DNA from: Desulfuromonadaceae bacterium
GTDB taxonomy: Bacteria > Desulfobacterota > Desulfuromonadia > Desulfuromonadales > Syntrophotaleaceae
Length of the DNA stretch: 64,000 nt
Reading direction: 5' to 3'
Assembly: GCA_007134025.1 (NCBI GenBank)
Contig: SLLR01000030.1
Span: forward strand, 1-64,000
Under the pieces are notes generated by a model. That model was not told where the DNA came from and made no database searches. It saw only the letters and a list, made by a program, of their open reading frames with translations. Below, piece by piece: positions 1 through 64,000 of the stretch (its first letter is position 1; each line of letters begins with the position of its first letter). A program made the translations under genes and the position numbers.

Positions 1-54
1 AGGATTCGGTGGCGGGACAGCTTTTGGCGACCTTGTTTTAAGTAAGGAGTCCCT

Positions 55-1176
55 ATGGAAAGACCTGATCTGGCATGCTATGCGAGTCGCAGCGGGGAGA
101 GCCGTGGCAGAAGGCATCTGGAGGACTTCAAGGATGTGCGTTCTGCTTTTGCCCGGGACCGTGATCGCATCATTCACTGTGCGGCTTTTCGCCGCCTGGA
201 ATACAAGACCCAGGTGTTCGTCAATCATGAGGGAGATTATTACCGAACCCGGCTGACCCATTCCCTGGAGGTGGCACAGATCGCCCGGGGTATCGCCCGC
301 TGCCTGTTGCTGAACGAAGATCTGGTTGAAGCGCTGGCTCTGGCCCACGACCTCGGCCATACACCTTTCGGGCACACCGGCGAGGAAGTGCTCAATCGAT
401 TGATGGCCGATTCTGGCGGATTTGAGCACAACCATCAGTCCTTGCGCATTGTCGAGGTTCTGGAAGAACGCTATCCCGGCTTCAACGGACTGAATCTCAG
501 CTGGGAGACCCGGGAAGGAATCATCAAGCATTCCTCGGAATATGATCGGTCTTTCAGTGAGTTTTTTGAAGAATACGAGCCGGGGCAGCGGCCTGCCCTG
601 GAGGCACAGATCATCGATCTAGCCGATGAAATCGCCTACAACAATCACGACATTGATGATGGTCTTAAAGCGGGCCATATTCGCCTGGCCGATCTCGCCG
701 ACGTGGCCCTCTGGCGGGAGACCTTCGTCCATGTCGGGCAGAAATACCCGTCACTGAACGAAGAGCGGCACATTCACCAGACCATCAGCCATCTTATCGG
801 TCGCCTGATTCACGATGTAGTGGATACCACGGCGTCCCGAATTGCCGAACAAGGCATCGACAGCGCTCTGGCGGTGAGGAAGCATGGGGAGCGTCTGGTA
901 GCTTTCAGCCCGGAAGTCGACGAAAAAAACCGGCAGTTAAAACGGTTTTTGTTCAGGTATCTGTACCGCCATCATCGGGTGGAGCGCATGCGGGTTAAGG
1001 CGGAGCGGTTTCTCACCATGATTTTTGAGAGTTATCGCAGCAATCCGACCCTGCTGCCTCGCAGTTACCAGGAAAAATTCGAGGTGTATGGCAAAGAGCG
1101 GGTCATCTGTGATTTTCTGGCCGGCATGACCGATCGCTACGCGCTGGAGGAATACAGAAAGCTCTTCGAACCCTGA
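55..1176 (+). CDS. dgt: dGTPase-like HD-domain deoxynucleoside triphosphate triphosphohydrolase
   Basis: A 373-residue HD-superfamily enzyme of the dGTPase-like family, which hydrolyses dNTPs to deoxynucleoside and triphosphate and helps set dNTP pools. The metal-binding HD signature is visible: H69 in RLTHSLEVA, H98-D99 in AHDLGHTPFGH, and a later Asp in DLADEIAYNNHDIDDG near residue 188. EHNHQS near residue 123 is also typical of the family. The length fits the short bacterial type rather than the longer E. coli Dgt. AAGGAG lies six bases before the ATG. The first 54 bases of the window hold only this ribosome site and an unidentifiable upstream end. Substrate preference cannot be told from sequence. 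Confidence 0.93.
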   Translation: MERPDLACYASRSGESRGRRHLEDFKDVRSAFARDRDRIIHCAAFRRLEYKTQVFVNHEGDYYRTRLTHSLEVAQIARGIARCLLLNEDLVEALALAHDLGHTPFGHTGEEVLNRLMADSGGFEHNHQSLRIVEVLEERYPGFNGLNLSWETREGIIKHSSEYDRSFSEFFEEYEPGQRPALEAQIIDLADEIAYNNHDIDDGLKAGHIRLADLADVALWRETFVHVGQKYPSLNEERHIHQTISHLIGRLIHDVVDTTASRIAEQGIDSALAVRKHGERLVAFSPEVDEKNRQLKRFLFRYLYRHHRVERMRVKAERFLTMIFESYRSNPTLLPRSYQEKFEVYGKERVICDFLAGMTDRYALEEYRKLFEP

Positions 1177-1224
1177 AAGAATCTGAGCAAAAACAAGCAG
1201 AGTACCGACAGAAAAAGCGCCGGA

Positions 1225-1518
1225 TCAGGGCAGGAGAATGAGTTGATCCGGTCCGGGCAGGTAAAGCAACAGGGTTCGGCCAAGGATCTGGGCGATCTGG
1301 CCACCGGTTTTCCGCTCCAGTTCGGCAGCGATTTCCCGGCGGTTTTGGGGACAGTTTTCGAGGATCCTGATTTTAATCAGTTCGTGGGCGGCCAGCTGGT
1401 CTTTGCAGGCCTGCAAAACGGAAGGAGACAGGGCTTCTTTGCCAATCATCACCGCCGGTTTCAGTTTGTGACCGAGGGCCCTCAGGTGTCGCGCCTGTTT
1501 TCCTGTGAGTTTATTCAT
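1225..1518 (-). CDS. yhbY: YhbY/CRM-domain RNA-binding protein
   Basis: A 97-residue single CRM (CRS1-YhbY) domain protein. It starts MNKLTGKQARHLRALGHKL and carries the family's basic loop around KPAVMIGKEALS (residues 18-29), followed by HELIKIRILEN. Family members bind rRNA and associate with pre-50S ribosomal particles, so a role in large-subunit assembly is expected. The ATG is preceded by GGAG on the minus strand. It is a standalone gene pointing towards the 3' end of the dNTPase gene. Confidence 0.92.
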   Translation of the reverse strand: MNKLTGKQARHLRALGHKLKPAVMIGKEALSPSVLQACKDQLAAHELIKIRILENCPQNRREIAAELERKTGGQIAQILGRTLLLYLPGPDQLILLP

Positions 1519-1649
1519 TGTGGCTCCGCTGGAGAAATCTGTTGTGCCGGCTGGAGAGAAAAAAGGTTCTGGCCGACGCAGCGCGAAACTCTAGCAGAAG
1601 GAGACCATAAAAGAAAGAGCAATTAAAGAGCAATTGTTCGGCGACGGCA

Positions 1650-1856
1650 TTATTCTTCCGGGATTTTAAAAACTTCAAGCACTCCGGGCAACAAGCGCAG
1701 GCGGGCGATGTCAAAATGGCTGGTCGCGCCGATGACGCCGAGGATGATACGATCGACGCCGGTGGACTGATGAAAATCGAAATCGTTGTCGATAAGGTAC
1801 TGCTTGAGTTGCTGCAGATCCTTCTCCGAGGCGGTTTTTTTCATAACTACCAGCAT
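1650..1856 (-). CDS. Free-standing DAHP-synthase-type ferredoxin-like domain protein
   Basis: A 68-residue protein opening MLVVMKKTASEKDLQQL. It resembles the small ferredoxin-like regulatory domain normally fused to the N-terminus of type I-beta DAHP synthases (pattern M-V-V-M-K, then a helix, then HQSTGVDRIILGVIG). No catalytic barrel follows, since the frame stops after VLEVFKIPEE. The start is four bases beyond the TAA of the chorismate mutase gene, with AAGG across that junction as ribosome site, so the two are translationally linked. In DAHP synthases this domain mediates feedback by aromatic amino acids; here that role is inferred and might act on the neighbouring mutase or on a DAHP synthase elsewhere. 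Confidence 0.75.
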   Translation of the reverse strand: MLVVMKKTASEKDLQQLKQYLIDNDFDFHQSTGVDRIILGVIGATSHFDIARLRLLPGVLEVFKIPEE

Positions 1857-1860
1857 CGCC

Positions 1861-2133
1861 TTATTTCCCTTTCGTCAATATGCGTTCAAGGCTTCTCGAC
1901 TCATCAATGACCCGTTCAAAAAGGCGAACGATGGCGCTGTTGTCCAATGGGCCCTGGTTGGCCTGCTGCACGCGGCTGAAGATTCGTTTCTCCCGATCGG
2001 GGTCGTAAACCGCCAGTTGTTTTTCTTTTTTGATCTGGCCGATGTGCAGGGCGAGGGCAGCCCGGCGGTTGAACAGTTCCAGCAGTTGATCGTCCAGTTG
2101 GTCGATTTGCTGACGTATCTTATCGATATTCAA
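1861..2133 (-). CDS. Chorismate mutase, AroQ type
   Basis: A 90-residue all-helical AroQ-class chorismate mutase (chorismate to prephenate, leading to Phe and Tyr). Recognisable elements are the N-terminal IDKIRQQIDQLDDQLLELFNRR helix, whose arginine contacts substrate in the family, the IGQIKKEK lysine region, and YDPDREKRIF with the second arginine set. It starts with TTG, placed six to seven bases after GGGAGA. It lies 22 bases after nadB and just before the ferredoxin-like domain gene, forming a three-gene minus-strand operon. No fused prephenate dehydratase or DAHP synthase is present. Confidence 0.88.
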   Translation of the reverse strand: MNIDKIRQQIDQLDDQLLELFNRRAALALHIGQIKKEKQLAVYDPDREKRIFSRVQQANQGPLDNSAIVRLFERVIDESRSLERILTKGK

Positions 2134-2155
2134 TGGTTTCTCCCGGTCAGGCCGG

Positions 2156-3754
2156 CTAAAAGCTGGCGCGGATGCAGGTGTCCCGTTTCCAGTTCAGGTC
2201 GTCGGTATCCGGGTAATCAATGGTGTAATGAAGGCCGCGGCTTTCCTTGCGCTGCTTGGCGCAACGCACGATCAGTTTGGCAACGGTGATGATGTTGCGC
2301 AGTTCAATCAGGTCCGAGGTCGGGTAAAAATTCCAGTAGTACTCGGCAACTTCCCGCTGTATCATCTGAATCCGCCGCAGGGCACGTTCCAGGCGACGGT
2401 CGGAACGGACAATGCCGACGTAGTTCCACATGCAGCGACGGATCTCATCCCAGTTGTGAGCAACGACGACCTCTTCATCGCTGTCGGTGGCCTGTCCGTA
2501 GTCCCAGGGCTGAACATTGGGAAAAGGCTGACTGGAAGAGTGCAGGCGCTCCAGTGAGCGCTGGGCAACCCGGTCAGCGAAAACGACTCCCTCCAGCAGA
2601 CTGTTGCTGGCCAGACGGTTGCTGCCATGCAGCCCGGTAAAGGCCACCTCACCGATAGCGAACAGGTTTTTCAGGTCCGATTCTCCCCACAGGTCGACCT
2701 TGACGCCGCCACACAGGTAGTGAGCAGCGGGAACGACCGGAATCTGGTCCCGGGTCATGTCGATACCGTATTTCAGGCAGGTTTCATGGATGTTGGGAAA
2801 TCGGTTGCGGATATAGTCGGCGTCCCGGTGGGTAATGTCCAGAAAGGCGCTGTCGTCACCGTGCACTTTCATTTCGTTGTCAATAGCCCGGGCTACCACG
2901 TCGCGAGGGGCCAAATCTTTCAGGGGATGGTAGGCCTCCATGAAGGCGGTGCCGTCTCCGCGGCGGAGTACGGCGCCTTCGCCCCGAACCGATTCGGAGA
3001 TGAGGAAGGATTTGGCTTTGGGGTGGTAGAGGGTTGTCGGGTGAAACTGCATGAATTCCATGTCGGCAATGGTCGCTCCGGCCCGATACGCCATTGCCAC
3101 GCCGTCACCGGTAGCCACGTCGGGATTGGTGGTATATAAAAACACTTTACCGACGCCTCCCGTGGCCAGAACCGTGACCCGGGCACCGAAAGGAATCACC
3201 TCGCGCCCCTCTATATCCAGCACATATGCACCGAGACAGTGATTCGGCCGCTGACGGCGGCCGGAGGTTTTGGTGTCGGTAATCAGATCAACGGCGATAT
3301 GATGCTGATAGAGAGTAATGTTGGGATGGGAGCGGGCGGCCGCGACCAGGGCCCGCTCAATCTCTCTGCCAGTGATATCCTTGGCATGAAGGATACGCCT
3401 TTGGCTGTGGCCGCCCTCACGGGTGAGATCGTAGGTGTTGTCATCTTTTTTGGTGAATTGAACTCCCCAGTTTATGAGGTCATGAATGGCTTTGGGTCCG
3501 CTCTCCACCACCATGCGGACTACCTCCACCTTGGACAGGTTGGCACCGGCGATCATGGTATCTTCAAAATGAGAGGCGAAAGAGTCCTCCGATGAAATGA
3601 CCGATGCGATGCCGCCCTGGGCAAGATTGGTAGCGGTTTGCGATATTTCCCGCTTGGTAACCAGAGAAACAGTGCCTTTTTCGGCAACTTTCAGCGCATA
3701 GGAAAGACCGGCGATGCCGCTGCCAATGACCAGGAAATCCGATGTGATTTTCAA
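2156..3754 (-). CDS. nadB: L-aspartate oxidase
   Basis: A 532-residue flavoprotein that oxidises L-aspartate to iminoaspartate, the first step of de novo NAD synthesis with NadA. The FAD-binding Rossmann motif VIGSGIAGLSYAL is at residues 9-21. ATNLAQGGIA, the succinate-dehydrogenase-like HPTTLY, RGEGAVLRR and GLHGSNRLASNSLLEG follow in the expected order. The length is usual for NadB. In anaerobes, fumarate is the likely electron acceptor. The start appears to be TTG, as no nearby ATG fits the Rossmann strand. It heads the operon with chorismate mutase. Confidence 0.95.
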   Translation of the reverse strand: MKITSDFLVIGSGIAGLSYALKVAEKGTVSLVTKREISQTATNLAQGGIASVISSEDSFASHFEDTMIAGANLSKVEVVRMVVESGPKAIHDLINWGVQFTKKDDNTYDLTREGGHSQRRILHAKDITGREIERALVAAARSHPNITLYQHHIAVDLITDTKTSGRRQRPNHCLGAYVLDIEGREVIPFGARVTVLATGGVGKVFLYTTNPDVATGDGVAMAYRAGATIADMEFMQFHPTTLYHPKAKSFLISESVRGEGAVLRRGDGTAFMEAYHPLKDLAPRDVVARAIDNEMKVHGDDSAFLDITHRDADYIRNRFPNIHETCLKYGIDMTRDQIPVVPAAHYLCGGVKVDLWGESDLKNLFAIGEVAFTGLHGSNRLASNSLLEGVVFADRVAQRSLERLHSSSQPFPNVQPWDYGQATDSDEEVVVAHNWDEIRRCMWNYVGIVRSDRRLERALRRIQMIQREVAEYYWNFYPTSDLIELRNIITVAKLIVRCAKQRKESRGLHYTIDYPDTDDLNWKRDTCIRASF

Positions 3755-3927
3755 AAGAAAGGCCCCGCCTGTTTAAGAAAAGAAATAAAATGACGATATA
3801 GACAGAATCACCTTGGTCAATCGGGAAACGGATTCTCCGAAGGCACAGGCTTGCAAACGACAAATATACCGATTATTATCCAGTTTCCGGTTGGCGATTG
3901 TCAAGATGAATGCCCCCGGCAAATCAG

Positions 3928-3956
3928 TTGAAATACAGAGATTTTCCGTATATATT
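3928..3956 (+). promoter_or_regulatory. Sigma70-type promoter for the lytic transglycosylase gene
   Basis: TTGAAA (3928-3933), a 17-base spacer and TATATT (3951-3956) lie 30 bases before the ATG of the transglycosylase gene. It is in the divergent interval with nadB. Confidence 0.55.
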
Positions 3957-3985
3957 CGCAAAAAAGTCTTGAGAGTGAAGCGCCT

Positions 3986-4558
3986 ATGAAATGGATGGGG
4001 TTTTATCCTGCTTCTGTGATAATTCTCGCAACGGTGTTTTGTTTCGTGTCCGTTGAGGGTTGGAGCGGTATTTACAAGTATGTCGATGCCAATGGTGTGG
4101 TTCATTTTACCAACACTCCAACGGGAAATCAGTTTCGCTTTTATATGAAGGAAACTTCGGACACGAATGCCGCTAGCGGATCGGTTAGTGATCTGATTGC
4201 TCGATCAGCCCGGACTTTTGAACTGGAGGAGGCCCTGATTAAGGCGGTGATCAAGGTTGAGAGCAATTATGACACCCGGGCGGTTTCATCCAAGGGTGCC
4301 CAGGGGTTGATGCAGCTTATTCCTTCCACTGCGCAGGCCATGCAGGTCAGCGATCCCTTCAATGCAGCGGAAAATATTCGTGGCGGAAGCCGTTATCTTC
4401 GACTGATGCTTGATCAGTTTGACGGCGATCTGGAATTGGCACTGGCGGCCTACAATGCAGGTCCGGGAAATGTCCGTCGTTACGGCGGCATTCCGCCATT
4501 TCCGGAAACACAGAACTATGTCAGGAAGGTCAAAGAGTATCTGCAGGCTTATCGTTAA
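3986..4558 (+). CDS. Exported lytic transglycosylase with DUF4124 N-terminus
   Basis: A 190-residue exported protein. Residues 1-25 form a hydrophobic signal segment. Residues 28-50 (GIYKYVDANGVVHFTNTPT) are a DUF4124-like module. The rest is an SLT-type lysozyme-like fold that cleaves peptidoglycan to 1,6-anhydromuropeptides. The catalytic glutamate is E92 in KVESNYD; GAQGLMQLIP (104-113) and LALAAYNAGPGNVRRYGG are the other family signatures. The same domain order is frequent in Geobacter-type genomes. pgsA follows ten or more bases downstream, so the two may be cotranscribed. Confidence 0.93.
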   Translation: MKWMGFYPASVIILATVFCFVSVEGWSGIYKYVDANGVVHFTNTPTGNQFRFYMKETSDTNAASGSVSDLIARSARTFELEEALIKAVIKVESNYDTRAVSSKGAQGLMQLIPSTAQAMQVSDPFNAAENIRGGSRYLRLMLDQFDGDLELALAAYNAGPGNVRRYGGIPPFPETQNYVRKVKEYLQAYR

Positions 4559-4573
4559 TCGGAAGGTGTGTTT

Positions 4574-5161
4574 ATGAAACCCCGATCTGTGCCCCTGAAT
4601 ATTCCCAATATGCTCACTTTGGGGCGTGTAGCCTGCATTCCGTTACTGGTGGTTCTGCTGTTGTTCGAGGGAAGATCGGCGGCTTTCTGGGCCGCCATGA
4701 TTTTTTCCGTCGCGGCCATCACCGACTGGCTTGATGGCTATCTGGCCCGCAGGTGGCAGGAAGTTACGGTGCTCGGAAAGTTCCTTGATCCTCTTGCCGA
4801 CAAATTGATCGTCATGGCGGCGCTGATCATGCTGATTCCTCACGGCAGGATACCGGCCTGGGCGGTTTTTGTGCTGTTGGCCCGGGAGATACTGATCACC
4901 GGCCTTCGTTCCATCGCATCGTCTGAAGGGATCGTTATCGCTGCGAGTAATCTGGGAAAATACAAGACCATCTTTCAGATGGTCGCAATTATCGGCTTGC
5001 TGCTGCATTACGACTACTACTGGTTTTTCGGCTTGCGCCATGAGTGGCTGCAGGTCTCCATGCATCGTTTTGGAATGCTTTATTTTGCGGTGGCTTTTGT
5101 GCTGACGATCTGGTCTGGGGGGGATTACCTGCTTAAATTTTTTCGGGTCCTATGCAAGTAG
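4574..5161 (+). CDS. pgsA: CDP-diacylglycerol--glycerol-3-phosphate 3-phosphatidyltransferase
   Basis: An integral membrane enzyme of about 195 residues that makes phosphatidylglycerophosphate, the committed step to phosphatidylglycerol. The CDP-alcohol phosphotransferase signature DG-x2-AR-x8-G-x3-D-x3-D is intact in DGYLARRWQEVTV and GKFLDPLADK (about residues 54-77). Several hydrophobic segments surround it. I place the start at the ATG at 4574, because GGAAGG lies seven bases before it; an in-frame GTG six bases upstream is the alternative. A strong tRNA promoter begins soon after the gene. Confidence 0.95.
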   Translation: MKPRSVPLNIPNMLTLGRVACIPLLVVLLLFEGRSAAFWAAMIFSVAAITDWLDGYLARRWQEVTVLGKFLDPLADKLIVMAALIMLIPHGRIPAWAVFVLLAREILITGLRSIASSEGIVIAASNLGKYKTIFQMVAIIGLLLHYDYYWFFGLRHEWLQVSMHRFGMLYFAVAFVLTIWSGGDYLLKFFRVLCK

Positions 5162-5203
5162 GTTTCGGGACGTTTCGGGAATTGAAAATTCGGGAAAATT
5201 TTG

Positions 5204-5232
5204 TTGACTTGAATAAGGCCATTTGCTATTAA
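5204..5232 (+). promoter_or_regulatory. tRNA-Gly promoter
   Basis: TTGACT (5204-5209), a 17-base spacer and TATTAA (5227-5232) preceded by TGC, which is an extended -10. It sits 38 bases before the first tRNA-Gly. Confidence 0.7.
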
Positions 5233-5270
5233 TAGCCCCGCTCGCAACGGCGGCATGCCGGTCTGATCGG

Positions 5271-5345
<75 letters not shown>

Positions 5346-5412
5346 GAAAATAACCCCCTTGATTCAGGGGATAAGCATCATCCCGACAAAGAAGGTGATG
5401 CAATAGAACCGG

Positions 5413-5487
<75 letters not shown>

Positions 5488-5490
5488 AAT

Positions 5491-5535
5491 AAAGCCAAAA
5501 GCCCCGGGGGTCGTCCACCGGGGCTTTTGGCTTTT
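5491..5535. terminator. Bidirectional intrinsic terminator
   Basis: A long perfect hairpin (arms AAAAGCCAAAAGCCCCGG and its complement around a ten-base loop) flanked by A and T runs. It ends the tRNA-Gly unit on the plus strand and ablB on the minus strand. Confidence 0.85.
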
Positions 5536-5551
5536 AAACGGATGCGCTTTT

Positions 5552-6421
5552 TCAGCGCACTGTTGTGCCGCCTTTTGGCAAAACGGTTTTGTGCCACACG
5601 TTCATGCTTTCCATGCCACCAAAGATATTGGTGTTGTTGGTCAGGGTGCCGCTGTAGGTGTAGCCCTGCCGTGCAAAAGTGATGTTCATGCCGTAAGAGT
5701 AGGCCCTGGCGATGGTATAGGCTGTGCTGATACCATTTTCCAGCAGGTGTTTTTCCATCTCCGCCAGAAGACAGGTCGCCAACCCCTTGCCTCTGAAATC
5801 AGGCAGTGTCGCAAAATCCGTCATTTCAGCATTCCCTCCTGCACAATCCATTTCCGCTGAGGAAAGAGCTACCAGTCGCCCTTTACACCAGATACCGAAG
5901 TAGGCCACATTATCCTCCATGGTCTGGCTCAGGTAGTTTGAATCGTGAATGGGGAAAGGGTAGGTGGCGAACACGTTTTGGTAAACTTCCGCCATGGCGT
6001 TGATGTCATCAGGGGCTGCTTCCCGGGAGGAAAAGGAGTCGTCCGGCAGAGACGTCCCTTCGCCTGCGAAACTCTGCTTGCTTTTGGCGGCCGACAGCAC
6101 ATCGCGGACCAGATCTTGTTTCTTCTCCCGGGCCCGTTGATCGCTGAGAAATTTGCCCAAAAAAAGAACATCTTCCTGATGGTTGTAGAAGCGGGGAATG
6201 CGCGCTTCGGCAATATAGCCTTTGTCGGTAAAAGGCGCTTCGGCTGACGCGGGCACTTTGGCGAAGATCTTGCTGTACTGGTGCCGTTCAGCCAGTTTGT
6301 CAAGTTCCGTCAAAAGTTGAGGCAGGTCGCCCGGATCCAGTTTCATCAGGTAAGCGCGGTCATTGTATTTGCCGTGTTGGACCGTGCTGTTGCCCAGCGT
6401 CTCTACAATATCACTCGTCAT
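5552..6421 (-). CDS. ablB: Putative beta-lysine N6-acetyltransferase
   Basis: A 289-residue GNAT-family protein matching the AblB type, which acetylates beta-lysine to the compatible solute N-epsilon-acetyl-beta-lysine. The acetyl-CoA-binding segment is visible as [21 protein letters not shown] (about residues 222-243). The N-terminal half contains the family's IYAKVP-like stretch (KIFAKVPAS) and [12 protein letters not shown]. It overlaps the end of ablA by 11 bases, so translation is coupled. The assignment rests on the gene pair with lysine 2,3-aminomutase as much as on the GNAT motif. Confidence 0.9.
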
Positions 6422-7730
6422 TGTTGCGCCGCTCCAGTCTTTCGTTGTCCTCAGGGGTCAGCGAGATGTCATCGTAAGAATCGGAAAGCAGCTTTTCAAT
6501 GCCGGTGGCATCCGTTTCTTCGGCATCGGTCAGATTCAGCTGTAATTTGCAGTCGTCACATTTCCGGTTGCAAAAAATCGGTTTATAACTGTCTGGCTCT
6601 TTATAGGCGGTAATGACACCCTCATAGTTCCGTAAAACTACCTTGTTGGTTGACAGGGAGATCAGATAGTTGGGCGAAAGCGGAATCTTGCCGCCGCCTC
6701 CCGGTGCGTCGATTACATAGGTGGGAACGGCAAAACCGCTCGTATGGCCGATAAGGCTTTCCATGATTTCGATGCCCTTGCCCACCGGTGTGCGGAAATG
6801 GGACAGCCCCTCGGAAAGATCGCACTGATACAGATAGTAGGGACGAACTCGGTTTTCGACCAGGCGATGGACGAGGGCTTTGATGATCCTGGGGCAGTCA
6901 TTGACTCCCGCCAGCAGGACAGTCTGATTGCCAAGAGGCAGCCCGGCGTCGGCCAGTTTTTGCAGAGCCTGGCGGGCCGAAGCGGTGATCTCTCGGGGAT
7001 GATTGAAGTGGGTGTTAAACCACAGCGGGTTGTGTTTTTTCAAAATCTCAACCAGTGCGTCAGTGACGCGATAGGGGAGAACGACAGGCATTCGGCTGCC
7101 AATGCGTATAATCTGAATGTGCTTGATTTTGCGCAACTCGCCAAGGATCCAGTCAAGATAATCGTCCGACAGCATCAGGGGGTCGCCACCGGAGAGCAAT
7201 ACGTCACGAACTTCGGGCGCGTTGCGCAGATATTCCAGGCCTTTTTCGACAGTCTGGCGGTCAGGTATCGAGTCCCTGTCACCGACCTTGCGCTTACGCG
7301 TGCAATGGCGACAGTACATGGCGCACAGATTGCTGATGTGAAACAGGACCCGATCGGGATAACGGTGGGTGACGCCGGCAACCGGGCTGTCCTGGTCTTC
7401 GGCCAGAGGGTCGCTCATGTCCAGTCGGTCGATGTCCATTTCTTCCGGACAGGGAAACGACTGTTTAAATATGGGATCGTTGCGAAAGTCGTCCCGGTCA
7501 ATCAGAGACAGATAGTAGGGGGTGATGGCCAGGGGGAACTTATTGAGGGTTTCGAGCAGTCTTTGCCGCTCCTGAGGTTCAAAGGTAATATCCAGAAGGC
7601 TCTCGAACTGATCGATGTCATGAATTGTATGTTGCATCTGCCAGTTCCAGTCGGTCCAGTTTGCATAACTTGTTTCGGAATCGGACAGCCTTTGGGCAAT
7701 CTTTTGCTGCTTTTCGTTGTAGATGGACAT
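6411..7730 (-). CDS. ablA: Lysine 2,3-aminomutase
   Basis: A 439-residue radical SAM, PLP-dependent aminomutase converting L-alpha-lysine to L-beta-lysine. The cluster-binding CxxxCxxC is C136-C140-C143 ([12 protein letters not shown]). The PLP lysine is expected at K348 in [15 protein letters not shown]-terminal CNRKCDDCK motif fits the zinc-binding cysteines seen in the clostridial enzyme. GGDPLMLSD (about 181-189) is another family signature. AAGGAG stands just before the ATG. With ablB it forms a two-step osmolyte pathway; lysine fermentation is less likely because no catabolic partners are nearby. Confidence 0.95.
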
Positions 7731-7835
7731 GGGTTCTCCTTGGCAATGTTGAAGCCGAAAAGTAAGTTGGAATGTAGACTTAGATAGTTTGACAATTTGC
7801 AGTAAACTGGCAAAGCTGAGACATGTCAGCGGACG

Positions 7836-8441
7836 TCATTCGGGCTGGCGTTGCCCCTCTGGACAGGTGGTCGAGATCACTTTCTCGGGCGCTTCAGATT
7901 TCATCAAGTCAACAACTTTTTCAAAAGCCAGGGCTATTGCGACCTGTTCCAGTTCGGGAAGTTTCTGCAGGGCTATTTCGAGAGACTCCTGGACCGGTGA
8001 CGGCCTGCTGGAGAGAAAATGCTGACCTTTTTCCGTCGCGGTAATCGTAACGCTGCGGCGATCCAAGGTGCTGCGCACGCGCCGGGCAAGGCCTTTGTCT
8101 TCCAGGCGGTCGACAATGCCGACGATGGTGCTGGGGCTGAGACAGGCGATCTGGGCCATCTTCTTTACGGTTAACGACGATTCGTCCTTGAGGGCCATAA
8201 GACAGACCAGTTGCGGTCCGGTAATCTGGTGACAGGTGTCCAGTTTTCGCGAATGCAGCTCGATGGCTCGAATGATTTGCCTCAGCGAACGAAATATGCG
8301 CAGTTGGTAGTTGTCCTTCGATGCGACAGGACTATCCGGAGTCAGGTCCGGGCTCTGTTGCACCTTCAGTTGCGGCTGGTTTGTGGCCCGGTCTGTTGAA
8401 TTCAGCGAATCACCAGGGGTTTTATTTGATGATTTGGACAT
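7836..8441 (-). CDS. MarR-family transcriptional regulator, probable regulator of ablAB
   Basis: A 201-residue winged-helix regulator. The HTH reads LTVKKMAQIACLSPSTIVGIV, followed by a wing with RRVRSTLDRRSVTITATEKG, typical of MarR. An unusual polar, probably disordered N-terminal extension of about 45 residues (rich in S, T, P, Q) precedes the domain. I choose the ATG at 8441 (MSKSSNK); an upstream in-frame TTG at 8483 would overlap the palindrome that I take as operator. It lies 105 bases upstream of ablA in the same direction. MarR proteins control osmolyte genes elsewhere (EctR for ectoine), so osmotic control of ablAB is a reasonable inference. Confidence 0.85.
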   Translation of the reverse strand: MSKSSNKTPGDSLNSTDRATNQPQLKVQQSPDLTPDSPVASKDNYQLRIFRSLRQIIRAIELHSRKLDTCHQITGPQLVCLMALKDESSLTVKKMAQIACLSPSTIVGIVDRLEDKGLARRVRSTLDRRSVTITATEKGQHFLSSRPSPVQESLEIALQKLPELEQVAIALAFEKVVDLMKSEAPEKVISTTCPEGQRQPE

Positions 8442-8470
8442 GATGTGGAAACTCTCAGTTGGGCGGTATT

Positions 8471-8494
8471 TTTGAGCGTTCAATTGAACTCAAA
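8471..8494. promoter_or_regulatory. Near-perfect palindrome, candidate MarR operator
   Basis: A 24-base inverted repeat centred on CAATTG: TTTGAGcgTTCAAT on one side and its complement with two mismatches on the other. It lies 30-53 bases upstream of the MarR ATG, the position of an autoregulatory operator. A weaker related sequence with arms AGTTT/AAACT (7786-7808) precedes ablA. Confidence 0.5.
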
Positions 8495-8857
8495 AAACAA
8501 CAAAAACGTTTGGGTAAAAATTGTTTCAACGCGAACAATATCCGTTTTGGCTCCCGATGTCAAATTCTCAGACAGGACTGAGGGCCTTATCGTTTCATCA
8601 ACAACGGGTTTTAGCAATTGACAGGTGCAAACACCTGCGCAGGAATGAAGTGGCGCAGTGACAAACTGGAAGAGTGAATTTTGTCGAAAGAATTTCCCCG
8701 GGGGAGGGTATTTCCCCAAGTCCAATAACGATATTTTCACGGTGAAACAGTTCAGTAGTCCGTTGCCCATCGTCGGACCTCGAGAGTTCTTTTCAAATAA
8801 TGAAAGCAGGAAAAAGAAGTTGCCTTTTTACAGACTGCGTGATAGAAATTCGGCTCT
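8495..8857. other. Intergenic region between the MarR gene and tRNA-Pro
   Basis: About 360 bases without a convincing gene on either strand. It contains a perfect hairpin CAGGTG-CAAA-CACCTG at 8622-8637 and a GC-rich CCCCGGGGGAGGG run near 8697-8709. A TTGACA at 8618-8623 overlaps the hairpin, but I see no matching -10 element. Confidence 0.5.
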
Positions 8858-8934
<77 letters not shown>

Positions 8935-9185
8935 TTTTTTGTCCTTCTTCATGATCTCTGTGGTCATGCCTGCGGATGCATGGAGCCTTAAACCGTATTC
9001 CAGCTGAGAGAGCTGGTGGCTGGAACCGGTTTTTGTTGGATTGACCAGCGTATTACTGACCTGCAAGCTTTTCTGGCCCTGTTTTTTGCCGCCGGGACGC
9101 CAGGTCTTTCGTTGAAAATCGAAGAATTCTGTTGCGCTCGCCCAAAGCATGAGACGGTTCCATGCTGGACAATAAGGATGCTCGT

Positions 9186-9262
9186 GCGCCAGTAGCTCAG
9201 CTGGTTAGAGCATCGGCCTTCTAAGCCGAGAGTCCCAGGTTCGAGTCCTGGCTGGCGTGCCA
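9186..9262 (+). tRNA. tRNA-Arg(TCT)
   Basis: A 77-nt cloverleaf with acceptor GCGCCAG/CTGGCGT (one G-U pair), anticodon loop CTTCTAA (anticodon TCT) and an encoded CCA. Confidence 0.97.
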
Positions 9263-9330
9263 AATTCCCTGGTGGCCACATTTAGCTTGACAAGCGGTCG
9301 GGTGGCTTTGTAGACTTCCGCAGTTTTTAC

Positions 9331-9407
9331 GGTGGGTGTAGCTCAGTTGGTAGAGCACTGGATTGTGGCTCCAGTTGTCGAGGGTTCGAGCCCCTTCACT
9401 CACCCCA
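9331..9407 (+). tRNA. tRNA-His(GTG)
   Basis: Anticodon loop TTGTGGC (anticodon GTG). The gene encodes the extra 5' G(-1) opposite discriminator C, the identity element of tRNA-His, as well as the CCA end. The acceptor is GTGGGTG/CACTCAC. Confidence 0.97.
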
Positions 9408-9420
9408 TTTTTCAGCGACT

Positions 9421-9494
9421 GCCCGTCTCCCGGTGATCCGAGGGCCGCTATCGAGAGATCAGCGGTTGGATCGTCATGGACGGGCTTTTATTTT
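9421..9494 (+). terminator. Terminator with long structured stem, possibly a small RNA
   Basis: GCCCGTC (9421-9427) pairs with GACGGGC (9479-9485). Inside, GATCC (9435-9439) pairs with GGATC (9468-9472), and GCCGCT (9444-9449) pairs with AGCGGT (9461-9466). A T-rich run TTTTATTTTAT follows. It is placed to end the tRNA-His transcript, but its nested stems are larger than a simple terminator needs. Confidence 0.55.
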
Positions 9495-9590
9495 ATCTTC
9501 TGACGGCCGCTTGTTGTTTCAGGGCCTGCGGTTTCAAATGACAGGGTGTTTTCTCCGATCAGAGGTTTCACCGGATATCACCTGTCTGTT

Positions 9591-9675
9591 GCGAGAGTGG
9601 CGGAATTGGCAGACGCACTGGATTTAGGATCCAGCGGGTAAAACCGTGGGGGTTCGAGTCCCCCCTCTCGCACCA
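9591..9675 (+). tRNA. tRNA-Leu(TAG)
   Basis: An 85-nt class II tRNA with a long variable arm, acceptor GCGAGAG/CTCTCGC, anticodon loop TTTAGGA (anticodon TAG) and an encoded CCA. Confidence 0.97.
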
Positions 9676-9798
9676 AATCTTTGCCGGTTTTTCTCCGGAT
9701 GCATGAAACGGTCTGCGTAAGTTTGAAAGAATGGGCAGTGCTTTGTGTGGCGGCCAGTCCGCTGAACATTTATCCATTTTTCGTGTGAGGTAGCAGTA

Positions 9799-11124
9799 AT
9801 GAATGTGAAGGTTGAAGACATCAGCGCCGTAAAGAAACAACTTTCTTTCGAGGTGCCGGCCTCCCGGGTTGATGAAGAAATCGAAGCGGCTTACAAGAAG
9901 CTGAGCAAAACCGCCAAGGTCAAGGGTTTTCGCCAGGGGAAAGTGCCTCGTGCCGTTCTTGAGAGACATTATGCCCCCAGCGTTGAGGGGCAGGTGCTCG
10001 AACGCCTGGTGAGTGACAGCTATCTTAATGCACTCAAGCAGGAAAACATCGTTCCGGTTTCCGGTCCTGAAATTACTGATGGTGGTACTTTGGAAAAGGG
10101 CAAACCGTACAACTTCTCGGCGCAGGTTGAGGTGCAGCCGGAAGTTAAGCCGACGGATTATCTGGGACTTAATCTTAAAAAAGAGACCTTCACGGAAGAC
10201 GAAACGACGGTAGATGCCCGTCTTGAGGAAATGCGTCTCGGTAGCGCCAGGCTGGAGATCGCCGACCGGGATGAAGCCCAGTCCGGCGATACAGTGACAA
10301 TTGATTTCGAAGGTTTTGTTGACGGAGCCCCTTTTGACAACGGGGCGGCCTCCGACCATGCTCTGGAGCTGGGTTCCAATACTTTTATTCCCGGCTTTGA
10401 GGAGCAACTGGCGGGCATGAAGCGTGGCGAGGAGAAGGAAATTGAAGTGACCTTTCCTTTGGACTATGGCAAAAAGCATCTGGCCGGGCAGGATGCCACA
10501 TTTAAGGTGAAGCTCAAGGAAATCAAGGAAAAGATCTTGCCCGAATTGAATGATGACTTTGCCGCGCAGGTGGGCATGGCGACCCTTGGCGACCTGCGGG
10601 AAAAGGTCAGGGAAGTTTATGCCTCCCAGGAACATTCCCGTATCGAACAGGAATTCAGAGACCACCTGATCGATCAGCTGATCGAAAAAAATCCTTTTGA
10701 AGTTCCGGAAGGTATGATTCAGCGGCAGCTGGATTTTATGCTCGACAACCTGCGCAACCGCATGCAGTCTCAGGGTATCAGCCTTGAAGCCATGGGCATG
10801 ACCCCCGATTCCTTTAAGCAAATTTATCGTAAAACCGCAGCCAATCAGGTCAAGGGCAGCCTGTTGCTTGAAGCGATTGCGGACAAGGAGTCTATTCGGG
10901 TCGATGAATCCGAAATTGAGGAAAAACTTGAGGAAATTGCAGAAAAAAATAACGCCAGCAAAGAAATGGTGGCGAATTTCTATGCCGACGAATCCAGGAA
11001 AAGCGGACTGGTCGGGCAATTGACCGAGGAGAAGGTAATACATTTTCTCACCGGCAGGGCGACGATTGAAATGGTCGACGGATCCATTGGTGCGGTTGCG
11101 GATTCCAGCGAGGGGAAGGAGTAA
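9799..11124 (+). CDS. tig: Trigger factor, ribosome-associated chaperone
   Basis: A 441-residue trigger factor that binds the ribosome exit tunnel and chaperones nascent chains. The N-terminal ribosome-binding signature [16 protein letters not shown] is at residues 41-56. A FKBP-type peptidyl-prolyl isomerase domain spans roughly 160-245 ([43 protein letters not shown]). A helical C-terminal substrate-binding region follows. It precedes clpP, clpX and lon, giving the usual folding and degradation cluster. Confidence 0.97.
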
Positions 11125-11129
11125 GCGTT

Positions 11130-11714
11130 ATGAGTCTTATCCCGATGGTGGTGGAGCAGACCGGGCGCGGCGAACGAGCCTACGACATTTATTCCCGATT
11201 GCTCAAGGATCGGATTATTTTTCTCGGCGGGCCGATTGATGACCACCTGTCCAACCTGATTATCGCCCAGTTGTTGTTCCTGGAGTCGGAAGACCCCGAG
11301 AAAGATATTCATCTCTACATCAATTCGCCTGGCGGAGTGGTGACTGCCGGCATGGCGATTTACGACACCATGCAGTATCTCAAGGCTCCCGTTTCAACCA
11401 TCTGCGTCGGGCAGGCTGCCAGCATGGGGGCTTTGTTACTCGCTGCCGGGCATCCAGGCAAACGCTATGCACTACCCAACGCCCGCATCATGATTCATCA
11501 GCCTCTTGGCGGATATCAAGGTCAGGCCAGTGACATCAGCATTCATGCTCAGGAAATACTGCGCCTGCGGGAGTCCCTCAACCGTATCCTGGCACATCAT
11601 ACCGGTCAGGATGTTGAGACCATCGCAACCGACACGGAGCGGGACTTCTTCATGGGTAGCGAAGCCGCCAAAAAGTATGGTATCGTGGACGGAACGGTTG
11701 AAAGAAAGTCCTGA
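11130..11714 (+). CDS. clpP: ATP-dependent Clp protease proteolytic subunit
   Basis: A 194-residue serine peptidase that assembles into the ClpP tetradecamer. The catalytic triad is S98 ([11 protein letters not shown]), H123 ([10 protein letters not shown]) and D172 (TERDFFMG). The N-terminal [22 protein letters not shown] is typical of mature ClpP with a very short propeptide. It starts five bases after tig and is followed 21 bases on by clpX, its unfoldase. Confidence 0.98.
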
Positions 11715-11735
11715 CAAAATGTTTGGAGGCGCTAA

Positions 11736-12989
11736 GTGAGTCATGATGAAGAAAAAACGGGCTATCTGACCTGTTCCTTTTGTGGAAAAGGACAGGACGA
11801 TGTAAAAAAATTGATCGCTGGTCCGGCGGTGTATATTTGCGATGAATGTATCGAGCTGTGCAAGGACATCATCGCTGAAGAAGCAAAGCTCGAGGAGTCC
11901 GCAACGGGCCAGGAAGGCAAGTTGCCACGCCCCTCGGAAATCAAGGACATTCTTGACGAATATGTCATCGGTCAGGAGATGGCCAAGCGGGTTCTCGCCG
12001 TAGCCGTTTACAATCACTACAAGCGGATCGAGTACGGCAGTACCACCAGTGGCGATGTCGAGGTCCAGAAGAGCAATATTCTTTTGCTCGGTCCGACGGG
12101 CAGCGGCAAGACCTTGTTGGCCCAGACTTTGGCACGACTGCTTGATGTTCCTTTTGCCATGGCCGATGCCACCAACCTGACTGAAGCCGGTTATGTGGGC
12201 GAGGATGTGGAAAATATCATTCTCGGCCTGCTTCAGGCTGCCGACTACGACCTGGAAAAGGCGCAACGGGGAATCATCTATATCGATGAGATTGACAAGG
12301 TAGCTCGCAAATCCGAGTCGCCTTCAATCACCCGGGACGTTTCCGGAGAGGGAGTGCAGCAGGCTCTGTTGAAAATCATTGAAGGGACTCAGGCCAGCGT
12401 GCCTCCCAAGGGAGGACGCAAGCATCCGCAACAGGAATTTCTTAAAGTTGACACCAGCAATATCCTGTTTATCTGCGGCGGTGCTTTTACGGGGTTGGAA
12501 TCCATCATTTCTCGTCGTTGCGGCAACAAAGGTATGGGTTTTGGTGCAGAAATTCGCCATGCTAAAGAGATCGACCTGGGAGAAATCCTGGCCCGTGTTG
12601 AACCGATGGATTTAATCAAGTTCGGACTGATTCCTGAATTCATCGGGCGGTTGCCGGTTATTGCCACCCTTGAAGAGTTGGATGAAGAAGCTCTGGTGCA
12701 GATCCTCAAAGAACCCAAAAATGCCCTGGTCAAGCAGTATCAGAAGCTTTTTGAGATGGAGAAAGTAAAACTGAAGTTTACCGATGGCGCTCTCGTGGCT
12801 GTAGCCGCCGAGGCCCTGAAACGGAAAACGGGGGCTCGGGGTCTGCGATCAATTCTCGAAAACGCGATGCTGGAAGTGATGTACGATATTCCCTCCCAGG
12901 ATCGGGTTAAAGAAGTCGTGATCAACGAGGATGTCGTTCTGCGCAAGGCAAAACCGATTGTGTTGTACGATTGTGCTGAATCGGCCTGA
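11736..12989 (+). CDS. clpX: ATP-dependent Clp protease ATP-binding subunit ClpX
   Basis: A 417-residue AAA+ unfoldase that recognises substrates and feeds ClpP. The N-terminal C4 zinc-binding domain is intact (CSFCGKGQ then ICDECIELC, residues 14-45). Walker A is GPTGSGKT (about 121-128), Walker [10 protein letters not shown] (about 182-190), with RGIIYIDE and the ClpP-contacting region downstream. The start is GTG, six bases after GGAGG at 11725-11729. Confidence 0.98.
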
Positions 12990-13029
12990 TACTTTGTGAC
13001 GACCTTTCCCTGGATTTAATTACTTTAAA

Positions 13030-15432
13030 ATGAGTACTTTGCATGAAGACAAGGGCAGAAGCGTTCTACCGCTTCTGCCCTTGCGCGATCTGGTTATCTT
13101 TCCTTATACCGTTACCCCGCTGTTTGTGGCCCGGCCCCGTTCCATTCAGGCCCTTGAAATGGCCATGGATGGCGAGAAGCAGGTGTTTCTCGCAACCCAG
13201 ACCGATCCCCAACTGGACGAGCCTGGTCTGGAAGATCTTTATTCCCATGGAACCATCGCCCAGATAGTCCAACTTCTGAAGCTGCCCGATGGGACGGTCA
13301 AGGTGTTGATGGAAGGCAAGCAGCGTGGCGAACTGGTCAAACTGCTCTGTGAGGACGACTGCTACCTGGCCGAAGTCACTCCTTTTGACGAGCCTCTGGT
13401 AGAGGAGTCGGCGGATCTCGAGGCTCTGCTTCGCAGCGTTTGTGATCTGTTTGACGTGTACGTTAACCTCGGCAAAAAAGTCCCCGCAGAAGTTGCCGGG
13501 TCCATTGCCGGACTCTCCGATCCCGGTCGACTGAGCGATACCGTGATGGCTCACTTGAGCCTGCGGATCGCGGAAAAACAGGAACTGCTTGCCGAGCCGG
13601 ATCCCTGTAAACGTCTTGATTCCCTAGCGTTGCTGCTCAGCAGAGAAGTTGAGATTCTGCAAATTGAAAAAACCATCCGTTCCCGGGTCAAAGGACAGAT
13701 GGAGCGCAGTCAGAAAGAGTATTATCTCAACGAACAAATGCGTGCCATTCAGAAAGAACTGGGTGAGCACGATGAGCTCAACAAGGAGATCCAGGATCTC
13801 GAAGAGACGATTCTGAAAAAGCGCATGTCCAAAGAGGCTCGGGACAAAGCACTGGGTGAGTTGCGCAAGCTTAAGATGATGGCCCCCTCTTCTGCGGAAG
13901 CCACGGTAATTCGTAATTACATTGACTGGCTGGTGGAATTGCCCTGGAAAAAGGGCACGCGAGACCGGCGGGACATCGACCGGGCTGAACAGATCATGGA
14001 TGACGACCATTACGGACTGGACAAGGTCAAGGAACGTATTCTTGAATATCTTGCGGTCCAGGCCCTGGTCAATAAAATCAAGGGACCCATTCTGTGTCTG
14101 GTCGGTCCCCCCGGAGTAGGGAAAACTTCCCTGGGGAGGTCCATTGCCCGTTCTTTGGGGAGAAAATTTACTCGAATATCTTTGGGCGGCATGCGGGATG
14201 AAGCCGAGATACGAGGTCATCGGCGTACCTATATCGGTGCCATGCCCGGCAAGATCCTGCAGGGGTTGCGCAAGGTTGGCGTTCGAAACCCGGTGATGCT
14301 GCTTGACGAGATCGACAAGGTCAACAACGATTTTCGCGGGGATCCTTCCTCCGCTTTGCTTGAAGTGCTTGACTCAGAGCAGAACAGCACCTTTGCCGAT
14401 TACTACCTGGAGGTCGATTACGATCTCTCCGATGTTCTGTTTGTCGCCACGGCCAACAGCCTTCACGGAATATCCCGTCCGCTGCTGGATCGCATGGAAG
14501 TTATTCGCCTGGAAGGTTACACGGAAGACGAGAAACTGCACATCGCAAAATCCTACCTTATTCCCAAGCAGCTGGAAATACATGGATTTGAAGCTTGTCA
14601 GGTTGCCTTTGAGGATAACGCCATCTATCAGCTTGTCCGCGGCTACACCCGGGAATCCGGTGTACGGAGTCTCGAGCGGGAGATCGCCAATGTGGCCCGT
14701 AAGTTGGCCCGCCGCTTGGTTCAGAGCGAAAATCGGCAGCAGAAATTTTGTGTTTCCGCTAATCAACTGCGCGAACTACTCGGTGTGGCCCGTTTCGATT
14801 ACGGTGTGCGGGAGGAAAAAAGCTGTGTCGGTCTGGCGACAGGATTGGCCTGGACCGAAGTTGGCGGCGAATTGCTCAATATCGAAGTGGCGATTCTGCC
14901 CGGCCAGGGAACGTTTACGGTGACTGGAAAGCTTGGTGATGTGATGCAGGAGTCTTCCAGGGCCGCATTGACCTATGTACGTTCCCGCTGGCGGGAACTG
15001 GGGCTGGAAAAGGATTTTTACCGGCAGATGGAAATTCATATTCATGTTCCCGAAGGCGCCATTCCCAAAGACGGCCCATCGGCGGGGATCACCATGGCCG
15101 TTGCCTTGGTGTCAGCTCTGACGGATCGTCCCGTGGATCGGGACATCGCTATGACCGGAGAGATTACTTTAAGAGGTCGAGTTCTCTCTATCGGCGGCCT
15201 TAAGGAGAAGCTGCTGGCGGCGAAACGGGCGGGGATTCGCAAGGTTCTGATTCCTGAGGACAATTCCCGTCAACTCGAAGAGGTTCCCGAGGTGATTCGC
15301 GACGCATTGCAGGTTGTGAGTGTCGGTCACATGGATCAGGTAGTCGAAGAGGCATTCGATCTGGTGGTGCCCTTGCCGGCGGCCCGGGCCAAAGCTCCGA
15401 CGGCCCCCGACAGCGATGCTCTACGCCACTGA
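13030..15432 (+). CDS. lon: ATP-dependent endopeptidase Lon
   Basis: An 800-residue LonA protease degrading damaged and regulatory proteins. It has the N-terminal LON domain ([21 protein letters not shown]), a coiled region with [18 protein letters not shown], an AAA+ module with Walker [10 protein letters not shown] near residue 358 and LLDEIDK, and the C-terminal protease domain. The Ser-Lys dyad is in [12 protein letters not shown] (about 678) and [14 protein letters not shown] (about 720). No Shine-Dalgarno sequence is apparent upstream of the ATG. It is the last of the tig-clpP-clpX-lon run. Confidence 0.97.
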
Positions 15433-15462
15433 AAAAGCGGGTTGCCGGCAAGAAATAAGTGC

Positions 15463-15492
15463 TTGACACTCTTTTCGCGATTCTGATATACA
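15463..15492 (+). promoter_or_regulatory. Promoter of the HU gene
   Basis: A consensus -35 TTGACA (15463-15468) is followed after about 18 bases by TATACA (15487-15492) within GATATACAT. It starts 51 bases before the GTG, in the gap after lon, giving HU its own strong promoter. Confidence 0.7.
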
Positions 15493-15542
15493 TACTGCGT
15501 TTTCGCGGGGCTTATAAAATCTCATCCTTTGGAGGTAGAACT

Positions 15543-15815
15543 GTGACTAAAGCCGATCTCATCAATGCCATTGCGGATAAAGCTGGTGTCAGCAAAGCCG
15601 ATTCAGAGAAAACGCTCAAAGCTTTCATCGACGTTGTAACGGAAGCCCTGCAGGCAGGAGACAAGGTCGCGCTTGTGGGTTTTGGCACCTTCAGTGTAGG
15701 TGAGCGCGCTGCTCGCGTCGGCCAAAATCCCCAGACCGGCGATAAAATTGAAATCCCCGCTTCTAAGTCGCCAAAATTCAAGGCCGGCAAGGTCCTGAAG
15801 GACGCTATCAACTAG
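15543..15815 (+). CDS. hup: HU-type DNA-binding protein
   Basis: A 90-residue nucleoid protein of the HU/IHF family. It begins with TKADLINAIADKAGVSKADSEK. The signature VGFGTFSVGERAARVGQNPQTGDKIEIPASKSPKFKAGK includes the DNA-binding arm with the conserved Asn-Pro. The start is GTG, seven bases after GGAGG at 15531-15535. Sequence is closer to HU-beta than to IHF. Downstream of lon is the usual site of hupB in many proteobacteria. Confidence 0.96.
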   Translation: MTKADLINAIADKAGVSKADSEKTLKAFIDVVTEALQAGDKVALVGFGTFSVGERAARVGQNPQTGDKIEIPASKSPKFKAGKVLKDAIN

Positions 15816-15863
15816 ATCAAAAGCTTTCCTGGTCTCATTTCGGGAATGACGGAGCACGAGAAG

Positions 15864-15896
15864 ATCCTGAAGGTTTTTTGTATCCAGGATGTTTTT
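15864..15896 (+). terminator. Probable terminator after the HU gene
   Basis: ATCCTG (15864-15869) pairs with CAGGAT (15885-15890), followed by GTTTTT. The stem is short and the loop of 15 bases is T-rich, so this is moderate evidence. Confidence 0.45.
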
Positions 15897-15904
15897 AGTC
15901 TTGC

Positions 15905-15981
15905 GGGGCTGTAGTAGAGTCGGTTACAACGCCGGCCTGTCACGCCGGAGGTCGCGGGTTCGAGTCCCGTCAGCCCCGCCA
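15905..15981 (+). tRNA. tRNA-Asp(GTC), copy 1
   Basis: A 77-nt cloverleaf with acceptor GGGGCTG/CAGCCCC, anticodon loop CTGTCAC (anticodon GTC), discriminator G and an encoded CCA. Confidence 0.97.
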
Positions 15982-15996
15982 TTGCATCACCGTCAA

Positions 15997-16072
15997 GGGC
16001 GAATAGCTCAGTTGGGAGAGCATCGGCCTTACAAGCCGAGGGTCACAGGTTCGAGCCCTGTTTCGCCCACCA
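15997..16072 (+). tRNA. tRNA-Val(TAC)
   Basis: A 76-nt cloverleaf with acceptor GGGCGAA/TTCGCCC, anticodon loop CTTACAA (anticodon TAC) and an encoded CCA. It lies between two identical tRNA-Asp genes. Confidence 0.97.
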
Positions 16073-16085
16073 GTAAAAAAGATGC

Positions 16086-16162
16086 GGGGCTGTAGTAGAG
16101 TCGGTTACAACGCCGGCCTGTCACGCCGGAGGTCGCGGGTTCGAGTCCCGTCAGCCCCGCCA
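16086..16162 (+). tRNA. tRNA-Asp(GTC), copy 2
   Basis: Identical over all 77 bases to 15905-15981. The Asp-Val-Asp cluster ends at the terminator that follows. Confidence 0.97.
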
Positions 16163-16174
16163 TTATGCAAGAAG

Positions 16175-16206
16175 AGGCAGCTTTTTCATCGAAGCTGCCT
16201 TTTTTA
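16175..16206 (+). terminator. Terminator of the tRNA Asp-Val-Asp cluster
   Basis: AGGCAGCTT (16175-16183) pairs perfectly with AAGCTGCCT (16192-16200) and is followed by six or more T residues. Confidence 0.85.
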
Positions 16207-16544
16207 TGAAACACATCCAATATATAACGGTTTTTTCTGCTCCTTCATAAACCTCCCGGCGATCCATCCCCACGGATCTTTTCCCGCTGGATTCCAATGC
16301 CTTTCAGTCAGTATGCAGCGTCCCCCCTGTTTGAATTGCTTGAGCAGTGACATCATGTGGTATATACCCTGCGCGAGTCCGTGTAACAGGAGCACCTTCG
16401 GCACTTATCGGTCGATTTGGGTCTGTTTCCCATGTTTTATTTTTTTTGAAATGGTGCAGATTTGTTCCCTGAGCGAAGGTATGTTAGGGTTTTTCTCAAA
16501 GGCTGTGATCTTTTGAAACATAGTAACCAGGGAGACAAGAATTT
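16207..16544. other. Intergenic region before the aldehyde dehydrogenase gene
   Basis: About 340 bases with no reading frame I can support. Short frames exist on both strands but show no family resemblance or ribosome site. The last 20 bases hold the GGGAGA ribosome site of the downstream gene. I see no clear promoter. Confidence 0.5.
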
Positions 16545-17966
16545 ATGATTGTTCACGAGAATTTTTTTGCTGATGGTGGCTGGAGATCGGCACGGGGGTC
16601 TGTAGAACAATTGGTCATCAACCCTGCAACGGAAGAAACGATAGCCCGGGTCAAAGCCTGTAGCGAGAAAGACGTATGCGCTGCGGTGGAGGCCGCCCGA
16701 GAAGCTTTCAAGGGCTGGTCCGTGCTTTCGCCGGCAGAACGAGCCGGTTGGCTGGACCAACTGGCCAAGGGACTTGAAAGTCGTGCGGATCAGATTGCGG
16801 AACTTATAACTGCGGAACTGGGTTGTCCGGTCAGATTTGCGCAAAAGGTTCAGGCTGCACTTCCGATTGCGAATATGCGGGTATATGCCGGCATGACGGA
16901 GGAATTTGCCGAAGAAACGATTGGCAACGTGCAGGTGGTGCGTGAACCGATAGGAGTTGTGGCCTGCATCACCCCGTGGAATTACCCGTTGCACCAGATT
17001 GTGGCCAAGGTCGCCCCAGCACTTCTTGCCGGTTGTACCGTTGTGCTCAAGCCGAGTGAAGTCACCCCGCTGGATGCCTTCCTGTTTGCCGAGGTCGTTG
17101 AACAGGTCGGCCTGCCGCCGGGTGTTTTTAATCTGGTGGCCGGCACCGGAAAAGAAGTGGGCGAGGTTCTGGCGCAACATCCTCTGGTCGACATGGTTTC
17201 CTTTACCGGTTCGACCCGGGCCGGTCGCCGGGTGACCGAACTCGCTTCAACCACCATAAAACGAGTGGCTTTGGAATTAGGCGGCAAGTCACCGGCGGTA
17301 CTGCTTGATGATGCTGATCTCGACGCGGCTGTCAAATCGGTACTTAACAGCTGTTTTCTCAATTCCGGCCAGACCTGCAATGCCATGACCCGTCTTCTGG
17401 TTCCCGAGTCTCTTTACGGTCAGGTAGCCGAAAAGGTGGTAAGCGCCGCGAAGAAATTCAAAGTGGGAGATCCCCTGGCCGCTGATACCCGTGTGGGCCC
17501 TTTGGTTTCCAGACAACAGTGGTTAAAGGTTCGATCCTATATCGAACGGGGAATCGGGGAAGGTGCGACTTTACTTTGCGGTGGTCCGGAAATTCCACAA
17601 GGCCTGGACCAGGGTTTTTATGTTTCGCCGACAGTTTTCGGGCAGGTAACTCCGTCAATGACCATTGCTCGAGAAGAAATTTTTGGCCCTGTCCTGGTCA
17701 TAATGGTCTACCGGGATGACATGGAGGCTGTCAAAATTGCCAACGACAGCGTCTACGGTCTGGCAGCTTCCGTGTGGTCCGGAGACTCTGCCCGTGCTCT
17801 GGCGGTGGCGAGGCAGTTGCGCGCCGGACAGGTTGCTGTCAACGGGGCCGGCCCCAACCTCCTGGCGCCCTTTGGCGGGTATAAACAATCCGGCAATGGC
17901 AGGGAGTTGGGCCGCTACGGTCTTGAGGAGTTTTTTGAAATCAAAGCCATCAGTCTTCCCCAGTAA
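16545..17966 (+). CDS. NAD(P)-dependent aldehyde dehydrogenase
   Basis: A 473-residue ALDH-superfamily enzyme oxidising an aldehyde to its carboxylate. The catalytic set is complete: N146 in TPWNYPLH, E244 in ALELGGKSP, and nucleophile C278 in SGQTCNAM. The cofactor-binding GSTRAG lies at 222-227. EIFGPVL and the C-terminal PFGGYKQSGNGRELG are also present. It stands alone between a tRNA cluster and a PilZ gene, so its substrate cannot be inferred from neighbours. GGGAGA lies before the ATG. Confidence 0.93.
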   Translation: MIVHENFFADGGWRSARGSVEQLVINPATEETIARVKACSEKDVCAAVEAAREAFKGWSVLSPAERAGWLDQLAKGLESRADQIAELITAELGCPVRFAQKVQAALPIANMRVYAGMTEEFAEETIGNVQVVREPIGVVACITPWNYPLHQIVAKVAPALLAGCTVVLKPSEVTPLDAFLFAEVVEQVGLPPGVFNLVAGTGKEVGEVLAQHPLVDMVSFTGSTRAGRRVTELASTTIKRVALELGGKSPAVLLDDADLDAAVKSVLNSCFLNSGQTCNAMTRLLVPESLYGQVAEKVVSAAKKFKVGDPLAADTRVGPLVSRQQWLKVRSYIERGIGEGATLLCGGPEIPQGLDQGFYVSPTVFGQVTPSMTIAREEIFGPVLVIMVYRDDMEAVKIANDSVYGLAASVWSGDSARALAVARQLRAGQVAVNGAGPNLLAPFGGYKQSGNGRELGRYGLEEFFEIKAISLPQ

Positions 17967-17973
17967 TAACTTC

Positions 17974-18144
17974 ATGGGTTCATCACCGATCTGCATGAAT
18001 TGTCCTCATTGTTGTTGGTTGGGAGTGCCTGCTGAAGTCGCCGGGCCCGACCACTTGGCTGCCTGTCCTGAAAAGGGCAGGCTGTTTTTTATCCAATGTT
18101 CCGTGGAGTGCTGTTTGTCTGGAGGCTCTGGTGGTATGGGATGA
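17974..18144 (+). CDS. Possible small cysteine-rich protein
   Basis: A 56-codon frame between the aldehyde dehydrogenase and PilZ genes with seven or more cysteines in spaced groups (CMNCPHCC near residues 7-14, a Cys near 31, and CSVECC near residue 42-47). Such spacing would suit a small zinc- or metal-binding protein. There is no good Shine-Dalgarno sequence and no family I recognise, so it may be a chance frame. Confidence 0.25.
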   Translation: MGSSPICMNCPHCCWLGVPAEVAGPDHLAACPEKGRLFFIQCSVECCLSGGSGGMG

Positions 18145-18186
18145 TCCCATGACGCACGGGTTTGAAATCGAACAGAGGGAGGAAAC

Positions 18187-18516
18187 ATGACGGAAAAACG
18201 TCGGGATATTCGAAAGAATCGGCGCTTGGAGTTGCGTTTTGGTACCGATGAGCCGAAAAAGCTGGCTTTTAGCGTCGATATCACCCGTCAGGGGTTTTTT
18301 ATTCAAAGCAGCGCCGTTTTTCCCCCGGGGACGCGGTTGATAGTGGTCATGAACATGGGGCATGGACAACAGGTCGGCATGGAAGTTCGCGTGCAATGGG
18401 CCAAGCGGGTTCCACCCCAGTTGGTACGAGCGGTAAAGAAAGCGGGGATGGGGGTAAAAATCATCACCTTCCTGCAAGGTGAAGCGATCTACAGTTCTTA
18501 CTGCGCCGACCAGTAG
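18187..18516 (+). CDS. PilZ-domain protein, likely c-di-GMP receptor
   Basis: A 109-residue protein that is a single PilZ domain. The two c-di-GMP-binding elements are present in slightly divergent form: RKNRR (RxxxR, residues 6-10) and DITRQG (family D/N-x-S-x-x-G, with Thr for Ser) about 25 residues later. The beta-barrel pattern with VRVQWAKRV follows. No effector domain is attached, so it would act on a partner. GAGGGAGG precedes the ATG. Confidence 0.85.
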   Translation: MTEKRRDIRKNRRLELRFGTDEPKKLAFSVDITRQGFFIQSSAVFPPGTRLIVVMNMGHGQQVGMEVRVQWAKRVPPQLVRAVKKAGMGVKIITFLQGEAIYSSYCADQ

Positions 18517-18533
18517 AAATGAATACCGGCTTC

Positions 18534-19925
18534 TCAACCCACCTCGTTGTAATACCTCACCAGAAAATTCACTTCAAGTTCCTCTTCGACAATTTTTCGG
18601 CAGGCCTCGACGTCAATTTCAGGCAAGGTCACGACACTGGCGGTCACGGAGGGAATATGGTTTTTGGCCTCCCGAATAAATTCTTTGACCGCCTCATAAC
18701 CTTGCATGCCGAATTGCGACTGGCAAACCCTCTGGTAGCTAGACGCGTCCGCCGCATTCAGGGAAACGGAAATGGCGTCGACGAGACCGGACAATTCGGG
18801 AAGAATGTTGCGCTTATGAACCAGTCTGGCCTGACCGTCCGTGTTGACACGAACACGTGCCCCCTGTTGTTTTAGCCAGCGGGCTACCTCCTTCACCAGA
18901 TCGAGCCGCAGCAGCGGTTCGCCATATCCACAAAAAACGATTTCCCGGTAGGGACGGATATCGCCCATGGCCTCAATGACCTCCTGAGCCGTCGGTTCCC
19001 GTTCGAGTTTCAGAGCATGGCCTTTTACCGTAAAGTCCTTGAATTTTCCACAGAAGGTGCACCGATTACTGCATCGGTTGGTAATGTTCAGGTACAGGGA
19101 ATTGCGGATTGGATAAGCAATGCGGCTCGGCTGCTCCACAGGGCCGATGCCGAACAGGCGATGGGTGTTTAAACGGGTAATGCGGGCGATATCCGCCGTT
19201 GAGAGCCCTTTGATGCGTGCCAGTTCCTCAGCGGTTTCGCCAAGAAAAGCCGGCTCGTTGCGCCGACCGCGGCGGGATTGAGGGGCCAGGTAGGGACAGT
19301 CTGTTTCGAGGAGGATATGGTCCATACTGATGGCTGCGGCGATATCCCGAAGATCCTGATTGGACGGGTAGGTCAGGGTCCCGGGAAAAGACAGATAAAA
19401 ACCCATCTCAATACAGGCGCGGGCCATAGAAAGGTCGCCACTGAAGCAGTGCAGTACCCCACCTACCTGATGCGCCTTCTCTTCACAAAGGATTCGCAGC
19501 ACGTCCTCATGTGCGTCCCGGTCGTGAACGATCAGCGGCAGACCGACTTGTTTTGCCAGGGTAATCTGTCGTCTGAACGCCTGCTGCTGAACCTGACGGG
19601 AGCAGTGGCCACGGAAATAGTCAAGACCGGTTTCACCAACGGCGACCACCTTGTCGTTGCGGGCCAGCCGCCGCAAGGTGTCGATGGCGGCTTCCGAAGC
19701 TTCTTCTCCATTATGGGGGTGGATGCCCACGGATGCATAGATGTCATCGTGTTCCGTAGCAAGCTTGACGCTGGTTGCGGAACTTTCAAGGTCGCAACCG
19801 ATGGTAACAATTTCGGCAACTCCGGCGACCCTGGCAGCAGAGAGGACCTGGTGCAGATCGGCAGAGAATTGAGGGTTGTCAAGGTGGGCGTGGGTGTCGA
19901 TCAGTTTCGGCAAGACGTTGTTCAT
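18534..19925 (-). CDS. TatD-family deoxyribonuclease fused to a radical SAM domain
   Basis: A 463-residue two-domain protein. Residues 8-260 are a TatD-type metal-dependent hydrolase: DTHAHLD, GETGLDYF, IVHDRDA, HCFSG and ETDCPYLAP supply the metal ligands. Residues 278-463 are a radical SAM domain with C285-C289-C292 (CSNRCTFC) and a GYGEPLL SAM-binding segment. The radical SAM half matches the family usually encoded beside tatD; here the two are one chain. The start at 19925 has GGAG close upstream. It is the last gene of the tmk-holB-ricT-metG run. The substrate of the radical SAM half is unknown. Confidence 0.9.
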   Translation of the reverse strand: MNNVLPKLIDTHAHLDNPQFSADLHQVLSAARVAGVAEIVTIGCDLESSATSVKLATEHDDIYASVGIHPHNGEEASEAAIDTLRRLARNDKVVAVGETGLDYFRGHCSRQVQQQAFRRQITLAKQVGLPLIVHDRDAHEDVLRILCEEKAHQVGGVLHCFSGDLSMARACIEMGFYLSFPGTLTYPSNQDLRDIAAAISMDHILLETDCPYLAPQSRRGRRNEPAFLGETAEELARIKGLSTADIARITRLNTHRLFGIGPVEQPSRIAYPIRNSLYLNITNRCSNRCTFCGKFKDFTVKGHALKLEREPTAQEVIEAMGDIRPYREIVFCGYGEPLLRLDLVKEVARWLKQQGARVRVNTDGQARLVHKRNILPELSGLVDAISVSLNAADASSYQRVCQSQFGMQGYEAVKEFIREAKNHIPSVTASVVTLPEIDVEACRKIVEEELEVNFLVRYYNEVG

Positions 19926-20108
19926 GGAAACTCCAAACAAACGGAGGTGCCTCAGCACCCCCGGGTATATCCGTTCATTTGAGTAGATAACTCTGAGGAC
20001 ATGGGGAACATTCTGAGGCGGATAAAGTTCAGTGAAAGTCCTGACGCCGCAGTGCGAATGCTTGCCCGGCTATGCGCTCCTGCTGTTACCCTGCCAAGCC
20101 ATCGGCCC

Positions 20109-21644
20109 TTATTGGTTTTCGATGCGGGGAAAGAGGGGCGCAGATTTGGCGATTTCAGTACCCGGGGTCAATCTGCCCCAGGAACTGCCATCGGCCAGAT
20201 CGAGACAGGTTGCGGTCTGGCCCAGGATCTTCATGATCTTGTCGGCGGTTTCCGGCATAAACGGACCGATCAACAGGGCGACAAAGCGGACCGCCTCAAG
20301 CAGGTTGTAGAGAACGGTGCCAAGGCGTTCCTGCTGGGCGGGATCTTTGGCCAAAGCCCACGGAGCGCTGTCATCGATATACTTGTTGGCTGCACTGATC
20401 AACGCCCAGATGTTCTGCAGTGCTTTGTTGAAAGCCTGGTCGTTCATCTGGATGTCGACCCGTTCCATAATCGGTGCAAACAGATTCACGAAGTTTGTGT
20501 CGGTATCGGTCGGCGAACCCGGAGTTGGCAGCAGGCCGGCAAAATACTTGTTAACCATGGCGGTTGAGCGGCTGACCAGATTGCCCAGATCGTTGGCCAG
20601 ATCCGAGTTGATTCGATGGATCAGCGCAGCATGGGAAAAATCCCCGTCCAGCCCGAAGGGAACCTCCCGCAGCAGAAAATAGCGGATGGCATCAGCCCCG
20701 TATTTATCAATGAGCATGTTGGGTTCTACGACGTTCTGCAGACTCTTGCTCATTTTCTGCCCTTCCACCGTCCACCAGCCGTGTGCGAAAACCCGTTTGG
20801 GAAGGGGAATGCCGGCAGCCAGAAGAAAAGTAGGCCAGTAAACTGCATGGAAGCGCAGAATATCTTTACCGATTATATGGGCGTCGGCCGGCCAGAAGGA
20901 TTCAAAAAGACGGTCGCTGTCGTCGGGATAGCCGAGGGCCGTGATATAGTTCGTCAAGGCATCGAACCAAACGTAGATGACATGCTGCTCATGATCCGGC
21001 ACCGGAATGCCCCAGGAAAAAGAGGTACGGGAAATCGACAGGTCCCGCAAGCCTTCCCGAACAAAACTCAGAATCTCGTTACGTCGAGTGCGCGGCTGAA
21101 TAAAATCAGGGTTCTCTTCAATGTGCCGCAACAGCGCATCCTGATAATTGCTCATGCGAAAAAAATACGATTCTTCTTTTAACTTGTCCGTTGAACGTCC
21201 GCAATCGGGACAACAGCCATCCATGAGCTGGGTTTCAGTCCAGAAGGTTTCACAGGGAGTGCAATACCAGTCTTCGTATTCGCCCAGGTAGATGTCTCCG
21301 GAGGCCAGCAGTTTTTTAAACAGATGCTGAACCCCCTTTTTATGGCGTTCCTGTGAGGTGCGGATAAAGTCCGTGTGACTGATGTCGAGTTTGTCCCATA
21401 GAGCCTGAAAGCGTTTTACCACCCGATCGGCCAGCTCAAGGGGAGTTTCCCCCTTGGTCAAGGCGGCCTTTTCGACTTTCTGTCCGTGCTCGTCGGTGCC
21501 GGTCAGGAAGCAGACGGCGTATCCTTGAGCCCGCTTGTAACGCGCCAGTACATCACAGGCCACGGTCGTATAGGCGTGGCCGATATGGGGAACATCGTTG
21601 ACATAATAAATCGGGGTGGTGACGTAGTAGCGCTTATCATCCAT
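20109..21644 (-). CDS. metG: Methionyl-tRNA synthetase
   Basis: A 511-residue class I aminoacyl-tRNA synthetase charging tRNA-Met. The HIGH-type motif is DVPHIGHAYTT near residue 15; the KMSKS motif is GQKMSKSLQN near 300. The knuckle region has the four-cysteine zinc set (CTPC and CCPDC near 130-150). The protein ends without the C-terminal tRNA-binding EMAP-like domain found in longer forms. I use the ATG at 21644 (MDDKRYYVTTPIYY), preceded by CAGGAGA; the frame is open for 74 more codons upstream, but that part overlaps ricT. Confidence 0.97.
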   Translation of the reverse strand: MDDKRYYVTTPIYYVNDVPHIGHAYTTVACDVLARYKRAQGYAVCFLTGTDEHGQKVEKAALTKGETPLELADRVVKRFQALWDKLDISHTDFIRTSQERHKKGVQHLFKKLLASGDIYLGEYEDWYCTPCETFWTETQLMDGCCPDCGRSTDKLKEESYFFRMSNYQDALLRHIEENPDFIQPRTRRNEILSFVREGLRDLSISRTSFSWGIPVPDHEQHVIYVWFDALTNYITALGYPDDSDRLFESFWPADAHIIGKDILRFHAVYWPTFLLAAGIPLPKRVFAHGWWTVEGQKMSKSLQNVVEPNMLIDKYGADAIRYFLLREVPFGLDGDFSHAALIHRINSDLANDLGNLVSRSTAMVNKYFAGLLPTPGSPTDTDTNFVNLFAPIMERVDIQMNDQAFNKALQNIWALISAANKYIDDSAPWALAKDPAQQERLGTVLYNLLEAVRFVALLIGPFMPETADKIMKILGQTATCLDLADGSSWGRLTPGTEIAKSAPLFPRIENQ

Positions 21645-22701
21645 TCTTGTCTCCTGAAGGTTTGCTGTTTGCCGGACGTCGGCGAGGTCTGCGCCGGGAT
21701 TTTTTGCGGGCTGCCGGGAGCGATTCCTTGAGGTCGGCCTTTTGCCCTGAAGGATGATCCGAAGTTCTTTCTTCTGTATCGTGGGCGGCGGGAGCTTGCT
21801 GGTCGGTCTGTTTGTAGCCGCGATCAGTCTGACGTCCGGTCTGACGGTTGCGCGGTCGGGGCGCAATGGACTTGGTCGAAGCCGAAGGCTTTTCCGTTAA
21901 TTTTTCAAGCACCTCCAGTTGGTCGACGGGCACTTCGACGCTGGTGTTGTCCTCTCGTCTGATGGTAACTCGACGGGCGAGAACATTTTGCGCGACCACC
22001 GTGCCTTCATGACCACCGACCCGAACCCGGCGCCCGCACTTGGGAAGCTCCCTGCGGTATTCCCGATAGGTTTCGTACTCGTAATTTAGACAGCAGAGCA
22101 GCCGCCCACACTGTCCGGAAATCTTGCTGGGATTAAGCGCCAGATTCTGTTCTTTAGCCATTTTTACCGATACCGGAGCAAAATTGATCAGAAAACTACA
22201 ACAACACAAGGCTCTGCCGCAGATTCCTATACCGCCGGTAATTTTTGCTTCATCGCGTACGCCGATCTGCCGCATCTCGATGCGTGTGCGAAATTGCTGG
22301 GCCAGGTCTTTCACCAGATCGCGAAAATCAACCCGGCCGTCGGCGGTAAAGTAGAAGATGATTTTGGAAGAGTCAAAAAGATATTCGGCTCGCACGAGTT
22401 TCATCTCCATGCGGCGAACCTGAATACGCTTCAGACAAAAATCAAAAGCCTCCTTTTCCTTGGATTCCGATTCGGCGGCCATGGCGATGTCGTCGGCCGT
22501 GGCGAGACGTAAAACGTTTTTCAATTTTTCCGGGGCCCGCTGGGGTTCACATTCCCGGGGTTCGGTGGTCACCGTGCCGAGCGAAAGGCCGCGATCCGTT
22601 TCGACAATCACCTGGTCATGGATCGACAGTGACAAGTCATCGCAAAGAAAATCATAATGTTTTCCGGCAGTGCGGAATTTAACCGATACGATTTGAATCA
22701 T
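21637..22701 (-). CDS. PSP1/RicT-like domain protein with basic C-terminal tail
   Basis: A 354-residue PSP1-domain protein (YaaT/RicT type). The conserved core runs from VSVKFRTAGKHYDF to about residue 270 and includes the cysteine-rich GGIGICGRALCCCSFL and SGQCGRLLCCLNYE. In Bacillus these cysteines help bind iron-sulfur clusters in a complex affecting RNA processing and development. The last 85 residues are low-complexity and very basic (RNRQTGRQTDR, KKSRRRPRRRP), an unusual extension that could bind nucleic acid. It overlaps the start of metG by eight bases. Confidence 0.85.
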   Translation of the reverse strand: MIQIVSVKFRTAGKHYDFLCDDLSLSIHDQVIVETDRGLSLGTVTTEPRECEPQRAPEKLKNVLRLATADDIAMAAESESKEKEAFDFCLKRIQVRRMEMKLVRAEYLFDSSKIIFYFTADGRVDFRDLVKDLAQQFRTRIEMRQIGVRDEAKITGGIGICGRALCCCSFLINFAPVSVKMAKEQNLALNPSKISGQCGRLLCCLNYEYETYREYRRELPKCGRRVRVGGHEGTVVAQNVLARRVTIRREDNTSVEVPVDQLEVLEKLTEKPSASTKSIAPRPRNRQTGRQTDRGYKQTDQQAPAAHDTEERTSDHPSGQKADLKESLPAARKKSRRRPRRRPANSKPSGDKNG

Positions 22702-22734
22702 GGGGGTTCGGTAGTCCTTATCTATGAATCAAAG

Positions 22735-23703
22735 TCAGGCGACCAGTCGCATGAGCAAGACTTCGACGGCCAGTTGACGGTTGACATTTCGGTTCAGTTG
22801 CCGACCGGCGGTGTCCAGCGCGGCCAGTTTGCCAAGAATTGAGGAAGTGGATTCGGCGCCGGAGACGCGATGGATTTTGTTCAACAGGTCGATATTCACC
22901 AATTCATCCTGCGGGCGGCCGTGTCGATAGAGCAACAGGTCGCGGTAAAAAGATTGAAAAATCTCGATAATGTCCGGCAGGGTTTCTTTGTCCTGAGCCA
23001 GTTTTTCGGCAAACTCCAACAGGGGAAGAACGCTGCCGGAGGTCAGGCCGGTGAGCGTTTTGAGCAACTCTCTTCGTGTCCTGAAAAAAAACTCGCGATC
23101 TTTTCCCAGCGCCTTTCTGAAACTTCCTCCGGCGAGGGAGGCAAGAATGTGTGCTTCCGTTTCGTCCAGCTCCAGCTGTTCACACAGCACTTCCAGCAAG
23201 CGCCTGCGTTCAATGCGGGAAAAAGGAAGTCGCTGGCAGCGGGACCGGATGGTGCTCAAGAGCATGTCCGGTCGGGATGAAAGAAGAATGATCAGGGTGT
23301 TGTCCCGGGGTTCTTCCAGGGTTTTCAGCAAGGCGTTGCCGGCAGCAGGGTTGAATTTGTCCGCATCATCGACAATGCAGACTTTTTTTTCCGCTTCCAG
23401 AGGGCGGTAGGAAAGTTCCTTTTGCAGGACTCGAACCTGTTCAATCTTGATCTGACCGCCGTCAGCTTCGATAAAATGCAGGTCGGGATGATTGTGGTGA
23501 TCCACTTTACGGCAGGCGGCACAGTCACCGCAGCCACGTTTTTCATGACAGAAGATAGCCCGGGTCAGGGCCAGAGCCATAAGCCGTTTACCCACACCCT
23601 CGGGTCCTTCAAACAAGTAGGCGTGGGGGAGCCGTCGGCTTTCGAGAGCGCGCCGCAGCAGATCCTTTTGGCGGTCGTGACCGACGATGTTGGCAAAAGT
23701 CAT
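22735..23703 (-). CDS. holB: DNA polymerase III delta-prime subunit
   Basis: A 322-residue clamp-loader subunit. Walker A is FEGPEGVGKRLMA (about residues 32-44), followed by the four-cysteine zinc module CHEKRGCGDCAAC. VCIVDDADKFN and GNALLKTLEEP are the Walker B and sensor-like segments. It sits between tmk and the PSP1 gene as in many bacteria. It begins four bases from the end of tmk and is probably cotranscribed. Confidence 0.95.
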   Translation of the reverse strand: MTFANIVGHDRQKDLLRRALESRRLPHAYLFEGPEGVGKRLMALALTRAIFCHEKRGCGDCAACRKVDHHNHPDLHFIEADGGQIKIEQVRVLQKELSYRPLEAEKKVCIVDDADKFNPAAGNALLKTLEEPRDNTLIILLSSRPDMLLSTIRSRCQRLPFSRIERRRLLEVLCEQLELDETEAHILASLAGGSFRKALGKDREFFFRTRRELLKTLTGLTSGSVLPLLEFAEKLAQDKETLPDIIEIFQSFYRDLLLYRHGRPQDELVNIDLLNKIHRVSGAESTSSILGKLAALDTAGRQLNRNVNRQLAVEVLLMRLVA

Positions 23704-23707
23704 GGTT

Positions 23708-24349
23708 TCAGTCCCGCCCGAGAAAATCTTCGAGGCAGTTGCTCAGTCGTTCAGCCACCTGCTGCGCGTTGCCAACGGCGGGGATGACCTGCATGCGCCG
23801 GGGTTCTTTCAGGGCCAGTTCAAGGTATCCGTTGCGAACCCGTCGGTGAAAATCCAGGGCTTCCTGTTCGAAACGCCCTTCATCGACCTGATCATGAATT
23901 TCGTTGCGTTGCAGGGCTCTGGCAATGCCGACATCATGAGGCAGGTCGAGAACCAGGGTCAGATCCGGTCGACAATCTCCGCAGGCCAGGGCGTTAAGTT
24001 GCTCGATCAGATTCAGGTCGAGGCCCCGACCATAACCCTGATAGGCGAGAGTGGCGTCGGTATACCGGTCGCAAAGCACCAGGTGTCCGTCCTGCAGCGC
24101 CGGGCGAATGACCTGATCCACATGCTGGGCTCGGGCTGCGGCGTAAAGCAACAATTCGGCCCTGGGCACCAGAGCGTTGTTGTCGGGATGCAGCAGGATT
24201 TCCCGAATGGAGTCGGCAATCGGACAGCCACCCGGTTCGCGAGTGATCACGACAGAGTACCCCAACCGCCGAAGGAAGCCGGCGGCCAGGGCAATTTGCG
24301 TGGTCTTGCCGCTGCCTTCGATGCCTTCAAAGGTAATGAAATGAGCCAT
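23708..24349 (-). CDS. tmk: Thymidylate kinase
   Basis: A 213-residue dTMP kinase (dTMP to dTDP). The P-loop is FEGIEGSGKTTQ (about residues 5-16), TREPGGCPIAD carries the DR(E)/P region, and LCDRYTDATLAYQG (about 98-111) the family DRY segment. I use the ATG at 24349; an in-frame TTG six codons earlier is possible. It is the first gene of the minus-strand operon, divergent from rnc. Confidence 0.96.
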   Translation of the reverse strand: MAHFITFEGIEGSGKTTQIALAAGFLRRLGYSVVITREPGGCPIADSIREILLHPDNNALVPRAELLLYAAARAQHVDQVIRPALQDGHLVLCDRYTDATLAYQGYGRGLDLNLIEQLNALACGDCRPDLTLVLDLPHDVGIARALQRNEIHDQVDEGRFEQEALDFHRRVRNGYLELALKEPRRMQVIPAVGNAQQVAERLSNCLEDFLGRD

Positions 24350-24535
24350 GCCAAGCCTGTCCTTCAAGTAAATCGTTCAATTATAGGAACGCAGGGTGCA
24401 AGAATCAAGGGTAAAAGCGGCAGAGAGCCGCTCTGTCGGTGAGGGTTTTGTTGCCTTCCTCGGGCCCATTGTGTAAGATGAGCGCCTGTTACGCAGCCCT
24501 GAAGCCGCATCGATTGTGTCCCGAATGGAGTCGCT

Positions 24536-25243
24536 TTGCAAGCCGATCAAAACAGCAGGCTGCTGCAGGACGACCTCGGCTATGCCTTTGCCGATGACGC
24601 TCTGCTGCTGGAGGCTTTGTGCCATAAATCCTACAGCAATGAACGGCCCGGAAAAAACGTGGCCTGCAACGAGCGCCTTGAATTCCTTGGCGACGCAGTT
24701 CTCGATCTGGTGGTCAGTCGCTATCTTTTCCATCGGTACCCCGAAGCGCGGGAAGGAGAGATGACGCGCATTCGGGCGGAAGTGGTTAACGAAAAAGGCC
24801 TGGCCCGGGTGGCCCGCCGTCTTCAACTTGGCCGATTTCTGTTGCTCGGGCGGGGCGAAGAACGCAGCGGCGGCCGCGACAAGGACAGTCTGCTGGCCAA
24901 TGCCCTTGAGGCCCTGCTTGGAGCCGTCTTTTGCGACGGAGGTTTTGAGCCGGCACGGGGCTTGATCGAAACGCTTCTGGCCGAAGTCATATCCGAAGCA
25001 GCTCAACGCCGGCAAGGCATTGACCATAAGACCCGGTTGCAGGAGATTACTCAGGCCCGTCACGGACGGGTTCCCGAGTATGTGCTGTTGGGGGAGGAGG
25101 GGCCGGTTCACCAGCGTGAGTACACCGTAGAAGTTCGTCTGGCCGATTCTCCACTCGGTCGCGGTTTCGGCTCGACCAAAAAAAAGGCGGAACAGAAGGC
25201 GGCCCTGGCCGCGATCAAGAATCTTGCCGACAACGGACAATGA
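24536..25243 (+). CDS. rnc: Ribonuclease III
   Basis: A 235-residue double-strand-specific RNase that processes rRNA and mRNA. The catalytic signature NERLEFLGDAVLDLVV is near residues 45-60. A second acidic site is in LLANALEALLGAVFCDGG. A dsRNA-binding domain occupies about 160-230 (TRLQEITQARHGRVPEYVLL, GFGSTKKKAEQKAALAAI). The start is TTG, five bases after GGAG. The last four bases overlap the ATG of the radical SAM gene. Confidence 0.96.
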   Translation: MQADQNSRLLQDDLGYAFADDALLLEALCHKSYSNERPGKNVACNERLEFLGDAVLDLVVSRYLFHRYPEAREGEMTRIRAEVVNEKGLARVARRLQLGRFLLLGRGEERSGGRDKDSLLANALEALLGAVFCDGGFEPARGLIETLLAEVISEAAQRRQGIDHKTRLQEITQARHGRVPEYVLLGEEGPVHQREYTVEVRLADSPLGRGFGSTKKKAEQKAALAAIKNLADNGQ

Positions 25244-26259
25244 AGATCTACCCGTTTTTCATTCCACACGGGGGTTGCCCTCACTCCTGTCGCTTCTGCT
25301 GCCAGAAAACCGTTTCCGGACAAGTGCAGGCGCCATCGCCGCGCCAGATTGCCGAAGGGCTTGATGAAATGTTGCCATCGCAGGGTGACGGTGAGGTCGC
25401 CTTTTATGGTGGAAGCTTTACCCTGCTGGAACCGGCCCTGCAGCAGCAATACCTTCGGCAGGTTGCCCCTTATATCAGCGCCGGGCGGGTTTCCGGCGTT
25501 CGGGTTTCGACGCGTCCGGATGCCGTTGACGGCGAGACGGCCGGGAACCTGGTTGACGGCGGCGTAAAAACGGTGGAGTTGGGGTGTCAATCTTTTTGCC
25601 CTGACGTTTTAGCGGCCTGCGGACGGGGCCACGCGCCGACGGACATCGAAGAGGCGGTGCAGGCTCTTCGTTTCCGGTCCCTTGGAGTCGGCTTGCAGCT
25701 GATGCCCGGTCTGCCGCAAGGCGGCAGAAAAGAGGCCCTCTATTCCCTGCGCCGGGCCCTCAGTCTCGAGCCGGATTTTATACGCATTTATCCCACCGTT
25801 GTGTTGCGTAATACTTTGCTGGAGGCCGACTACTATCGTGGAGACTACAAGCCTCTGGGGCTTGAGGAGGCGGTCGCCATCTGCGCCGAGATGCTCTGGC
25901 ACTGCCATCGTGCCCAGGTGCCGGTGATACGTCTTGGGTTGCAGGCAACGGAGGCACTGGAGCGGAATGGTGCTGTTGTCGCCGGTCCCTACCATCCGGC
26001 GTTTGGTGCGTTGGTACGGTCGCGAATCTGGCGACAGGCCCTGTCGTCTATGGTTGCCTTGGCTCGATGCAGCGAGGTAAGGGTTCATCCTGCTGATTTA
26101 AGCGATGTCCTTGGGCACCGTCGGGACAATCTGGCTTATTTTTACAGCCGGGGCAGCAAGCCGTCGTTTCGGTCGGATGAAAAGATCTTTCGGAATCACT
26201 TCAGGGTTGGCCGCCGAACCTTTCAGGTACATGAGGTTGCGGTGTTTGATCCGCTTTGA
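25240..26259 (+). CDS. Radical SAM protein, Elp3-like
   Basis: A 339-residue radical SAM protein with the cluster motif C13-x3-C17-x2-C20 (CPHSCRFC). VAFYGGSFTLL is the SAM-binding GGS segment. VSTRPDAVD, VELGCQSF and GVGLQLMPGLPQG follow the order of the Elp3/coproporphyrinogen-oxidase-like group. No acetyltransferase domain is attached, so it is not full Elp3. It overlaps rnc by four bases and precedes era. Function unknown; RNA modification is a guess from the family and context only. Confidence 0.85.
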   Translation: MKIYPFFIPHGGCPHSCRFCCQKTVSGQVQAPSPRQIAEGLDEMLPSQGDGEVAFYGGSFTLLEPALQQQYLRQVAPYISAGRVSGVRVSTRPDAVDGETAGNLVDGGVKTVELGCQSFCPDVLAACGRGHAPTDIEEAVQALRFRSLGVGLQLMPGLPQGGRKEALYSLRRALSLEPDFIRIYPTVVLRNTLLEADYYRGDYKPLGLEEAVAICAEMLWHCHRAQVPVIRLGLQATEALERNGAVVAGPYHPAFGALVRSRIWRQALSSMVALARCSEVRVHPADLSDVLGHRRDNLAYFYSRGSKPSFRSDEKIFRNHFRVGRRTFQVHEVAVFDPL

Positions 26260-26334
26260 CAGGTTGTTTTCTGATATTTTCACCTGATTTTCATCCGGAG
26301 TTTCCGGATGGAGACACCCTATGAAAGATGATCG

Positions 26335-27237
26335 ATGAAGTCTGAGCAGCAGAATTTCCGGTCCGGATTTGTCTCTATCGTCGGACGGCCTAATGTTGGG
26401 AAATCGACGCTGTTAAACGCGTTGTTGGGGCAAAAAATTGCTATCGCAACCAACAAACCTCAGACGACCCGCAATCGAATCCTCGGAATCCTTACCCGCG
26501 ACACATCCCAGATTCTGTTTCTCGACACACCGGGCATTCATCGTGCCAAGGGGCGACTGAATCAGTATATGGTGGAGCAGGCTCTAACCAGCTGCAGGGA
26601 TGTCGACGTGATTCTGTTTCTGGTTGAGGCCACGGATCAGCCGGGTGGCGGCGATGAGTATATTCTGGAACTGCTTTCCAGAGGCAAATCCCCGGTTATT
26701 CTATGCCTCAACAAGTCCGATCTGGTGGAAAAGACAGCGCTGCTGCCTCTTATCGCCGCCTATGCCGAGAGGTTTGATTTCGCCGGAATTGTTCCTCTTT
26801 CCGGAATGACCGGAGAAGGTGTCAAGGACCTGATCGCTTTGGTTGAAGAACTGCTTCCCTCGGGACCGTTGTATTATCCGGAAGATATGATTACCGATCA
26901 GCCGGAACGGTTTATCGTGGCGGAAATGGTACGCGAGCAGTTGTTGAAACAGACCCACGATGAGGTGCCCTACGGTGTGGCTGTGGTAGTGGAACGTTTT
27001 ACCGAAAAGCCGGAAAAGAATCTGGTGGTCGTCGAGGCGGTTGTCCATGTGGAGAGGGAAGCACACAAACGAATCGTGATCGGCAAAAACGGTTCCAGAT
27101 TGCGCGCCATCGGTCAGGCGGCTCGTTACGATATCGAAAGAATGCTCGGATCCCGGGTTTTTCTGGAGTTGTTTGTCCGAGTGGAAAAGAACTGGACCCA
27201 GTCCGGCCGTCTGCTTAAGGATTTCGGCTACGATTGA
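26335..27237 (+). CDS. era: GTPase Era
   Basis: A 300-residue GTPase that assists 30S assembly by binding the 3' end of 16S rRNA. G1 is [12 protein letters not shown] (residues 17-28), G3 DTPGI, and G4 NKSD. The C-terminal KH domain has the [15 protein letters not shown] loop. The region between the radical SAM gene and era is 75 bases. rnc-era proximity is conserved in many bacteria. Confidence 0.97.
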
Positions 27238-27295
27238 GAACGGCTCTCGGAAAAGCCGAAAACAATCCTGTCCCGTACTCGAGGTCAATAAATTT

Positions 27296-28609
27296 ATGTC
27301 CGTAGTGGCTATTGTCGGCCGTCCCAACGTTGGTAAGTCGACCCTCTTCAACCGAATTGTCGGCCAGCGCCGCGCCCTGGTGGAGGACTTCCCGGGAGTT
27401 ACCCGGGACCGCAATTACGCCGAGGTCACCCGTCATGAACGTCCCTTTATTCTTATAGATACGGGGGGGTTTGAGCCGGCCAGCGAGGATCAACTGCTCA
27501 CTCAGATGCGTCAGCAGTCCCAATTGGCGGTTGAAGAAGCGGATGTCATCCTCATGGTGATGGACGGACGGGAGGGCCTGACACCTTCCGATGTCGAGGT
27601 GGCTTCCGGGTTGCGGCGTTCCGGCAAGCCGGTTCTGTTTGTGGTGAACAAGGTCGACGGTCCCAAGCAGGAAACTGAAGCGACGGATTTTTATTCTCTG
27701 GGCGTGGATCGGATTTATACGGTTTCCGCAGAACACGGACAGGGAGTGAGTGGCGTTATCGAAGATTTTCTCGCTCTGCTGCCGCCGGAGGATTCGGAAC
27801 CATCCCACGAGACGGATGAAGTGCGGCTGGCGGTTATCGGAAGGCCCAATGTGGGCAAATCCTCTCTGGTCAACCGCATGCTCGGATACGAACGGGTCGT
27901 GGCCAACCCCACGGCCGGAACGACCCGAGACAGCATTGATACTCCTCTGGAGTACAACCAGCACCGCTACACCCTGATCGATACGGCCGGTATCCGCCGA
28001 AAAGGCAAGGTCAGCCACAAACTGGAAAAGTTCAGTGTGGTGCAGGCGCTCAAAGGTATGGACCGGGCCCACGTGGTATTGGTGGTGATCGATGCCGGCG
28101 AGGGGATTACAGAACAGGATCTTACCGTGGCTGGATACGCCTATGAAAAGGGAAGGGCTGTGATCCTGGTGGTCAACAAATGGGATCTGGTGGTCAAAGA
28201 CCACAAAACCATGGACCGGTACGTTGAAAACCTGAGAGATTCTTTTAAATTTCTGTCTTTCGCGCCGATTCTCTTTGTCTCCGCCCTGAGCGGTCAGCGT
28301 GTGGATCGGGTCATGCCCCTGGTCGAGAAGGTGGCGGGTGAATTCAACCGGCGGGTGGCCACTCCCGAGTTGAACCGGGTGCTGAAGGAGGCCACAATCA
28401 GTCACCCGCCGCCCCTGTCCCGGGGCCGCAGGGTCAAGCTGTTTTATATCACGCAAACGGCGGTTCGTCCGCCAACCTTCGTGGTGTTCGGCAATCGAAC
28501 CGGGGATATGCATTTTTCCTACCATCGCTATCTGGTGAATCAGTTGCGCGAGACTTTTGATTTTACCGGTTGTCCCATTCGTCTTTTATTCAAGGATCGC
28601 GAGAGATGA
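27296..28609 (+). CDS. der: GTPase Der (EngA)
   Basis: A 437-residue protein with two tandem GTPase domains and a C-terminal KH-like domain, needed for 50S assembly. The first G1 is [12 protein letters not shown] at residues 8-19; the second is [12 protein letters not shown] near 181-192. DTGGF and DTAGI are the G3 motifs, and NKVD and NKWD the G4 motifs. The start is the ATG at 27296, with GAGGT upstream. Its stop overlaps the ATG of the next gene (ATGA). Confidence 0.97.
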
Positions 28610-30120
28610 GTTTTTCCGGTGCTCTTGAAGATTACCAGGTGAGAGAGTTGTTGAAGGTTCTCGCTTCGAGTGCCAGCAGCGGGTTGTTGCACTTATTTTG
28701 CGGCGATGAACGGGCCGAACTGCGTTTAAGCAAGGGGCACGTTGTCGCCGCCCATCGGCAGGCAGCAGGAGCTGCTTTGACTCAAATTGCCTGCAGCCAG
28801 CAGGCTGCTCCCGACCCTGCTTCCCGCCGCGCGCTGATCGCTGTTGTGCGGAATCTTTTTTGCTGGACTCGAGGCCGTTTTTCCTTTCAGCCCGAATCGT
28901 CGGAAACCGGACCCTTCGCACTCGTTGACGGCGGTGATTCCGCTTTTGAAGAGGGGGTGAGTGCAGAAACTATTCTGGCGCTGAAGGGTGGCTGTCTGTC
29001 GTTGAATGACCAGGAGGCTTCTTCGGCGAAGTTCGCAGCGAAACCGTCGAAAGAGTCTCACGATCCGAATGCTCCGGTCTTGCTGATCGACGACGATCCT
29101 CGCGTGGTGGAGCAGCTGACTTGGACGCTGAAGCGCCTGGGTGTGGCTTCCCGAGCTTTTGGATGTACAAGAGAGTTGCTGACGGTGGTCAACTCTCGCT
29201 GGTTTGCCGAACACCAACCTTTATTGGTTGTTGATCTGATCATGCCTCGTCTTCACGGCGGGGGAATCCTCGGCGGCCTGGAACTGTTGGAAAAAGTTCG
29301 GGGTTCCCTCAACGAGCAAAAATTTCTGGTCTACAGCGATTATCCCTGCCCCGAAATTGAACCCCGTCTGCAGCAACTGGGTGTTTTCGAGCTTGCTCAT
29401 AAACCTCGCGTTACCACCGTTGAGGAAAATCCTGAGGAACTGACAGGTTTCTGTGAACGTTTGGCGAGCCGGATTTTGACTCTTCTTGATAACCGTGGAA
29501 AAGCTGGCGAACGGCTTGACACAGTTCAAAAGAGGCCGAAGCCTGTAGCCGGGGAGAAGCAGCAAGGCTCCGTTCATACCGTCGGTTTTGGCACCCTGAA
29601 TGGAATTCTGCAGGAATTACGCAGTGCCGAAAACAATAGCCAGGTCATGTTGCTGGTGTTGCGTTTTGCGACGGAGATTCTGGATCGGGCCGTGCTGTTC
29701 TCGATTGAAGGTCAGCACCTTGTCGGTGTAGGTCAGTTTGGTTACGGGGAACAGGGCAGTTCCGCCGACGAAAAAATTCGCCGACTGAGCGTGCCGGTGG
29801 GAGAGTCCAGTTTCCTCAGAGACGTGATTGCGACCGGTGTTTCCCGTAGCGGGTCCCTTGGTTCGGGGCGTTGGGACCTTTATCTGCGCGCGGAGCTGGG
29901 TCTGGGGATTTCAGGGCGTGTTTTCGCGGGGCCTCTGGTGCGCAATGGCCGGGTCATAGCCTTGCTCTGCGGTGACGGTTCCCTGAATGAGACAAGGGAA
30001 AGCGACAGCCAGGTTCTGGAATTGTTTCTGCAGCAGGCCGGAATGGTACTGGAAAAACTCGAAATGACGGAACAAATTGCCAAACTGTCAGCCCTTTTGG
30101 GTAAATCCTTCGGCTGTTAA
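28606..30120 (+). CDS. DUF4388-receiver domain regulatory protein
   Basis: A 504-residue regulator of three parts. Residues 1-120 are DUF4388/PatA-like ([31 protein letters not shown]). Residues 150-280 are a receiver domain: acidic IDDDP, phospho-acceptor Asp in VVDLIMPR, and conserved Lys in AHKP. From 325 onward, [20 protein letters not shown] through [12 protein letters not shown] resembles a GAF-like sensor module. The order is common in Geobacter and Myxococcus relatives. No DNA-binding output domain is seen, so it is probably a protein-interaction regulator. Its ATG overlaps the der stop. Confidence 0.8.
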
Positions 30121-30369
30121 AAGTTCTTGGAGCAGGTCTTGACGAACACAAGAGCTTCGTATCTTCTTCTGAATCAAACAGGCATGCTCTTTGCTTTTTG
30201 ATTAGAATCCTTTTTTCTCTTCATGGGTTTTAGCGTTTCGCAAAACCGCTGCTGTTGTCGCGCGCACAGATTCACCCCGAAAGGGCAGATGAGGAATGAA
30301 AACCTTCTGACGATAAGTTTGCCTACCAGGTTTCTCGACGACGACCCCGATCAAACAAGGAGTTTTATC

Positions 30370-30738
30370 GTGATAAAAAACAAAATTCTGATTGTTGAAG
30401 ACGAGGAAAGTCTGCTCAAGCTGGAAAGCATACTGCTGACATCCAGGGGCTATGAAGTGGTCGTTGCGAGTAATGGCAGGCAGGCACTCGAGGCAGTCAA
30501 AAATGACAATCCCGACCTGGTACTTCTGGATATTATGTTGCCTGAGCTTGACGGTTTCGAAGTTTGCCGACAAATTAAAACCAATCCGGATACCGAAGCG
30601 ATTCCGGTCATCATGGTGACGGCCAAGAAGACGGGGGACGATATGACCCGGGGCGAGCAGGTTGGAGCGGACTGGTATATTACCAAGCCTTTCAAGTCCG
30701 CCATGGTTCTGGAAACCATTCAGCGCTTTTTATCCTGA
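30370..30738 (+). CDS. CheY-like single-domain response regulator
   Basis: A 122-residue receiver domain alone. The acidic pair is in ILIVEDEE (residues 6-13), the phospho-acceptor in LVLLDIMLPELDG (D53-54), the conserved Thr in VMVTAKK and Lys in ITKPFK. The start is GTG, seven bases after AAGGAG (30357-30362). The reading frame extends upstream but without receiver sequence. No histidine kinase is adjacent, so its partner is elsewhere. It follows the DUF4388 receiver gene after 250 bases. Confidence 0.9.
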   Translation: MIKNKILIVEDEESLLKLESILLTSRGYEVVVASNGRQALEAVKNDNPDLVLLDIMLPELDGFEVCRQIKTNPDTEAIPVIMVTAKKTGDDMTRGEQVGADWYITKPFKSAMVLETIQRFLS

Positions 30739-30832
30739 TGGCCGTCGATCCCGTCTTCGGACCGTATCAGCCCGAGGTTGAAGGCATCATCCCAATAAAG
30801 GGTTTATGGATTGGTTGAAGATGGACAAACCC

Positions 30833-30862
30833 TTGACAACAGACGGGTCGATTATGTTAAAT
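30833..30862 (+). promoter_or_regulatory. Probable infA promoter
   Basis: TTGACA (30833-30838) with TTAAAT (30857-30862) after an 18-base spacer. The resulting leader of nearly 100 bases contains a TCGATT-TTTTCT-AATCGA hairpin at 30911-30928 upstream of the infA ribosome site. Confidence 0.45.
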
Positions 30863-30961
30863 GTTGCAGGTTTGAGTGCCCGGTCGGGTATTTTGGATGG
30901 AAAGGTTCACTCGATTTTTTCTAATCGAATGGGATTCAGTACTTTTTGCAAGGAGGCCGCA

Positions 30962-31180
30962 TTGGCGAAAGAAGAAGCGATTGAAGTTGAAGGTTCAGTT
31001 GTTGAACCGTTGCCCAATGCCATGTTTCGAGTCAAGCTCGATAACGGGCATGTCGTTCTGGCGCATATTTCCGGAAAGATGCGAAAATTTTACATTCGGA
31101 TTCTGCCCGGCGATCGAGTGACTGTCGAGCTTTCGCCCTATGATCTGACCCGGGGACGGATTACCTACCGGGAAAAATAA
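30962..31180 (+). CDS. infA: Translation initiation factor IF-1
   Basis: A 72-residue OB-fold initiation factor. [19 protein letters not shown] begins the family pattern, and [18 protein letters not shown] and [10 protein letters not shown] end it. The start is TTG at 30962, five bases after GGAGG (30952-30956). The frame is open for about 50 codons further upstream, but that part lies across the promoter and is not IF-1. Confidence 0.95.
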
Positions 31181-31352
31181 GCCTCCTTTTGAAGGAGCGT
31201 CGAGGCTGCCTGTCAATGGCGGCCCGATCCATTGAACGATCACGTCTGACTGGGTCGCAGCGATGCGGTTTCCAGCTTTTTTTGTTTCTGCGATGCCGGC
31301 GATGGCCGGCTTTACTGTTTATAATTGTTGACCCCGGGACTGCGGAGGATCT

Positions 31353-33908
31353 ATGCAAGAGCGCTACGATGCGGCTGCTATTGAAGAAAAATGGCAACGG
31401 CAATGGGAGGAGCGGGACACATTTGTGGTACGGGAGGATCCGGACAGACAGAAATATTATCTGCTGGAAATGTTCCCCTATCCCTCCGGGCGCATTCACA
31501 TGGGTCATGTTCGCAACTACTCTATCGGCGATGTGGTCGCTCGGTTCAAACGCATGCAGGGTTTGAATGTTCTTCACCCCATGGGGTGGGATGCTTTTGG
31601 CATGCCGGCGGAAAACGCCGCCATCCAGCATGGCACCCACCCGGCCCGGTGGACCCGGGAAAATATCGCCCACATGCGCTCTCAGCTCAAGAAAATGGGC
31701 TTCTCTTACGATTGGACTCGGGAGTTTGCGACCTGCGACGCGGAATATTACCGCTGGGAGCAATTGATCTTTTTAAAAATGTACGAAAAGGGCTTGACTT
31801 ACAAGAAAAGCTCTTTCGTAAACTGGTGTGAGCCGTGTCAGACGGTGCTGGCCAATGAGCAGGTGGAAGACGGTCGCTGCTGGCGCTGCGACTGTGAAGT
31901 AGAGCAGAAAGAGCTGGAACAGTGGTTTTTCAAGATCACCGCCTATGCTCAGGAACTGCTTGATGAAACGTTTCATCTCAAAGGGTGGCCGGAACCAGTT
32001 CTGACCATGCAGAGAAACTGGATCGGTTGCAGCACTGGTTGTGAAATCGACTTTGCTGTGGAAGGCTCCGGGACGGTCATCAAGGTCTTCACCACCCGTC
32101 AGGATACCCTCTACGGAGCGACCTTCATGAGCCTGGCTCCAGAACACCCGATGGCCCTGGAACTGGCCTCGGCCGAGCGGCGCCGAGGGGTGGAAGCCTT
32201 CATCGCCAAGGTGCGCCGCCAGGATAAAACCGGTCGGGCCAGCGGTGATTACGAAAAAGAGGGTATTTTTACCGGCAGTTACTGCACCAATCCGGTAACC
32301 GGTGATTCCCTTCCCGTCTATCTGGCCAATTTTGTGCTGATGGATTACGGCACCGGCGCGGTCATGGCTGTGCCGACCCATGACCAGCGCGATTTTGAGT
32401 TTGCCTCCCGCTATGGTATTCCCAAGCGGTTGGTGATTCAGCCGGACGGCGGAGTTTTGACCTCCGAAACCATGACCGAAGCCTGGATCGGGTCCGGGCG
32501 GCTGGTCAACTCTGAATCTTTTGACGGTCTCGACAACGAGACCGCCAAGGAAAAGATCGCGGACTATCTCGAGTCCCGGGGAATCGGCCGTAAAAGGGTC
32601 AACTTCAGATTGCGCGATTGGGGCGTCTCTCGTCAGCGTTATTGGGGAACGCCGATTCCGATCCTCTACTGCGACGGTTGCGGCACGGTTCCGGTCCCGG
32701 AACAACAGTTGCCGGTTCTGCTGCCTCAGGACGTGCGGATTTCCGGAGAGGGCGGCAGCCCCCTGACGCAACACGAAAGTTTTCTCTATACGGTGTGCCC
32801 GAACTGCGGCGGGAGGGCGAGGCGGGAGACCGATACCTTTGACACTTTTGTTGAAAGTTCCTGGTATTTTGTTCGTTTCGCCAGTCCCAGGGAACACAAC
32901 GCGCCCTTTGACCGTGTGGCGGCGGAATACTGGCTGCCCGTGGACCAGTATATCGGCGGCATCGAGCATGCGGTCATGCATTTGCTCTACGCCCGCTTTT
33001 TTACCAAGGTGTTAAGGGATCTGGACATGCTGGCGGTGGATGAGCCTTTCCGCAACCTGTTGACCCAGGGCATGGTCTGCATGGAAACCCGCTCTTGTCC
33101 CGAACATGGCTGGTTGTTCCCTGAAGAGGTTGAGGAAGGGTGTTGCAGCAAATGCGGCCGCAAGGTGACCCTGGGCCGTAATGAAAAAATGAGTAAATCA
33201 AAAAAAAATGTGGTGGACCCGGATCAACTGATTGGTCGTTATGGTGCCGACACGGCTCGATTGTTTTCGTTGTTTGCGGCACCACCGGAAAAGGATCTGG
33301 AGTGGAATGAACAGGGTGTCGAGGGCTGCTATCGATTTCTCAACCGGGTCTGGCGGGCGGTCTATGAAAATATGCAGGATCTTGCTTTCACCGAAACGGT
33401 GAACGAGGACGCCTTTGCCGGCAGAGTACTGCGTCGCCACACACACCGGACAATCCGCAAGGTGACCGAGGATATCGACGGCCGATTCCACTTCAATACC
33501 GCCATCTCGGCAATCATGGAACTGGTCAACACAATTTATGCTTTTGAGGCCAAAAAACAGTGTCCGAGCGCGTTGCGGGAAGCCCTAGAAACGGTTGTGC
33601 TGCTGCTTTCGCCCTTCGTTCCCCACCTTTGCGAAGAATTGTGGCAGCTGCTCGGGCATTCCGGCGGCTTGGAACAGGCCGGATGGCCGAATTACGAAGC
33701 GGCAGCCCTGACCGAAGATGAAAAGACCATCGTCGTACAGGTCAATGGCAAGGTGCGGGGCAAGGTGACTGTCGTCGCCGATGCGGACCAGGAGACACTG
33801 AAGGCAGCAGCGCTGGCGGAAGAGAATGTATTGCGCTTCATCAAGAACAAGACCGTCCGTAAGGTGATCGTGGTGCCTGGCCGGCTGGTGAACGTGGTGG
33901 CGTCATGA
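31353..33908 (+). CDS. leuS: Leucyl-tRNA synthetase
   Basis: An 851-residue class I synthetase. The HIGH motif lies in [14 protein letters not shown] (about residues 43-56) and KMSKS in [13 protein letters not shown] (about 611). The CP1 editing domain carries the [13 protein letters not shown] threonine-rich region near 248. Zinc-like cysteine sets occur at CDGCG and CPNCGG. GGAGG precedes the ATG. The stop overlaps lptE by four bases. Confidence 0.98.
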
Positions 33909-34417
33909 TCCGCTCGGCGCTTCTGACCGGTCTTCTGCTGTTTTTGGTGAGCGCCTGCGGCTATCAGCTGCAGGGCCGCTCCGCTCAGCTGCCAGCGGGT
34001 GTGCGCTCCATCACCATTGAGCTGTTTGATAACCAGACCTTCGAGCCATTTCTTGAAAACAGCGTAACGCGCGCGGTCATCAGCCGTTTTTCTCGCCACG
34101 GTGAGCTTGAGATCGTGGAGCAGCCGGCCCGCGCGGAAGCGGTGTTGCGAGGCCGCATAACGGGTTATCGAAATTTTGCCCTGTCCTACGACCAGAACGA
34201 CAGAATCGTCGAGTATCGCTCCCAAATGGCGGTGGAAGCAGATATGCTCCGCCTCGAGACGGGGGAGGTGCTGTGGCGGGGTTCCGCCGTCTGGCACGAG
34301 GATTATACCGTCTCCGAGGACAAGGTTTTGCAGGAAGACCGGGAACGGGCCGCCATTCTCGAAATCAGTGAGAGGTTGGCGGACGAACTGTTTTCCCGTA
34401 TGATCGATCGGTTTTGA
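33905..34417 (+). CDS. lptE: LPS-assembly lipoprotein LptE
   Basis: A 170-residue outer-membrane lipoprotein. Residues 1-18 are a signal peptide ending in the lipobox LVSAC (Cys18), followed by GYQLQGR, the usual LptE start. It would plug the LptD barrel and help deliver LPS to the cell surface, consistent with a Gram-negative envelope. The position between leuS and holA is the conserved one. Confidence 0.9.
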
Positions 34418-34438
34418 TCCACATGGGACTCGCCCGCC

Positions 34439-35443
34439 ATGACGCCCTCCGAATTGAACAGAGCCATTCACGAACGCCGCTTTCCGGCACTTCTGCTGCT
34501 TTACGGGGAGGAGCGTTTTTTTCTTGAAGAAACGCTGCACGCGTTGCAGCAATCGATTGTGCCCAGCGAAAGTCGGGACTTTAATTTTACTCAGTATTAC
34601 GGCAAAACCGCCCGTGGCGGGGATATCATCGACACGGCGCGCACCCTGCCTGTTTTCAGCCCGCTACGGCTTGTGGTGGTGCGGGATGTCCAGTCCCTTG
34701 CGACCGCCGAACTCGACGTGCTACTTCCCTATCTTGCCGATGCCTGTCCGGAAACGGTGCTGGTACTGACCGCCGATAAGATTGACGGCCGCCGAAAGTT
34801 TTATCAACACTTCAAGAAGTATGGTGAACTGGTTGATTTCAAGAAGTTTTATGAAAACCAGATTCCCGGTTTTGTCCGCGAACGGGGCCGGCAGCAGGGA
34901 ATCGCTTTTGCTGAAGAGGCCATCGCCCTTTTTTGCCGCAGGGTCGGCACCAATCTGGCGGAGATTGCCGGCGAACTGGAAAAACTGGCCACCTATCTCG
35001 GGGACCGTGACCTTGTCGATGTAAGCGACGTTCGCGAGATCGTTTCCGACACGCGTATCGAAAGTGTTTTTGAGCTGACCAATGCCCTTGGCCGCCGCTC
35101 GACATCGGAGGCTGTTCGAGTCCTCAACCGGCTTTTGATCGATGCAACACCTCCACTGGTGCTGCTGACCATGATGACGCGGCATTTTCGTCAGATGTGG
35201 AAGGCTCATTATCTACTGGGTCAAGGAGTGGAAAAAAAAGATCTGGTGAAGGGGGTAGGGGTTAATCCTTACTTTCTCGAGGGCCTTCTGGAGCAGGCGC
35301 GACTCTTCCCAGCAGACCGTTACCCCTGGATATTCGAGCGTCTGCTGGAACTCGATCTGGCTCTGAAATCCAGCGGTGCACATCCGACAGCCCTGCTTGA
35401 GCTTCTGGTGCTGCAGATCTGTCGCAACAAAACCAGCGCATAG
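34439..35443 (+). CDS. holA: DNA polymerase III delta subunit
   Basis: A 334-residue clamp-loader subunit that opens the sliding clamp. LLLLYGEERFFLEETLHAL (about residues 18-36) is the family's degenerate P-loop area. NFTQYYG, LPVFSPLRLVVVRDV and the C-terminal collar helices follow. Its start is 21 bases after lptE. A bidirectional terminator lies after it. Confidence 0.93.
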   Translation: MTPSELNRAIHERRFPALLLLYGEERFFLEETLHALQQSIVPSESRDFNFTQYYGKTARGGDIIDTARTLPVFSPLRLVVVRDVQSLATAELDVLLPYLADACPETVLVLTADKIDGRRKFYQHFKKYGELVDFKKFYENQIPGFVRERGRQQGIAFAEEAIALFCRRVGTNLAEIAGELEKLATYLGDRDLVDVSDVREIVSDTRIESVFELTNALGRRSTSEAVRVLNRLLIDATPPLVLLTMMTRHFRQMWKAHYLLGQGVEKKDLVKGVGVNPYFLEGLLEQARLFPADRYPWIFERLLELDLALKSSGAHPTALLELLVLQICRNKTSA

Positions 35444-35444
35444 A

Positions 35445-35474
35445 AAAAGGGGCCGCTACAAGGCAGCCCCTTTT
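35445..35474. terminator. Bidirectional terminator between holA and rpsT
   Basis: AAAAGGGGC (35445-35453) pairs with GCCCCTTTT (35466-35474), with A and T runs on both sides, so it can serve both convergent genes. Confidence 0.8.
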
Positions 35475-35506
35475 CCCATGGTATCGAAAATTTGTAGCGG
35501 GCCACT

Positions 35507-35770
35507 TCAGGCCAGATTGTTGACAAGCTTGCTCAGACGGGAAATTTTACGGCTCGCAGTGGCTTTATGAATAATCCCCTTGGCGGCGGCCTTGTCGATA
35601 TAGGGAACGGCTTTAGTAAGGGCAGCCTTGGCTGTTTCCTGTTCCCCGTTGGCAACGGCCGTGCGAACCTGCTTGACGAAGGTACGCATGGTGGCACGTA
35701 CGTGGTTGTTGCGAGCGGCACGAACCGCGGATTGTTTATTGCGTTTGATTGCAGATTTGTGATTGGCCAA
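35507..35770 (-). CDS. rpsT: 30S ribosomal protein S20
   Basis: An 87-residue basic protein beginning [20 protein letters not shown], the S20 signature, and containing [20 protein letters not shown]. It binds 16S rRNA early in 30S assembly. It is transcribed against the leuS-lptE-holA group, from the consensus promoter upstream. Confidence 0.97.
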
Positions 35771-35830
35771 TGTAAAAGTCCTCCGGTTTATGAATGTTGT
35801 CCCGTGTTGCGGGTCTCTGAATAGGGAGAT

Positions 35831-35859
35831 TTTATATCACCGTAATGGGGTTGAGTCAA
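35831..35859 (-). promoter_or_regulatory. rpsT promoter
   Basis: On the minus strand, TTGACT (complement of 35854-35859), a 17-base spacer and TATAAA (complement of 35831-35836). It is about 60 bases before the rpsT ATG. Confidence 0.75.
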
Positions 35860-35967
35860 GATAAGAATTCAACAATGGTCTTTAAAAAACTTATATATTC
35901 TATTCATTTATCGTTATTCTGTCAGGAATTATAATAATTTAATCTTTTTAAGTCTGTGCGGAGAGGC

Positions 35968-37536
35968 ATGTCGGAAAAGAAACGGATATCTGTGGCCACC
36001 CTGGTGATGGGTGTCGGAACCGGTGCGAGCCGCATTGCCGGCCTGGTGCGGGATATGGTTGTAGCTGGCATGTTTGGTGCCGGATTCGGGACCGATGCCT
36101 TTTTTATGGCTTTTACCATTCCCAATCTGCTGCGGCGATTTTTTGCCGAAGGTTCTTTGACCGCAGCCTTTGTGCCGACTTTTTCTCAGGTCCAATACCG
36201 GCAGGGGACGGAGGAGGCGCGACGTGTTGCCGATATCTGCTGGACTCTGCTTATTCTGGTCATGGCGGCAGTGACACTGCTTGGTATCCTGGCCGCTCCC
36301 GTTATCGTGCAGATGATCGGGGCAGGATTCGGTGCCGTTCCCGGCAAAATTGAATTGACTGTTTTTCTTACCCGCTTGATGTTTCCGTATATCTTTTTTG
36401 TCAGCCTTCTGGCACTGATAGCGGGGATACTCAACGTCCTCGGACATTATTTCTGGCCTTCCTTTTCAACGACTCTGTTGAATATCTGCATAATTCTCGG
36501 TGCCATTTTTCTGGCACCGCTGTTCCCCGTGCGCCCCGTGGCAGCGCTGGCTGTAGGTGTGCTTCTGGGTGGATTGTTGCAGTTGATCGTTCAGTTTCCG
36601 GTGCTGCGGCGCAAGGGCTTTAGGTTGCGCTTCAATGTGGAATTTTCCCATCCGGTGGTTCGAAAAATTGCCACACTGATGGTGCCGGGGCTCGCCGGTG
36701 TGGCCATCTATCAGATCAATGTGGTCGTGTCCCGCCTGCTGGCTTCGTTTCTGCGGGAAGGCAGCGTCTCCTATCTTTATTACGGGCAGCGTCTTTTTGA
36801 GTTGCCTCAGGGAATATTCATCGTCTCGCTGGCTCAGGCGGTTTTACCGGCCATGAGCCGCCAGGCCGCAGATAAGGACGATGAGGGGGTAAAAGATTCA
36901 CTGCGGTTTTCGCTGAAGCTGATCGTCCTGGTGTCTCTTCCGGCGGCCGCCGGACTCATGGTTTGCGCGATTCCGGTCTACAGTCTCTTTTTCATGCGCG
37001 GCGAGTTTGTCTATCAGGATGTGGTGCAGACTGCTCTGGCCCTTTGTGCGTACGCTCCCGGGTTGTTGTTTGTCGGCATGAGCCGTGTTCTGGCTCCCAC
37101 GTTTTTTGCCCTGCAGGATACTCGAACCCCGGTATGGGCCGCTTTCTGGACCCTGTTGGCCAACGCTCTGCTGGGTCTGCTGCTCATGAGACCTTTAGGG
37201 CACGTCGGCCTGGCCCTGGCCCTTACGCTGGCTTCGTTCTGCAACTGCGTCCTGCTCATCTGGCTGTTGCGCAAAAAAATTGGCTCGTTGGGGCTGTCAG
37301 CCGTCGGCGTTACTCTGTTGCGGATTTTGCCGGCCACGCTGATCATGGCGCTGGCGGCTTTTGGCATTTTGTTGGCGGTAGACTGGCAATCTCACGGCGC
37401 AGTGGTGGAAAAGGGTCTTGCCTTGACAGCAGCTGTTGCCGGCGGGGGGATTATCTATGTCGGGGTCGGTCTATTGTGCGGAGTGAAAGAGCTTCGGGAT
37501 GGCCTGACAATGATTCGCCGGAAATGCGTCCGATGA
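35968..37536 (+). CDS. murJ: Lipid II flippase MurJ
   Basis: A 522-residue MOP-superfamily membrane protein with about 14 transmembrane segments, moving lipid II across the inner membrane. RIAGLVRDMVVAGMFGAG and AFFMAFTIPNLLRRFFAEG (residues 12-55) are the characteristic N-terminal motifs, followed by FVPTFSQ. The ATG at 35968 follows GGAGAGG. rpsT next to murJ is widely conserved. Confidence 0.96.
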   Translation: MSEKKRISVATLVMGVGTGASRIAGLVRDMVVAGMFGAGFGTDAFFMAFTIPNLLRRFFAEGSLTAAFVPTFSQVQYRQGTEEARRVADICWTLLILVMAAVTLLGILAAPVIVQMIGAGFGAVPGKIELTVFLTRLMFPYIFFVSLLALIAGILNVLGHYFWPSFSTTLLNICIILGAIFLAPLFPVRPVAALAVGVLLGGLLQLIVQFPVLRRKGFRLRFNVEFSHPVVRKIATLMVPGLAGVAIYQINVVVSRLLASFLREGSVSYLYYGQRLFELPQGIFIVSLAQAVLPAMSRQAADKDDEGVKDSLRFSLKLIVLVSLPAAAGLMVCAIPVYSLFFMRGEFVYQDVVQTALALCAYAPGLLFVGMSRVLAPTFFALQDTRTPVWAAFWTLLANALLGLLLMRPLGHVGLALALTLASFCNCVLLIWLLRKKIGSLGLSAVGVTLLRILPATLIMALAAFGILLAVDWQSHGAVVEKGLALTAAVAGGGIIYVGVGLLCGVKELRDGLTMIRRKCVR

Positions 37537-37693
37537 CATCAACCGGTTTTCGGTGGTGTTCCTTGAAAATTTCCGTAGCGCTATGTTTTGCGAAAGCTTT
37601 GGAGTCTTGCCGTTCCAGCTGATAAGCTCTGCAAGTGGGGTCAGAAAAGGCCTGAGACCTTTGAGAAAAAAATTAAACAGCCGAACAAAGGAC

Positions 37694-37723
37694 TTGACAG
37701 GTCCGGGGCCACTTTGGTAGAAA
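37694..37723 (+). promoter_or_regulatory. Probable tRNA-Val promoter
   Basis: TTGACA (37694-37699) with TAGAAA (37718-37723) after 18 bases, about 20 bases before the tRNA. Confidence 0.5.
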
Positions 37724-37743
37724 TTGCCTCGTTGTTGGTATGC

Positions 37744-37818
<75 letters not shown>

Positions 37819-37847
37819 GCAGCCGCAAGTGACGACTCGCACCAGAT

Positions 37848-37871
37848 GAGGCATCTCCGGATGCCTCTTTT
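37848..37871 (+). terminator. Terminator between tRNA-Val and thrS
   Basis: GAGGCATC (37848-37855) pairs perfectly with GATGCCTC (37860-37867) around TCCG, followed by TTTT. It ends 23 bases before the thrS ATG, so it ends the tRNA transcript and may also attenuate thrS. Confidence 0.8.
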
Positions 37872-37893
37872 CATTAGTGGGAAGGGCATTATC

Positions 37894-39804
37894 ATGCTGC
37901 GCATTACATTGCCGGACGGTTCCAGCAGAGAGATCCCCGAGGGAAGTTCCCTGAAGGATGTGGCTGTGGATATCGGCTCCCGATTGGCAAAGCAGGCGGT
38001 AGCAGGAAAGATCAACGGCAGACCGGTCGATCTGTCGGCCGCGGTGGCGGACGGTGATCGAATCGAAATCATTACTTTGACCAGCGATGCCGGTCTGGAG
38101 GTTTATCGTCATACCGCCGCACACCTCATGGCCCACGCCGTAAAGGATCTGTTCGGTGAAGCCATTCAGGTAACCATCGGGCCTTCCATTGAAAACGGCT
38201 TTTATTACGACTTTTATTCCCCGGAGCATACATTTTCCCCTGAAGATTTTGAACGCATCGAGCAGCGCATGCAGGAGTTGGTCGATGCCGACTTGCCGAT
38301 TGCACGGGAAGAAATCCGGCGGGAACAGGCCATTGACCTGTTTCGCAGTCTGGGCGAGGACTACAAGGTTCAGCTTATCGAGGAACTGTCCGAGCCGGTG
38401 GTGTCCCTTTATCGTCAGGGAGACTTCGTCGATCTATGTCGTGGGCCCCATTTGCCTCGCACCGGTCTGATCAAGGCTTTCAAGCTGACCAGCGTGGCCG
38501 GTGCCTATTGGCGTGGCGATGAAAAAAACGCCATGCTGCAGCGCATTTATGCCACGGCATTTCCCGACAACAAGCAGCTTCGCACCCATCTGGCACGAAT
38601 TGAAGAGGCCCGCAAGCGGGACCATCGCCGGATCGGCAGGGAGCTCGATCTCTTTTCTTTCAATGAAGAGGCCGGGGCTGGTTTGGTGATCTGGCATCCT
38701 CGGGGCGCCCTGCTGCGTACTTTACTCGAAGATTTCGAGCGGCGGGAGCATCTTCGGCGAGGTTACGACCTTGTTCTTGGACCGCAGATTCTTAAAACCG
38801 AGCTTTGGCAGACTTCCGGTCATTATGACAACTACCGTGAAAACATGTACTTCACGGAAGTGGACGGTCAGGGTTACGGTATCAAACCCATGAACTGCCT
38901 TTCGCATATGCTGATTTACAAGTCGCATATGCGTTCCTATCGGGATCTTCCTCTGCGTTATTTCGAACTGGGGACGGTTCATCGTCATGAAAAATCCGGC
39001 GTGTTGCACGGTTTGTTGCGTGTCCGTGGATTTACTCAGGACGACGCTCATATACTTTGTACTCCGGAACAATTGGACGGAGAGATCAAGGGTGTCCTGG
39101 CTTTTGTTCAGGATGTCATGGGAATTTTTGGATTCGAGTACGAAGTGGAAATTTCGACCCGGCCGGACAAATCCATCGGCAGCGATCGGGATTGGGAACT
39201 GGCGACTACCGCTTTGTTGGGTGCCCTTAAAGATTCAGGTCTCAGCTTTAAAATCAACGAAGGCGACGGCGCTTTTTATGGTCCCAAGATCGACATCAAG
39301 CTCAAGGACGCTCTTGACAGGAAGTGGCAGTGTGCTACAATCCAGTGCGATTTTACCCTGCCGGAGCGATTCGATCTCAACTATATCGGTGCTGACGGCG
39401 AAAAGCACCGACCCGTCATACTCCACCGTGTCATCCTTGGCGCCATCGAACGGTTTATTGGGGTTTTGATAGAGCATTACGCCGGAAACTTTCCTCTGTG
39501 GATTTCTCCGGTTCAGGCGAAGATCGTGAATGTCACCGACAACCAGGCAGACTATGCCGAACAGGTGTTTCGTCATTTACGGGATGCCGGCGTGAGGGTT
39601 GAGAAGGATCTCCGCAACGAAAAGCTGGGCTTCAAAATTCGCGAAGCGCAGATGGCGAAGATTCCATATATGTTGGTTGTGGGTGATAATGAAATGCAAT
39701 CCGGGACCGTTGCACCACGCTATCGCAACGGCAAGAATCTTGACCCCATGTCGGTTGCCGACTTTGTCCGGCACGTTCAGGACGAGTGCAGTCGATACCA
39801 TTAG
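37894..39804 (+). CDS. thrS: Threonyl-tRNA synthetase
   Basis: A 636-residue class II synthetase with all domains: TGS (residues 1-60, [19 protein letters not shown]), the editing domain with [10 protein letters not shown], catalytic core with zinc ligands in [13 protein letters not shown] and HRVIL, motif 2 around [22 protein letters not shown], and the anticodon-binding domain from about 535. The start is the ATG at 37894. It heads the thrS-infC-rpmI-rplT-pheST group. No T-box is seen upstream. Confidence 0.97.
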
Positions 39805-39815
39805 GAGGTGTCACC

Positions 39816-40328
39816 ATAGCTAAGCAAGAGACACGCATAAACAGTGATATCCGTGCCAGACAGGTTCGGGTGGTGGATGACGAAGGCGAGTTGCTCGGTA
39901 TTCTGGCCGTGCCCGAAGCTCTGGCGATTGCGGCAGAGCGCGGCCTCGATCTCGTGGAGGTATCTCCCAATGCCGATCCTCCGGTCTGCCGGGTCATGGA
40001 CTATGGCAAGTATAAATACCAGGCCAGCAAGAGGGCTGCGGAGGCCAAAAAGAAATCGGCCAAGGTTGAGGTCAAGGAAGTAAAGATGCGCCCCAAGACC
40101 GAGGAGCACGACTTCCAGGTCAAACTGCGCAATGCCCGACGCTTTCTGGAGTCTGGAAACCGCGTCAAGGTGACCGTAATGTTTCGCGGCAGAGAGGTGA
40201 CCCATCCCGAGTTCGGCCGCAGCTTGATGGATAAACTTGCCGTTCAGGTTGCCGATATTGCGCAGGTGGAAATGGCGCCGCGTATGGCCGGTCGTTTTAT
40301 GACAATGGTTGTGGCACCCAAAAAATAG
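39816..40328 (+). CDS. infC: Translation initiation factor IF-3, apparent AUA start
   Basis: A 170-residue IF-3 reading (M)AKQETRINSDIRARQVRVVDDEG; the N-domain is followed by the lysine-rich linker YKYQASKRAAEAKKKS and the C-domain VKEVKMRPKTEEHDFQVKL. AGGAGGTG (39803-39810) is seven bases before an ATA codon at 39816, and no ATG, GTG or TTG lies in a usable position; an in-frame GTG at 39786 is 18 bases before thrS ends and upstream of the ribosome site. A rare AUU start with autoregulation is known for E. coli infC, and Myxococcus uses AUC; AUA would be a variant of that logic. Confidence 0.92.
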   Translation: MAKQETRINSDIRARQVRVVDDEGELLGILAVPEALAIAAERGLDLVEVSPNADPPVCRVMDYGKYKYQASKRAAEAKKKSAKVEVKEVKMRPKTEEHDFQVKLRNARRFLESGNRVKVTVMFRGREVTHPEFGRSLMDKLAVQVADIAQVEMAPRMAGRFMTMVVAPKK

Positions 40329-40355
40329 ATCATCAAAGAACAAGGAGATAAGCAG

Positions 40356-40553
40356 ATGCCCAAGATGAAAACCAACCGCGGTGCCGCCAAACGCTTCCGG
40401 AAGACCGGCACCGGCAAGATTCGACGCAACAAGGCTTTTACCAGTCACATACTGACCAAAAAATCGACCAAGCGTAAGCGGGATTTGCGCCGTGCTACGC
40501 TGGTTTCCAAAGCGGATGCCGGCAATATCGCCCAGCTTATTCCTTACAAGTAA
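40356..40553 (+). CDS. rpmI: 50S ribosomal protein L35
   Basis: A 65-residue very basic protein, [19 protein letters not shown] at the N-terminus, with [16 protein letters not shown]. It lies in the conserved infC-rpmI-rplT order. AAGGAG is eight or nine bases before the ATG. Confidence 0.97.
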
Positions 40554-40663
40554 CTGGTTGTTTTGAAGCACCCGTTTCAAGACCGTGAACTGAGGGGACA
40601 GGTCTCCTCCTTCAGATCCGGCAGCGGCTGAGCCGCCTATTTCGCACATCGAAGGAGTTACTG

Positions 40664-41020
40664 ATGCCAAGAGTCAAAAGAGGTTTTAAAGCGAGACGCA
40701 GGAGAAACAAGGTTCTTAAACTGGCCAAGGGATACCGGGGAGCCAGGGGAAAGCTGTTCCGCAGTGCTACTGAGGCCGTTGATCGCGGTCTGAAGTACGC
40801 TTTTCGCGACCGCAAGGTCAAGAAGCGGGATTTTCGTGCTTTGTGGATTTCGCGTATCAACGCAGCCGCCCGTGAAAACGGCCTGTCCTACAGTCGTCTG
40901 GTGCATGGCCTGAAACAGGCGCAGATCGGGCTGGACCGCAAGGTGCTGGCGCAGCTTGCTGTTGCCGATCCGGCCGGGTTTTCAGCAGTTGTCGATAAAG
41001 CCAAGGCCCGGATGCAGTAA
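40664..41020 (+). CDS. rplT: 50S ribosomal protein L20
   Basis: A 118-residue rRNA-binding protein, [20 protein letters not shown] at the start and [20 protein letters not shown] in the C-terminal globular part. In several bacteria L20 represses its own operon by binding the leader. The 110-base gap upstream contains a GCGGC-TGA-GCCGC hairpin, but I cannot show a binding site. Confidence 0.97.
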
Positions 41021-41024
41021 ATAC

Positions 41025-41064
41025 TGAAAAAAAGAGATGGGGCCGGCCTCATCTCTTTTTTTTT
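41025..41064 (+). terminator. Terminator after rplT
   Basis: GAGATGGGGCC (41034-41044) pairs with GGCCTCATCTC (41045-41055) with one mismatch, followed by nine T residues. It separates the infC-rplT group from pheST, with partial read-through possible. Confidence 0.85.
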
Positions 41065-41126
41065 GCTTCAATTTCGGAAGCCTCAGGGCTTCCTTTCCTT
41101 TTTCAGACTTCGACAAAGGGATCGCT

Positions 41127-42143
41127 ATGAGGGAGCAACTCGCAGAATTATTGGAGCAGGGCCGCTCCGCCTTGATGGCCGCTGATACGGCAGATGCACT
41201 GCAACAGGCTCGGGTGGCCTTGCTGGGCAAAAAGGGTTCCATGACCGGCATCATGAAAGGGATGGGCCGCATGACGGCGGAAGAAAGGCCCGTTATCGGT
41301 GCCTTGGCCAACAAGATCAAAGTGGAACTGGAGGCCCTTTTTGAAGAACGGGCCGCAATCGTACAACAGCAGGAGATGCAGCAGCGACTGGCCAGTGAGC
41401 GTATCGACGTTACCTTGCCCGGCCGAACTCACGCTCGAGGTTCCAAGCATCCCGTTACCTTGGTCACGGAAGAGATCTGCGACATATTCGCCTCCCTGGG
41501 GTTCGGAGTCGAAGAAGGGCCGGAGGTGGAACAGGACTTCTATAATTTTGAAGCCCTCAACATGCCCAAAGACCATCCCGCCCGGGACATGCAGGACACC
41601 TTCTATATCAACGATGACGTTGTGCTGCGCACTCATACCTCGCCGGTACAGATTCGTGCCATGCTCAAACACGCCCCGCCGGTGCGGGTTATTGCGCCGG
41701 GAACGGTTTACCGACGGGATTCGGATATCACCCACACCCCCATGTTTCACCAGATCGAGGGTTTTCTGGTCGACCGTCACATTACCTTTGGCGACCTCAA
41801 GGGCGTATTGACGACCTTTATTACTCAGTTCTTCGGCAAAAATGTGGGCGTACGTTTTCGGCCCTCGTTCTTTCCGTTTACCGAGCCGAGCGCCGAAGTG
41901 GACATTCAGTGCGTGATTTGTGGTGGTAGTGGTTGCCGGGTGTGTAAGAAGTCGGGCTGGTTGGAGATTCTCGGTAGCGGCATGATCGACCCGGAAGTCT
42001 TCAAGTCCGTGAACTATGATTCGGAAAAATACAGCGGTTTTGCTTTTGGCATGGGGATAGAGCGTATCGCCATGCTCAAATACGGCGTCAATGACCTGCG
42101 GCTTTTCTTTGAAAACGACGTGCGTTTTTTGCAGCAGTTTTGA
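41127..42143 (+). CDS. pheS: Phenylalanyl-tRNA synthetase alpha subunit
   Basis: A 338-residue catalytic subunit of the (alpha-beta)2 enzyme. The N-terminal coiled coil ([16 protein letters not shown]...) contacts tRNA. Motifs of the class II core are present: [45 protein letters not shown], and [17 protein letters not shown]. The start at 41127 follows AAAGGG and excludes a 30-codon open stretch overlapping the terminator. Confidence 0.97.
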
Positions 42144-42206
42144 CAGCCTGGCGCTTTTTAAAACTGTCGATGCCGAACGGCTGTTGCCCGCAAAGGATTT
42201 CAAGAG

Positions 42207-44612
42207 ATGATAGTATCGTATAACTGGTTGAAAGAATTCGTTGATTTCGATCTGACTGCCGAAGAACTGTCCCATCGGCTCACCATGGCGGGTCTGGAAG
42301 TCGATGCCCTCGAATTGCTTGGGTCCGAAATGGACTCAGTCATTGTCGGCCGTCTCGACTCTGTAAAACCGCATCCCGATGCTGATCGTCTGACGGTGTG
42401 TCAGGTTGTTACCGGTGACGAAACCGTTCCCGTTGTTTGCGGCGCGACAAATCACAAAGCCGGTGATCTGGTGGCTTTGGCGCAGGTCGGCACTCGGTTG
42501 CCGGGTGACTTCAAAATCAAGAAAAGCAAAATTCGCGGGCAGGTTTCCATGGGCATGCTCTGCTCAAAAACGGAGCTTGGTCTGGCGGAAGCGTCCGAAG
42601 GCATTCTGATTCTGCCGCCGAACTCCCCTCTGGGTAAGCCGGTTTTTGACGTACTGGGGTTGAAAGATGCTCGTCTTGAAATTGGCCTGACTCCCAACCG
42701 TCCCGACTGTCTCAGTTTGGTGGGTGTTGCCCGGGAAGTGGCCGCCATGGTCAATCGTTCCTTGGCCCTGCAGCACAGGGTTCCCGAAGAAAGGGGCGAG
42801 CCCTGTAGCGACAGTGTCTCTATCGCCATTGAAGATCAGGATCTTTGCCCCCGCTACGGGGCACGACTGATTCGCGGAGTGACGATTGGTCCGTCTCCGG
42901 AATGGATGGTGAAAAAGCTCGAAGCCATCGGCCTGCGATCCATCAACAATGTCGTCGATGTCACCAACCTGGTTCTGATGGAGTTGGGACATCCTCTGCA
43001 CGCCTTTGACTACGATCATATGCGCGGAGGTCGCGTAGTCATTAAGCGGGCCGGGGAAGGGGAAACCTTCACGACCCTCGACGGGCAGGTACGCGTCCTG
43101 CGTTCGGAAGATCTGGTGATCTGTGATGGCGAAGGACCGGTGGCGCTTGCGGGAATCATGGGTGGAGAGAACTCGGAAGTGGGTCCCGGAACCTGCCAGG
43201 TGCTTCTGGAAAGTGCCTATTTCAACCCCGCCACGGTTCGTCGTACCAGCAAGCGTCTCGGCATGCACACGGAAGCCTCTCACCGCTTTGAGCGAGGCGC
43301 CGATGTGAATATGGTGCCCATCGCTTTGGACAGAGCGGCGGCCCTGATCATGGAAGTGGCCGGCGGCACTGTAGCTCAGGGCATGATCGATTGCTATCCT
43401 CAGCCTCTTGTGGAGCGACGCATCGTGCTCAAGCTTTCCCGGGTCAACGGGGTTCTGGGGCTGAACCTGAACGCAAATGAGGTTCGGTCACTTTTGCAAT
43501 CCATCGGCCTCGGCGTGCAACAGGGAGAGCAGAGCGAAACTGTTTCAGTCCTGATTCCGACATTCCGCCCTGATCTTGAACGGGAAATTGATCTGATCGA
43601 GGAAGTGGCCCGGTTGCACGGCTACGACAAAATTCCCGTGACCATGCCCACCAGCCAGATGATCTGCCATCGACCCGAGCCTGCCCAACGCTATGCACGG
43701 CAGATTCGTAACACCATGGTTGGCGGGGGCTTTTCAGAAATCGTCAACTATTCTTTCATTGCTTCCGAGTGGGATCGCCTGCTTTTGGATGCCGATGATC
43801 AACGTCGCCACACGGTTCGCATTCTTAATCCACTGACCGAAGAGCAATCCGTCATGCGCAGCAGCCTGGTACCGAGCATGCTGGAGACTGTCGCCCGCAA
43901 CCGGGCTTATCGGTCTACGGATCTTCGCCTTTTTGAATTGCGCCCGGTATTTCAGCCACAGGACGGCGAGCTGCTGCCTCATGAAAGCCTGCGGCTTTGT
44001 GCCGCCATCAGCGGTCGTCGCGAGCCTCTCTGTTGGGCCCGGGCCGAGGAATTCGTCGATTTCTATGATTTGAAGGGCCAACTGGAACGTCTGTTCGCGG
44101 GTCTTCAATTGACGAAGGTTTCTTGGGAGGCACGGCACAGTGACAGCTTTTATCACCCCGGCAAATCCTGTACGGTAGGTTTGGCGTCGGGCTCTGTCGG
44201 AACCCTTGGCGAGGTTCATCCGCAGGTTTTAAAAAACTTTTCCATTGACCAACCGGTCTTTATCATGGATCTTGATCTGAGCGCCGTTTTTGCGGAGGCA
44301 GGTGTCGGTCGGCCTTTTCAGGCGATTTCCCGGTTCCCGGATATTTGCCGTGACAGCGCCCTGCTGGTTGATGAAGAGGTCGATGCGGGCCGAGTATTCT
44401 CCGTTATCGAAGAGGTGCGGGGGGCCACGGTCGAGGATTTCACCCTCTTTGATCTTTACCGCGGCGCGGGTATTCCGCAGGGTAAAAAAAGCCTGGCCAT
44501 TCGGGTTCGCTACCGCAGCGCCGAAAAGACCCTGACCGATGAAGAAATTTCGGCGGCTCATGAACGTATCATCGCGGCCCTTAGAAAACGGGTTGGGGCG
44601 GAGATCCGCTGA
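42207..44612 (+). CDS. pheT: Phenylalanyl-tRNA synthetase beta subunit
   Basis: An 801-residue subunit with the usual series: N-terminal EMAP/OB tRNA-binding domain (about residues 38-150, KPHPDADRLTVCQV), B3/B4 editing domain (NNVVDVTNLVLMELGHPLHAFD near 247), B5 domain (about 400-475), the catalytic-like module, and a C-terminal FDX-ACB anticodon-binding domain (RFPDICRDSALLVDEEV). Lies 63 bases after pheS. Length is standard. Confidence 0.97.
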   Translation: MIVSYNWLKEFVDFDLTAEELSHRLTMAGLEVDALELLGSEMDSVIVGRLDSVKPHPDADRLTVCQVVTGDETVPVVCGATNHKAGDLVALAQVGTRLPGDFKIKKSKIRGQVSMGMLCSKTELGLAEASEGILILPPNSPLGKPVFDVLGLKDARLEIGLTPNRPDCLSLVGVAREVAAMVNRSLALQHRVPEERGEPCSDSVSIAIEDQDLCPRYGARLIRGVTIGPSPEWMVKKLEAIGLRSINNVVDVTNLVLMELGHPLHAFDYDHMRGGRVVIKRAGEGETFTTLDGQVRVLRSEDLVICDGEGPVALAGIMGGENSEVGPGTCQVLLESAYFNPATVRRTSKRLGMHTEASHRFERGADVNMVPIALDRAAALIMEVAGGTVAQGMIDCYPQPLVERRIVLKLSRVNGVLGLNLNANEVRSLLQSIGLGVQQGEQSETVSVLIPTFRPDLEREIDLIEEVARLHGYDKIPVTMPTSQMICHRPEPAQRYARQIRNTMVGGGFSEIVNYSFIASEWDRLLLDADDQRRHTVRILNPLTEEQSVMRSSLVPSMLETVARNRAYRSTDLRLFELRPVFQPQDGELLPHESLRLCAAISGRREPLCWARAEEFVDFYDLKGQLERLFAGLQLTKVSWEARHSDSFYHPGKSCTVGLASGSVGTLGEVHPQVLKNFSIDQPVFIMDLDLSAVFAEAGVGRPFQAISRFPDICRDSALLVDEEVDAGRVFSVIEEVRGATVEDFTLFDLYRGAGIPQGKKSLAIRVRYRSAEKTLTDEEISAAHERIIAALRKRVGAEIR

Positions 44613-44694
44613 AAAAAGCTTTGATCGCGACAAGTTCCTATGATATAACCTGTTGATGTTCATGGACTTACGTTATCGGAAGGGGGGCGAATCT

Positions 44695-44976
44695 ATGACT
44701 AAGGCGGACCTCGTGGAACGCGTCTATCTCAAAACCGGCTTTTCAAAAAAGGAGTCCGCTCAAATTGTAGAGACGGTCTTTGATTTGATGAAGTCGACAC
44801 TGGAAAACGGTGAAAAGATCAAGCTGGCCGGTTTCGGTAACTTCGTGGTTAAAAACAAGGCCACGCGAAAGGGACGCAATCCGCAAACCGGTGAGGAGAT
44901 TCAAATATCGTCCCGCAAGATTTTAACGTTCAAGCCCAGCCAGGTCCTCAAATCCGTCATCAACGGCGAGGATTAA
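44695..44976 (+). CDS. ihfA: Integration host factor alpha subunit
   Basis: A 93-residue DNA-bending protein. [20 protein letters not shown] opens it, and [26 protein letters not shown] is the beta-arm signature with the intercalating proline. pheT-ihfA is the classical order also in E. coli. AAGGGGGG precedes the ATG at 44695. Confidence 0.96.
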
Positions 44977-45004
44977 TCTGGCAGGGCGATCGGGCCGGTT
45001 GATC

Positions 45005-45361
45005 ATGGACGCTCCCATTCCCGATAAGTTGTATTTTAAAATCGGCGAAGTCGTTGCTCTGACCGGCGTTAAGGCGCATGTGTTGCGTTATTGGGAGTCG
45101 GAATTTGGTTCCGATTTCCGGCCTCAGAAGAGTCGGGGTCGGCAACGCCTTTATCGTAAGCAGGACATCGAGCTCGCTCTGCGCCTTAAGAGTCTTCTCC
45201 ACGAACAGGGATACACCATTGCCGGTGCGAAGAAGTTGCTGCGAAGCTGTGTGACTGAAAAGACAGGAGCCGATTCGGGAACGGATGCCGGATCAGCCCT
45301 TCGTTTGTTGAATGAGCTGAGAAACGACCTGGTTCGCCTTCGCAAAACCCTGGAGCGCTAG
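45005..45361 (+). CDS. MerR-family transcriptional regulator
   Basis: A 118-residue regulator with the winged HTH at residues 9-75: [22 protein letters not shown], then [33 protein letters not shown] short C-terminal helix ([18 protein letters not shown]) would dimerise, and no effector-binding domain follows. This compact type regularly follows ihfA in deltaproteobacteria. An in-frame TTG lies two codons upstream of the ATG I chose. Confidence 0.9.
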
Positions 45362-45862
45362 ATTTGCAAGGCTCGGCTTCTTTTGGTTTGAGTTCCGTGT
45401 TGCAAGCTGTGGCCAAGGCACGCTCGGTCAGGATCGTTCGCATTTGTCATTTTTCAACCCCGGACAATTTTTTCCCCCCAGCATGGTCCCCGATTCCGGG
45501 GATTTCTTCCTTTCTACATTCCTTCGACGCAGTCGATTTGCCTGAAACAGGCGATGCTTGACCAAGCCACTCGCGGTGGGGGTGTAACCACCATGCCCGG
45601 CTCAGCCCTTTCCCTGTCCATGACTTATTTGCTCGTTCATGGCCTGCCGCTGGAGTTCGTTTTCCGGCGTTTTGAGGAGTTGCTGGAAATGTCGCGAGAA
45701 GTTGCTTTTACAGTGATGTCATTTTTTGTTGTTGATGTCCTTGCTCTGTCGGCCTGATTGGCAGCGTTGCAGGACCGGCAAGAGCCGGATTGATGGTTTA
45801 GCGGTATTTTCATGACTGCATTTGCTTTTATTGCTTAAGGAAGAACATAGAGGAACGGGACT
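45362..45862. other. Gene-poor interval at the expected position of surE
   Basis: 500 bases without a recognisable gene, in the place where surE would precede pcm. A 67-codon frame starts at 45554 with one hydrophobic stretch (TVMSFFVVDVLALS), but it has no good ribosome site and no known family. A hairpin GGTGG/CCACC lies at 45575-45592. I see no SurE motif such as NDDG in any frame I inspected. Confidence 0.5.
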
Positions 45863-46519
45863 ATGGACTATGCAATTGCCCGCCGCATGATGGTCGAAAG
45901 GCAGATTGAGGCCAGAGGGATCAGGGACCCCCTGGTGATCGAAGCCATGAAGCGCGTACCCCGTCACCTTTTTGTCGAAAATGCCCTGTGGAGCCAGGCT
46001 TACGGGGATCATCCCTTGCCTATTGGGGAAAAACAGACCATTTCTCAGCCCTACATGGTGGCCCTGATGACCCAGGCGCTCCAGCTTAGAGGTGGTGAAA
46101 AGGTCCTTGAAATCGGTACCGGATCGGGTTACCAGGCGGCCGTGCTGTCCCAGATCGCGTCCCGCGTTTACAGTGTCGAACGGATTGCTTCGCTGGCACG
46201 ACGGGCTCGTCAGGTTCTCGACAGTATCGGTTGTCGCAATGTCAATATCAAGTTAAGCGACGGCACCGTCGGCTGGGAAGAGGAGGCCCCTTTTGACGGA
46301 ATTGTCGTCACCGCCGGTTCCCCCGGGGTGCCTTCCCGATACCTTGCCCAACTGGCGCCAAACGGGCGTCTGGTCATTCCTGTCGGAGGTCGAGAGCATC
46401 AGGTTCTCAAAAGGATCATACGTCAGGGGGCGGATGACTTCAGGGAGGAAGACGTGGTTGACTGCCGCTTTGTCCCCCTTATCGGCAAGGAAGGATGGGA
46501 CGAAGGGGAGGGTGTCTGA
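45863..46519 (+). CDS. pcm: Protein-L-isoaspartate O-methyltransferase
   Basis: A 218-residue SAM-dependent enzyme that starts repair of isoaspartyl residues in ageing proteins. [32 protein letters not shown] contains the substrate-binding segment; the SAM motif is [15 protein letters not shown] (about residues 78-92). The gene overlaps the next membrane protein gene (TGATG). Pcm with nlpD and rpoS forms a stationary-phase locus, as in E. coli. Confidence 0.96.
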
Positions 46520-47112
46520 TGGTGTATCTGCGAGCCCTCTACGACTGGGTTTTGCGTTGGGCTCACACGCCCTACGGCGAGCCGGCTCTGCTGATGCTGG
46601 CTTTTGCCGAGTCATCTTTTTTCCCCTTGCCTCCGGATGTTTTGCTGCTGGCCCTGTGTCTCGCCCTGCCGACCCGCGCCTACCGATACGCCTTTTTGTG
46701 TACGGTCGGGTCCGTTTTCGGCGGGATTTTCGGCTACCTGATCGGTTACGGTTTCTGGACGTCGACAGCGGTTTACTTCTACAGGTACGTGCCCGGAGTC
46801 ACACCGCAAGGTTTTGAACACATTCAGCAGCTCTTCGGCGCCTACGATTTCTGGGTTATCTTCACTGCCGGCTTTACCCCCATTCCATACAAGATATTCA
46901 CCATAGGTGCGGGTGTTTTTGAAATCAACTTTCTGCTTTTTGTGCTGACATCCATCGTGAGCCGCGGATTAAGGTTTTTTCTGCTGGCCGGCCTGATATA
47001 TACTTGCGGAAACAAAGTAAAGGTGATCATTGACAAATACTTCAATCTCCTTACCATGGCTTTTGTCATTCTGCTGTTGGGAGGGTTTCTTCTCTTTGCC
47101 CGCTTGCGCTAA
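46519..47112 (+). CDS. DedA/YqaA-family membrane protein
   Basis: A 197-residue integral membrane protein of the VTT/DedA type. The segment FAESSFFPLPPDVLLLALCL (about residues 29-48) has the family's E..F.P.P pattern, and FTAGFTPIPYKIFTIGAGVF (about 114-133) the second re-entrant motif. Five or so hydrophobic segments are visible. DedA relatives move or scramble lipids. It overlaps pcm by one base of the stop codon. Confidence 0.88.
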   Translation: MVYLRALYDWVLRWAHTPYGEPALLMLAFAESSFFPLPPDVLLLALCLALPTRAYRYAFLCTVGSVFGGIFGYLIGYGFWTSTAVYFYRYVPGVTPQGFEHIQQLFGAYDFWVIFTAGFTPIPYKIFTIGAGVFEINFLLFVLTSIVSRGLRFFLLAGLIYTCGNKVKVIIDKYFNLLTMAFVILLLGGFLLFARLR

Positions 47113-47146
47113 AACCTGAAGCACGGTTATAGAAGGATGAGGTTTG

Positions 47147-47926
47147 ATGCTCGGTCTGCTGCGCCATATCTGGACATTGGCAGTTCTGGTTCTGTTCGCC
47201 GTTGGTTGCACTGCTTCTAGTGGAGTTTATCATACCGTCGAGCGGGGTCAGACCCTGTATCGCATTGGCCAGGTCTATGGTGTGGGCGTCGACCAACTGG
47301 CCCGGGTCAACCGGTTGCAAGATCGTTCCCAGCTCCAGGTCGGTCAAAAGTTGTTCGTACCCGGTGCCAGTGCCGTCCGTCCGGTACCTTCCAGTGTCGC
47401 CACCGTTAACCGGACTGCTCCTGCACCTCGTCCCCGACAAGCCGCCGCTTCTGCTGCACCGGCCCGCGCTGCCCAACAAAAGCCTTCGGCCGCATCGCCG
47501 GAGTCACAGCTGTCATCGGCACCTAGTCCGCACTCCGTAGCGGCACCCGCCGCCAGGGGGGACTTCATCTGGCCGGTGCGGGGCTCCGTTGTCAAGCAAT
47601 TCGCAAAGAACGGCGATCAGGCCAATAAAGGAATAGAAATTGCCGTTGCCGACGGGTCCACCGTTGTGGCTTCTGCCGCCGGCAAGGTCACCTACAGCGG
47701 CGACGGCATCAAGGGCTATGGCAACCTGATTATTCTTCGGCATGACAATACCTTCTTTACCGTGTATGGGTTTAATAAAAAAAACCTCGTACAATCAGGG
47801 AGCTTTGTAAGCCAGGGGCAAAGCATCGCGCTGGCGGGTCAGCCGCCTGCCGGCGGTTCGGCCAGACTTCATTTTGAAATTCGTCGGGGTCGTGAGGCGG
47901 TGAATCCTCTGGGCCTGCTTCCTTGA
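47147..47926 (+). CDS. nlpD: NlpD-like LysM/degenerate M23 lipoprotein
   Basis: A 259-residue lipoprotein. The signal peptide ends at FAVGC (about Cys20). A LysM domain (YHTVERGQTLYRIGQVYGVGV, about 27-70) is followed by an Ala/Pro-rich linker and an M23 (LytM) domain from about 140. The LytM motifs are degenerate: KGIEIAV where HxGxD is expected and FFTVYGFN where a catalytic His is expected. E. coli NlpD is likewise inactive and activates the amidase AmiC, so the same role is inferred. rpoS lies downstream. Confidence 0.92.
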   Translation: MLGLLRHIWTLAVLVLFAVGCTASSGVYHTVERGQTLYRIGQVYGVGVDQLARVNRLQDRSQLQVGQKLFVPGASAVRPVPSSVATVNRTAPAPRPRQAAASAAPARAAQQKPSAASPESQLSSAPSPHSVAAPAARGDFIWPVRGSVVKQFAKNGDQANKGIEIAVADGSTVVASAAGKVTYSGDGIKGYGNLIILRHDNTFFTVYGFNKKNLVQSGSFVSQGQSIALAGQPPAGGSARLHFEIRRGREAVNPLGLLP

Positions 47927-47931
47927 AGTTT

Positions 47932-48081
47932 GATGGCGTCGCAAAAAGTCCGTTTTACGGCGTTACGGTGTTTTTTCGGGACCTCGACATACCCTGTGTA
48001 TGACTTCGCCCCTGAAAAAACACCAGTTCTTGCGGGACGAAATTTTTGCTTAGCCATCTTATGAGTTTTTGCGAGAGCATC
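47932..48081. repeat. 150-bp inverted-repeat element upstream of rpoS
   Basis: The ends GATGGCGTCGCAAAAAGTC (47932-47950) and the complement of 48063-48081 match at 15 of 19 positions. Inside, GGTGTTTTTTC (47967-47977) pairs perfectly with GAAAAAACACC (48014-48024), with an inner CATAC/GTATG hairpin at 47988-48002. No coding capacity. The organisation resembles a MITE or REP-like element. 18 bases from its left end (47934-47951) recur inverted at 53238-53255. Confidence 0.7.
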
Positions 48082-48127
48082 AAGCTCGGCAAGTTGAGAT
48101 TTTTCTACCAGAAGGGGTAAACAGATC

Positions 48128-49084
48128 ATGGCGGACATCAATGAAGAAGCTTTTCTGGAAGAGGCGGATGGCGATGAGAATGAAGATGAGAATTCCGAGG
48201 AGGAAAAGCAGGTATCCGAAGAGGAAAGGTCCTCGGGTGACGATGCCATCAAGTTGTACCTGAAGGAAATTCAGAAAACCCGTTTGCTCACTGCCGAGGA
48301 AGAAAAAGCTCTGGCCCGCCGTATTGCTTCCGGCGATCAGGCGGCACGGGATCACATGATTGAGTCAAACCTGCGTCTGGTCGTTAAGATTGCCAAACGC
48401 TACATGAATCGGGGCCTGCCCTTTCTTGACCTCATCGAAGAGGGCAACATGGGGCTTATTAAAGCGGTCGAGCGTTTTAAGCTGAGCAAGGAATGCCGTT
48501 TTTCCACTTATGCGACCTGGTGGATACGCCAGTCCATCGAGCGGGCCCTGGTGAACCAGAGCCGCACCATTCGACTTCCGGTTCATGTCTCCGACGATAT
48601 CAACAAATTCATCAAAATCAGCCGGGAACTGGTTCACCGCCTCAATCGCGAACCTCAGGCCGAAGAGATTGCCGAGGCCATGGGTGTCGAGACGGCCTAT
48701 ATACGTCGCCTGATGGTGCTGGTGAAAAAGACCTATTCCATTGAACACCCCATGGGAGAAAATCGCGATTACAGCCTCATCGACACAATTGAAGACGTCA
48801 ATGCCGACGATCCTTCGGTGTTTCTGGAAGATTTGGATAAATACGCTCATATCTGCCGGTGGCTCGAAGCCCTTTCGGAAAGTGAAAGGGAAATACTGAC
48901 CCTGCGCTTCGGTCTTGACGATCGAGAACCACAAACCCTCGATACGATTGGTCAGAAATTCGGAGTGACACGGGAAAGAATCCGCCAGATCGAGGCGAAA
49001 AGCCTCGATAAGCTGCGCCGGATCATGGAAGATTCCGAGGCCAGCGGCCTTGCCGTTATGGAGAAGGATCGAAAGGGACGTTGA
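48128..49084 (+). CDS. rpoS: RNA polymerase sigma factor RpoS
   Basis: A 318-residue sigma70-family factor for stationary-phase and stress transcription. An acidic N-terminus (EEADGDENEDENSEEE) precedes region 1.2 (DAIKLYLKEIQKTRLLTAEEE). Region 2 has LRLVVKIAKRYMNRGLPFLDLIEEGNMGLIKAVERF and FSTYATWWIRQSIERAL. Region 4.2 is TLDTIGQKFGVTRERIRQIE. The size and nlpD context argue for RpoS rather than RpoD or RpoH. Its 5' region is occupied by the inverted-repeat element. Confidence 0.94.
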   Translation: MADINEEAFLEEADGDENEDENSEEEKQVSEEERSSGDDAIKLYLKEIQKTRLLTAEEEKALARRIASGDQAARDHMIESNLRLVVKIAKRYMNRGLPFLDLIEEGNMGLIKAVERFKLSKECRFSTYATWWIRQSIERALVNQSRTIRLPVHVSDDINKFIKISRELVHRLNREPQAEEIAEAMGVETAYIRRLMVLVKKTYSIEHPMGENRDYSLIDTIEDVNADDPSVFLEDLDKYAHICRWLEALSESEREILTLRFGLDDREPQTLDTIGQKFGVTRERIRQIEAKSLDKLRRIMEDSEASGLAVMEKDRKGR

Positions 49085-49143
49085 TGAGGTCGGGTTGACA
49101 GCTTTAAAGGCTGCACTCTTTTCATCGGAAGGATGAGTCAAAC

Positions 49144-49659
49144 ATGGACGATCTGAAAAAAGTCATCCGAGACATTCACGACTTCCCCCAAAAAGGGGTT
49201 GTGTTTAAGGACATCACCACGCTGCTGGCCGATGCCAAGAGTTTTCACCGTATGGTGGACCTTCTTGCGCATCGTTATCTTGACAAAAAAATTGACCAGG
49301 TCGTCGGTGTTGAAGCCCGCGGCTTTATCCTCGGCGCGGCGCTGGCTTACAAACTGGGGACCGGCATCACCCTGGTGCGAAAACCCGGCAAGCTGCCCTA
49401 TAAAACCGTTCGTAAAAGCTACGAACTCGAGTATGGAACCGACACCCTTGAAATTCACCAGGACGCTTTCAATAAAGGGGCACGGGTCATTATCGCCGAC
49501 GATCTCCTCGCCACCGGTGGTACTGTGTCCACGGTTGTGGAATTGGTAGAAGAAATCGGGGCCGAGGTGATCGAATGCGCCTTTCTGGTGGAACTGGAAT
49601 TTCTGAAAGGCAGGGAGCGTTTGCCGCAAGGTAAAGTTTTCAGCCTTCTGCAATTTTGA
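49144..49659 (+). CDS. apt: Adenine phosphoribosyltransferase
   Basis: A 171-residue purine salvage enzyme (adenine plus PRPP to AMP). [17 protein letters not shown] and [17 protein letters not shown] are family patterns; the PRPP-binding loop is [17 protein letters not shown] (about residues 117-133). Sits 59 bases after rpoS. Confidence 0.96.
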
Positions 49660-49776
49660 AACTCGCTGCAATGAGTCGCTGACAATTTCGATCCGACGAC
49701 ATGGCCTGATGCAACCAGTGGCGCCACCGGCAAAGCCCTTGTCAAGCCCTTCGGCATGCGCTATAAAAACACCTCT

Positions 49777-49853
49777 GGCCCCGTAGCTCAGCTGGATAGA
49801 GCAACCGCCTCCTAAGCGGTAGGTCGTGCGTTCGAATCGCGCCGGGGCCGCCA
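49777..49853 (+). tRNA. tRNA-Arg(CCT)
   Basis: A 77-nt cloverleaf with acceptor GGCCCCG/CGGGGCC, anticodon loop CTCCTAA (anticodon CCT) and an encoded CCA. It marks the left edge of an accessory region, as tRNA 3' ends often do, though I found no second copy of its 3' end nearby. Confidence 0.97.
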
Positions 49854-49925
49854 ATAAAAGCAGGTACTTGCAAGGTTTTAATGCTTCAAGTCTCTTTTGT
49901 ATTTCTAAAATCTCTACCACTTGCT

Positions 49926-50153
49926 CTACCACTTTTGCGCATAAAAAACTTGTTCAAGCGTCCTGGATATCCTGTCCTCCTCTCGAAAGTCCACTTCCTC
50001 ATAAGGTTTGAGAATCCCGTGCTCCCGGGCGAACTCCACCATCGTCACCTTGTCATGAAAGCCAGGGCAGCAAATATTGTTGTAAATGTCCGCCCCGTAA
50101 TATGATCCCAGGTATTCTGCATACGGCCTGAATCGATTTTTTATTAGTCGTTC
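49926..50153 (-). pseudogene. Truncated unidentified reading frame
   Basis: A 75-codon open frame on the minus strand between two stops, ending TAG at 49926-49928. It has no proper start codon near its beginning. The translation is protein-like: YAEYLGSYYGADIYNN, then CCPGFHDKVTMVEFAREHGI and KPYEEVDFREEDRISRTLEQ. I do not recognise the family. It appears to be the C-terminal remnant of a larger gene left beside the tRNA. Confidence 0.4.
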
Positions 50154-50608
50154 CTAAAAAACTCGAAATAGCATCTTTAGCGGGCGATCACCGAGTTCAT
50201 CGAGATCTGTTAAAACCGCCAAAAGCGCCAGGCGCGGCTAGATTATCTTTCGCCAGTTGCTTACGAACAGAAATATTTCAAAGAGCTAAGTGCAGCGTAG
50301 TGGTTTGGTGTTTGCTATTGACGACAGACCCCAAAGCTCCTTTTCGACGCTGGAAAGCCCAAGGCTATTGAGTAAGGATGTCCCCGGAACTCCGGAGGAG
50401 CATGAGAAGCCGTTGGTCTTGGTTTAGCAGAGGATAGGGGCCGGGTCTGCTTTTTTGTGAAAAGGCAGGCGGATATGGTGGTGCATGCTCTTTCGCCGGT
50501 CACCGGTGCAAAATGTGGGCGTTTTTCGGAATCCGGCCGCTTTTGCGCCAGGTTTTTTTGTTGACAAGCTGGCCGGCAACCGCCATTACTAAAAATAGTA
50601 GGTTTTGA
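50154..50608. other. Decayed intergenic stretch
   Basis: About 450 bases with many stops in all frames and no recognised gene. It includes a short hairpin TACTA-AAAA-TAGTA near 50588-50601 and a TTGACA at about 50562 without a clear -10 at proper spacing. Confidence 0.4.
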
Positions 50609-51152
50609 GTGGCAAATTGCACGGGGTTGTCGTTGATGCCCCGTTTTTTTGCCAGGGCGACCGAAAGGGATTACCTATCATCAAGTGGCAGGCCCAACCA
50701 GTATTTTGATAACCGGATGGATGCGGCGGCGGAGTTATTCAACAGAAATATCATCAGTCGAATCATTGTCAGCGGTGATAACAGTAGCAGATATTACAAT
50801 GAACCGCTGGATATGCGTAATGCGCTTATTCAGCAAAGTGTTCCCGCCAACAGAATACACATGGATTATGCCGGGTTCAGAACCCTGGATTCGGTTGTTC
50901 GGACAAAAGAAATTTTCGGACAGGACAAGATAATTGTCATATCTCAGAAATTTCATAATGAACGTGCGGTGTTTATTACCAGGAAAAAGAGTATTGATGC
51001 ACAGGGATTCAATGCCGCTGATGTCACTGAAAACAAACGTCTCAAAACACGATTGCGCGAAATAGGCTCTTGCAATAAAATCCACAGTGGAAGTTGTTTT
51101 TGGTGTGCAACCAAAATTTCTTCGTGAATCCATTGATATCAACGAAGAATGA
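50609..51152 (+). pseudogene. sanA-like (DUF218/ElyC-SanA) pseudogene
   Basis: Residues resembling SanA/YdcF proteins are clear in one frame: GRPNQYFDNRMDAA, IVSGDNSSRYYNEP, MDYAGFRTLDSVVR and ISQKFHNERAVFI. The first frame ends at 51127, but the family's C-terminal end (VFGVQPKFLRESI) continues in another frame to a TGA at 51150-51152, so there is a frameshift near 51085. The N-terminal membrane anchor is missing, and stops lie just upstream of the visible part. SanA proteins act in the cell envelope; this copy is probably non-functional. Confidence 0.7.
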
Positions 51153-51228
51153 AAGCTCTCGAAAACAGACCTGGACGGAAAAATAAGTTTACGTAAACTG
51201 AAAACATTTATCGCAAAGGAGATAACCA

Positions 51229-51735
51229 ATGAAAAAAATACTTGCATTTGTACTAGCCATAACACTTGTTTCACTCGGTTTATCGATGGCATCAAGCCAT
51301 GGAGACGCTGAAAAGGAGGAAATCAAAGACTATGGCAAACAACCCTGGGTGGTTGATATTGAAGAGCTGACGAAAAACAATCAGAACTTCCGAACTGCCA
51401 TGTGGACCGGCCAATATCTTCAGATGACGGTTATGTCCATTCCTGTCGGTGGTGAGATCGGTCTTGAAGTGCATACTAACGAAGATCAGTTTATGCGGGT
51501 TGAAGAAGGAAAAGCCCGGGTTGTCATGGGGCCGGCCAAAGATAATTTGACGTTTGATAAAAACGTTTCTGATGACTGGGCAATATTCATTCCTGCGGGT
51601 GTCTGGCACAATGTTATGAATACGGGCGAGAAGCCATTGAAAGTGTATACCATTTACTCACCGCCCGAACATCCCGCGGGAACTGTGCATAAAACCTTTG
51701 AGGAATCCGAAGCTGATCATCACCATCATCATTAA
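51229..51735 (+). CDS. Exported cupin-domain protein with histidine tail
   Basis: A 168-residue protein with a signal peptide (MKKILAFVLAITLVSLGLSMAS) and a single cupin barrel. The metal-site motifs are recognisable: LEVHTNEDQFMRVEEGKARVV (residues 83-103, with His, Glu) and PAGVWHNVMNTGE with the later His. It ends EADHHHHH, five natural histidines that would bind metal. It is intact, unlike its neighbours, and has AAGGAG upstream. The substrate is unknown; cupins range from isomerases to seed-storage-like binding proteins. Confidence 0.8.
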   Translation: MKKILAFVLAITLVSLGLSMASSHGDAEKEEIKDYGKQPWVVDIEELTKNNQNFRTAMWTGQYLQMTVMSIPVGGEIGLEVHTNEDQFMRVEEGKARVVMGPAKDNLTFDKNVSDDWAIFIPAGVWHNVMNTGEKPLKVYTIYSPPEHPAGTVHKTFEESEADHHHHH

Positions 51736-51766
51736 GCATTCCGGAATAACCTGCAGACTGGCAGGC

Positions 51767-52357
51767 TTAAGGAGAGGTCGTCGCCGCATTCGTGATATCG
51801 GCGTTCTGGCGCTTTGAGTCCTTGCTTTTGTAACCCTGTCGAACCTCAAAGACCGTTCCTTCAAGCGTGGAAAATACCTTGGGATTTACGCCGACCTCGT
51901 CTGCGGACTTTCTCATCCATTCATGGAATTGATCCCGCTTGCTCTTGTCGGGGATTCGATCCAGCGGCACCCTGCCATCAAGGTAGAGGGTGCGCTTCTT
52001 GCCTGTCGGCAGCAATACATCATAGGACCACGTCACGTCTTCATCCGAAAGGCCCAACGAATCTCGCAGGATAGTTCTGAAGAGCTTTTCACATCCGATT
52101 CCGGTTTTACGGTAGACACTCGTCATGCCACCAGCCGCATTATGAGCGGCACACATCATTGGGTGGTCCAGCTCGAACCAGCTGTAAAACGGGTCCGCCT
52201 GATACAGTGCCTGGAACTGCTCTAAAGTCAGGCCGCCTCCCTTGTTGCCCTGGCCGAATTTCGGTTTGTACTTCGCGCACACACGAATCGGCTCTAGAGC
52301 GAGGTCAAGATAGGCCGCGTCATTCTGTCTCAGGCGAGTTATCCTTCTTGTTGTCAT
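51767..52357 (-). CDS. Unknown protein with nuclease-like motif, probably C-terminally truncated
   Basis: A 196-residue protein that I cannot assign to a family with confidence. The stretch FELDHPMMCAAHNAAGGMTS followed by YRKTGIGCEKLFR (about residues 62-95) looks like a conserved core. FEVRQGYKSKDSKRQNAD (about 168-185) has the acidic-x-Lys arrangement of a PD-(D/E)XK nuclease. After NADITNAATTSP the frame stops abruptly at the point where a longer protein would continue. It could be a restriction endonuclease remnant or a phage-type protein. It is the last of a series of minus-strand small frames. Confidence 0.6.
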   Translation of the reverse strand: MTTRRITRLRQNDAAYLDLALEPIRVCAKYKPKFGQGNKGGGLTLEQFQALYQADPFYSWFELDHPMMCAAHNAAGGMTSVYRKTGIGCEKLFRTILRDSLGLSDEDVTWSYDVLLPTGKKRTLYLDGRVPLDRIPDKSKRDQFHEWMRKSADEVGVNPKVFSTLEGTVFEVRQGYKSKDSKRQNADITNAATTSP

Positions 52358-52516
52358 CTAGCTTCAAGCCTTCCATTGGTGTCGTAACGGCTAACCTCGC
52401 TTTTCAGCGGGCGCGGCTTTTTGCGATCCGCTGCAAAAGCCTTGATAGCTTCGTGTCTGCCAAAGCACGAAGTCAATTTTTTTTATATCGGTGATCTGAT
52501 CGCGCTGGTCTATCAA

Positions 52517-52615
52517 TTAGTCAAAGACCTCAATCATTAACTTGTCTTCAGGGGATTCAATACGCTTGCTGTACCATGTGCGAATCCCTTTAAAGATGAT
52601 TTTCGCTCTCACCAT
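52517..52615 (-). CDS. Possible 32-residue protein
   Basis: An ATG frame of 32 codons (VRAKIIFKGIRTWYSKRI...) whose start overlaps the end of the preceding minus-strand frame. Its composition is protein-like, but the size is small and no family is recognised. Could be a fragment of a longer decayed gene. Confidence 0.25.
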   Translation of the reverse strand: MVRAKIIFKGIRTWYSKRIESPEDKLMIEVFD

Positions 52616-52994
52616 TCTTATTCGGTGAGGAATACGCTGGGGCTTTTTGTCCTGTGTTTTTGATTACATAATGGTCCCAAACGGGTTCATTCGGATCAAG
52701 AGTTGCTGATAGTTTGCTTGAAAACGATGGTTCGTAGCGGCCAAGAATAGCATGCAAGTGGTCAAGAGTCTCTTCGAACCGAGGAGATACTTCTTTCCCT
52801 CTTTCCATAAACGATTAATACTCTGAATACCAATCTCTAGGACGCTGCCTGATGCGGTAGAAGTGATTAAAGCGTTTCTGGATTATTTTATGAGTGCCTA
52901 CATCGACAGCCGGAAGCATCGACATTATTTCCAGGTACTGACCGATGCCCTCACGTACTTTCTCGATTGCAGCAACAAAATCATCCTTTTGCAT
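52590..52994 (-). pseudogene. Unknown gene interrupted by an in-frame stop
   Basis: Two frames in the same phase: 52994-52815 (59 residues, MQKDDFVAAIEKVREGIGQY, then FNHFYRIRQRPRDWYSEY) and 52808-52590 (72 residues, MERGKEVSPRFEETLDHLH). Only TAA TCG TTT separates them, and the second has no ribosome site, whereas GGAG lies seven bases before the first. Together they would give 134 residues of continuous protein-like sequence. Either one gene broken by a stop codon or two coupled small proteins. Family not recognised. Confidence 0.45.
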
Positions 52995-53193
52995 CGGGAT
53001 TCTCCAAGGCTATCGGGGGTGGCCCTTGAGCCGGGCCCCGCAGGGGCATCTGGTTGCCTTGGTGCGTGGGTAGTTCCCCGGGTTTTGGATTTATGGTATA
53101 AGGCGGTAACCAGTATTCGGGAAAAGAACCCTGAGGGCTGAAATCCCATTCCAACCTGCGAAGCAAAGCATTTTTCATTTCGTGGAGGCGCAC
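52981..53193 (-). CDS. Possible small Pro-rich protein
   Basis: A 70-residue frame overlapping the downstream minus-strand frame by 14 bases. Sequence includes LEWDFSPQGSFPEYWLPP and a Pro/Gly/Gln-rich tail. It starts with GTG without a visible ribosome site (an internal ATG at 53178 is an alternative). Protein-like composition, but evidence is weak. Confidence 0.3.
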   Translation of the reverse strand: MRLHEMKNALLRRLEWDFSPQGSFPEYWLPPYTINPKPGELPTHQGNQMPLRGPAQGPPPIALENPDAKG

Positions 53194-53237
53194 GCGTCAG
53201 GTCAGGGTCGTGGAAAGTCGCTCATACGTTGTTGGGT

Positions 53238-53255
53238 GGACTTTTTGCGACGCCA
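53238..53255. repeat. 18-bp copy of the rpoS-upstream element end
   Basis: GGACTTTTTGCGACGCCA is an exact inverted copy of 47934-47951. It lies 19 bases before the ftsE ATG, at the right edge of the accessory region. Flanks differ from the first copy, so only the element end is shared. Confidence 0.6.
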
Positions 53256-53274
53256 GCGAAAAAGGTTACCGGTC

Positions 53275-53943
53275 ATGATTCAGCTTTACAACGTTTGCAA
53301 GACCTACCAAAAGGACGCTGCATCCGCTCTTCACAATTTGAACCTGAAGATTGCCAAGGGGGATTTTGTTTATATCACCGGTCCGTCCGGTGCCGGCAAA
53401 TCGACGCTTCTGAAGCTACTTTATTGTGCCGAAAAGCCGAACCGGGGTCAGATTCTGGTCAATGGAAAAAATATTACCCGCATGGGCAGCTCACATGTTC
53501 CGCAACTGCGTCGACATACGGGCATTGTCTTTCAGGATTTCAAATTGCTTGAAAGTCGGACGCTGTTTGAAAACGTGGCGTTCCCATTGGAGGTTCAGGG
53601 TAAAAAGCGGTTCGAAATCAGCAACAAGGTCTATCAGACGCTGAAGCACGTCGGTCTGCACGGAAAACTGCACAAATACCCTCTGCAGCTGTCGGGAGGA
53701 GAGCAGCAGAGGGTGGCGATTGCCCGGGCTCTGGTCGTCGATCCCCTGATTCTGCTGGCCGATGAACCCACCGGCAACCTTGATCTGGAAGTCACCCTGG
53801 AAATCTTTGAACTGTTCAAGAAGGCCAACGCTCGAGGCACCACGGTCCTTCTGGCCACCCACGATCAGGAGCTGATACGGCGATTTCCACGCCGCGCCAT
53901 TGCTCTGGAAAACGGTCAGCTGGTCTATGATCACACACCCTAG
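53275..53943 (+). CDS. ftsE: Cell division ATP-binding protein FtsE
   Basis: A 222-residue ABC ATPase that, with FtsX, transmits ATP hydrolysis to periplasmic wall hydrolases at the septum. Walker A is GPSGAGKST (about residues 36-44), the signature LSGGEQQRVAIARAL (about 139-153), Walker B LLADEPTGNL. Start chosen at MIQLYNVCKTY; the longer open frame covers the repeat sequence. ftsX follows 100 bases downstream. Confidence 0.96.
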   Translation: MIQLYNVCKTYQKDAASALHNLNLKIAKGDFVYITGPSGAGKSTLLKLLYCAEKPNRGQILVNGKNITRMGSSHVPQLRRHTGIVFQDFKLLESRTLFENVAFPLEVQGKKRFEISNKVYQTLKHVGLHGKLHKYPLQLSGGEQQRVAIARALVVDPLILLADEPTGNLDLEVTLEIFELFKKANARGTTVLLATHDQELIRRFPRRAIALENGQLVYDHTP

Positions 53944-54043
53944 CCAGCGCATGGATAGTTGGACAGGCTCCTGGCAGCCGTCAATCATTGGCGGCGTTAC
54001 CGGGACAGAGCCTGCACTGCCGCGAAAAGATTGAGGAGGTATC

Positions 54044-54940
54044 GTGCTCGATCCGCTGATTTATCTGTTTCGCCGGGTTTTCCGTAATATTCGGCAGAGT
54101 CCGGTGTTGTGCAGCGCCGCTGTCGGCACGGTGGCGGTGGCTCTCACCATTCTCGCTTTTTTTTCCCTGATTGTTATCAACGTACAATCCCTGGCGGCGC
54201 ACTGGAGCGAAGAAATTCAAATTGTTGCGTATCTGGAACGAGAGCCTTCCCCGGCCCGTCTCAAGCAATGGCGGGCCAGCATCGAAGAGATGCCCGAAGT
54301 GGCGGCGGTGCTTTATGTCGATCAGCAGGAAGCGTTGCGTCGGTTCAAGAGTCGCCTCGGTTCCGATTCGGACCTTTTGGAGGGCTTCGGGGCGGAGATT
54401 CTTCCCGCATCGCTGGAGATTTCGCTGCGCGAGCAGTACCGCACCCGTGAATCGGCGGAAACGGTGGTAGGAAGGCTTCGTCACAATCCGGAACTGGCGG
54501 AATTCAACTACGGCCAGGACTGGCTGGAGCGGTTCGAGGCCTTTCTGGAACTGCTGCGTTTTGGGGCTGTGGTGTTGGGAATTTTTCTGCTGTTCGCGGC
54601 GCTTTTTATCGTGGCCAATACCATCAAGCTGACCCTTTACGCCCGCCGCGACGAGCTGGAAATCATGGCCCTGGTAGGGGCGACTTCCTGGTTCATAAAA
54701 ATCCCCTTTCTCCTGGAGGGGGCTTTGCAGGGAGCTCTGGGGGCTCTTTTAGCCCTGATAGGAGCACTGGCTCTGTTTCAGCTTTTTCTGCGTCAGGGAC
54801 TGGTAGCGCTGTTGTCTGTTTCCGGTGGCGACCAGGTTGTCTTTCTTGTCTGGCAGCAGCAGTTGATGCTGGTGTGCACCGGGATTCTGCTGGGCCTTGT
54901 CGGCAGTGTACTGTCGTTGCGAAAATTTGTGCGTATCTAG
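54044..54940 (+). CDS. ftsX: Cell division protein FtsX
   Basis: A 298-residue membrane protein. A first transmembrane segment near residue 30 (VALTILAFFSLIVINV) is followed by an extracytoplasmic domain of about 120 residues (IQIVAYLEREPSPARLKQW...), then three segments from about 175 to the end. This is the FtsX topology, distinct from generic permeases by its large loop. The start is GTG or an adjacent codon after GAGGAGG. Lies directly upstream of an EnvC-like gene, which is its expected partner. Confidence 0.94.
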   Translation: MLDPLIYLFRRVFRNIRQSPVLCSAAVGTVAVALTILAFFSLIVINVQSLAAHWSEEIQIVAYLEREPSPARLKQWRASIEEMPEVAAVLYVDQQEALRRFKSRLGSDSDLLEGFGAEILPASLEISLREQYRTRESAETVVGRLRHNPELAEFNYGQDWLERFEAFLELLRFGAVVLGIFLLFAALFIVANTIKLTLYARRDELEIMALVGATSWFIKIPFLLEGALQGALGALLALIGALALFQLFLRQGLVALLSVSGGDQVVFLVWQQQLMLVCTGILLGLVGSVLSLRKFVRI

Positions 54941-54952
54941 AAGGGATATCTC

Positions 54953-56104
54953 ATGCCCTTTATTCGATTTTTCTGGGTGGTCCTGCTGGGAATGCTGTGG
55001 TTGAGCGCCATTCCGGCGGTCGCAGACAATCTCGAAGCCAATCGCCAGGAGCTCAGGCGGATTCAGGAACAGATCAAAATCCTTTCCGAGAACCTGCAAC
55101 AAGAACGCAAGGAGCGAGGCGTTGTAGAAAAAGATCTGGAGGGATTGCAGCGTCAGTTGACCCGGTTGCGGGCTCAGGAGGGGCGCCTGGATAATGACTT
55201 CAAATCCACTCTACGGGAAATCACCGTCACTGAAAAAGACATTGCCGCTCTACACAAGCAGACCCGGCAGAGAAAAGATCTGGTTGCCAGACGGCTGGCG
55301 GCCATGTACCGAGGGGAGGAGATGCGCCTGCTGCGGATTCTGTTCAGCAACCGTTCTCCTGCGGCCATCGCCGAGGACTACCACCTTTTCAAGCGAGTGG
55401 TTGAGCACGACCGGGTACTGCTTGAAGGTTTTCGCCACGATCAACAGTTGCTCGATAGGAAGCTGGCCGAACTGGATGGGCTCAAGTCCCGGCAGCAACA
55501 GCAGATGCAGCAACTTCAGGCCAATCGCGATACCCTGCAGGAAGGACGCAGGCTCAAGACCCGTCTGCTGACTCAACTGCAGCAGCGGGAAGGTTCTCTG
55601 GCCTCCGAATTAACCGGTTTGCAGGAGAAAAGAGAGCGGCTTGCGACACTGGTCAAAAAACTTGAATCCGCCCCGACCCCCACGTATACTCAGCCGGCTG
55701 ACGGATTTGCCCGGCAAAAAGGCCGGCTTGGCTGGCCTGTCAAAGGCCGTGTCAAAATCCCTTTTGGTTCCGGCCGCCTCGCGGACCTCGGCACCTTGTA
55801 CGACAGCCAGGGGATTGAAATCGCGGTGACGGGCAGCCAGGCGATTCATGCCGCATGGAGCGGCAAGGTCATCTACGCCAGCGTTTTTCGCGGCTACGGC
55901 AACATGATTATTATCGATCATGGCGACCACTACTATACGCTCTATGCTCAGGCCAGCAGCCTGCGCAAAAGGGTGGGAGATCTTGTTGAAAAAGGTGAGT
56001 TGATTGCTCATCCCGGCTACGAGGATGCCGACAGCATGTATTTTGAAGTGCGCCATCGCGGAACTCCCCTCAATCCTCTGGAGTGGCTGGAACCCCGCTC
56101 TTAG
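54953..56104 (+). CDS. EnvC-like murein hydrolase activator
   Basis: A 383-residue exported protein: signal peptide (residues 1-23, FWVVLLGMLWLSAIPAVA), a long coiled coil (about 25-240, ELRRIQEQIKILSENLQQE...) and a C-terminal LytM/M23 domain. The LytM active site is degenerate: YDSQGIEIAV instead of HxGxD, and HYYTLYAQ where the second His would be. This matches EnvC, which activates amidases under FtsEX control rather than cutting the wall itself. The gene order ftsE-ftsX-envC supports that. Confidence 0.9.
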   Translation: MPFIRFFWVVLLGMLWLSAIPAVADNLEANRQELRRIQEQIKILSENLQQERKERGVVEKDLEGLQRQLTRLRAQEGRLDNDFKSTLREITVTEKDIAALHKQTRQRKDLVARRLAAMYRGEEMRLLRILFSNRSPAAIAEDYHLFKRVVEHDRVLLEGFRHDQQLLDRKLAELDGLKSRQQQQMQQLQANRDTLQEGRRLKTRLLTQLQQREGSLASELTGLQEKRERLATLVKKLESAPTPTYTQPADGFARQKGRLGWPVKGRVKIPFGSGRLADLGTLYDSQGIEIAVTGSQAIHAAWSGKVIYASVFRGYGNMIIIDHGDHYYTLYAQASSLRKRVGDLVEKGELIAHPGYEDADSMYFEVRHRGTPLNPLEWLEPRS

Positions 56105-56226
56105 GAGTAAGCAGGTTGAACAAATTCCTTCCCGGCCCCCCTCAGGTTGTTAAATCAGCTCGCAGAGGCCGGCGCAGTCCCTTTTCTGCTGATGGCTGAT
56201 CCACGCCCACTCACAGGAGTCCTTAA

Positions 56227-57537
56227 ATGTACAACAAATCAAGACCGACAACCCTGTTTCTGATAATGCTGATGTTGGCAGGCTGGATGCTGATCGCTCG
56301 AGCCGATCGTCCCGCAACCGCTCAGGAGACAACCGGCTATCAGAGCCTGCAACTGTTTACCGATGTGCTGTCCATCATTCGGCGCAGCTACGTGGAAGAA
56401 GTGGACATGAAAGACCTGATCCACGGCGCCATCAACGGCATGCTGGTCTCGCTGGATCCTCATTCTGCTTTTCTTCCAGCCGATTTGTATTCGGAACTTA
56501 AAATCGACACTACCGGCGAGTTCGGCGGTCTGGGAATTGAAATCACGATTCGTGAAGGGGTCCTGACCGTTGTCTCTCCCATCGAGGGCACCCCCGCCGA
56601 TCGCGCCGGATTACGGGCCGGTGACATGATTGTAAAAATTGAAGACCGTCTGACCAAAGACATGACCATCATGGAGGCAGTGCGGATGATGCGAGGCCCC
56701 AAGGGCACGAAGGTGCGCATCACGATTCTGCGGGAATCGTTGGTACGGCCCCTGGAGTTAGAAATCGTCCGGGAAATTATTCAGGTCAGGAGCGTCAAGG
56801 CGCAGTTGCTGGCCGAAAATATCGGCTATGTTCGCATCGCCCAATTCCAGGAACGGACCCATGACGATCTGATGAAGGCTTTGGCAGGCCTTAGAACAGA
56901 GAACCGTCGAAATCTCCAAGGTCTGGTGCTCGACCTGCGCAACAATCCCGGTGGCCTGCTGGACCAGGCGGTCAAAGTGGCGGATACCTTTCTCAAGAGT
57001 GGTCTTATCGTCTATACCGACGGGCGGGAAGAGGGGAGTCAGATGCGGTTTTCCGCTCGTGCGCCGCGTACGGAGCCGGACTACCCCATCGTGGTTCTGA
57101 TTAACGGCGGAAGCGCCAGTGCCGCAGAAATTGTCGCCGGCGCCCTGCAGGATCACCACCGGGCGGTCATTCTGGGAACCCAGAGTTTCGGCAAGGGATC
57201 GGTACAGACCATTATTCCCATGTCCGACGACACGGGTCTGCGCCTGACCACGGCGCGCTACTTTACGCCCAAGGGCACCTCCATTCAGGCCAAGGGCATT
57301 GTTCCGGACATTCTGGTCAAGCCAATAGAAATTTCAGAAACCGATGAAGATTCGCTTGTTAAGGAGAAGGACCTGACAAATCACATTGATTTTGAAGGGC
57401 CGTCGGAAACCCCTGCGCCACCGGAGCAGGACTTCGGTCTTGACGAGACGTTCCGGCAGGATTACCCCTTGATGAGGGCTCTTGATCTTCTGAAGGGTTG
57501 GCACCTTATGAAGGGGCTGCAATACTCGGCGTCCTGA
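56227..57537 (+). CDS. ctpA: Carboxyl-terminal processing protease (S41)
   Basis: A 436-residue periplasmic serine protease. Signal/anchor at residues 8-25, a PDZ domain at about 98-180 (GGLGIEITIREG, GLRAGDMIVKIED), then the S41 domain. The Ser-Lys dyad is S298 in NGGSASAAEIVAG and K323 in SFGKGSVQT. A tail rich in Pro and Glu follows. CAGGAG precedes the ATG. Sits between the EnvC-like gene and a polysaccharide deacetylase, suggesting a wall-remodelling group. Confidence 0.95.
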   Translation: MYNKSRPTTLFLIMLMLAGWMLIARADRPATAQETTGYQSLQLFTDVLSIIRRSYVEEVDMKDLIHGAINGMLVSLDPHSAFLPADLYSELKIDTTGEFGGLGIEITIREGVLTVVSPIEGTPADRAGLRAGDMIVKIEDRLTKDMTIMEAVRMMRGPKGTKVRITILRESLVRPLELEIVREIIQVRSVKAQLLAENIGYVRIAQFQERTHDDLMKALAGLRTENRRNLQGLVLDLRNNPGGLLDQAVKVADTFLKSGLIVYTDGREEGSQMRFSARAPRTEPDYPIVVLINGGSASAAEIVAGALQDHHRAVILGTQSFGKGSVQTIIPMSDDTGLRLTTARYFTPKGTSIQAKGIVPDILVKPIEISETDEDSLVKEKDLTNHIDFEGPSETPAPPEQDFGLDETFRQDYPLMRALDLLKGWHLMKGLQYSAS

Positions 57538-57563
57538 GTTTTCGGGAGCGTAAGAGATGTTTC

Positions 57564-57594
57564 CGGGGGGTCGCATTATCCCCCCGTTGTTTTG
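57564..57594 (+). terminator. Probable terminator after ctpA
   Basis: CGGGGGG (57564-57570) pairs with CCCCCCG (57580-57586), followed by TTGTTTTG. The T run is broken, so termination may be partial and the deacetylase gene may still be read. Confidence 0.5.
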
Positions 57595-57603
57595 TGAGTT
57601 TTC

Positions 57604-58788
57604 ATGGTGCAGAAAACGAAAAGCTCCAAGGCTCGCAAGGGCCGGTCGAAAATAACCTCGTCAAAAACTGGTGGGCAAGGCTACAGAATGCTTCTGGCCG
57701 GTCTTTTTCTTACCGGTTTTCTGGTTCTGTGCCTGGTAGTGCTTGGGCATCTTCGCCAGTCCCTGTACTCGGGACCGAAACCGCGACTGCTGGCCCCTTC
57801 GCCGATCCCTGACGATGTGCGTCTCGAACTGGACACCATGCTGTGGCGGGCCGGTATTTCCTTTGAGTCCCTGCATGTCGTCACCGAACCGGGCCGCGTA
57901 CGCTACGTGGTGGCGGCTACTGCGCCAAATCAACGCCATTTCAACGAACTGCAGCAGCGCCTCGATGCACTGCCCGGCGACTGGCGGCTCAAAATTATTC
58001 AACCCTACACCGTTGTCGAAATTGTTTCCGGCAGTGAGCTGCTCTATCGGCTCGAGTTTCAAGCGGCGGATACGGTCAAACCCGGTCCGTCCCGGCCGCG
58101 GGTAGCGATTGTGGTCGACGATCTCGGCTTTGATCTGTCGTCGGCGCGCAGTCTTTTGGAGATGAATCTGCCGTTGACCTTCGCGATTCTTCCCTACGCG
58201 CCCAGGGCCGGCGCCGTCGCCCGCTTTGCCCAGCAGCACGGCATTGAGGCGATCCTGCACATTCCCATGGAGCCCCACGGATTCCCGGCCATTGATCCGG
58301 GACCCGACGCCCTGCTACTGTCGACAGAGCCTGAAGCCGCCAAGCGTCAACTGCGTATCTGGCTGGATGGTCTGCCCTCCCTGGTTGGCGGCAACAACCA
58401 CATGGGATCGCGCCTGACAGAACAGAATTCGTCCATGGCGGCGATCATGGAAACGTTGCGGGAACGGAAGCTGTTTTTTCTCGACAGCCGAACCAGCGAA
58501 GCCTCAGTGGCCGTTGCCGAGGCCCGTCGAGCTGGAATACCGGTGGCCTCCCGGGATGTGTTTCTGGACAATGTGCGGGACGTTGAAGCTATTTCGCGGC
58601 AGATATACCAACTGGTCGCCGTGGCGCGGCGTCGGGGTTCGGCCATCGGAATCTGTCATCCCTATCCTGAGACCCTGGAGGCTCTGCGCCGCGAGGCTCC
58701 CCTTCTCAAGGAGCAGGGGATTGATGTGGTTCCGGTTTCATGGCTGGTGTACGGCGGCGGCGTCGGAGAGATCGGCAAGGGAGGGTGA
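57604..58788 (+). CDS. Divergent polysaccharide deacetylase family protein
   Basis: A 394-residue protein with a basic cytoplasmic start, one transmembrane segment near residue 30-50 (LLAGLFLTGFLVLCLVVLG) and a periplasmic part. From about 160 it is a divergent deacetylase (YibQ type): VAIVVDDLGFD, LPLTFAILPYAP, AILHIPMEPHG, GGNNHMGSRLT and CHPYPETLEAL give the family's metal and catalytic positions. Probably modifies peptidoglycan or another polymer. Its 3' end overlaps the convergent ParA-like gene by 51 bases. Confidence 0.88.
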   Translation: MVQKTKSSKARKGRSKITSSKTGGQGYRMLLAGLFLTGFLVLCLVVLGHLRQSLYSGPKPRLLAPSPIPDDVRLELDTMLWRAGISFESLHVVTEPGRVRYVVAATAPNQRHFNELQQRLDALPGDWRLKIIQPYTVVEIVSGSELLYRLEFQAADTVKPGPSRPRVAIVVDDLGFDLSSARSLLEMNLPLTFAILPYAPRAGAVARFAQQHGIEAILHIPMEPHGFPAIDPGPDALLLSTEPEAAKRQLRIWLDGLPSLVGGNNHMGSRLTEQNSSMAAIMETLRERKLFFLDSRTSEASVAVAEARRAGIPVASRDVFLDNVRDVEAISRQIYQLVAVARRRGSAIGICHPYPETLEALRREAPLLKEQGIDVVPVSWLVYGGGVGEIGKGG

Positions 58789-60198
58789 GGGAGACGGGTC
58801 TTTTGGCAGCCGGGTGGCCACCTGGCCCATAATTCGACGAAAAGCGGCGTATTGGGTTTCAGGAAAAGCTTCTTCGGCGGTCGCTCCCTGCATTCGGCGA
58901 ATCAGCAAAAATTCGTCGGCGGAAACATTTTCCAGCAGACCAGCTTTTTCCACCAGGCGAAACAGAGGGGTCTTTTCTCTGCCCAGAAAACGGTTCTCAA
59001 AAGTTTTCAATTCGATGTTTTTGCGGGAGACTTCCAGCCCCTGCTCATCGAAGCGATGAAAACAGAGTTCAAGCTTGGCGGTATCCGTTTCCCCCCGATT
59101 CAGCCGCAGGGCAAAATAGGAACGCTCAGACGATTCCCGAAACAATTCCCGCAGCGGATTGCCGCCGCCGACTTCTTTCTGGGTTCGGTAAAAATACCGA
59201 AAAACCAGATCGGTGAAGCAGTTTTCCTCTAAATAGCCGCAGACCCGACCATCGGCCGTTTCGCCGTAGAAGAGTCCTTGTTGCTCCCTGGGCGGCTCTT
59301 CCAGCGACCGGTCGCAGACAAGACAGTCCGGCAACAGGTTCTCCAGCCGCTGACGCAAAAACTGCTCTTTTTCCCTTTGCCGGTTCTGCTGCTGCCGGAT
59401 GTAGTCCACCCGGTACGTTTCGCAGCCCTTGGCGGCCAACATGATCTGGCGGGCCAGGTGGGCAAACTGGCGGTGGACATTGGTTCCGCGACCGTGGGTC
59501 AGGATCGGGTAGACACGCCCTTCGGGATTGGTGTTAAGGGATTCGACCTTGGGGCTTTTGGCGATAAATCCCTCCATGCAGCGGTAACCGCGATTGATGG
59601 CGTAGGCCTTGAGCAGTTGATAGGCGTCGGTGAAAGGCCCCTTGTAGCGAATGCGGGAATCGATCAGACAGGGCAGCAGGCGCAGGGCCTTTTTGGGAAT
59701 CCCCTGGCTTTGACAGAAATCGTAAAGATTGCGACAGTTTTCCAGCGACGGTGTGTCCTTTACCGGGATCAGGACCAGGTCGGCCGCGCACAGGGCGTTG
59801 CGGGTCAGAATGTCCAGGGTAGGGCGGGTGTCGATAATCACGATCCCTTCCAGATCGCTGGCGGCCAGGCTGCGTGCCACCCGGTCTGGGCCGGCCTCCC
59901 TAACCTCGGCAAGTTCTTCGAGGCGCCGGCTGGAAGGGATGAACTGCACGCCGTACTCGCCCAGTTCCAGCAGATCCTCCGGGCGACGGCCGGTAAACAG
60001 GCCGCCGACATCGCCATTGCCGCCTTTCTTGCCGATACGAAACAGGCGCTCCACGGAGAAATGATTGTCGAAGCTGAACAGGGTGAGCGGCAGGTCTTCA
60101 TTAAGGGCCTTGAGATACACGGCCAGATTGATGGCCAGGGTGGTTTTTCCCACCCCGCCTTTTTCGCTTGATATGGTAACTACATAGGGTTTTCGCAT
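58738..60198 (-). CDS. ParA/MinD-like ATPase with long C-terminal extension
   Basis: A 486-residue protein. The first 270 residues are a ParA-type P-loop ATPase: the deviant Walker A SSEKGGVGKTTLAIN (residues 10-24), and IVIIDTRPTLD (about 118-128) as Walker B region. The last 200 residues are not recognised; they include a CLVCDRSLEEP pair (CxxC near 300), a QRLENLLPDC coiled part and an aromatic-rich FTDLVFRYFYRTQKE stretch. No ParB is adjacent. A role in localisation or cell-cycle organisation is inferred from the ATPase part only. Confidence 0.85.
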   Translation of the reverse strand: MRKPYVVTISSEKGGVGKTTLAINLAVYLKALNEDLPLTLFSFDNHFSVERLFRIGKKGGNGDVGGLFTGRRPEDLLELGEYGVQFIPSSRRLEELAEVREAGPDRVARSLAASDLEGIVIIDTRPTLDILTRNALCAADLVLIPVKDTPSLENCRNLYDFCQSQGIPKKALRLLPCLIDSRIRYKGPFTDAYQLLKAYAINRGYRCMEGFIAKSPKVESLNTNPEGRVYPILTHGRGTNVHRQFAHLARQIMLAAKGCETYRVDYIRQQQNRQREKEQFLRQRLENLLPDCLVCDRSLEEPPREQQGLFYGETADGRVCGYLEENCFTDLVFRYFYRTQKEVGGGNPLRELFRESSERSYFALRLNRGETDTAKLELCFHRFDEQGLEVSRKNIELKTFENRFLGREKTPLFRLVEKAGLLENVSADEFLLIRRMQGATAEEAFPETQYAAFRRIMGQVATRLPKDPSPSPSLADLSDAAAVHQP

Positions 60199-60314
60199 AA
60201 ACTATTGTCCTTGATCCGGTTGTCGGACCCTATTCTTATAGAGGCAAGCCACCGGGCCTGTCAATAAATTCTCCCTTTGGGCCGGTACCCTTTTAATTCA
60301 AAACTGCCGACCCG

Positions 60315-61556
60315 ATGTCCACCAAGGTATTGTCGACCATGCCGTTTGATGACGTTTTGACCGTGACTCGCCTGATTCGCCTGCTGAAGGATCTGGTGGA
60401 AGACAATTTTATCAGCGTTACGGTTACCGGCGAAATCGGTCAATTTTCCGCCCCGGCTTCCGGTCACTACTATTTTTCTCTCAAGGACGACAACCATCAG
60501 TTACGGGCTGTCATGTTTCGCATGCACAACCGGGCGCTGAATTTTACTCCACAACAAGGGATGGAGGTGCTCGCTCGCGGTCACATGTCCCTGTATGCCC
60601 AGCGGGGAGAATTGCAGTTGGTGGTAGACAGTCTGATGCCCTGCGGGCTGGGCAGTCAGCAACTCGCCTTGGAACAGCTGCATGAACGGTTGCAGCAAGA
60701 AGGCCTGTTCGACGCCAACCGCAAGCGTCCGCTGCCCGCTTTCCCCGCCACCATCGGGGTGGTGACATCGGCCACCGGTGCTGCTGTACAGGATATTCTG
60801 AACGTGTTAAAAAGGCGAGCCAGCGGACTGCGAGTGGTGCTTCGTGCAGTGCCGGTGCAGGGTGAAGGCGCCGCCTCGCGGATCGCCGAAGCTGTTGCTG
60901 ATTTGAACCGCCACGGCCAGGCGGATGTGCTGATTGTCGGACGGGGCGGGGGCTCTCAGGAGGATCTTCAAGCCTTTAATGAAGAGTCGGTGGCACGAGC
61001 CATTTTTGCTTCGGCCATTCCGGTCATCTCCGCCGTCGGCCACGAAACTGATGTAACCATTGCAGATCAGGTTGCCGACCTGCGGGCACCGACACCCAGC
61101 GCTGCGGCGGAACTGGTAGTCAAGGAGCGGCGGGAACTGGAGGCCCATTTGGATCATCTGCTGCAACGTCTCAACCGCCAGATGGTTGGCCGCTTGGCGC
61201 TGTTGAAAGAACGGGTTCTGGGTCTCAACAGACGCCTGCTTGGAGTTTTTCCTTCCATTAGGACACAACAGAAACAGGTTCGGGAGCTGCTTGCACGTGC
61301 CCGAAGGGCACTGCTCGCCCGGCTTCGCGAGGCCTCGGCGCGTCTTAAGGCGGCTAGCGGCCGCCTCAACTCCCTGTCGCCGCTGGCGACTCTGAGCCGG
61401 GGATACTCCATCGTCACCGAGGCGGACAACGGTCAGACCGTTCGCGCCGTAGAAGGGCTGCGGCTCGGCTCGGCCCTGCGATTGCAATTCTATCGAGGCA
61501 CAGCGCGGGCGGTGATTACCCAGTTGGAACCGCCCCCTGACAAAGAAGTTTCTTGA
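60315..61556 (+). CDS. xseA: Exodeoxyribonuclease VII large subunit
   Basis: A 413-residue nuclease subunit. The N-terminal OB domain has TVTGEIGQFSAPASGHYYFSLKD (residues 34-56); the central domain carries FPATIGVVTSATGAAVQDILNVLKRR, LIVGRGGGSQEDLQAFNEE and SAVGHETDVTIADQVADLRAPTPSAAAE, all hallmark motifs. No Shine-Dalgarno sequence is obvious before the ATG at 60315; an ATG at 60339 is possible. It is followed by xseB. Confidence 0.97.
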   Translation: MSTKVLSTMPFDDVLTVTRLIRLLKDLVEDNFISVTVTGEIGQFSAPASGHYYFSLKDDNHQLRAVMFRMHNRALNFTPQQGMEVLARGHMSLYAQRGELQLVVDSLMPCGLGSQQLALEQLHERLQQEGLFDANRKRPLPAFPATIGVVTSATGAAVQDILNVLKRRASGLRVVLRAVPVQGEGAASRIAEAVADLNRHGQADVLIVGRGGGSQEDLQAFNEESVARAIFASAIPVISAVGHETDVTIADQVADLRAPTPSAAAELVVKERRELEAHLDHLLQRLNRQMVGRLALLKERVLGLNRRLLGVFPSIRTQQKQVRELLARARRALLARLREASARLKAASGRLNSLSPLATLSRGYSIVTEADNGQTVRAVEGLRLGSALRLQFYRGTARAVITQLEPPPDKEVS

Positions 61557-61699
61557 CGAACAGGTCCGTGGATACCGATAATCCACAGAACAATTCACGA
61601 GATTCAAGCCCTGCCCCTGCCATGGCAGATTTTGGCAAAACCTTGAAACCAGAAACATCAAGAAGGGATGAACAGGCTCCCCGAAGGAATTGGAAAGAC

Positions 61700-61924
61700 A
61701 TGACTGGAACAGAAAACTTTGAAACTGCGCTTCAGACTCTGGAGCAGGTGGTCGACCGACTGGAAAACACCGACCTGTCTCTGGAAGAGGCGCTGTCGGC
61801 CTTTGAAAAAGGGGTGGCCAGTGCCACCCGCTGTCAAAAGCTGCTGCAGGCGGTGGAAACCCGGGTGGAACTGCTGCTGAAAAAGCCGGATGGAACGTTT
61901 GAAATTGATCAATTTGAAGAATAG
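61700..61924 (+). CDS. xseB: Exodeoxyribonuclease VII small subunit
   Basis: A 74-residue helical subunit: NFETALQTLEQVVDRLEN followed by LSLEEALSAFEKGVASATRCQKLLQ is diagnostic. The start at 61700 (MTGTENFETAL) gives the usual size; the frame is open back to 61553, which would add 49 unlike residues. Confidence 0.93.
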   Translation: MTGTENFETALQTLEQVVDRLENTDLSLEEALSAFEKGVASATRCQKLLQAVETRVELLLKKPDGTFEIDQFEE

Positions 61925-61948
61925 TTTATCATTTTATCTGGAGACCCC

Positions 61949-62839
61949 ATGGAGCTGAACCGTTATCTGAAGGACCGACAACAAATCATCGACGCGGCCC
62001 TCGACCAGTACCTGCCCGCCGAGGACACGCTGCCGGTGCGACTCCATCAGGCGATGCGCTATTCCATGTTTGCCGGTGGCAAACGGTTGCGGCCGATTCT
62101 GGCTCTGGCGGCCTGCGACGCCGTTGGCGGCGATCTGATGACCGTTATGCCGGCTGCCTGCGCCTTGGAGATGATCCATACCTACTCGTTGATTCATGAC
62201 GACCTGCCGGCCATGGACGACGACGATTTTCGCCGTGGCCGGGAGACTTGCCACAAGGTTTATGGAGAGGCTCTGGCCATTCTGGCCGGCGACGCCCTGC
62301 TCACCGAAGCGTTTGTGCTGCTTGGCGGCATGGCGGCCGAGCAGCCGAAAATCGTCGACAGCAGCCGCAAAGCCTTGCATATTATAGCCCGTTGCGCCGG
62401 GTCCCGCGGCATGGTCGGCGGCCAGGTGGTGGACATGGACTCGGAAGGCAAGGAGATCGACCTGCCGACCCTCGAATACATTCACACCCATAAAACCGGT
62501 GCCCTGATTCTGGCTTCGGTGCAGACCGGTTGCCTTATCGGCGGCGGCGACGACAAGGCTTTTGATGCTCTGACCCGTTACGCTGAAGCTGCGGGGCTGG
62601 CCTTTCAGGTCGCTGACGATATCCTTGATGTGGTCGGCGACCAGGCTCTGCTCGGCAAGGATGTGGGAAGTGACGAGGCTCGGGGGAAAGCAACCTATCC
62701 GGCTCTGCTGGGACTCAGTGAAGCTCGGCAACGAGCCCTGGAGTTGCGGGACATGGCCTTGGATAGCCTGTCCGGATTCGGTGAGACCGCCGAGCCCCTG
62801 CGTCAGATCGCCCATTACGTTGTGGATCGCTCTTTTTAA
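61949..62839 (+). CDS. ispA: Polyprenyl (farnesyl/geranyl) diphosphate synthase
   Basis: A 296-residue trans-prenyltransferase joining IPP to allylic diphosphates. GGKRLRPILALAACD (residues 46-60) is a conserved region; the first aspartate-rich motif is HDDLPAMDDDDFRRG (about 86-100) and the second is DDILDVVGD (about 225-233). The position between xseB and dxs is conserved. Confidence 0.95.
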   Translation: MELNRYLKDRQQIIDAALDQYLPAEDTLPVRLHQAMRYSMFAGGKRLRPILALAACDAVGGDLMTVMPAACALEMIHTYSLIHDDLPAMDDDDFRRGRETCHKVYGEALAILAGDALLTEAFVLLGGMAAEQPKIVDSSRKALHIIARCAGSRGMVGGQVVDMDSEGKEIDLPTLEYIHTHKTGALILASVQTGCLIGGGDDKAFDALTRYAEAAGLAFQVADDILDVVGDQALLGKDVGSDEARGKATYPALLGLSEARQRALELRDMALDSLSGFGETAEPLRQIAHYVVDRSF

Positions 62840-63016
62840 GCGAAAGTTGAAGAAAACAAGGCAGGTTTTTTATCAGCACAGATCGTAAACCCTGCCGACG
62901 CCATGTACCGAACGTCTGAAATGGATTAGCATGATCCTGTTTTCAGCTCACACGTTCCCAGGTTTTATAAGCGGGTTTCCAGCCAATCGCGAATCCCGCA
63001 AGGAGTTTTTCAAGCC

Positions 63017-64000
63017 ATGAGTATTCTGCAGCAGCTGCAATCTCCCGCAGCGTTGAAAGACCTCAACCGCAGCGAACTGGACCAGTTGGCCGGAGAGTTG
63101 CGGGAAAAAATCATCGCTACGGTGTCCGCCAACGGCGGCCATCTGGCCAGCTCCCTCGGGGTGGTCGAGCTGACCCTGGCACTGCACCGGGTTCTCGACT
63201 CTCCCCGGGACAAAATTGTCTGGGATGTCGGCCATCAGGCCTACGCCCACAAGCTGCTCACCGGCCGCTTAGAACGCTTCCATACCCTGCGTCAGCTGGG
63301 GGGTATCAGCGGTTTTCCCAAACGCCGGGAAAGTGAGCATGACGCCTTTGATGTGGGGCACAGCAGCACCTCCATCTCCGCCGCTCTGGGCATGGCCGCC
63401 GCCCGGGATTGCCGCGGGGGAAAGGAGAAAATCGTGGCGGTGATCGGCGACGGTTCTCTCACCGGCGGTCTGGCCTTTGAAGGCCTTAACCAGGCCGGAC
63501 ACCTGAAGAAGAATCTGATTGTGGTGCTCAATGACAACGAGATGTCCATTTCTCCCAATGTCGGCGCCATCTCCTCCCTGATCAACCGCAAGCTTACCTC
63601 CGAACTGGCGGTCCGGCTGAAAAAAGAGGCGGAGAACTTTCTCAACAGCGTTCCCCGTTTCGGCAAGGACCTGCTCAAGGTGGCCCGCCGCGCCGAAGAG
63701 GCCCTGAAAGGGTTCTTTACCCCCGGAATGCTCTTTGAGGCGCTGGGTTTCGACTATATCGGCCCTCTCAACGGCCACCGTCTTGATCAACTGATCGAAG
63801 CCTTTGAGAACGTGTCGCATCTGGAAGGACCGGTTCTGGTCCATGTCATCTCCCGCAAGGGCCGGGGCTACAAGCCTGCCGAGGAGAACCCGTCCCTGTT
63901 TCACGGTATCGGTCCCTTTGATCGCGAATCCGGGCAACCTCAAGGCAGCAAGGGCGGGCCTTCCAGTTACACCGGCGTGTTCGGCAAAACCCTCAACACT
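63017..64000 (+). CDS. dxs: 1-Deoxy-D-xylulose-5-phosphate synthase (partial, 5' part)
   Basis: The first 328 codons of the thiamine diphosphate enzyme condensing pyruvate with glyceraldehyde 3-phosphate, the entry to the MEP isoprenoid pathway. [70 protein letters not shown] with [12 protein letters not shown] (ThDP/Mg site), and [10 protein letters not shown] are all present. The gene runs off the window. AGGAG lies 11 bases before the ATG. With ispA it forms an isoprenoid pair. Confidence 0.96.

Follow-up and report, generated by a model that had tools for sequence, protein, structure and literature searches.

The window analysed here, a 64-kb stretch from a 2.25-Mb genome assembled in 149 contigs, carries on its minus strand three genes in the order marR, ablA and ablB, with marR first. 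The marR gene (7836–8441) encodes a 201-residue protein that matches the MarR family model PF01047 at 51.6 bits (cut-off 24.6), and its start is likely the ATG at 8441, since an aligned ATG is present in the nearest relative found, the Desulfuromonadales bacterium CSSed11_297R1 assembly (76–77% MarR identity; the sister genome below). Past a gap of 105 bp (7731–7835) lie the lysine 2,3-aminomutase gene ablA (6411–7730; TIGR03820, 767 bits, cut-off 525) and the beta-lysine N-acetyltransferase gene ablB (5552–6421; TIGR03827, 351 bits, cut-off 205), which the end of ablA overlaps. The preliminary description of this DNA had thus correctly placed a MarR gene directly upstream of the acetyl-beta-lysine genes. 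However, the archaeal-type osmolyte in a bacterium to which it drew attention is not unusual here: among 136 genomes of the order, 56 have ablB, and a 2012 paper predicted ablAB for Pelobacter carbinolicus (PMC3543383, in the part available). No operator, promoter-like or terminator-like site is listed in the marR–ablA gap, suggesting a common transcript, and no ectABC genes adjoin marR in the 64-kb window. Two tRNA genes with equal Rfam scores (5271–5342 and 5413–5484), 70 bp apart, adjoin ablB, and five more occur in the interval from marR to the trigger-factor gene or within 9.7 kb, four of them in 8858–9672. We read CSSed in the name of the sister assembly as Cock Soda Lake; excerpts of PMC6146748 describe CSSed11 as a data set of moderate salinity and the lake as moderately hypersaline, at about 100 g per litre.

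A search of the literature on acetyl-beta-lysine, ablA/ablB and the aminomutase returned no MarR regulator of bacterial ablAB and no other described transcription factor for these genes, the main CosR and EctR papers being outside its scope, so that an earlier mention is possible. PMC1224877 was discarded as an acetyl-beta-lysine/MarR paper, as "Marr" in the available part of it belongs to an author's name. The sole control of bacterial ablA found is the tandem Na+/c-di-AMP riboswitch that precedes ablA in Dehalobacter sp. CF (PMC9337991, available part). Such an RNA could also control ablAB of the window, with marR being incidental; the Dehalobacter device acts on the same enzyme gene, but the 12 Rfam matches in the window are 11 tRNAs and one L20 leader, and no match lies near ablA. 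We therefore rejected riboswitch control as very improbable.

The match to PF01047 is joined by a winged helix in the AlphaFold2 model of the MarR protein, spanning about residues 42 to 182 (mean pLDDT 80.6), with pLDDT above 90 in most of residues 51–140. Residues 1–40 are predicted to be disordered (block pLDDT 44–54). The long polar N-terminus had been called unusual, but the segment before the conserved core varies in relatives too, from 20 to 98 residues (mechanical starts, core recognised). The protein has no C-terminal LETGP-like tail of the kind found in most relatives, and together with its sister it sits on a long branch (0.99) of a 42-row tree; its function may therefore have drifted. 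With MarR, SlyA, MprA and HpaR it shares fold and superfamily, and the NCBIfam HpaR, MprA and SlyA models match it weakly; however, its scores are far below the curated cut-offs, and four E. coli or plasmid rows fall across a branch with support 81/96 in the tree. On one side of this branch are 35 ingroup rows with a single outgroup row, Methylosinus, and on the other are six further MarR rows.

The closest functional comparisons are with EctR, represented by EctR1 of Methylomicrobium alcaliphilum and by ectABC-linked MarR proteins, and with CosR of Vibrio. EctR likewise belongs to the MarR family and is encoded beside osmolyte synthesis genes, and the ectABC-linked MarR proteins match the window protein by sequence. 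As proxies for EctR1 and CosR, ectABC-linked and Vibrio homologues are 30–39% identical to it. Vibrio CosR is a MarR-family protein whose regulation extends to several compatible-solute systems, ectoine and proVWX among them (PMC7876524, available part), and a homologue in Vibrio nigripulchritudo (34% identity) adjoins proVWX with ectA beyond, a 19.7-bit site for the element described below lying between ectA and proV. In contrast, CosR is known to act on ectoine, betaine and transporter genes, whereas the gene here adjoins acetyl-beta-lysine synthesis genes. The tree is compatible with one clade of the window protein, EctR and CosR but does not prove it: a single ingroup clade is not rejected in an AU test (p 0.547), yet one long outgroup row is placed within it, only 5% of 200 bootstrap trees contain such a clade, and the branches are long. 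The ect- and abl-linked proteins interleave, with the abl-linked L252 pairing with the ect-linked L257 (100/97) and the abl-linked L243 with the ect-linked L266 (95/91).

A DNA element shared by these regulator genes was sought by an expectation-maximisation palindrome search upstream of 43 non-redundant regulator genes, which yielded a 24-bp motif; the family matrix was then rebuilt from 41 promoters, with the window and its sister left out (consensus aAATnaTTcGnATnCgAAtnATTt). Across 63,977 window positions, its best match is at 8518 (20.6 bits) and its second at 8503 (17.7 bits), defining two overlapping operator candidates in the marR promoter region: O1 (8518–8541), the imperfect palindrome AAATTGTTTCAACGCGAACAATAT, and O2 (8503–8526), shifted by 15 bp. 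Further matches are at 58999 (14.7 bits), taken as chance, inside a 486-residue reading frame, and at 31452 (12.9 bits). Matrices from other promoters return to the same place. One built from 35 ect-linked marR promoters, which come mostly from Alcaligenaceae and in no case carry a title of this order (consensus AaATnATTTcaattgAAATnATtT), ranks 8518 first and 8503 second in the window, and one built from 17 promoters of the order that do not lie beside ablAB ranks 8503 first and 8518 third. The two retrained motifs reached log-likelihoods of 83.5 and 353.4, against 44–51 and 41–59 in five shuffled sets each. The sister genome keeps the pair (20.8 and 17.5 bits), with a –35 box, TTGACT, that differs by one change.

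The predicted marR promoter (8535–8563, minus strand) consists of TTGACA (8563–8558), 17 bp and TATTGT (8540–8535). This match alone is not significant, because two promoter-like sites were found versus 2.3 in shuffles. O1 begins 22 bp beyond TTGACA and includes the predicted –10 box. Of the 28 regulator promoters that have a site, 22 show a TTGACA-like box (5 or 6 of 6, sought about 19–34 bp before the element) 22–30 bp ahead of the element. The EctR operator is described in the available part of PMC5924519 as an AT-rich pseudo-palindrome over the –10 region, with two 8-bp half-sites 2 bp apart. The element of the window, compared with this published description of the EctR1 operator, likewise has two half-sites around a central AT, and by prediction it covers the –10 region at 8518–8541, where the ect motif also finds it. 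However, five alphaproteobacterial EctR loci lack the element (no site of at least 9 bits). Scanning the window's own genome with the pattern gave one site with a single mismatch, which is O1; with up to three mismatches there were 78 sites versus 49 in a reversed control, and O1 is therefore the sole informative match of that scan. Among 61 loci taken as outside the order, some of which are vaguely titled and could belong to it, 40 have a site upstream of the regulator (shuffles average 0.10). Copies of the element recur 15 bp apart in many loci, which suggests dimers binding side by side. The cultured Desulfuromusa kysingii DSM 7343 (L204) has a 22.8-bit site between marR and ablA.

These results point to 8503–8541 as the conserved operator candidate, close to but away from the place first proposed. 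The preliminary description had pointed to a near-perfect 24-bp palindrome centred on CAATTG within 8460–8500, in the promoter region of marR. Such a palindrome exists, with CAATTG at 8481–8486 and a perfect inner 12 bp; it is not near-perfect over 24 bp, the best frame (8472–8495) pairing at 9 of 12 positions, and the centre of its 8-bp outer arms, TTTTTGAG/CTCAAAAA, is displaced by one base. A role for this marR-leader palindrome as the operator, or as an additional one specific to the species, could be argued from its perfect core, its arms and its closeness to O1 and O2. Against this reading, 34 windows in the 64 kb pair at 9 or more of 12 positions, so that 33 others pair as well as it does or better; its position is downstream of the predicted –10 box, the sister genome has not kept it, and the best family-matrix score in its region is –3.4 bits. 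We therefore rejected it as the operator and consider any operator role for it quite unlikely. A weaker sequence had also been proposed before ablA, but no position in the 400 bp ahead of this gene has an operator score above 0.6 bits. The DNA evidence first put forward was thus not borne out, and 8503–8541 takes its place.

The association of the regulator with osmolyte genes was followed across the order by a profile of 32 relatives (E up to 1e-25), which recovered 47 regulator genes in 41 of 136 genomes. Both the regulator and ablB occur in 30 genomes, 26 of the ablB-bearing genomes having no regulator, and in 25 of these 30 the two lie within about 3 kb of each other. Altogether 28 of the 47 regulator genes adjoin ablA, i.e., those 25, two in genomes with no ablB detected (G081 and G091) and one cut by a contig end (G100), whereas ten adjoin proV or lie within about 2 kb of it, eight adjoin genes without a known osmolyte link or KamA-like genes only, and one (G001) is at a contig end. 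The marR–ablAB linkage persists with differing flanking genes. Beyond the order, a collection of 84,980 species gave at least 551 confirmed homologues of the window protein, the best 80 of which (19 in the order, 61 taken as outside) were classed by their neighbours at chosen identity thresholds as 35 ect, 18 abl, 7 pro only, 1 KamA-like only and 19 other. They include marR–ectABC in Alcaligenaceae, marR–ablA–ablB in a Desulfurivibrio assembly and marR–ablA in a Hydrogenedentota assembly. The window protein also matches ectABC-linked MarR genes in a plasmid collection; among 13 inspected of the 52 records matched there, six adjoin ect or pro genes, four adjoin other genes and three are unannotated, with no ect or proVWX genes recognised in these three.

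Several arrangements around these loci are worth recording on their own. A planctomycete assembly (L252, 4471–6714) has marR–ablA followed by a gene for an MscS-like mechanosensitive channel, another osmotic link. At L169 and L173, in genomes without the regulator, proX lies directly before ablA–ablB on the same strand, with proV and proW ahead of proX in L169, which ties both solute systems together. One family of the order has extra regulator copies, at L072 and L074 both beside a c-di-GMP enzyme gene, at L075 beside a gene for a UspE-like protein and at L076 beside one for a Kef-like potassium transporter, with a site of at least 16 bits in L072 only. Another regulator branch in Alcaligenaceae (L221, L223, L226–L228, L230 and L233) adjoins an aminotransferase gene whose product is 33–39% like EctB, and no site of at least 13 bits was found at these seven loci.

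The preliminary description had suggested comparing ablAB upstream regions in relatives, and this comparison was made. Within the 1150 bp before ablA, the marR promoter included, a site of at least 16 bits is present in 29 of 31 loci whose genome has the regulator versus none of 25 whose genome lacks it (Fisher p 6e-14), a count that includes marR-promoter sites, most of them from the training set. The training-independent part is the 400 bp before ablA, where the element is present in 11 of 31 loci versus 0 of 25 (p 6e-4). Both p values are optimistic, because the genomes are related rather than independent. Three loci with incomplete ablA were dropped (L143 with the regulator; L162 and L163 without), and at a threshold lowered to 14 bits, one of the 25 loci without the regulator matches. 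Scored with the matrix from the 17 non-ablAB promoters, 28 of the 29 loci that have the regulator exceed all 24 that lack it, a count that leaves out the two misses of the first comparison (L057 and L100) and L143, and also L048, L162 and L163. With the ect matrix, only 9 of 29 loci that have the regulator score higher than every locus lacking it. Sites often lie between marR and ablA at loci where the regulator's own promoter is without the element, e.g., L089, L141, L143 and L145–L149, all outside the training set.

These counts bear on whether MarR controls its own gene only, ablAB being a neighbour with a separate, unrelated promoter. The window itself would fit that arrangement, its element standing before marR and no site within 400 bp of ablA. 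However, the 11 sites near ablA include two, in G045 and G031 (one genus), where the regulator adjoins proV and a 24.3-bit site stands 83 bp ahead of an unlinked ablA; moreover, the linkage survives changes of flanking genes, and the marR–ablA gap has no promoter-like or terminator-like site listed. We consider control of marR alone improbable. Genome G017 has an ablA without a site although the regulator is in the genome, and G030 has none before ablA in the 161 bp visible. A site of at least 16 bits occurs at 0 of 20 unlinked proV loci in genomes lacking the regulator and at 2 of 20 where the genome has it, namely 72 bp before proV in L284 and, in L291, 384 bp before proV and nearer another gene. 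We therefore rejected proVWX as a general second target, and the regulator differs in this respect from CosR, which regulates many unlinked genes. The contig of the window's genome ends 127 bp beyond its proV match, so that the proV promoter is not seen on it.

We propose that marR probably encodes an EctR/CosR-type, self-regulated repressor of marR–ablA–ablB that acts through the 24-bp element and is released by salt. Homology, linkage to three osmolyte systems (ablAB in the window and beside 28 of the 47 regulators, proV beside ten, and ectABC beside 35 of the best 80 homologues) and phylogenetic footprinting give strong support to the preliminary suggestion of an EctR-like MarR osmoregulator. 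What the sequences show is the family resemblance, the linkage and an operator candidate that occurs together with the regulator; binding, repression, a common transcript and a salt signal are inferred. Repression of a common transcript is favoured because the element lies over the –10 box, because no sites are listed in the gap, and because EctR and CosR are described as repressors (PMC5924519 and PMC7876524, available parts). A MarR dimer would occupy 8518–8541, with probably a second dimer on the overlapping 8503–8526. Bound over the –10 box, MarR would block transcription of marR and, as these genes would be reached by read-through, that of ablA and ablB too. A rise in external salt, with ions building up in the cytoplasm, would release the repressor; ablAB would then be made and the osmolyte would accumulate, and with marR under the same operator the system would be self-adjusting.

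The nature of the signal is where this proposal has its most serious competitor. With the same operator, MarR might instead sense a small molecule (e.g., lysine, beta-lysine, acetyl-beta-lysine or glycine betaine) or act as an activator. The fold comparison includes several MarR structures whose titles describe them as ligand-bound or ligand-regulated (6-hydroxynicotinic acid, p-hydroxybenzoic acid), and the signal of EctR is given as unknown in the available part of PMC5924519. However, an element over the –10 box of the window, and 22–30 bp after a TTGACA-like box in most regulator promoters with a site, fits repression, and one family and one motif serving different solutes would be better explained by a general signal than by one ligand. 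We regard this alternative as rather unlikely, though clearly less so than the others above; ionic strength appears to be the likelier signal for the salt-released repressor. In an ectR mutant, the ect genes are still salt-induced (PMC5924519, available part), and an EctR-like repressor may therefore not be the main salt switch.

The same observations allow a broader proposal, to which we give somewhat less than an even chance: that one MarR–operator module, with proteins of a single MarR family recognising almost identical 24-bp palindromes, has been passed between unrelated osmolyte systems over several phyla, serving acetyl-beta-lysine, ectoine and glycine betaine uptake, and perhaps KamA-type beta-amino acids, and responds to some general feature of the salty cytoplasm and not to any single solute. 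A shared operator, if true, would let osmolyte genes be predicted in uncultured lineages. With a defined operator candidate, its copies 15 bp apart and a cultured carrier in Desulfuromusa kysingii DSM 7343, the question of what EctR and CosR sense becomes testable in a second osmolyte system.

Finally, KamA-like radical SAM genes are often found near the regulator or ablAB (L071, 6996–9364; L140, L141, L145, L148 and L152–L154). Their products are about 38% identical to AblA and fall short of the cut-offs in the models for lysine, glutamate and arginine 2,3-aminomutases, and they may make a further beta-amino acid osmolyte. At L071, a 22.7-bit operator candidate precedes two such genes.
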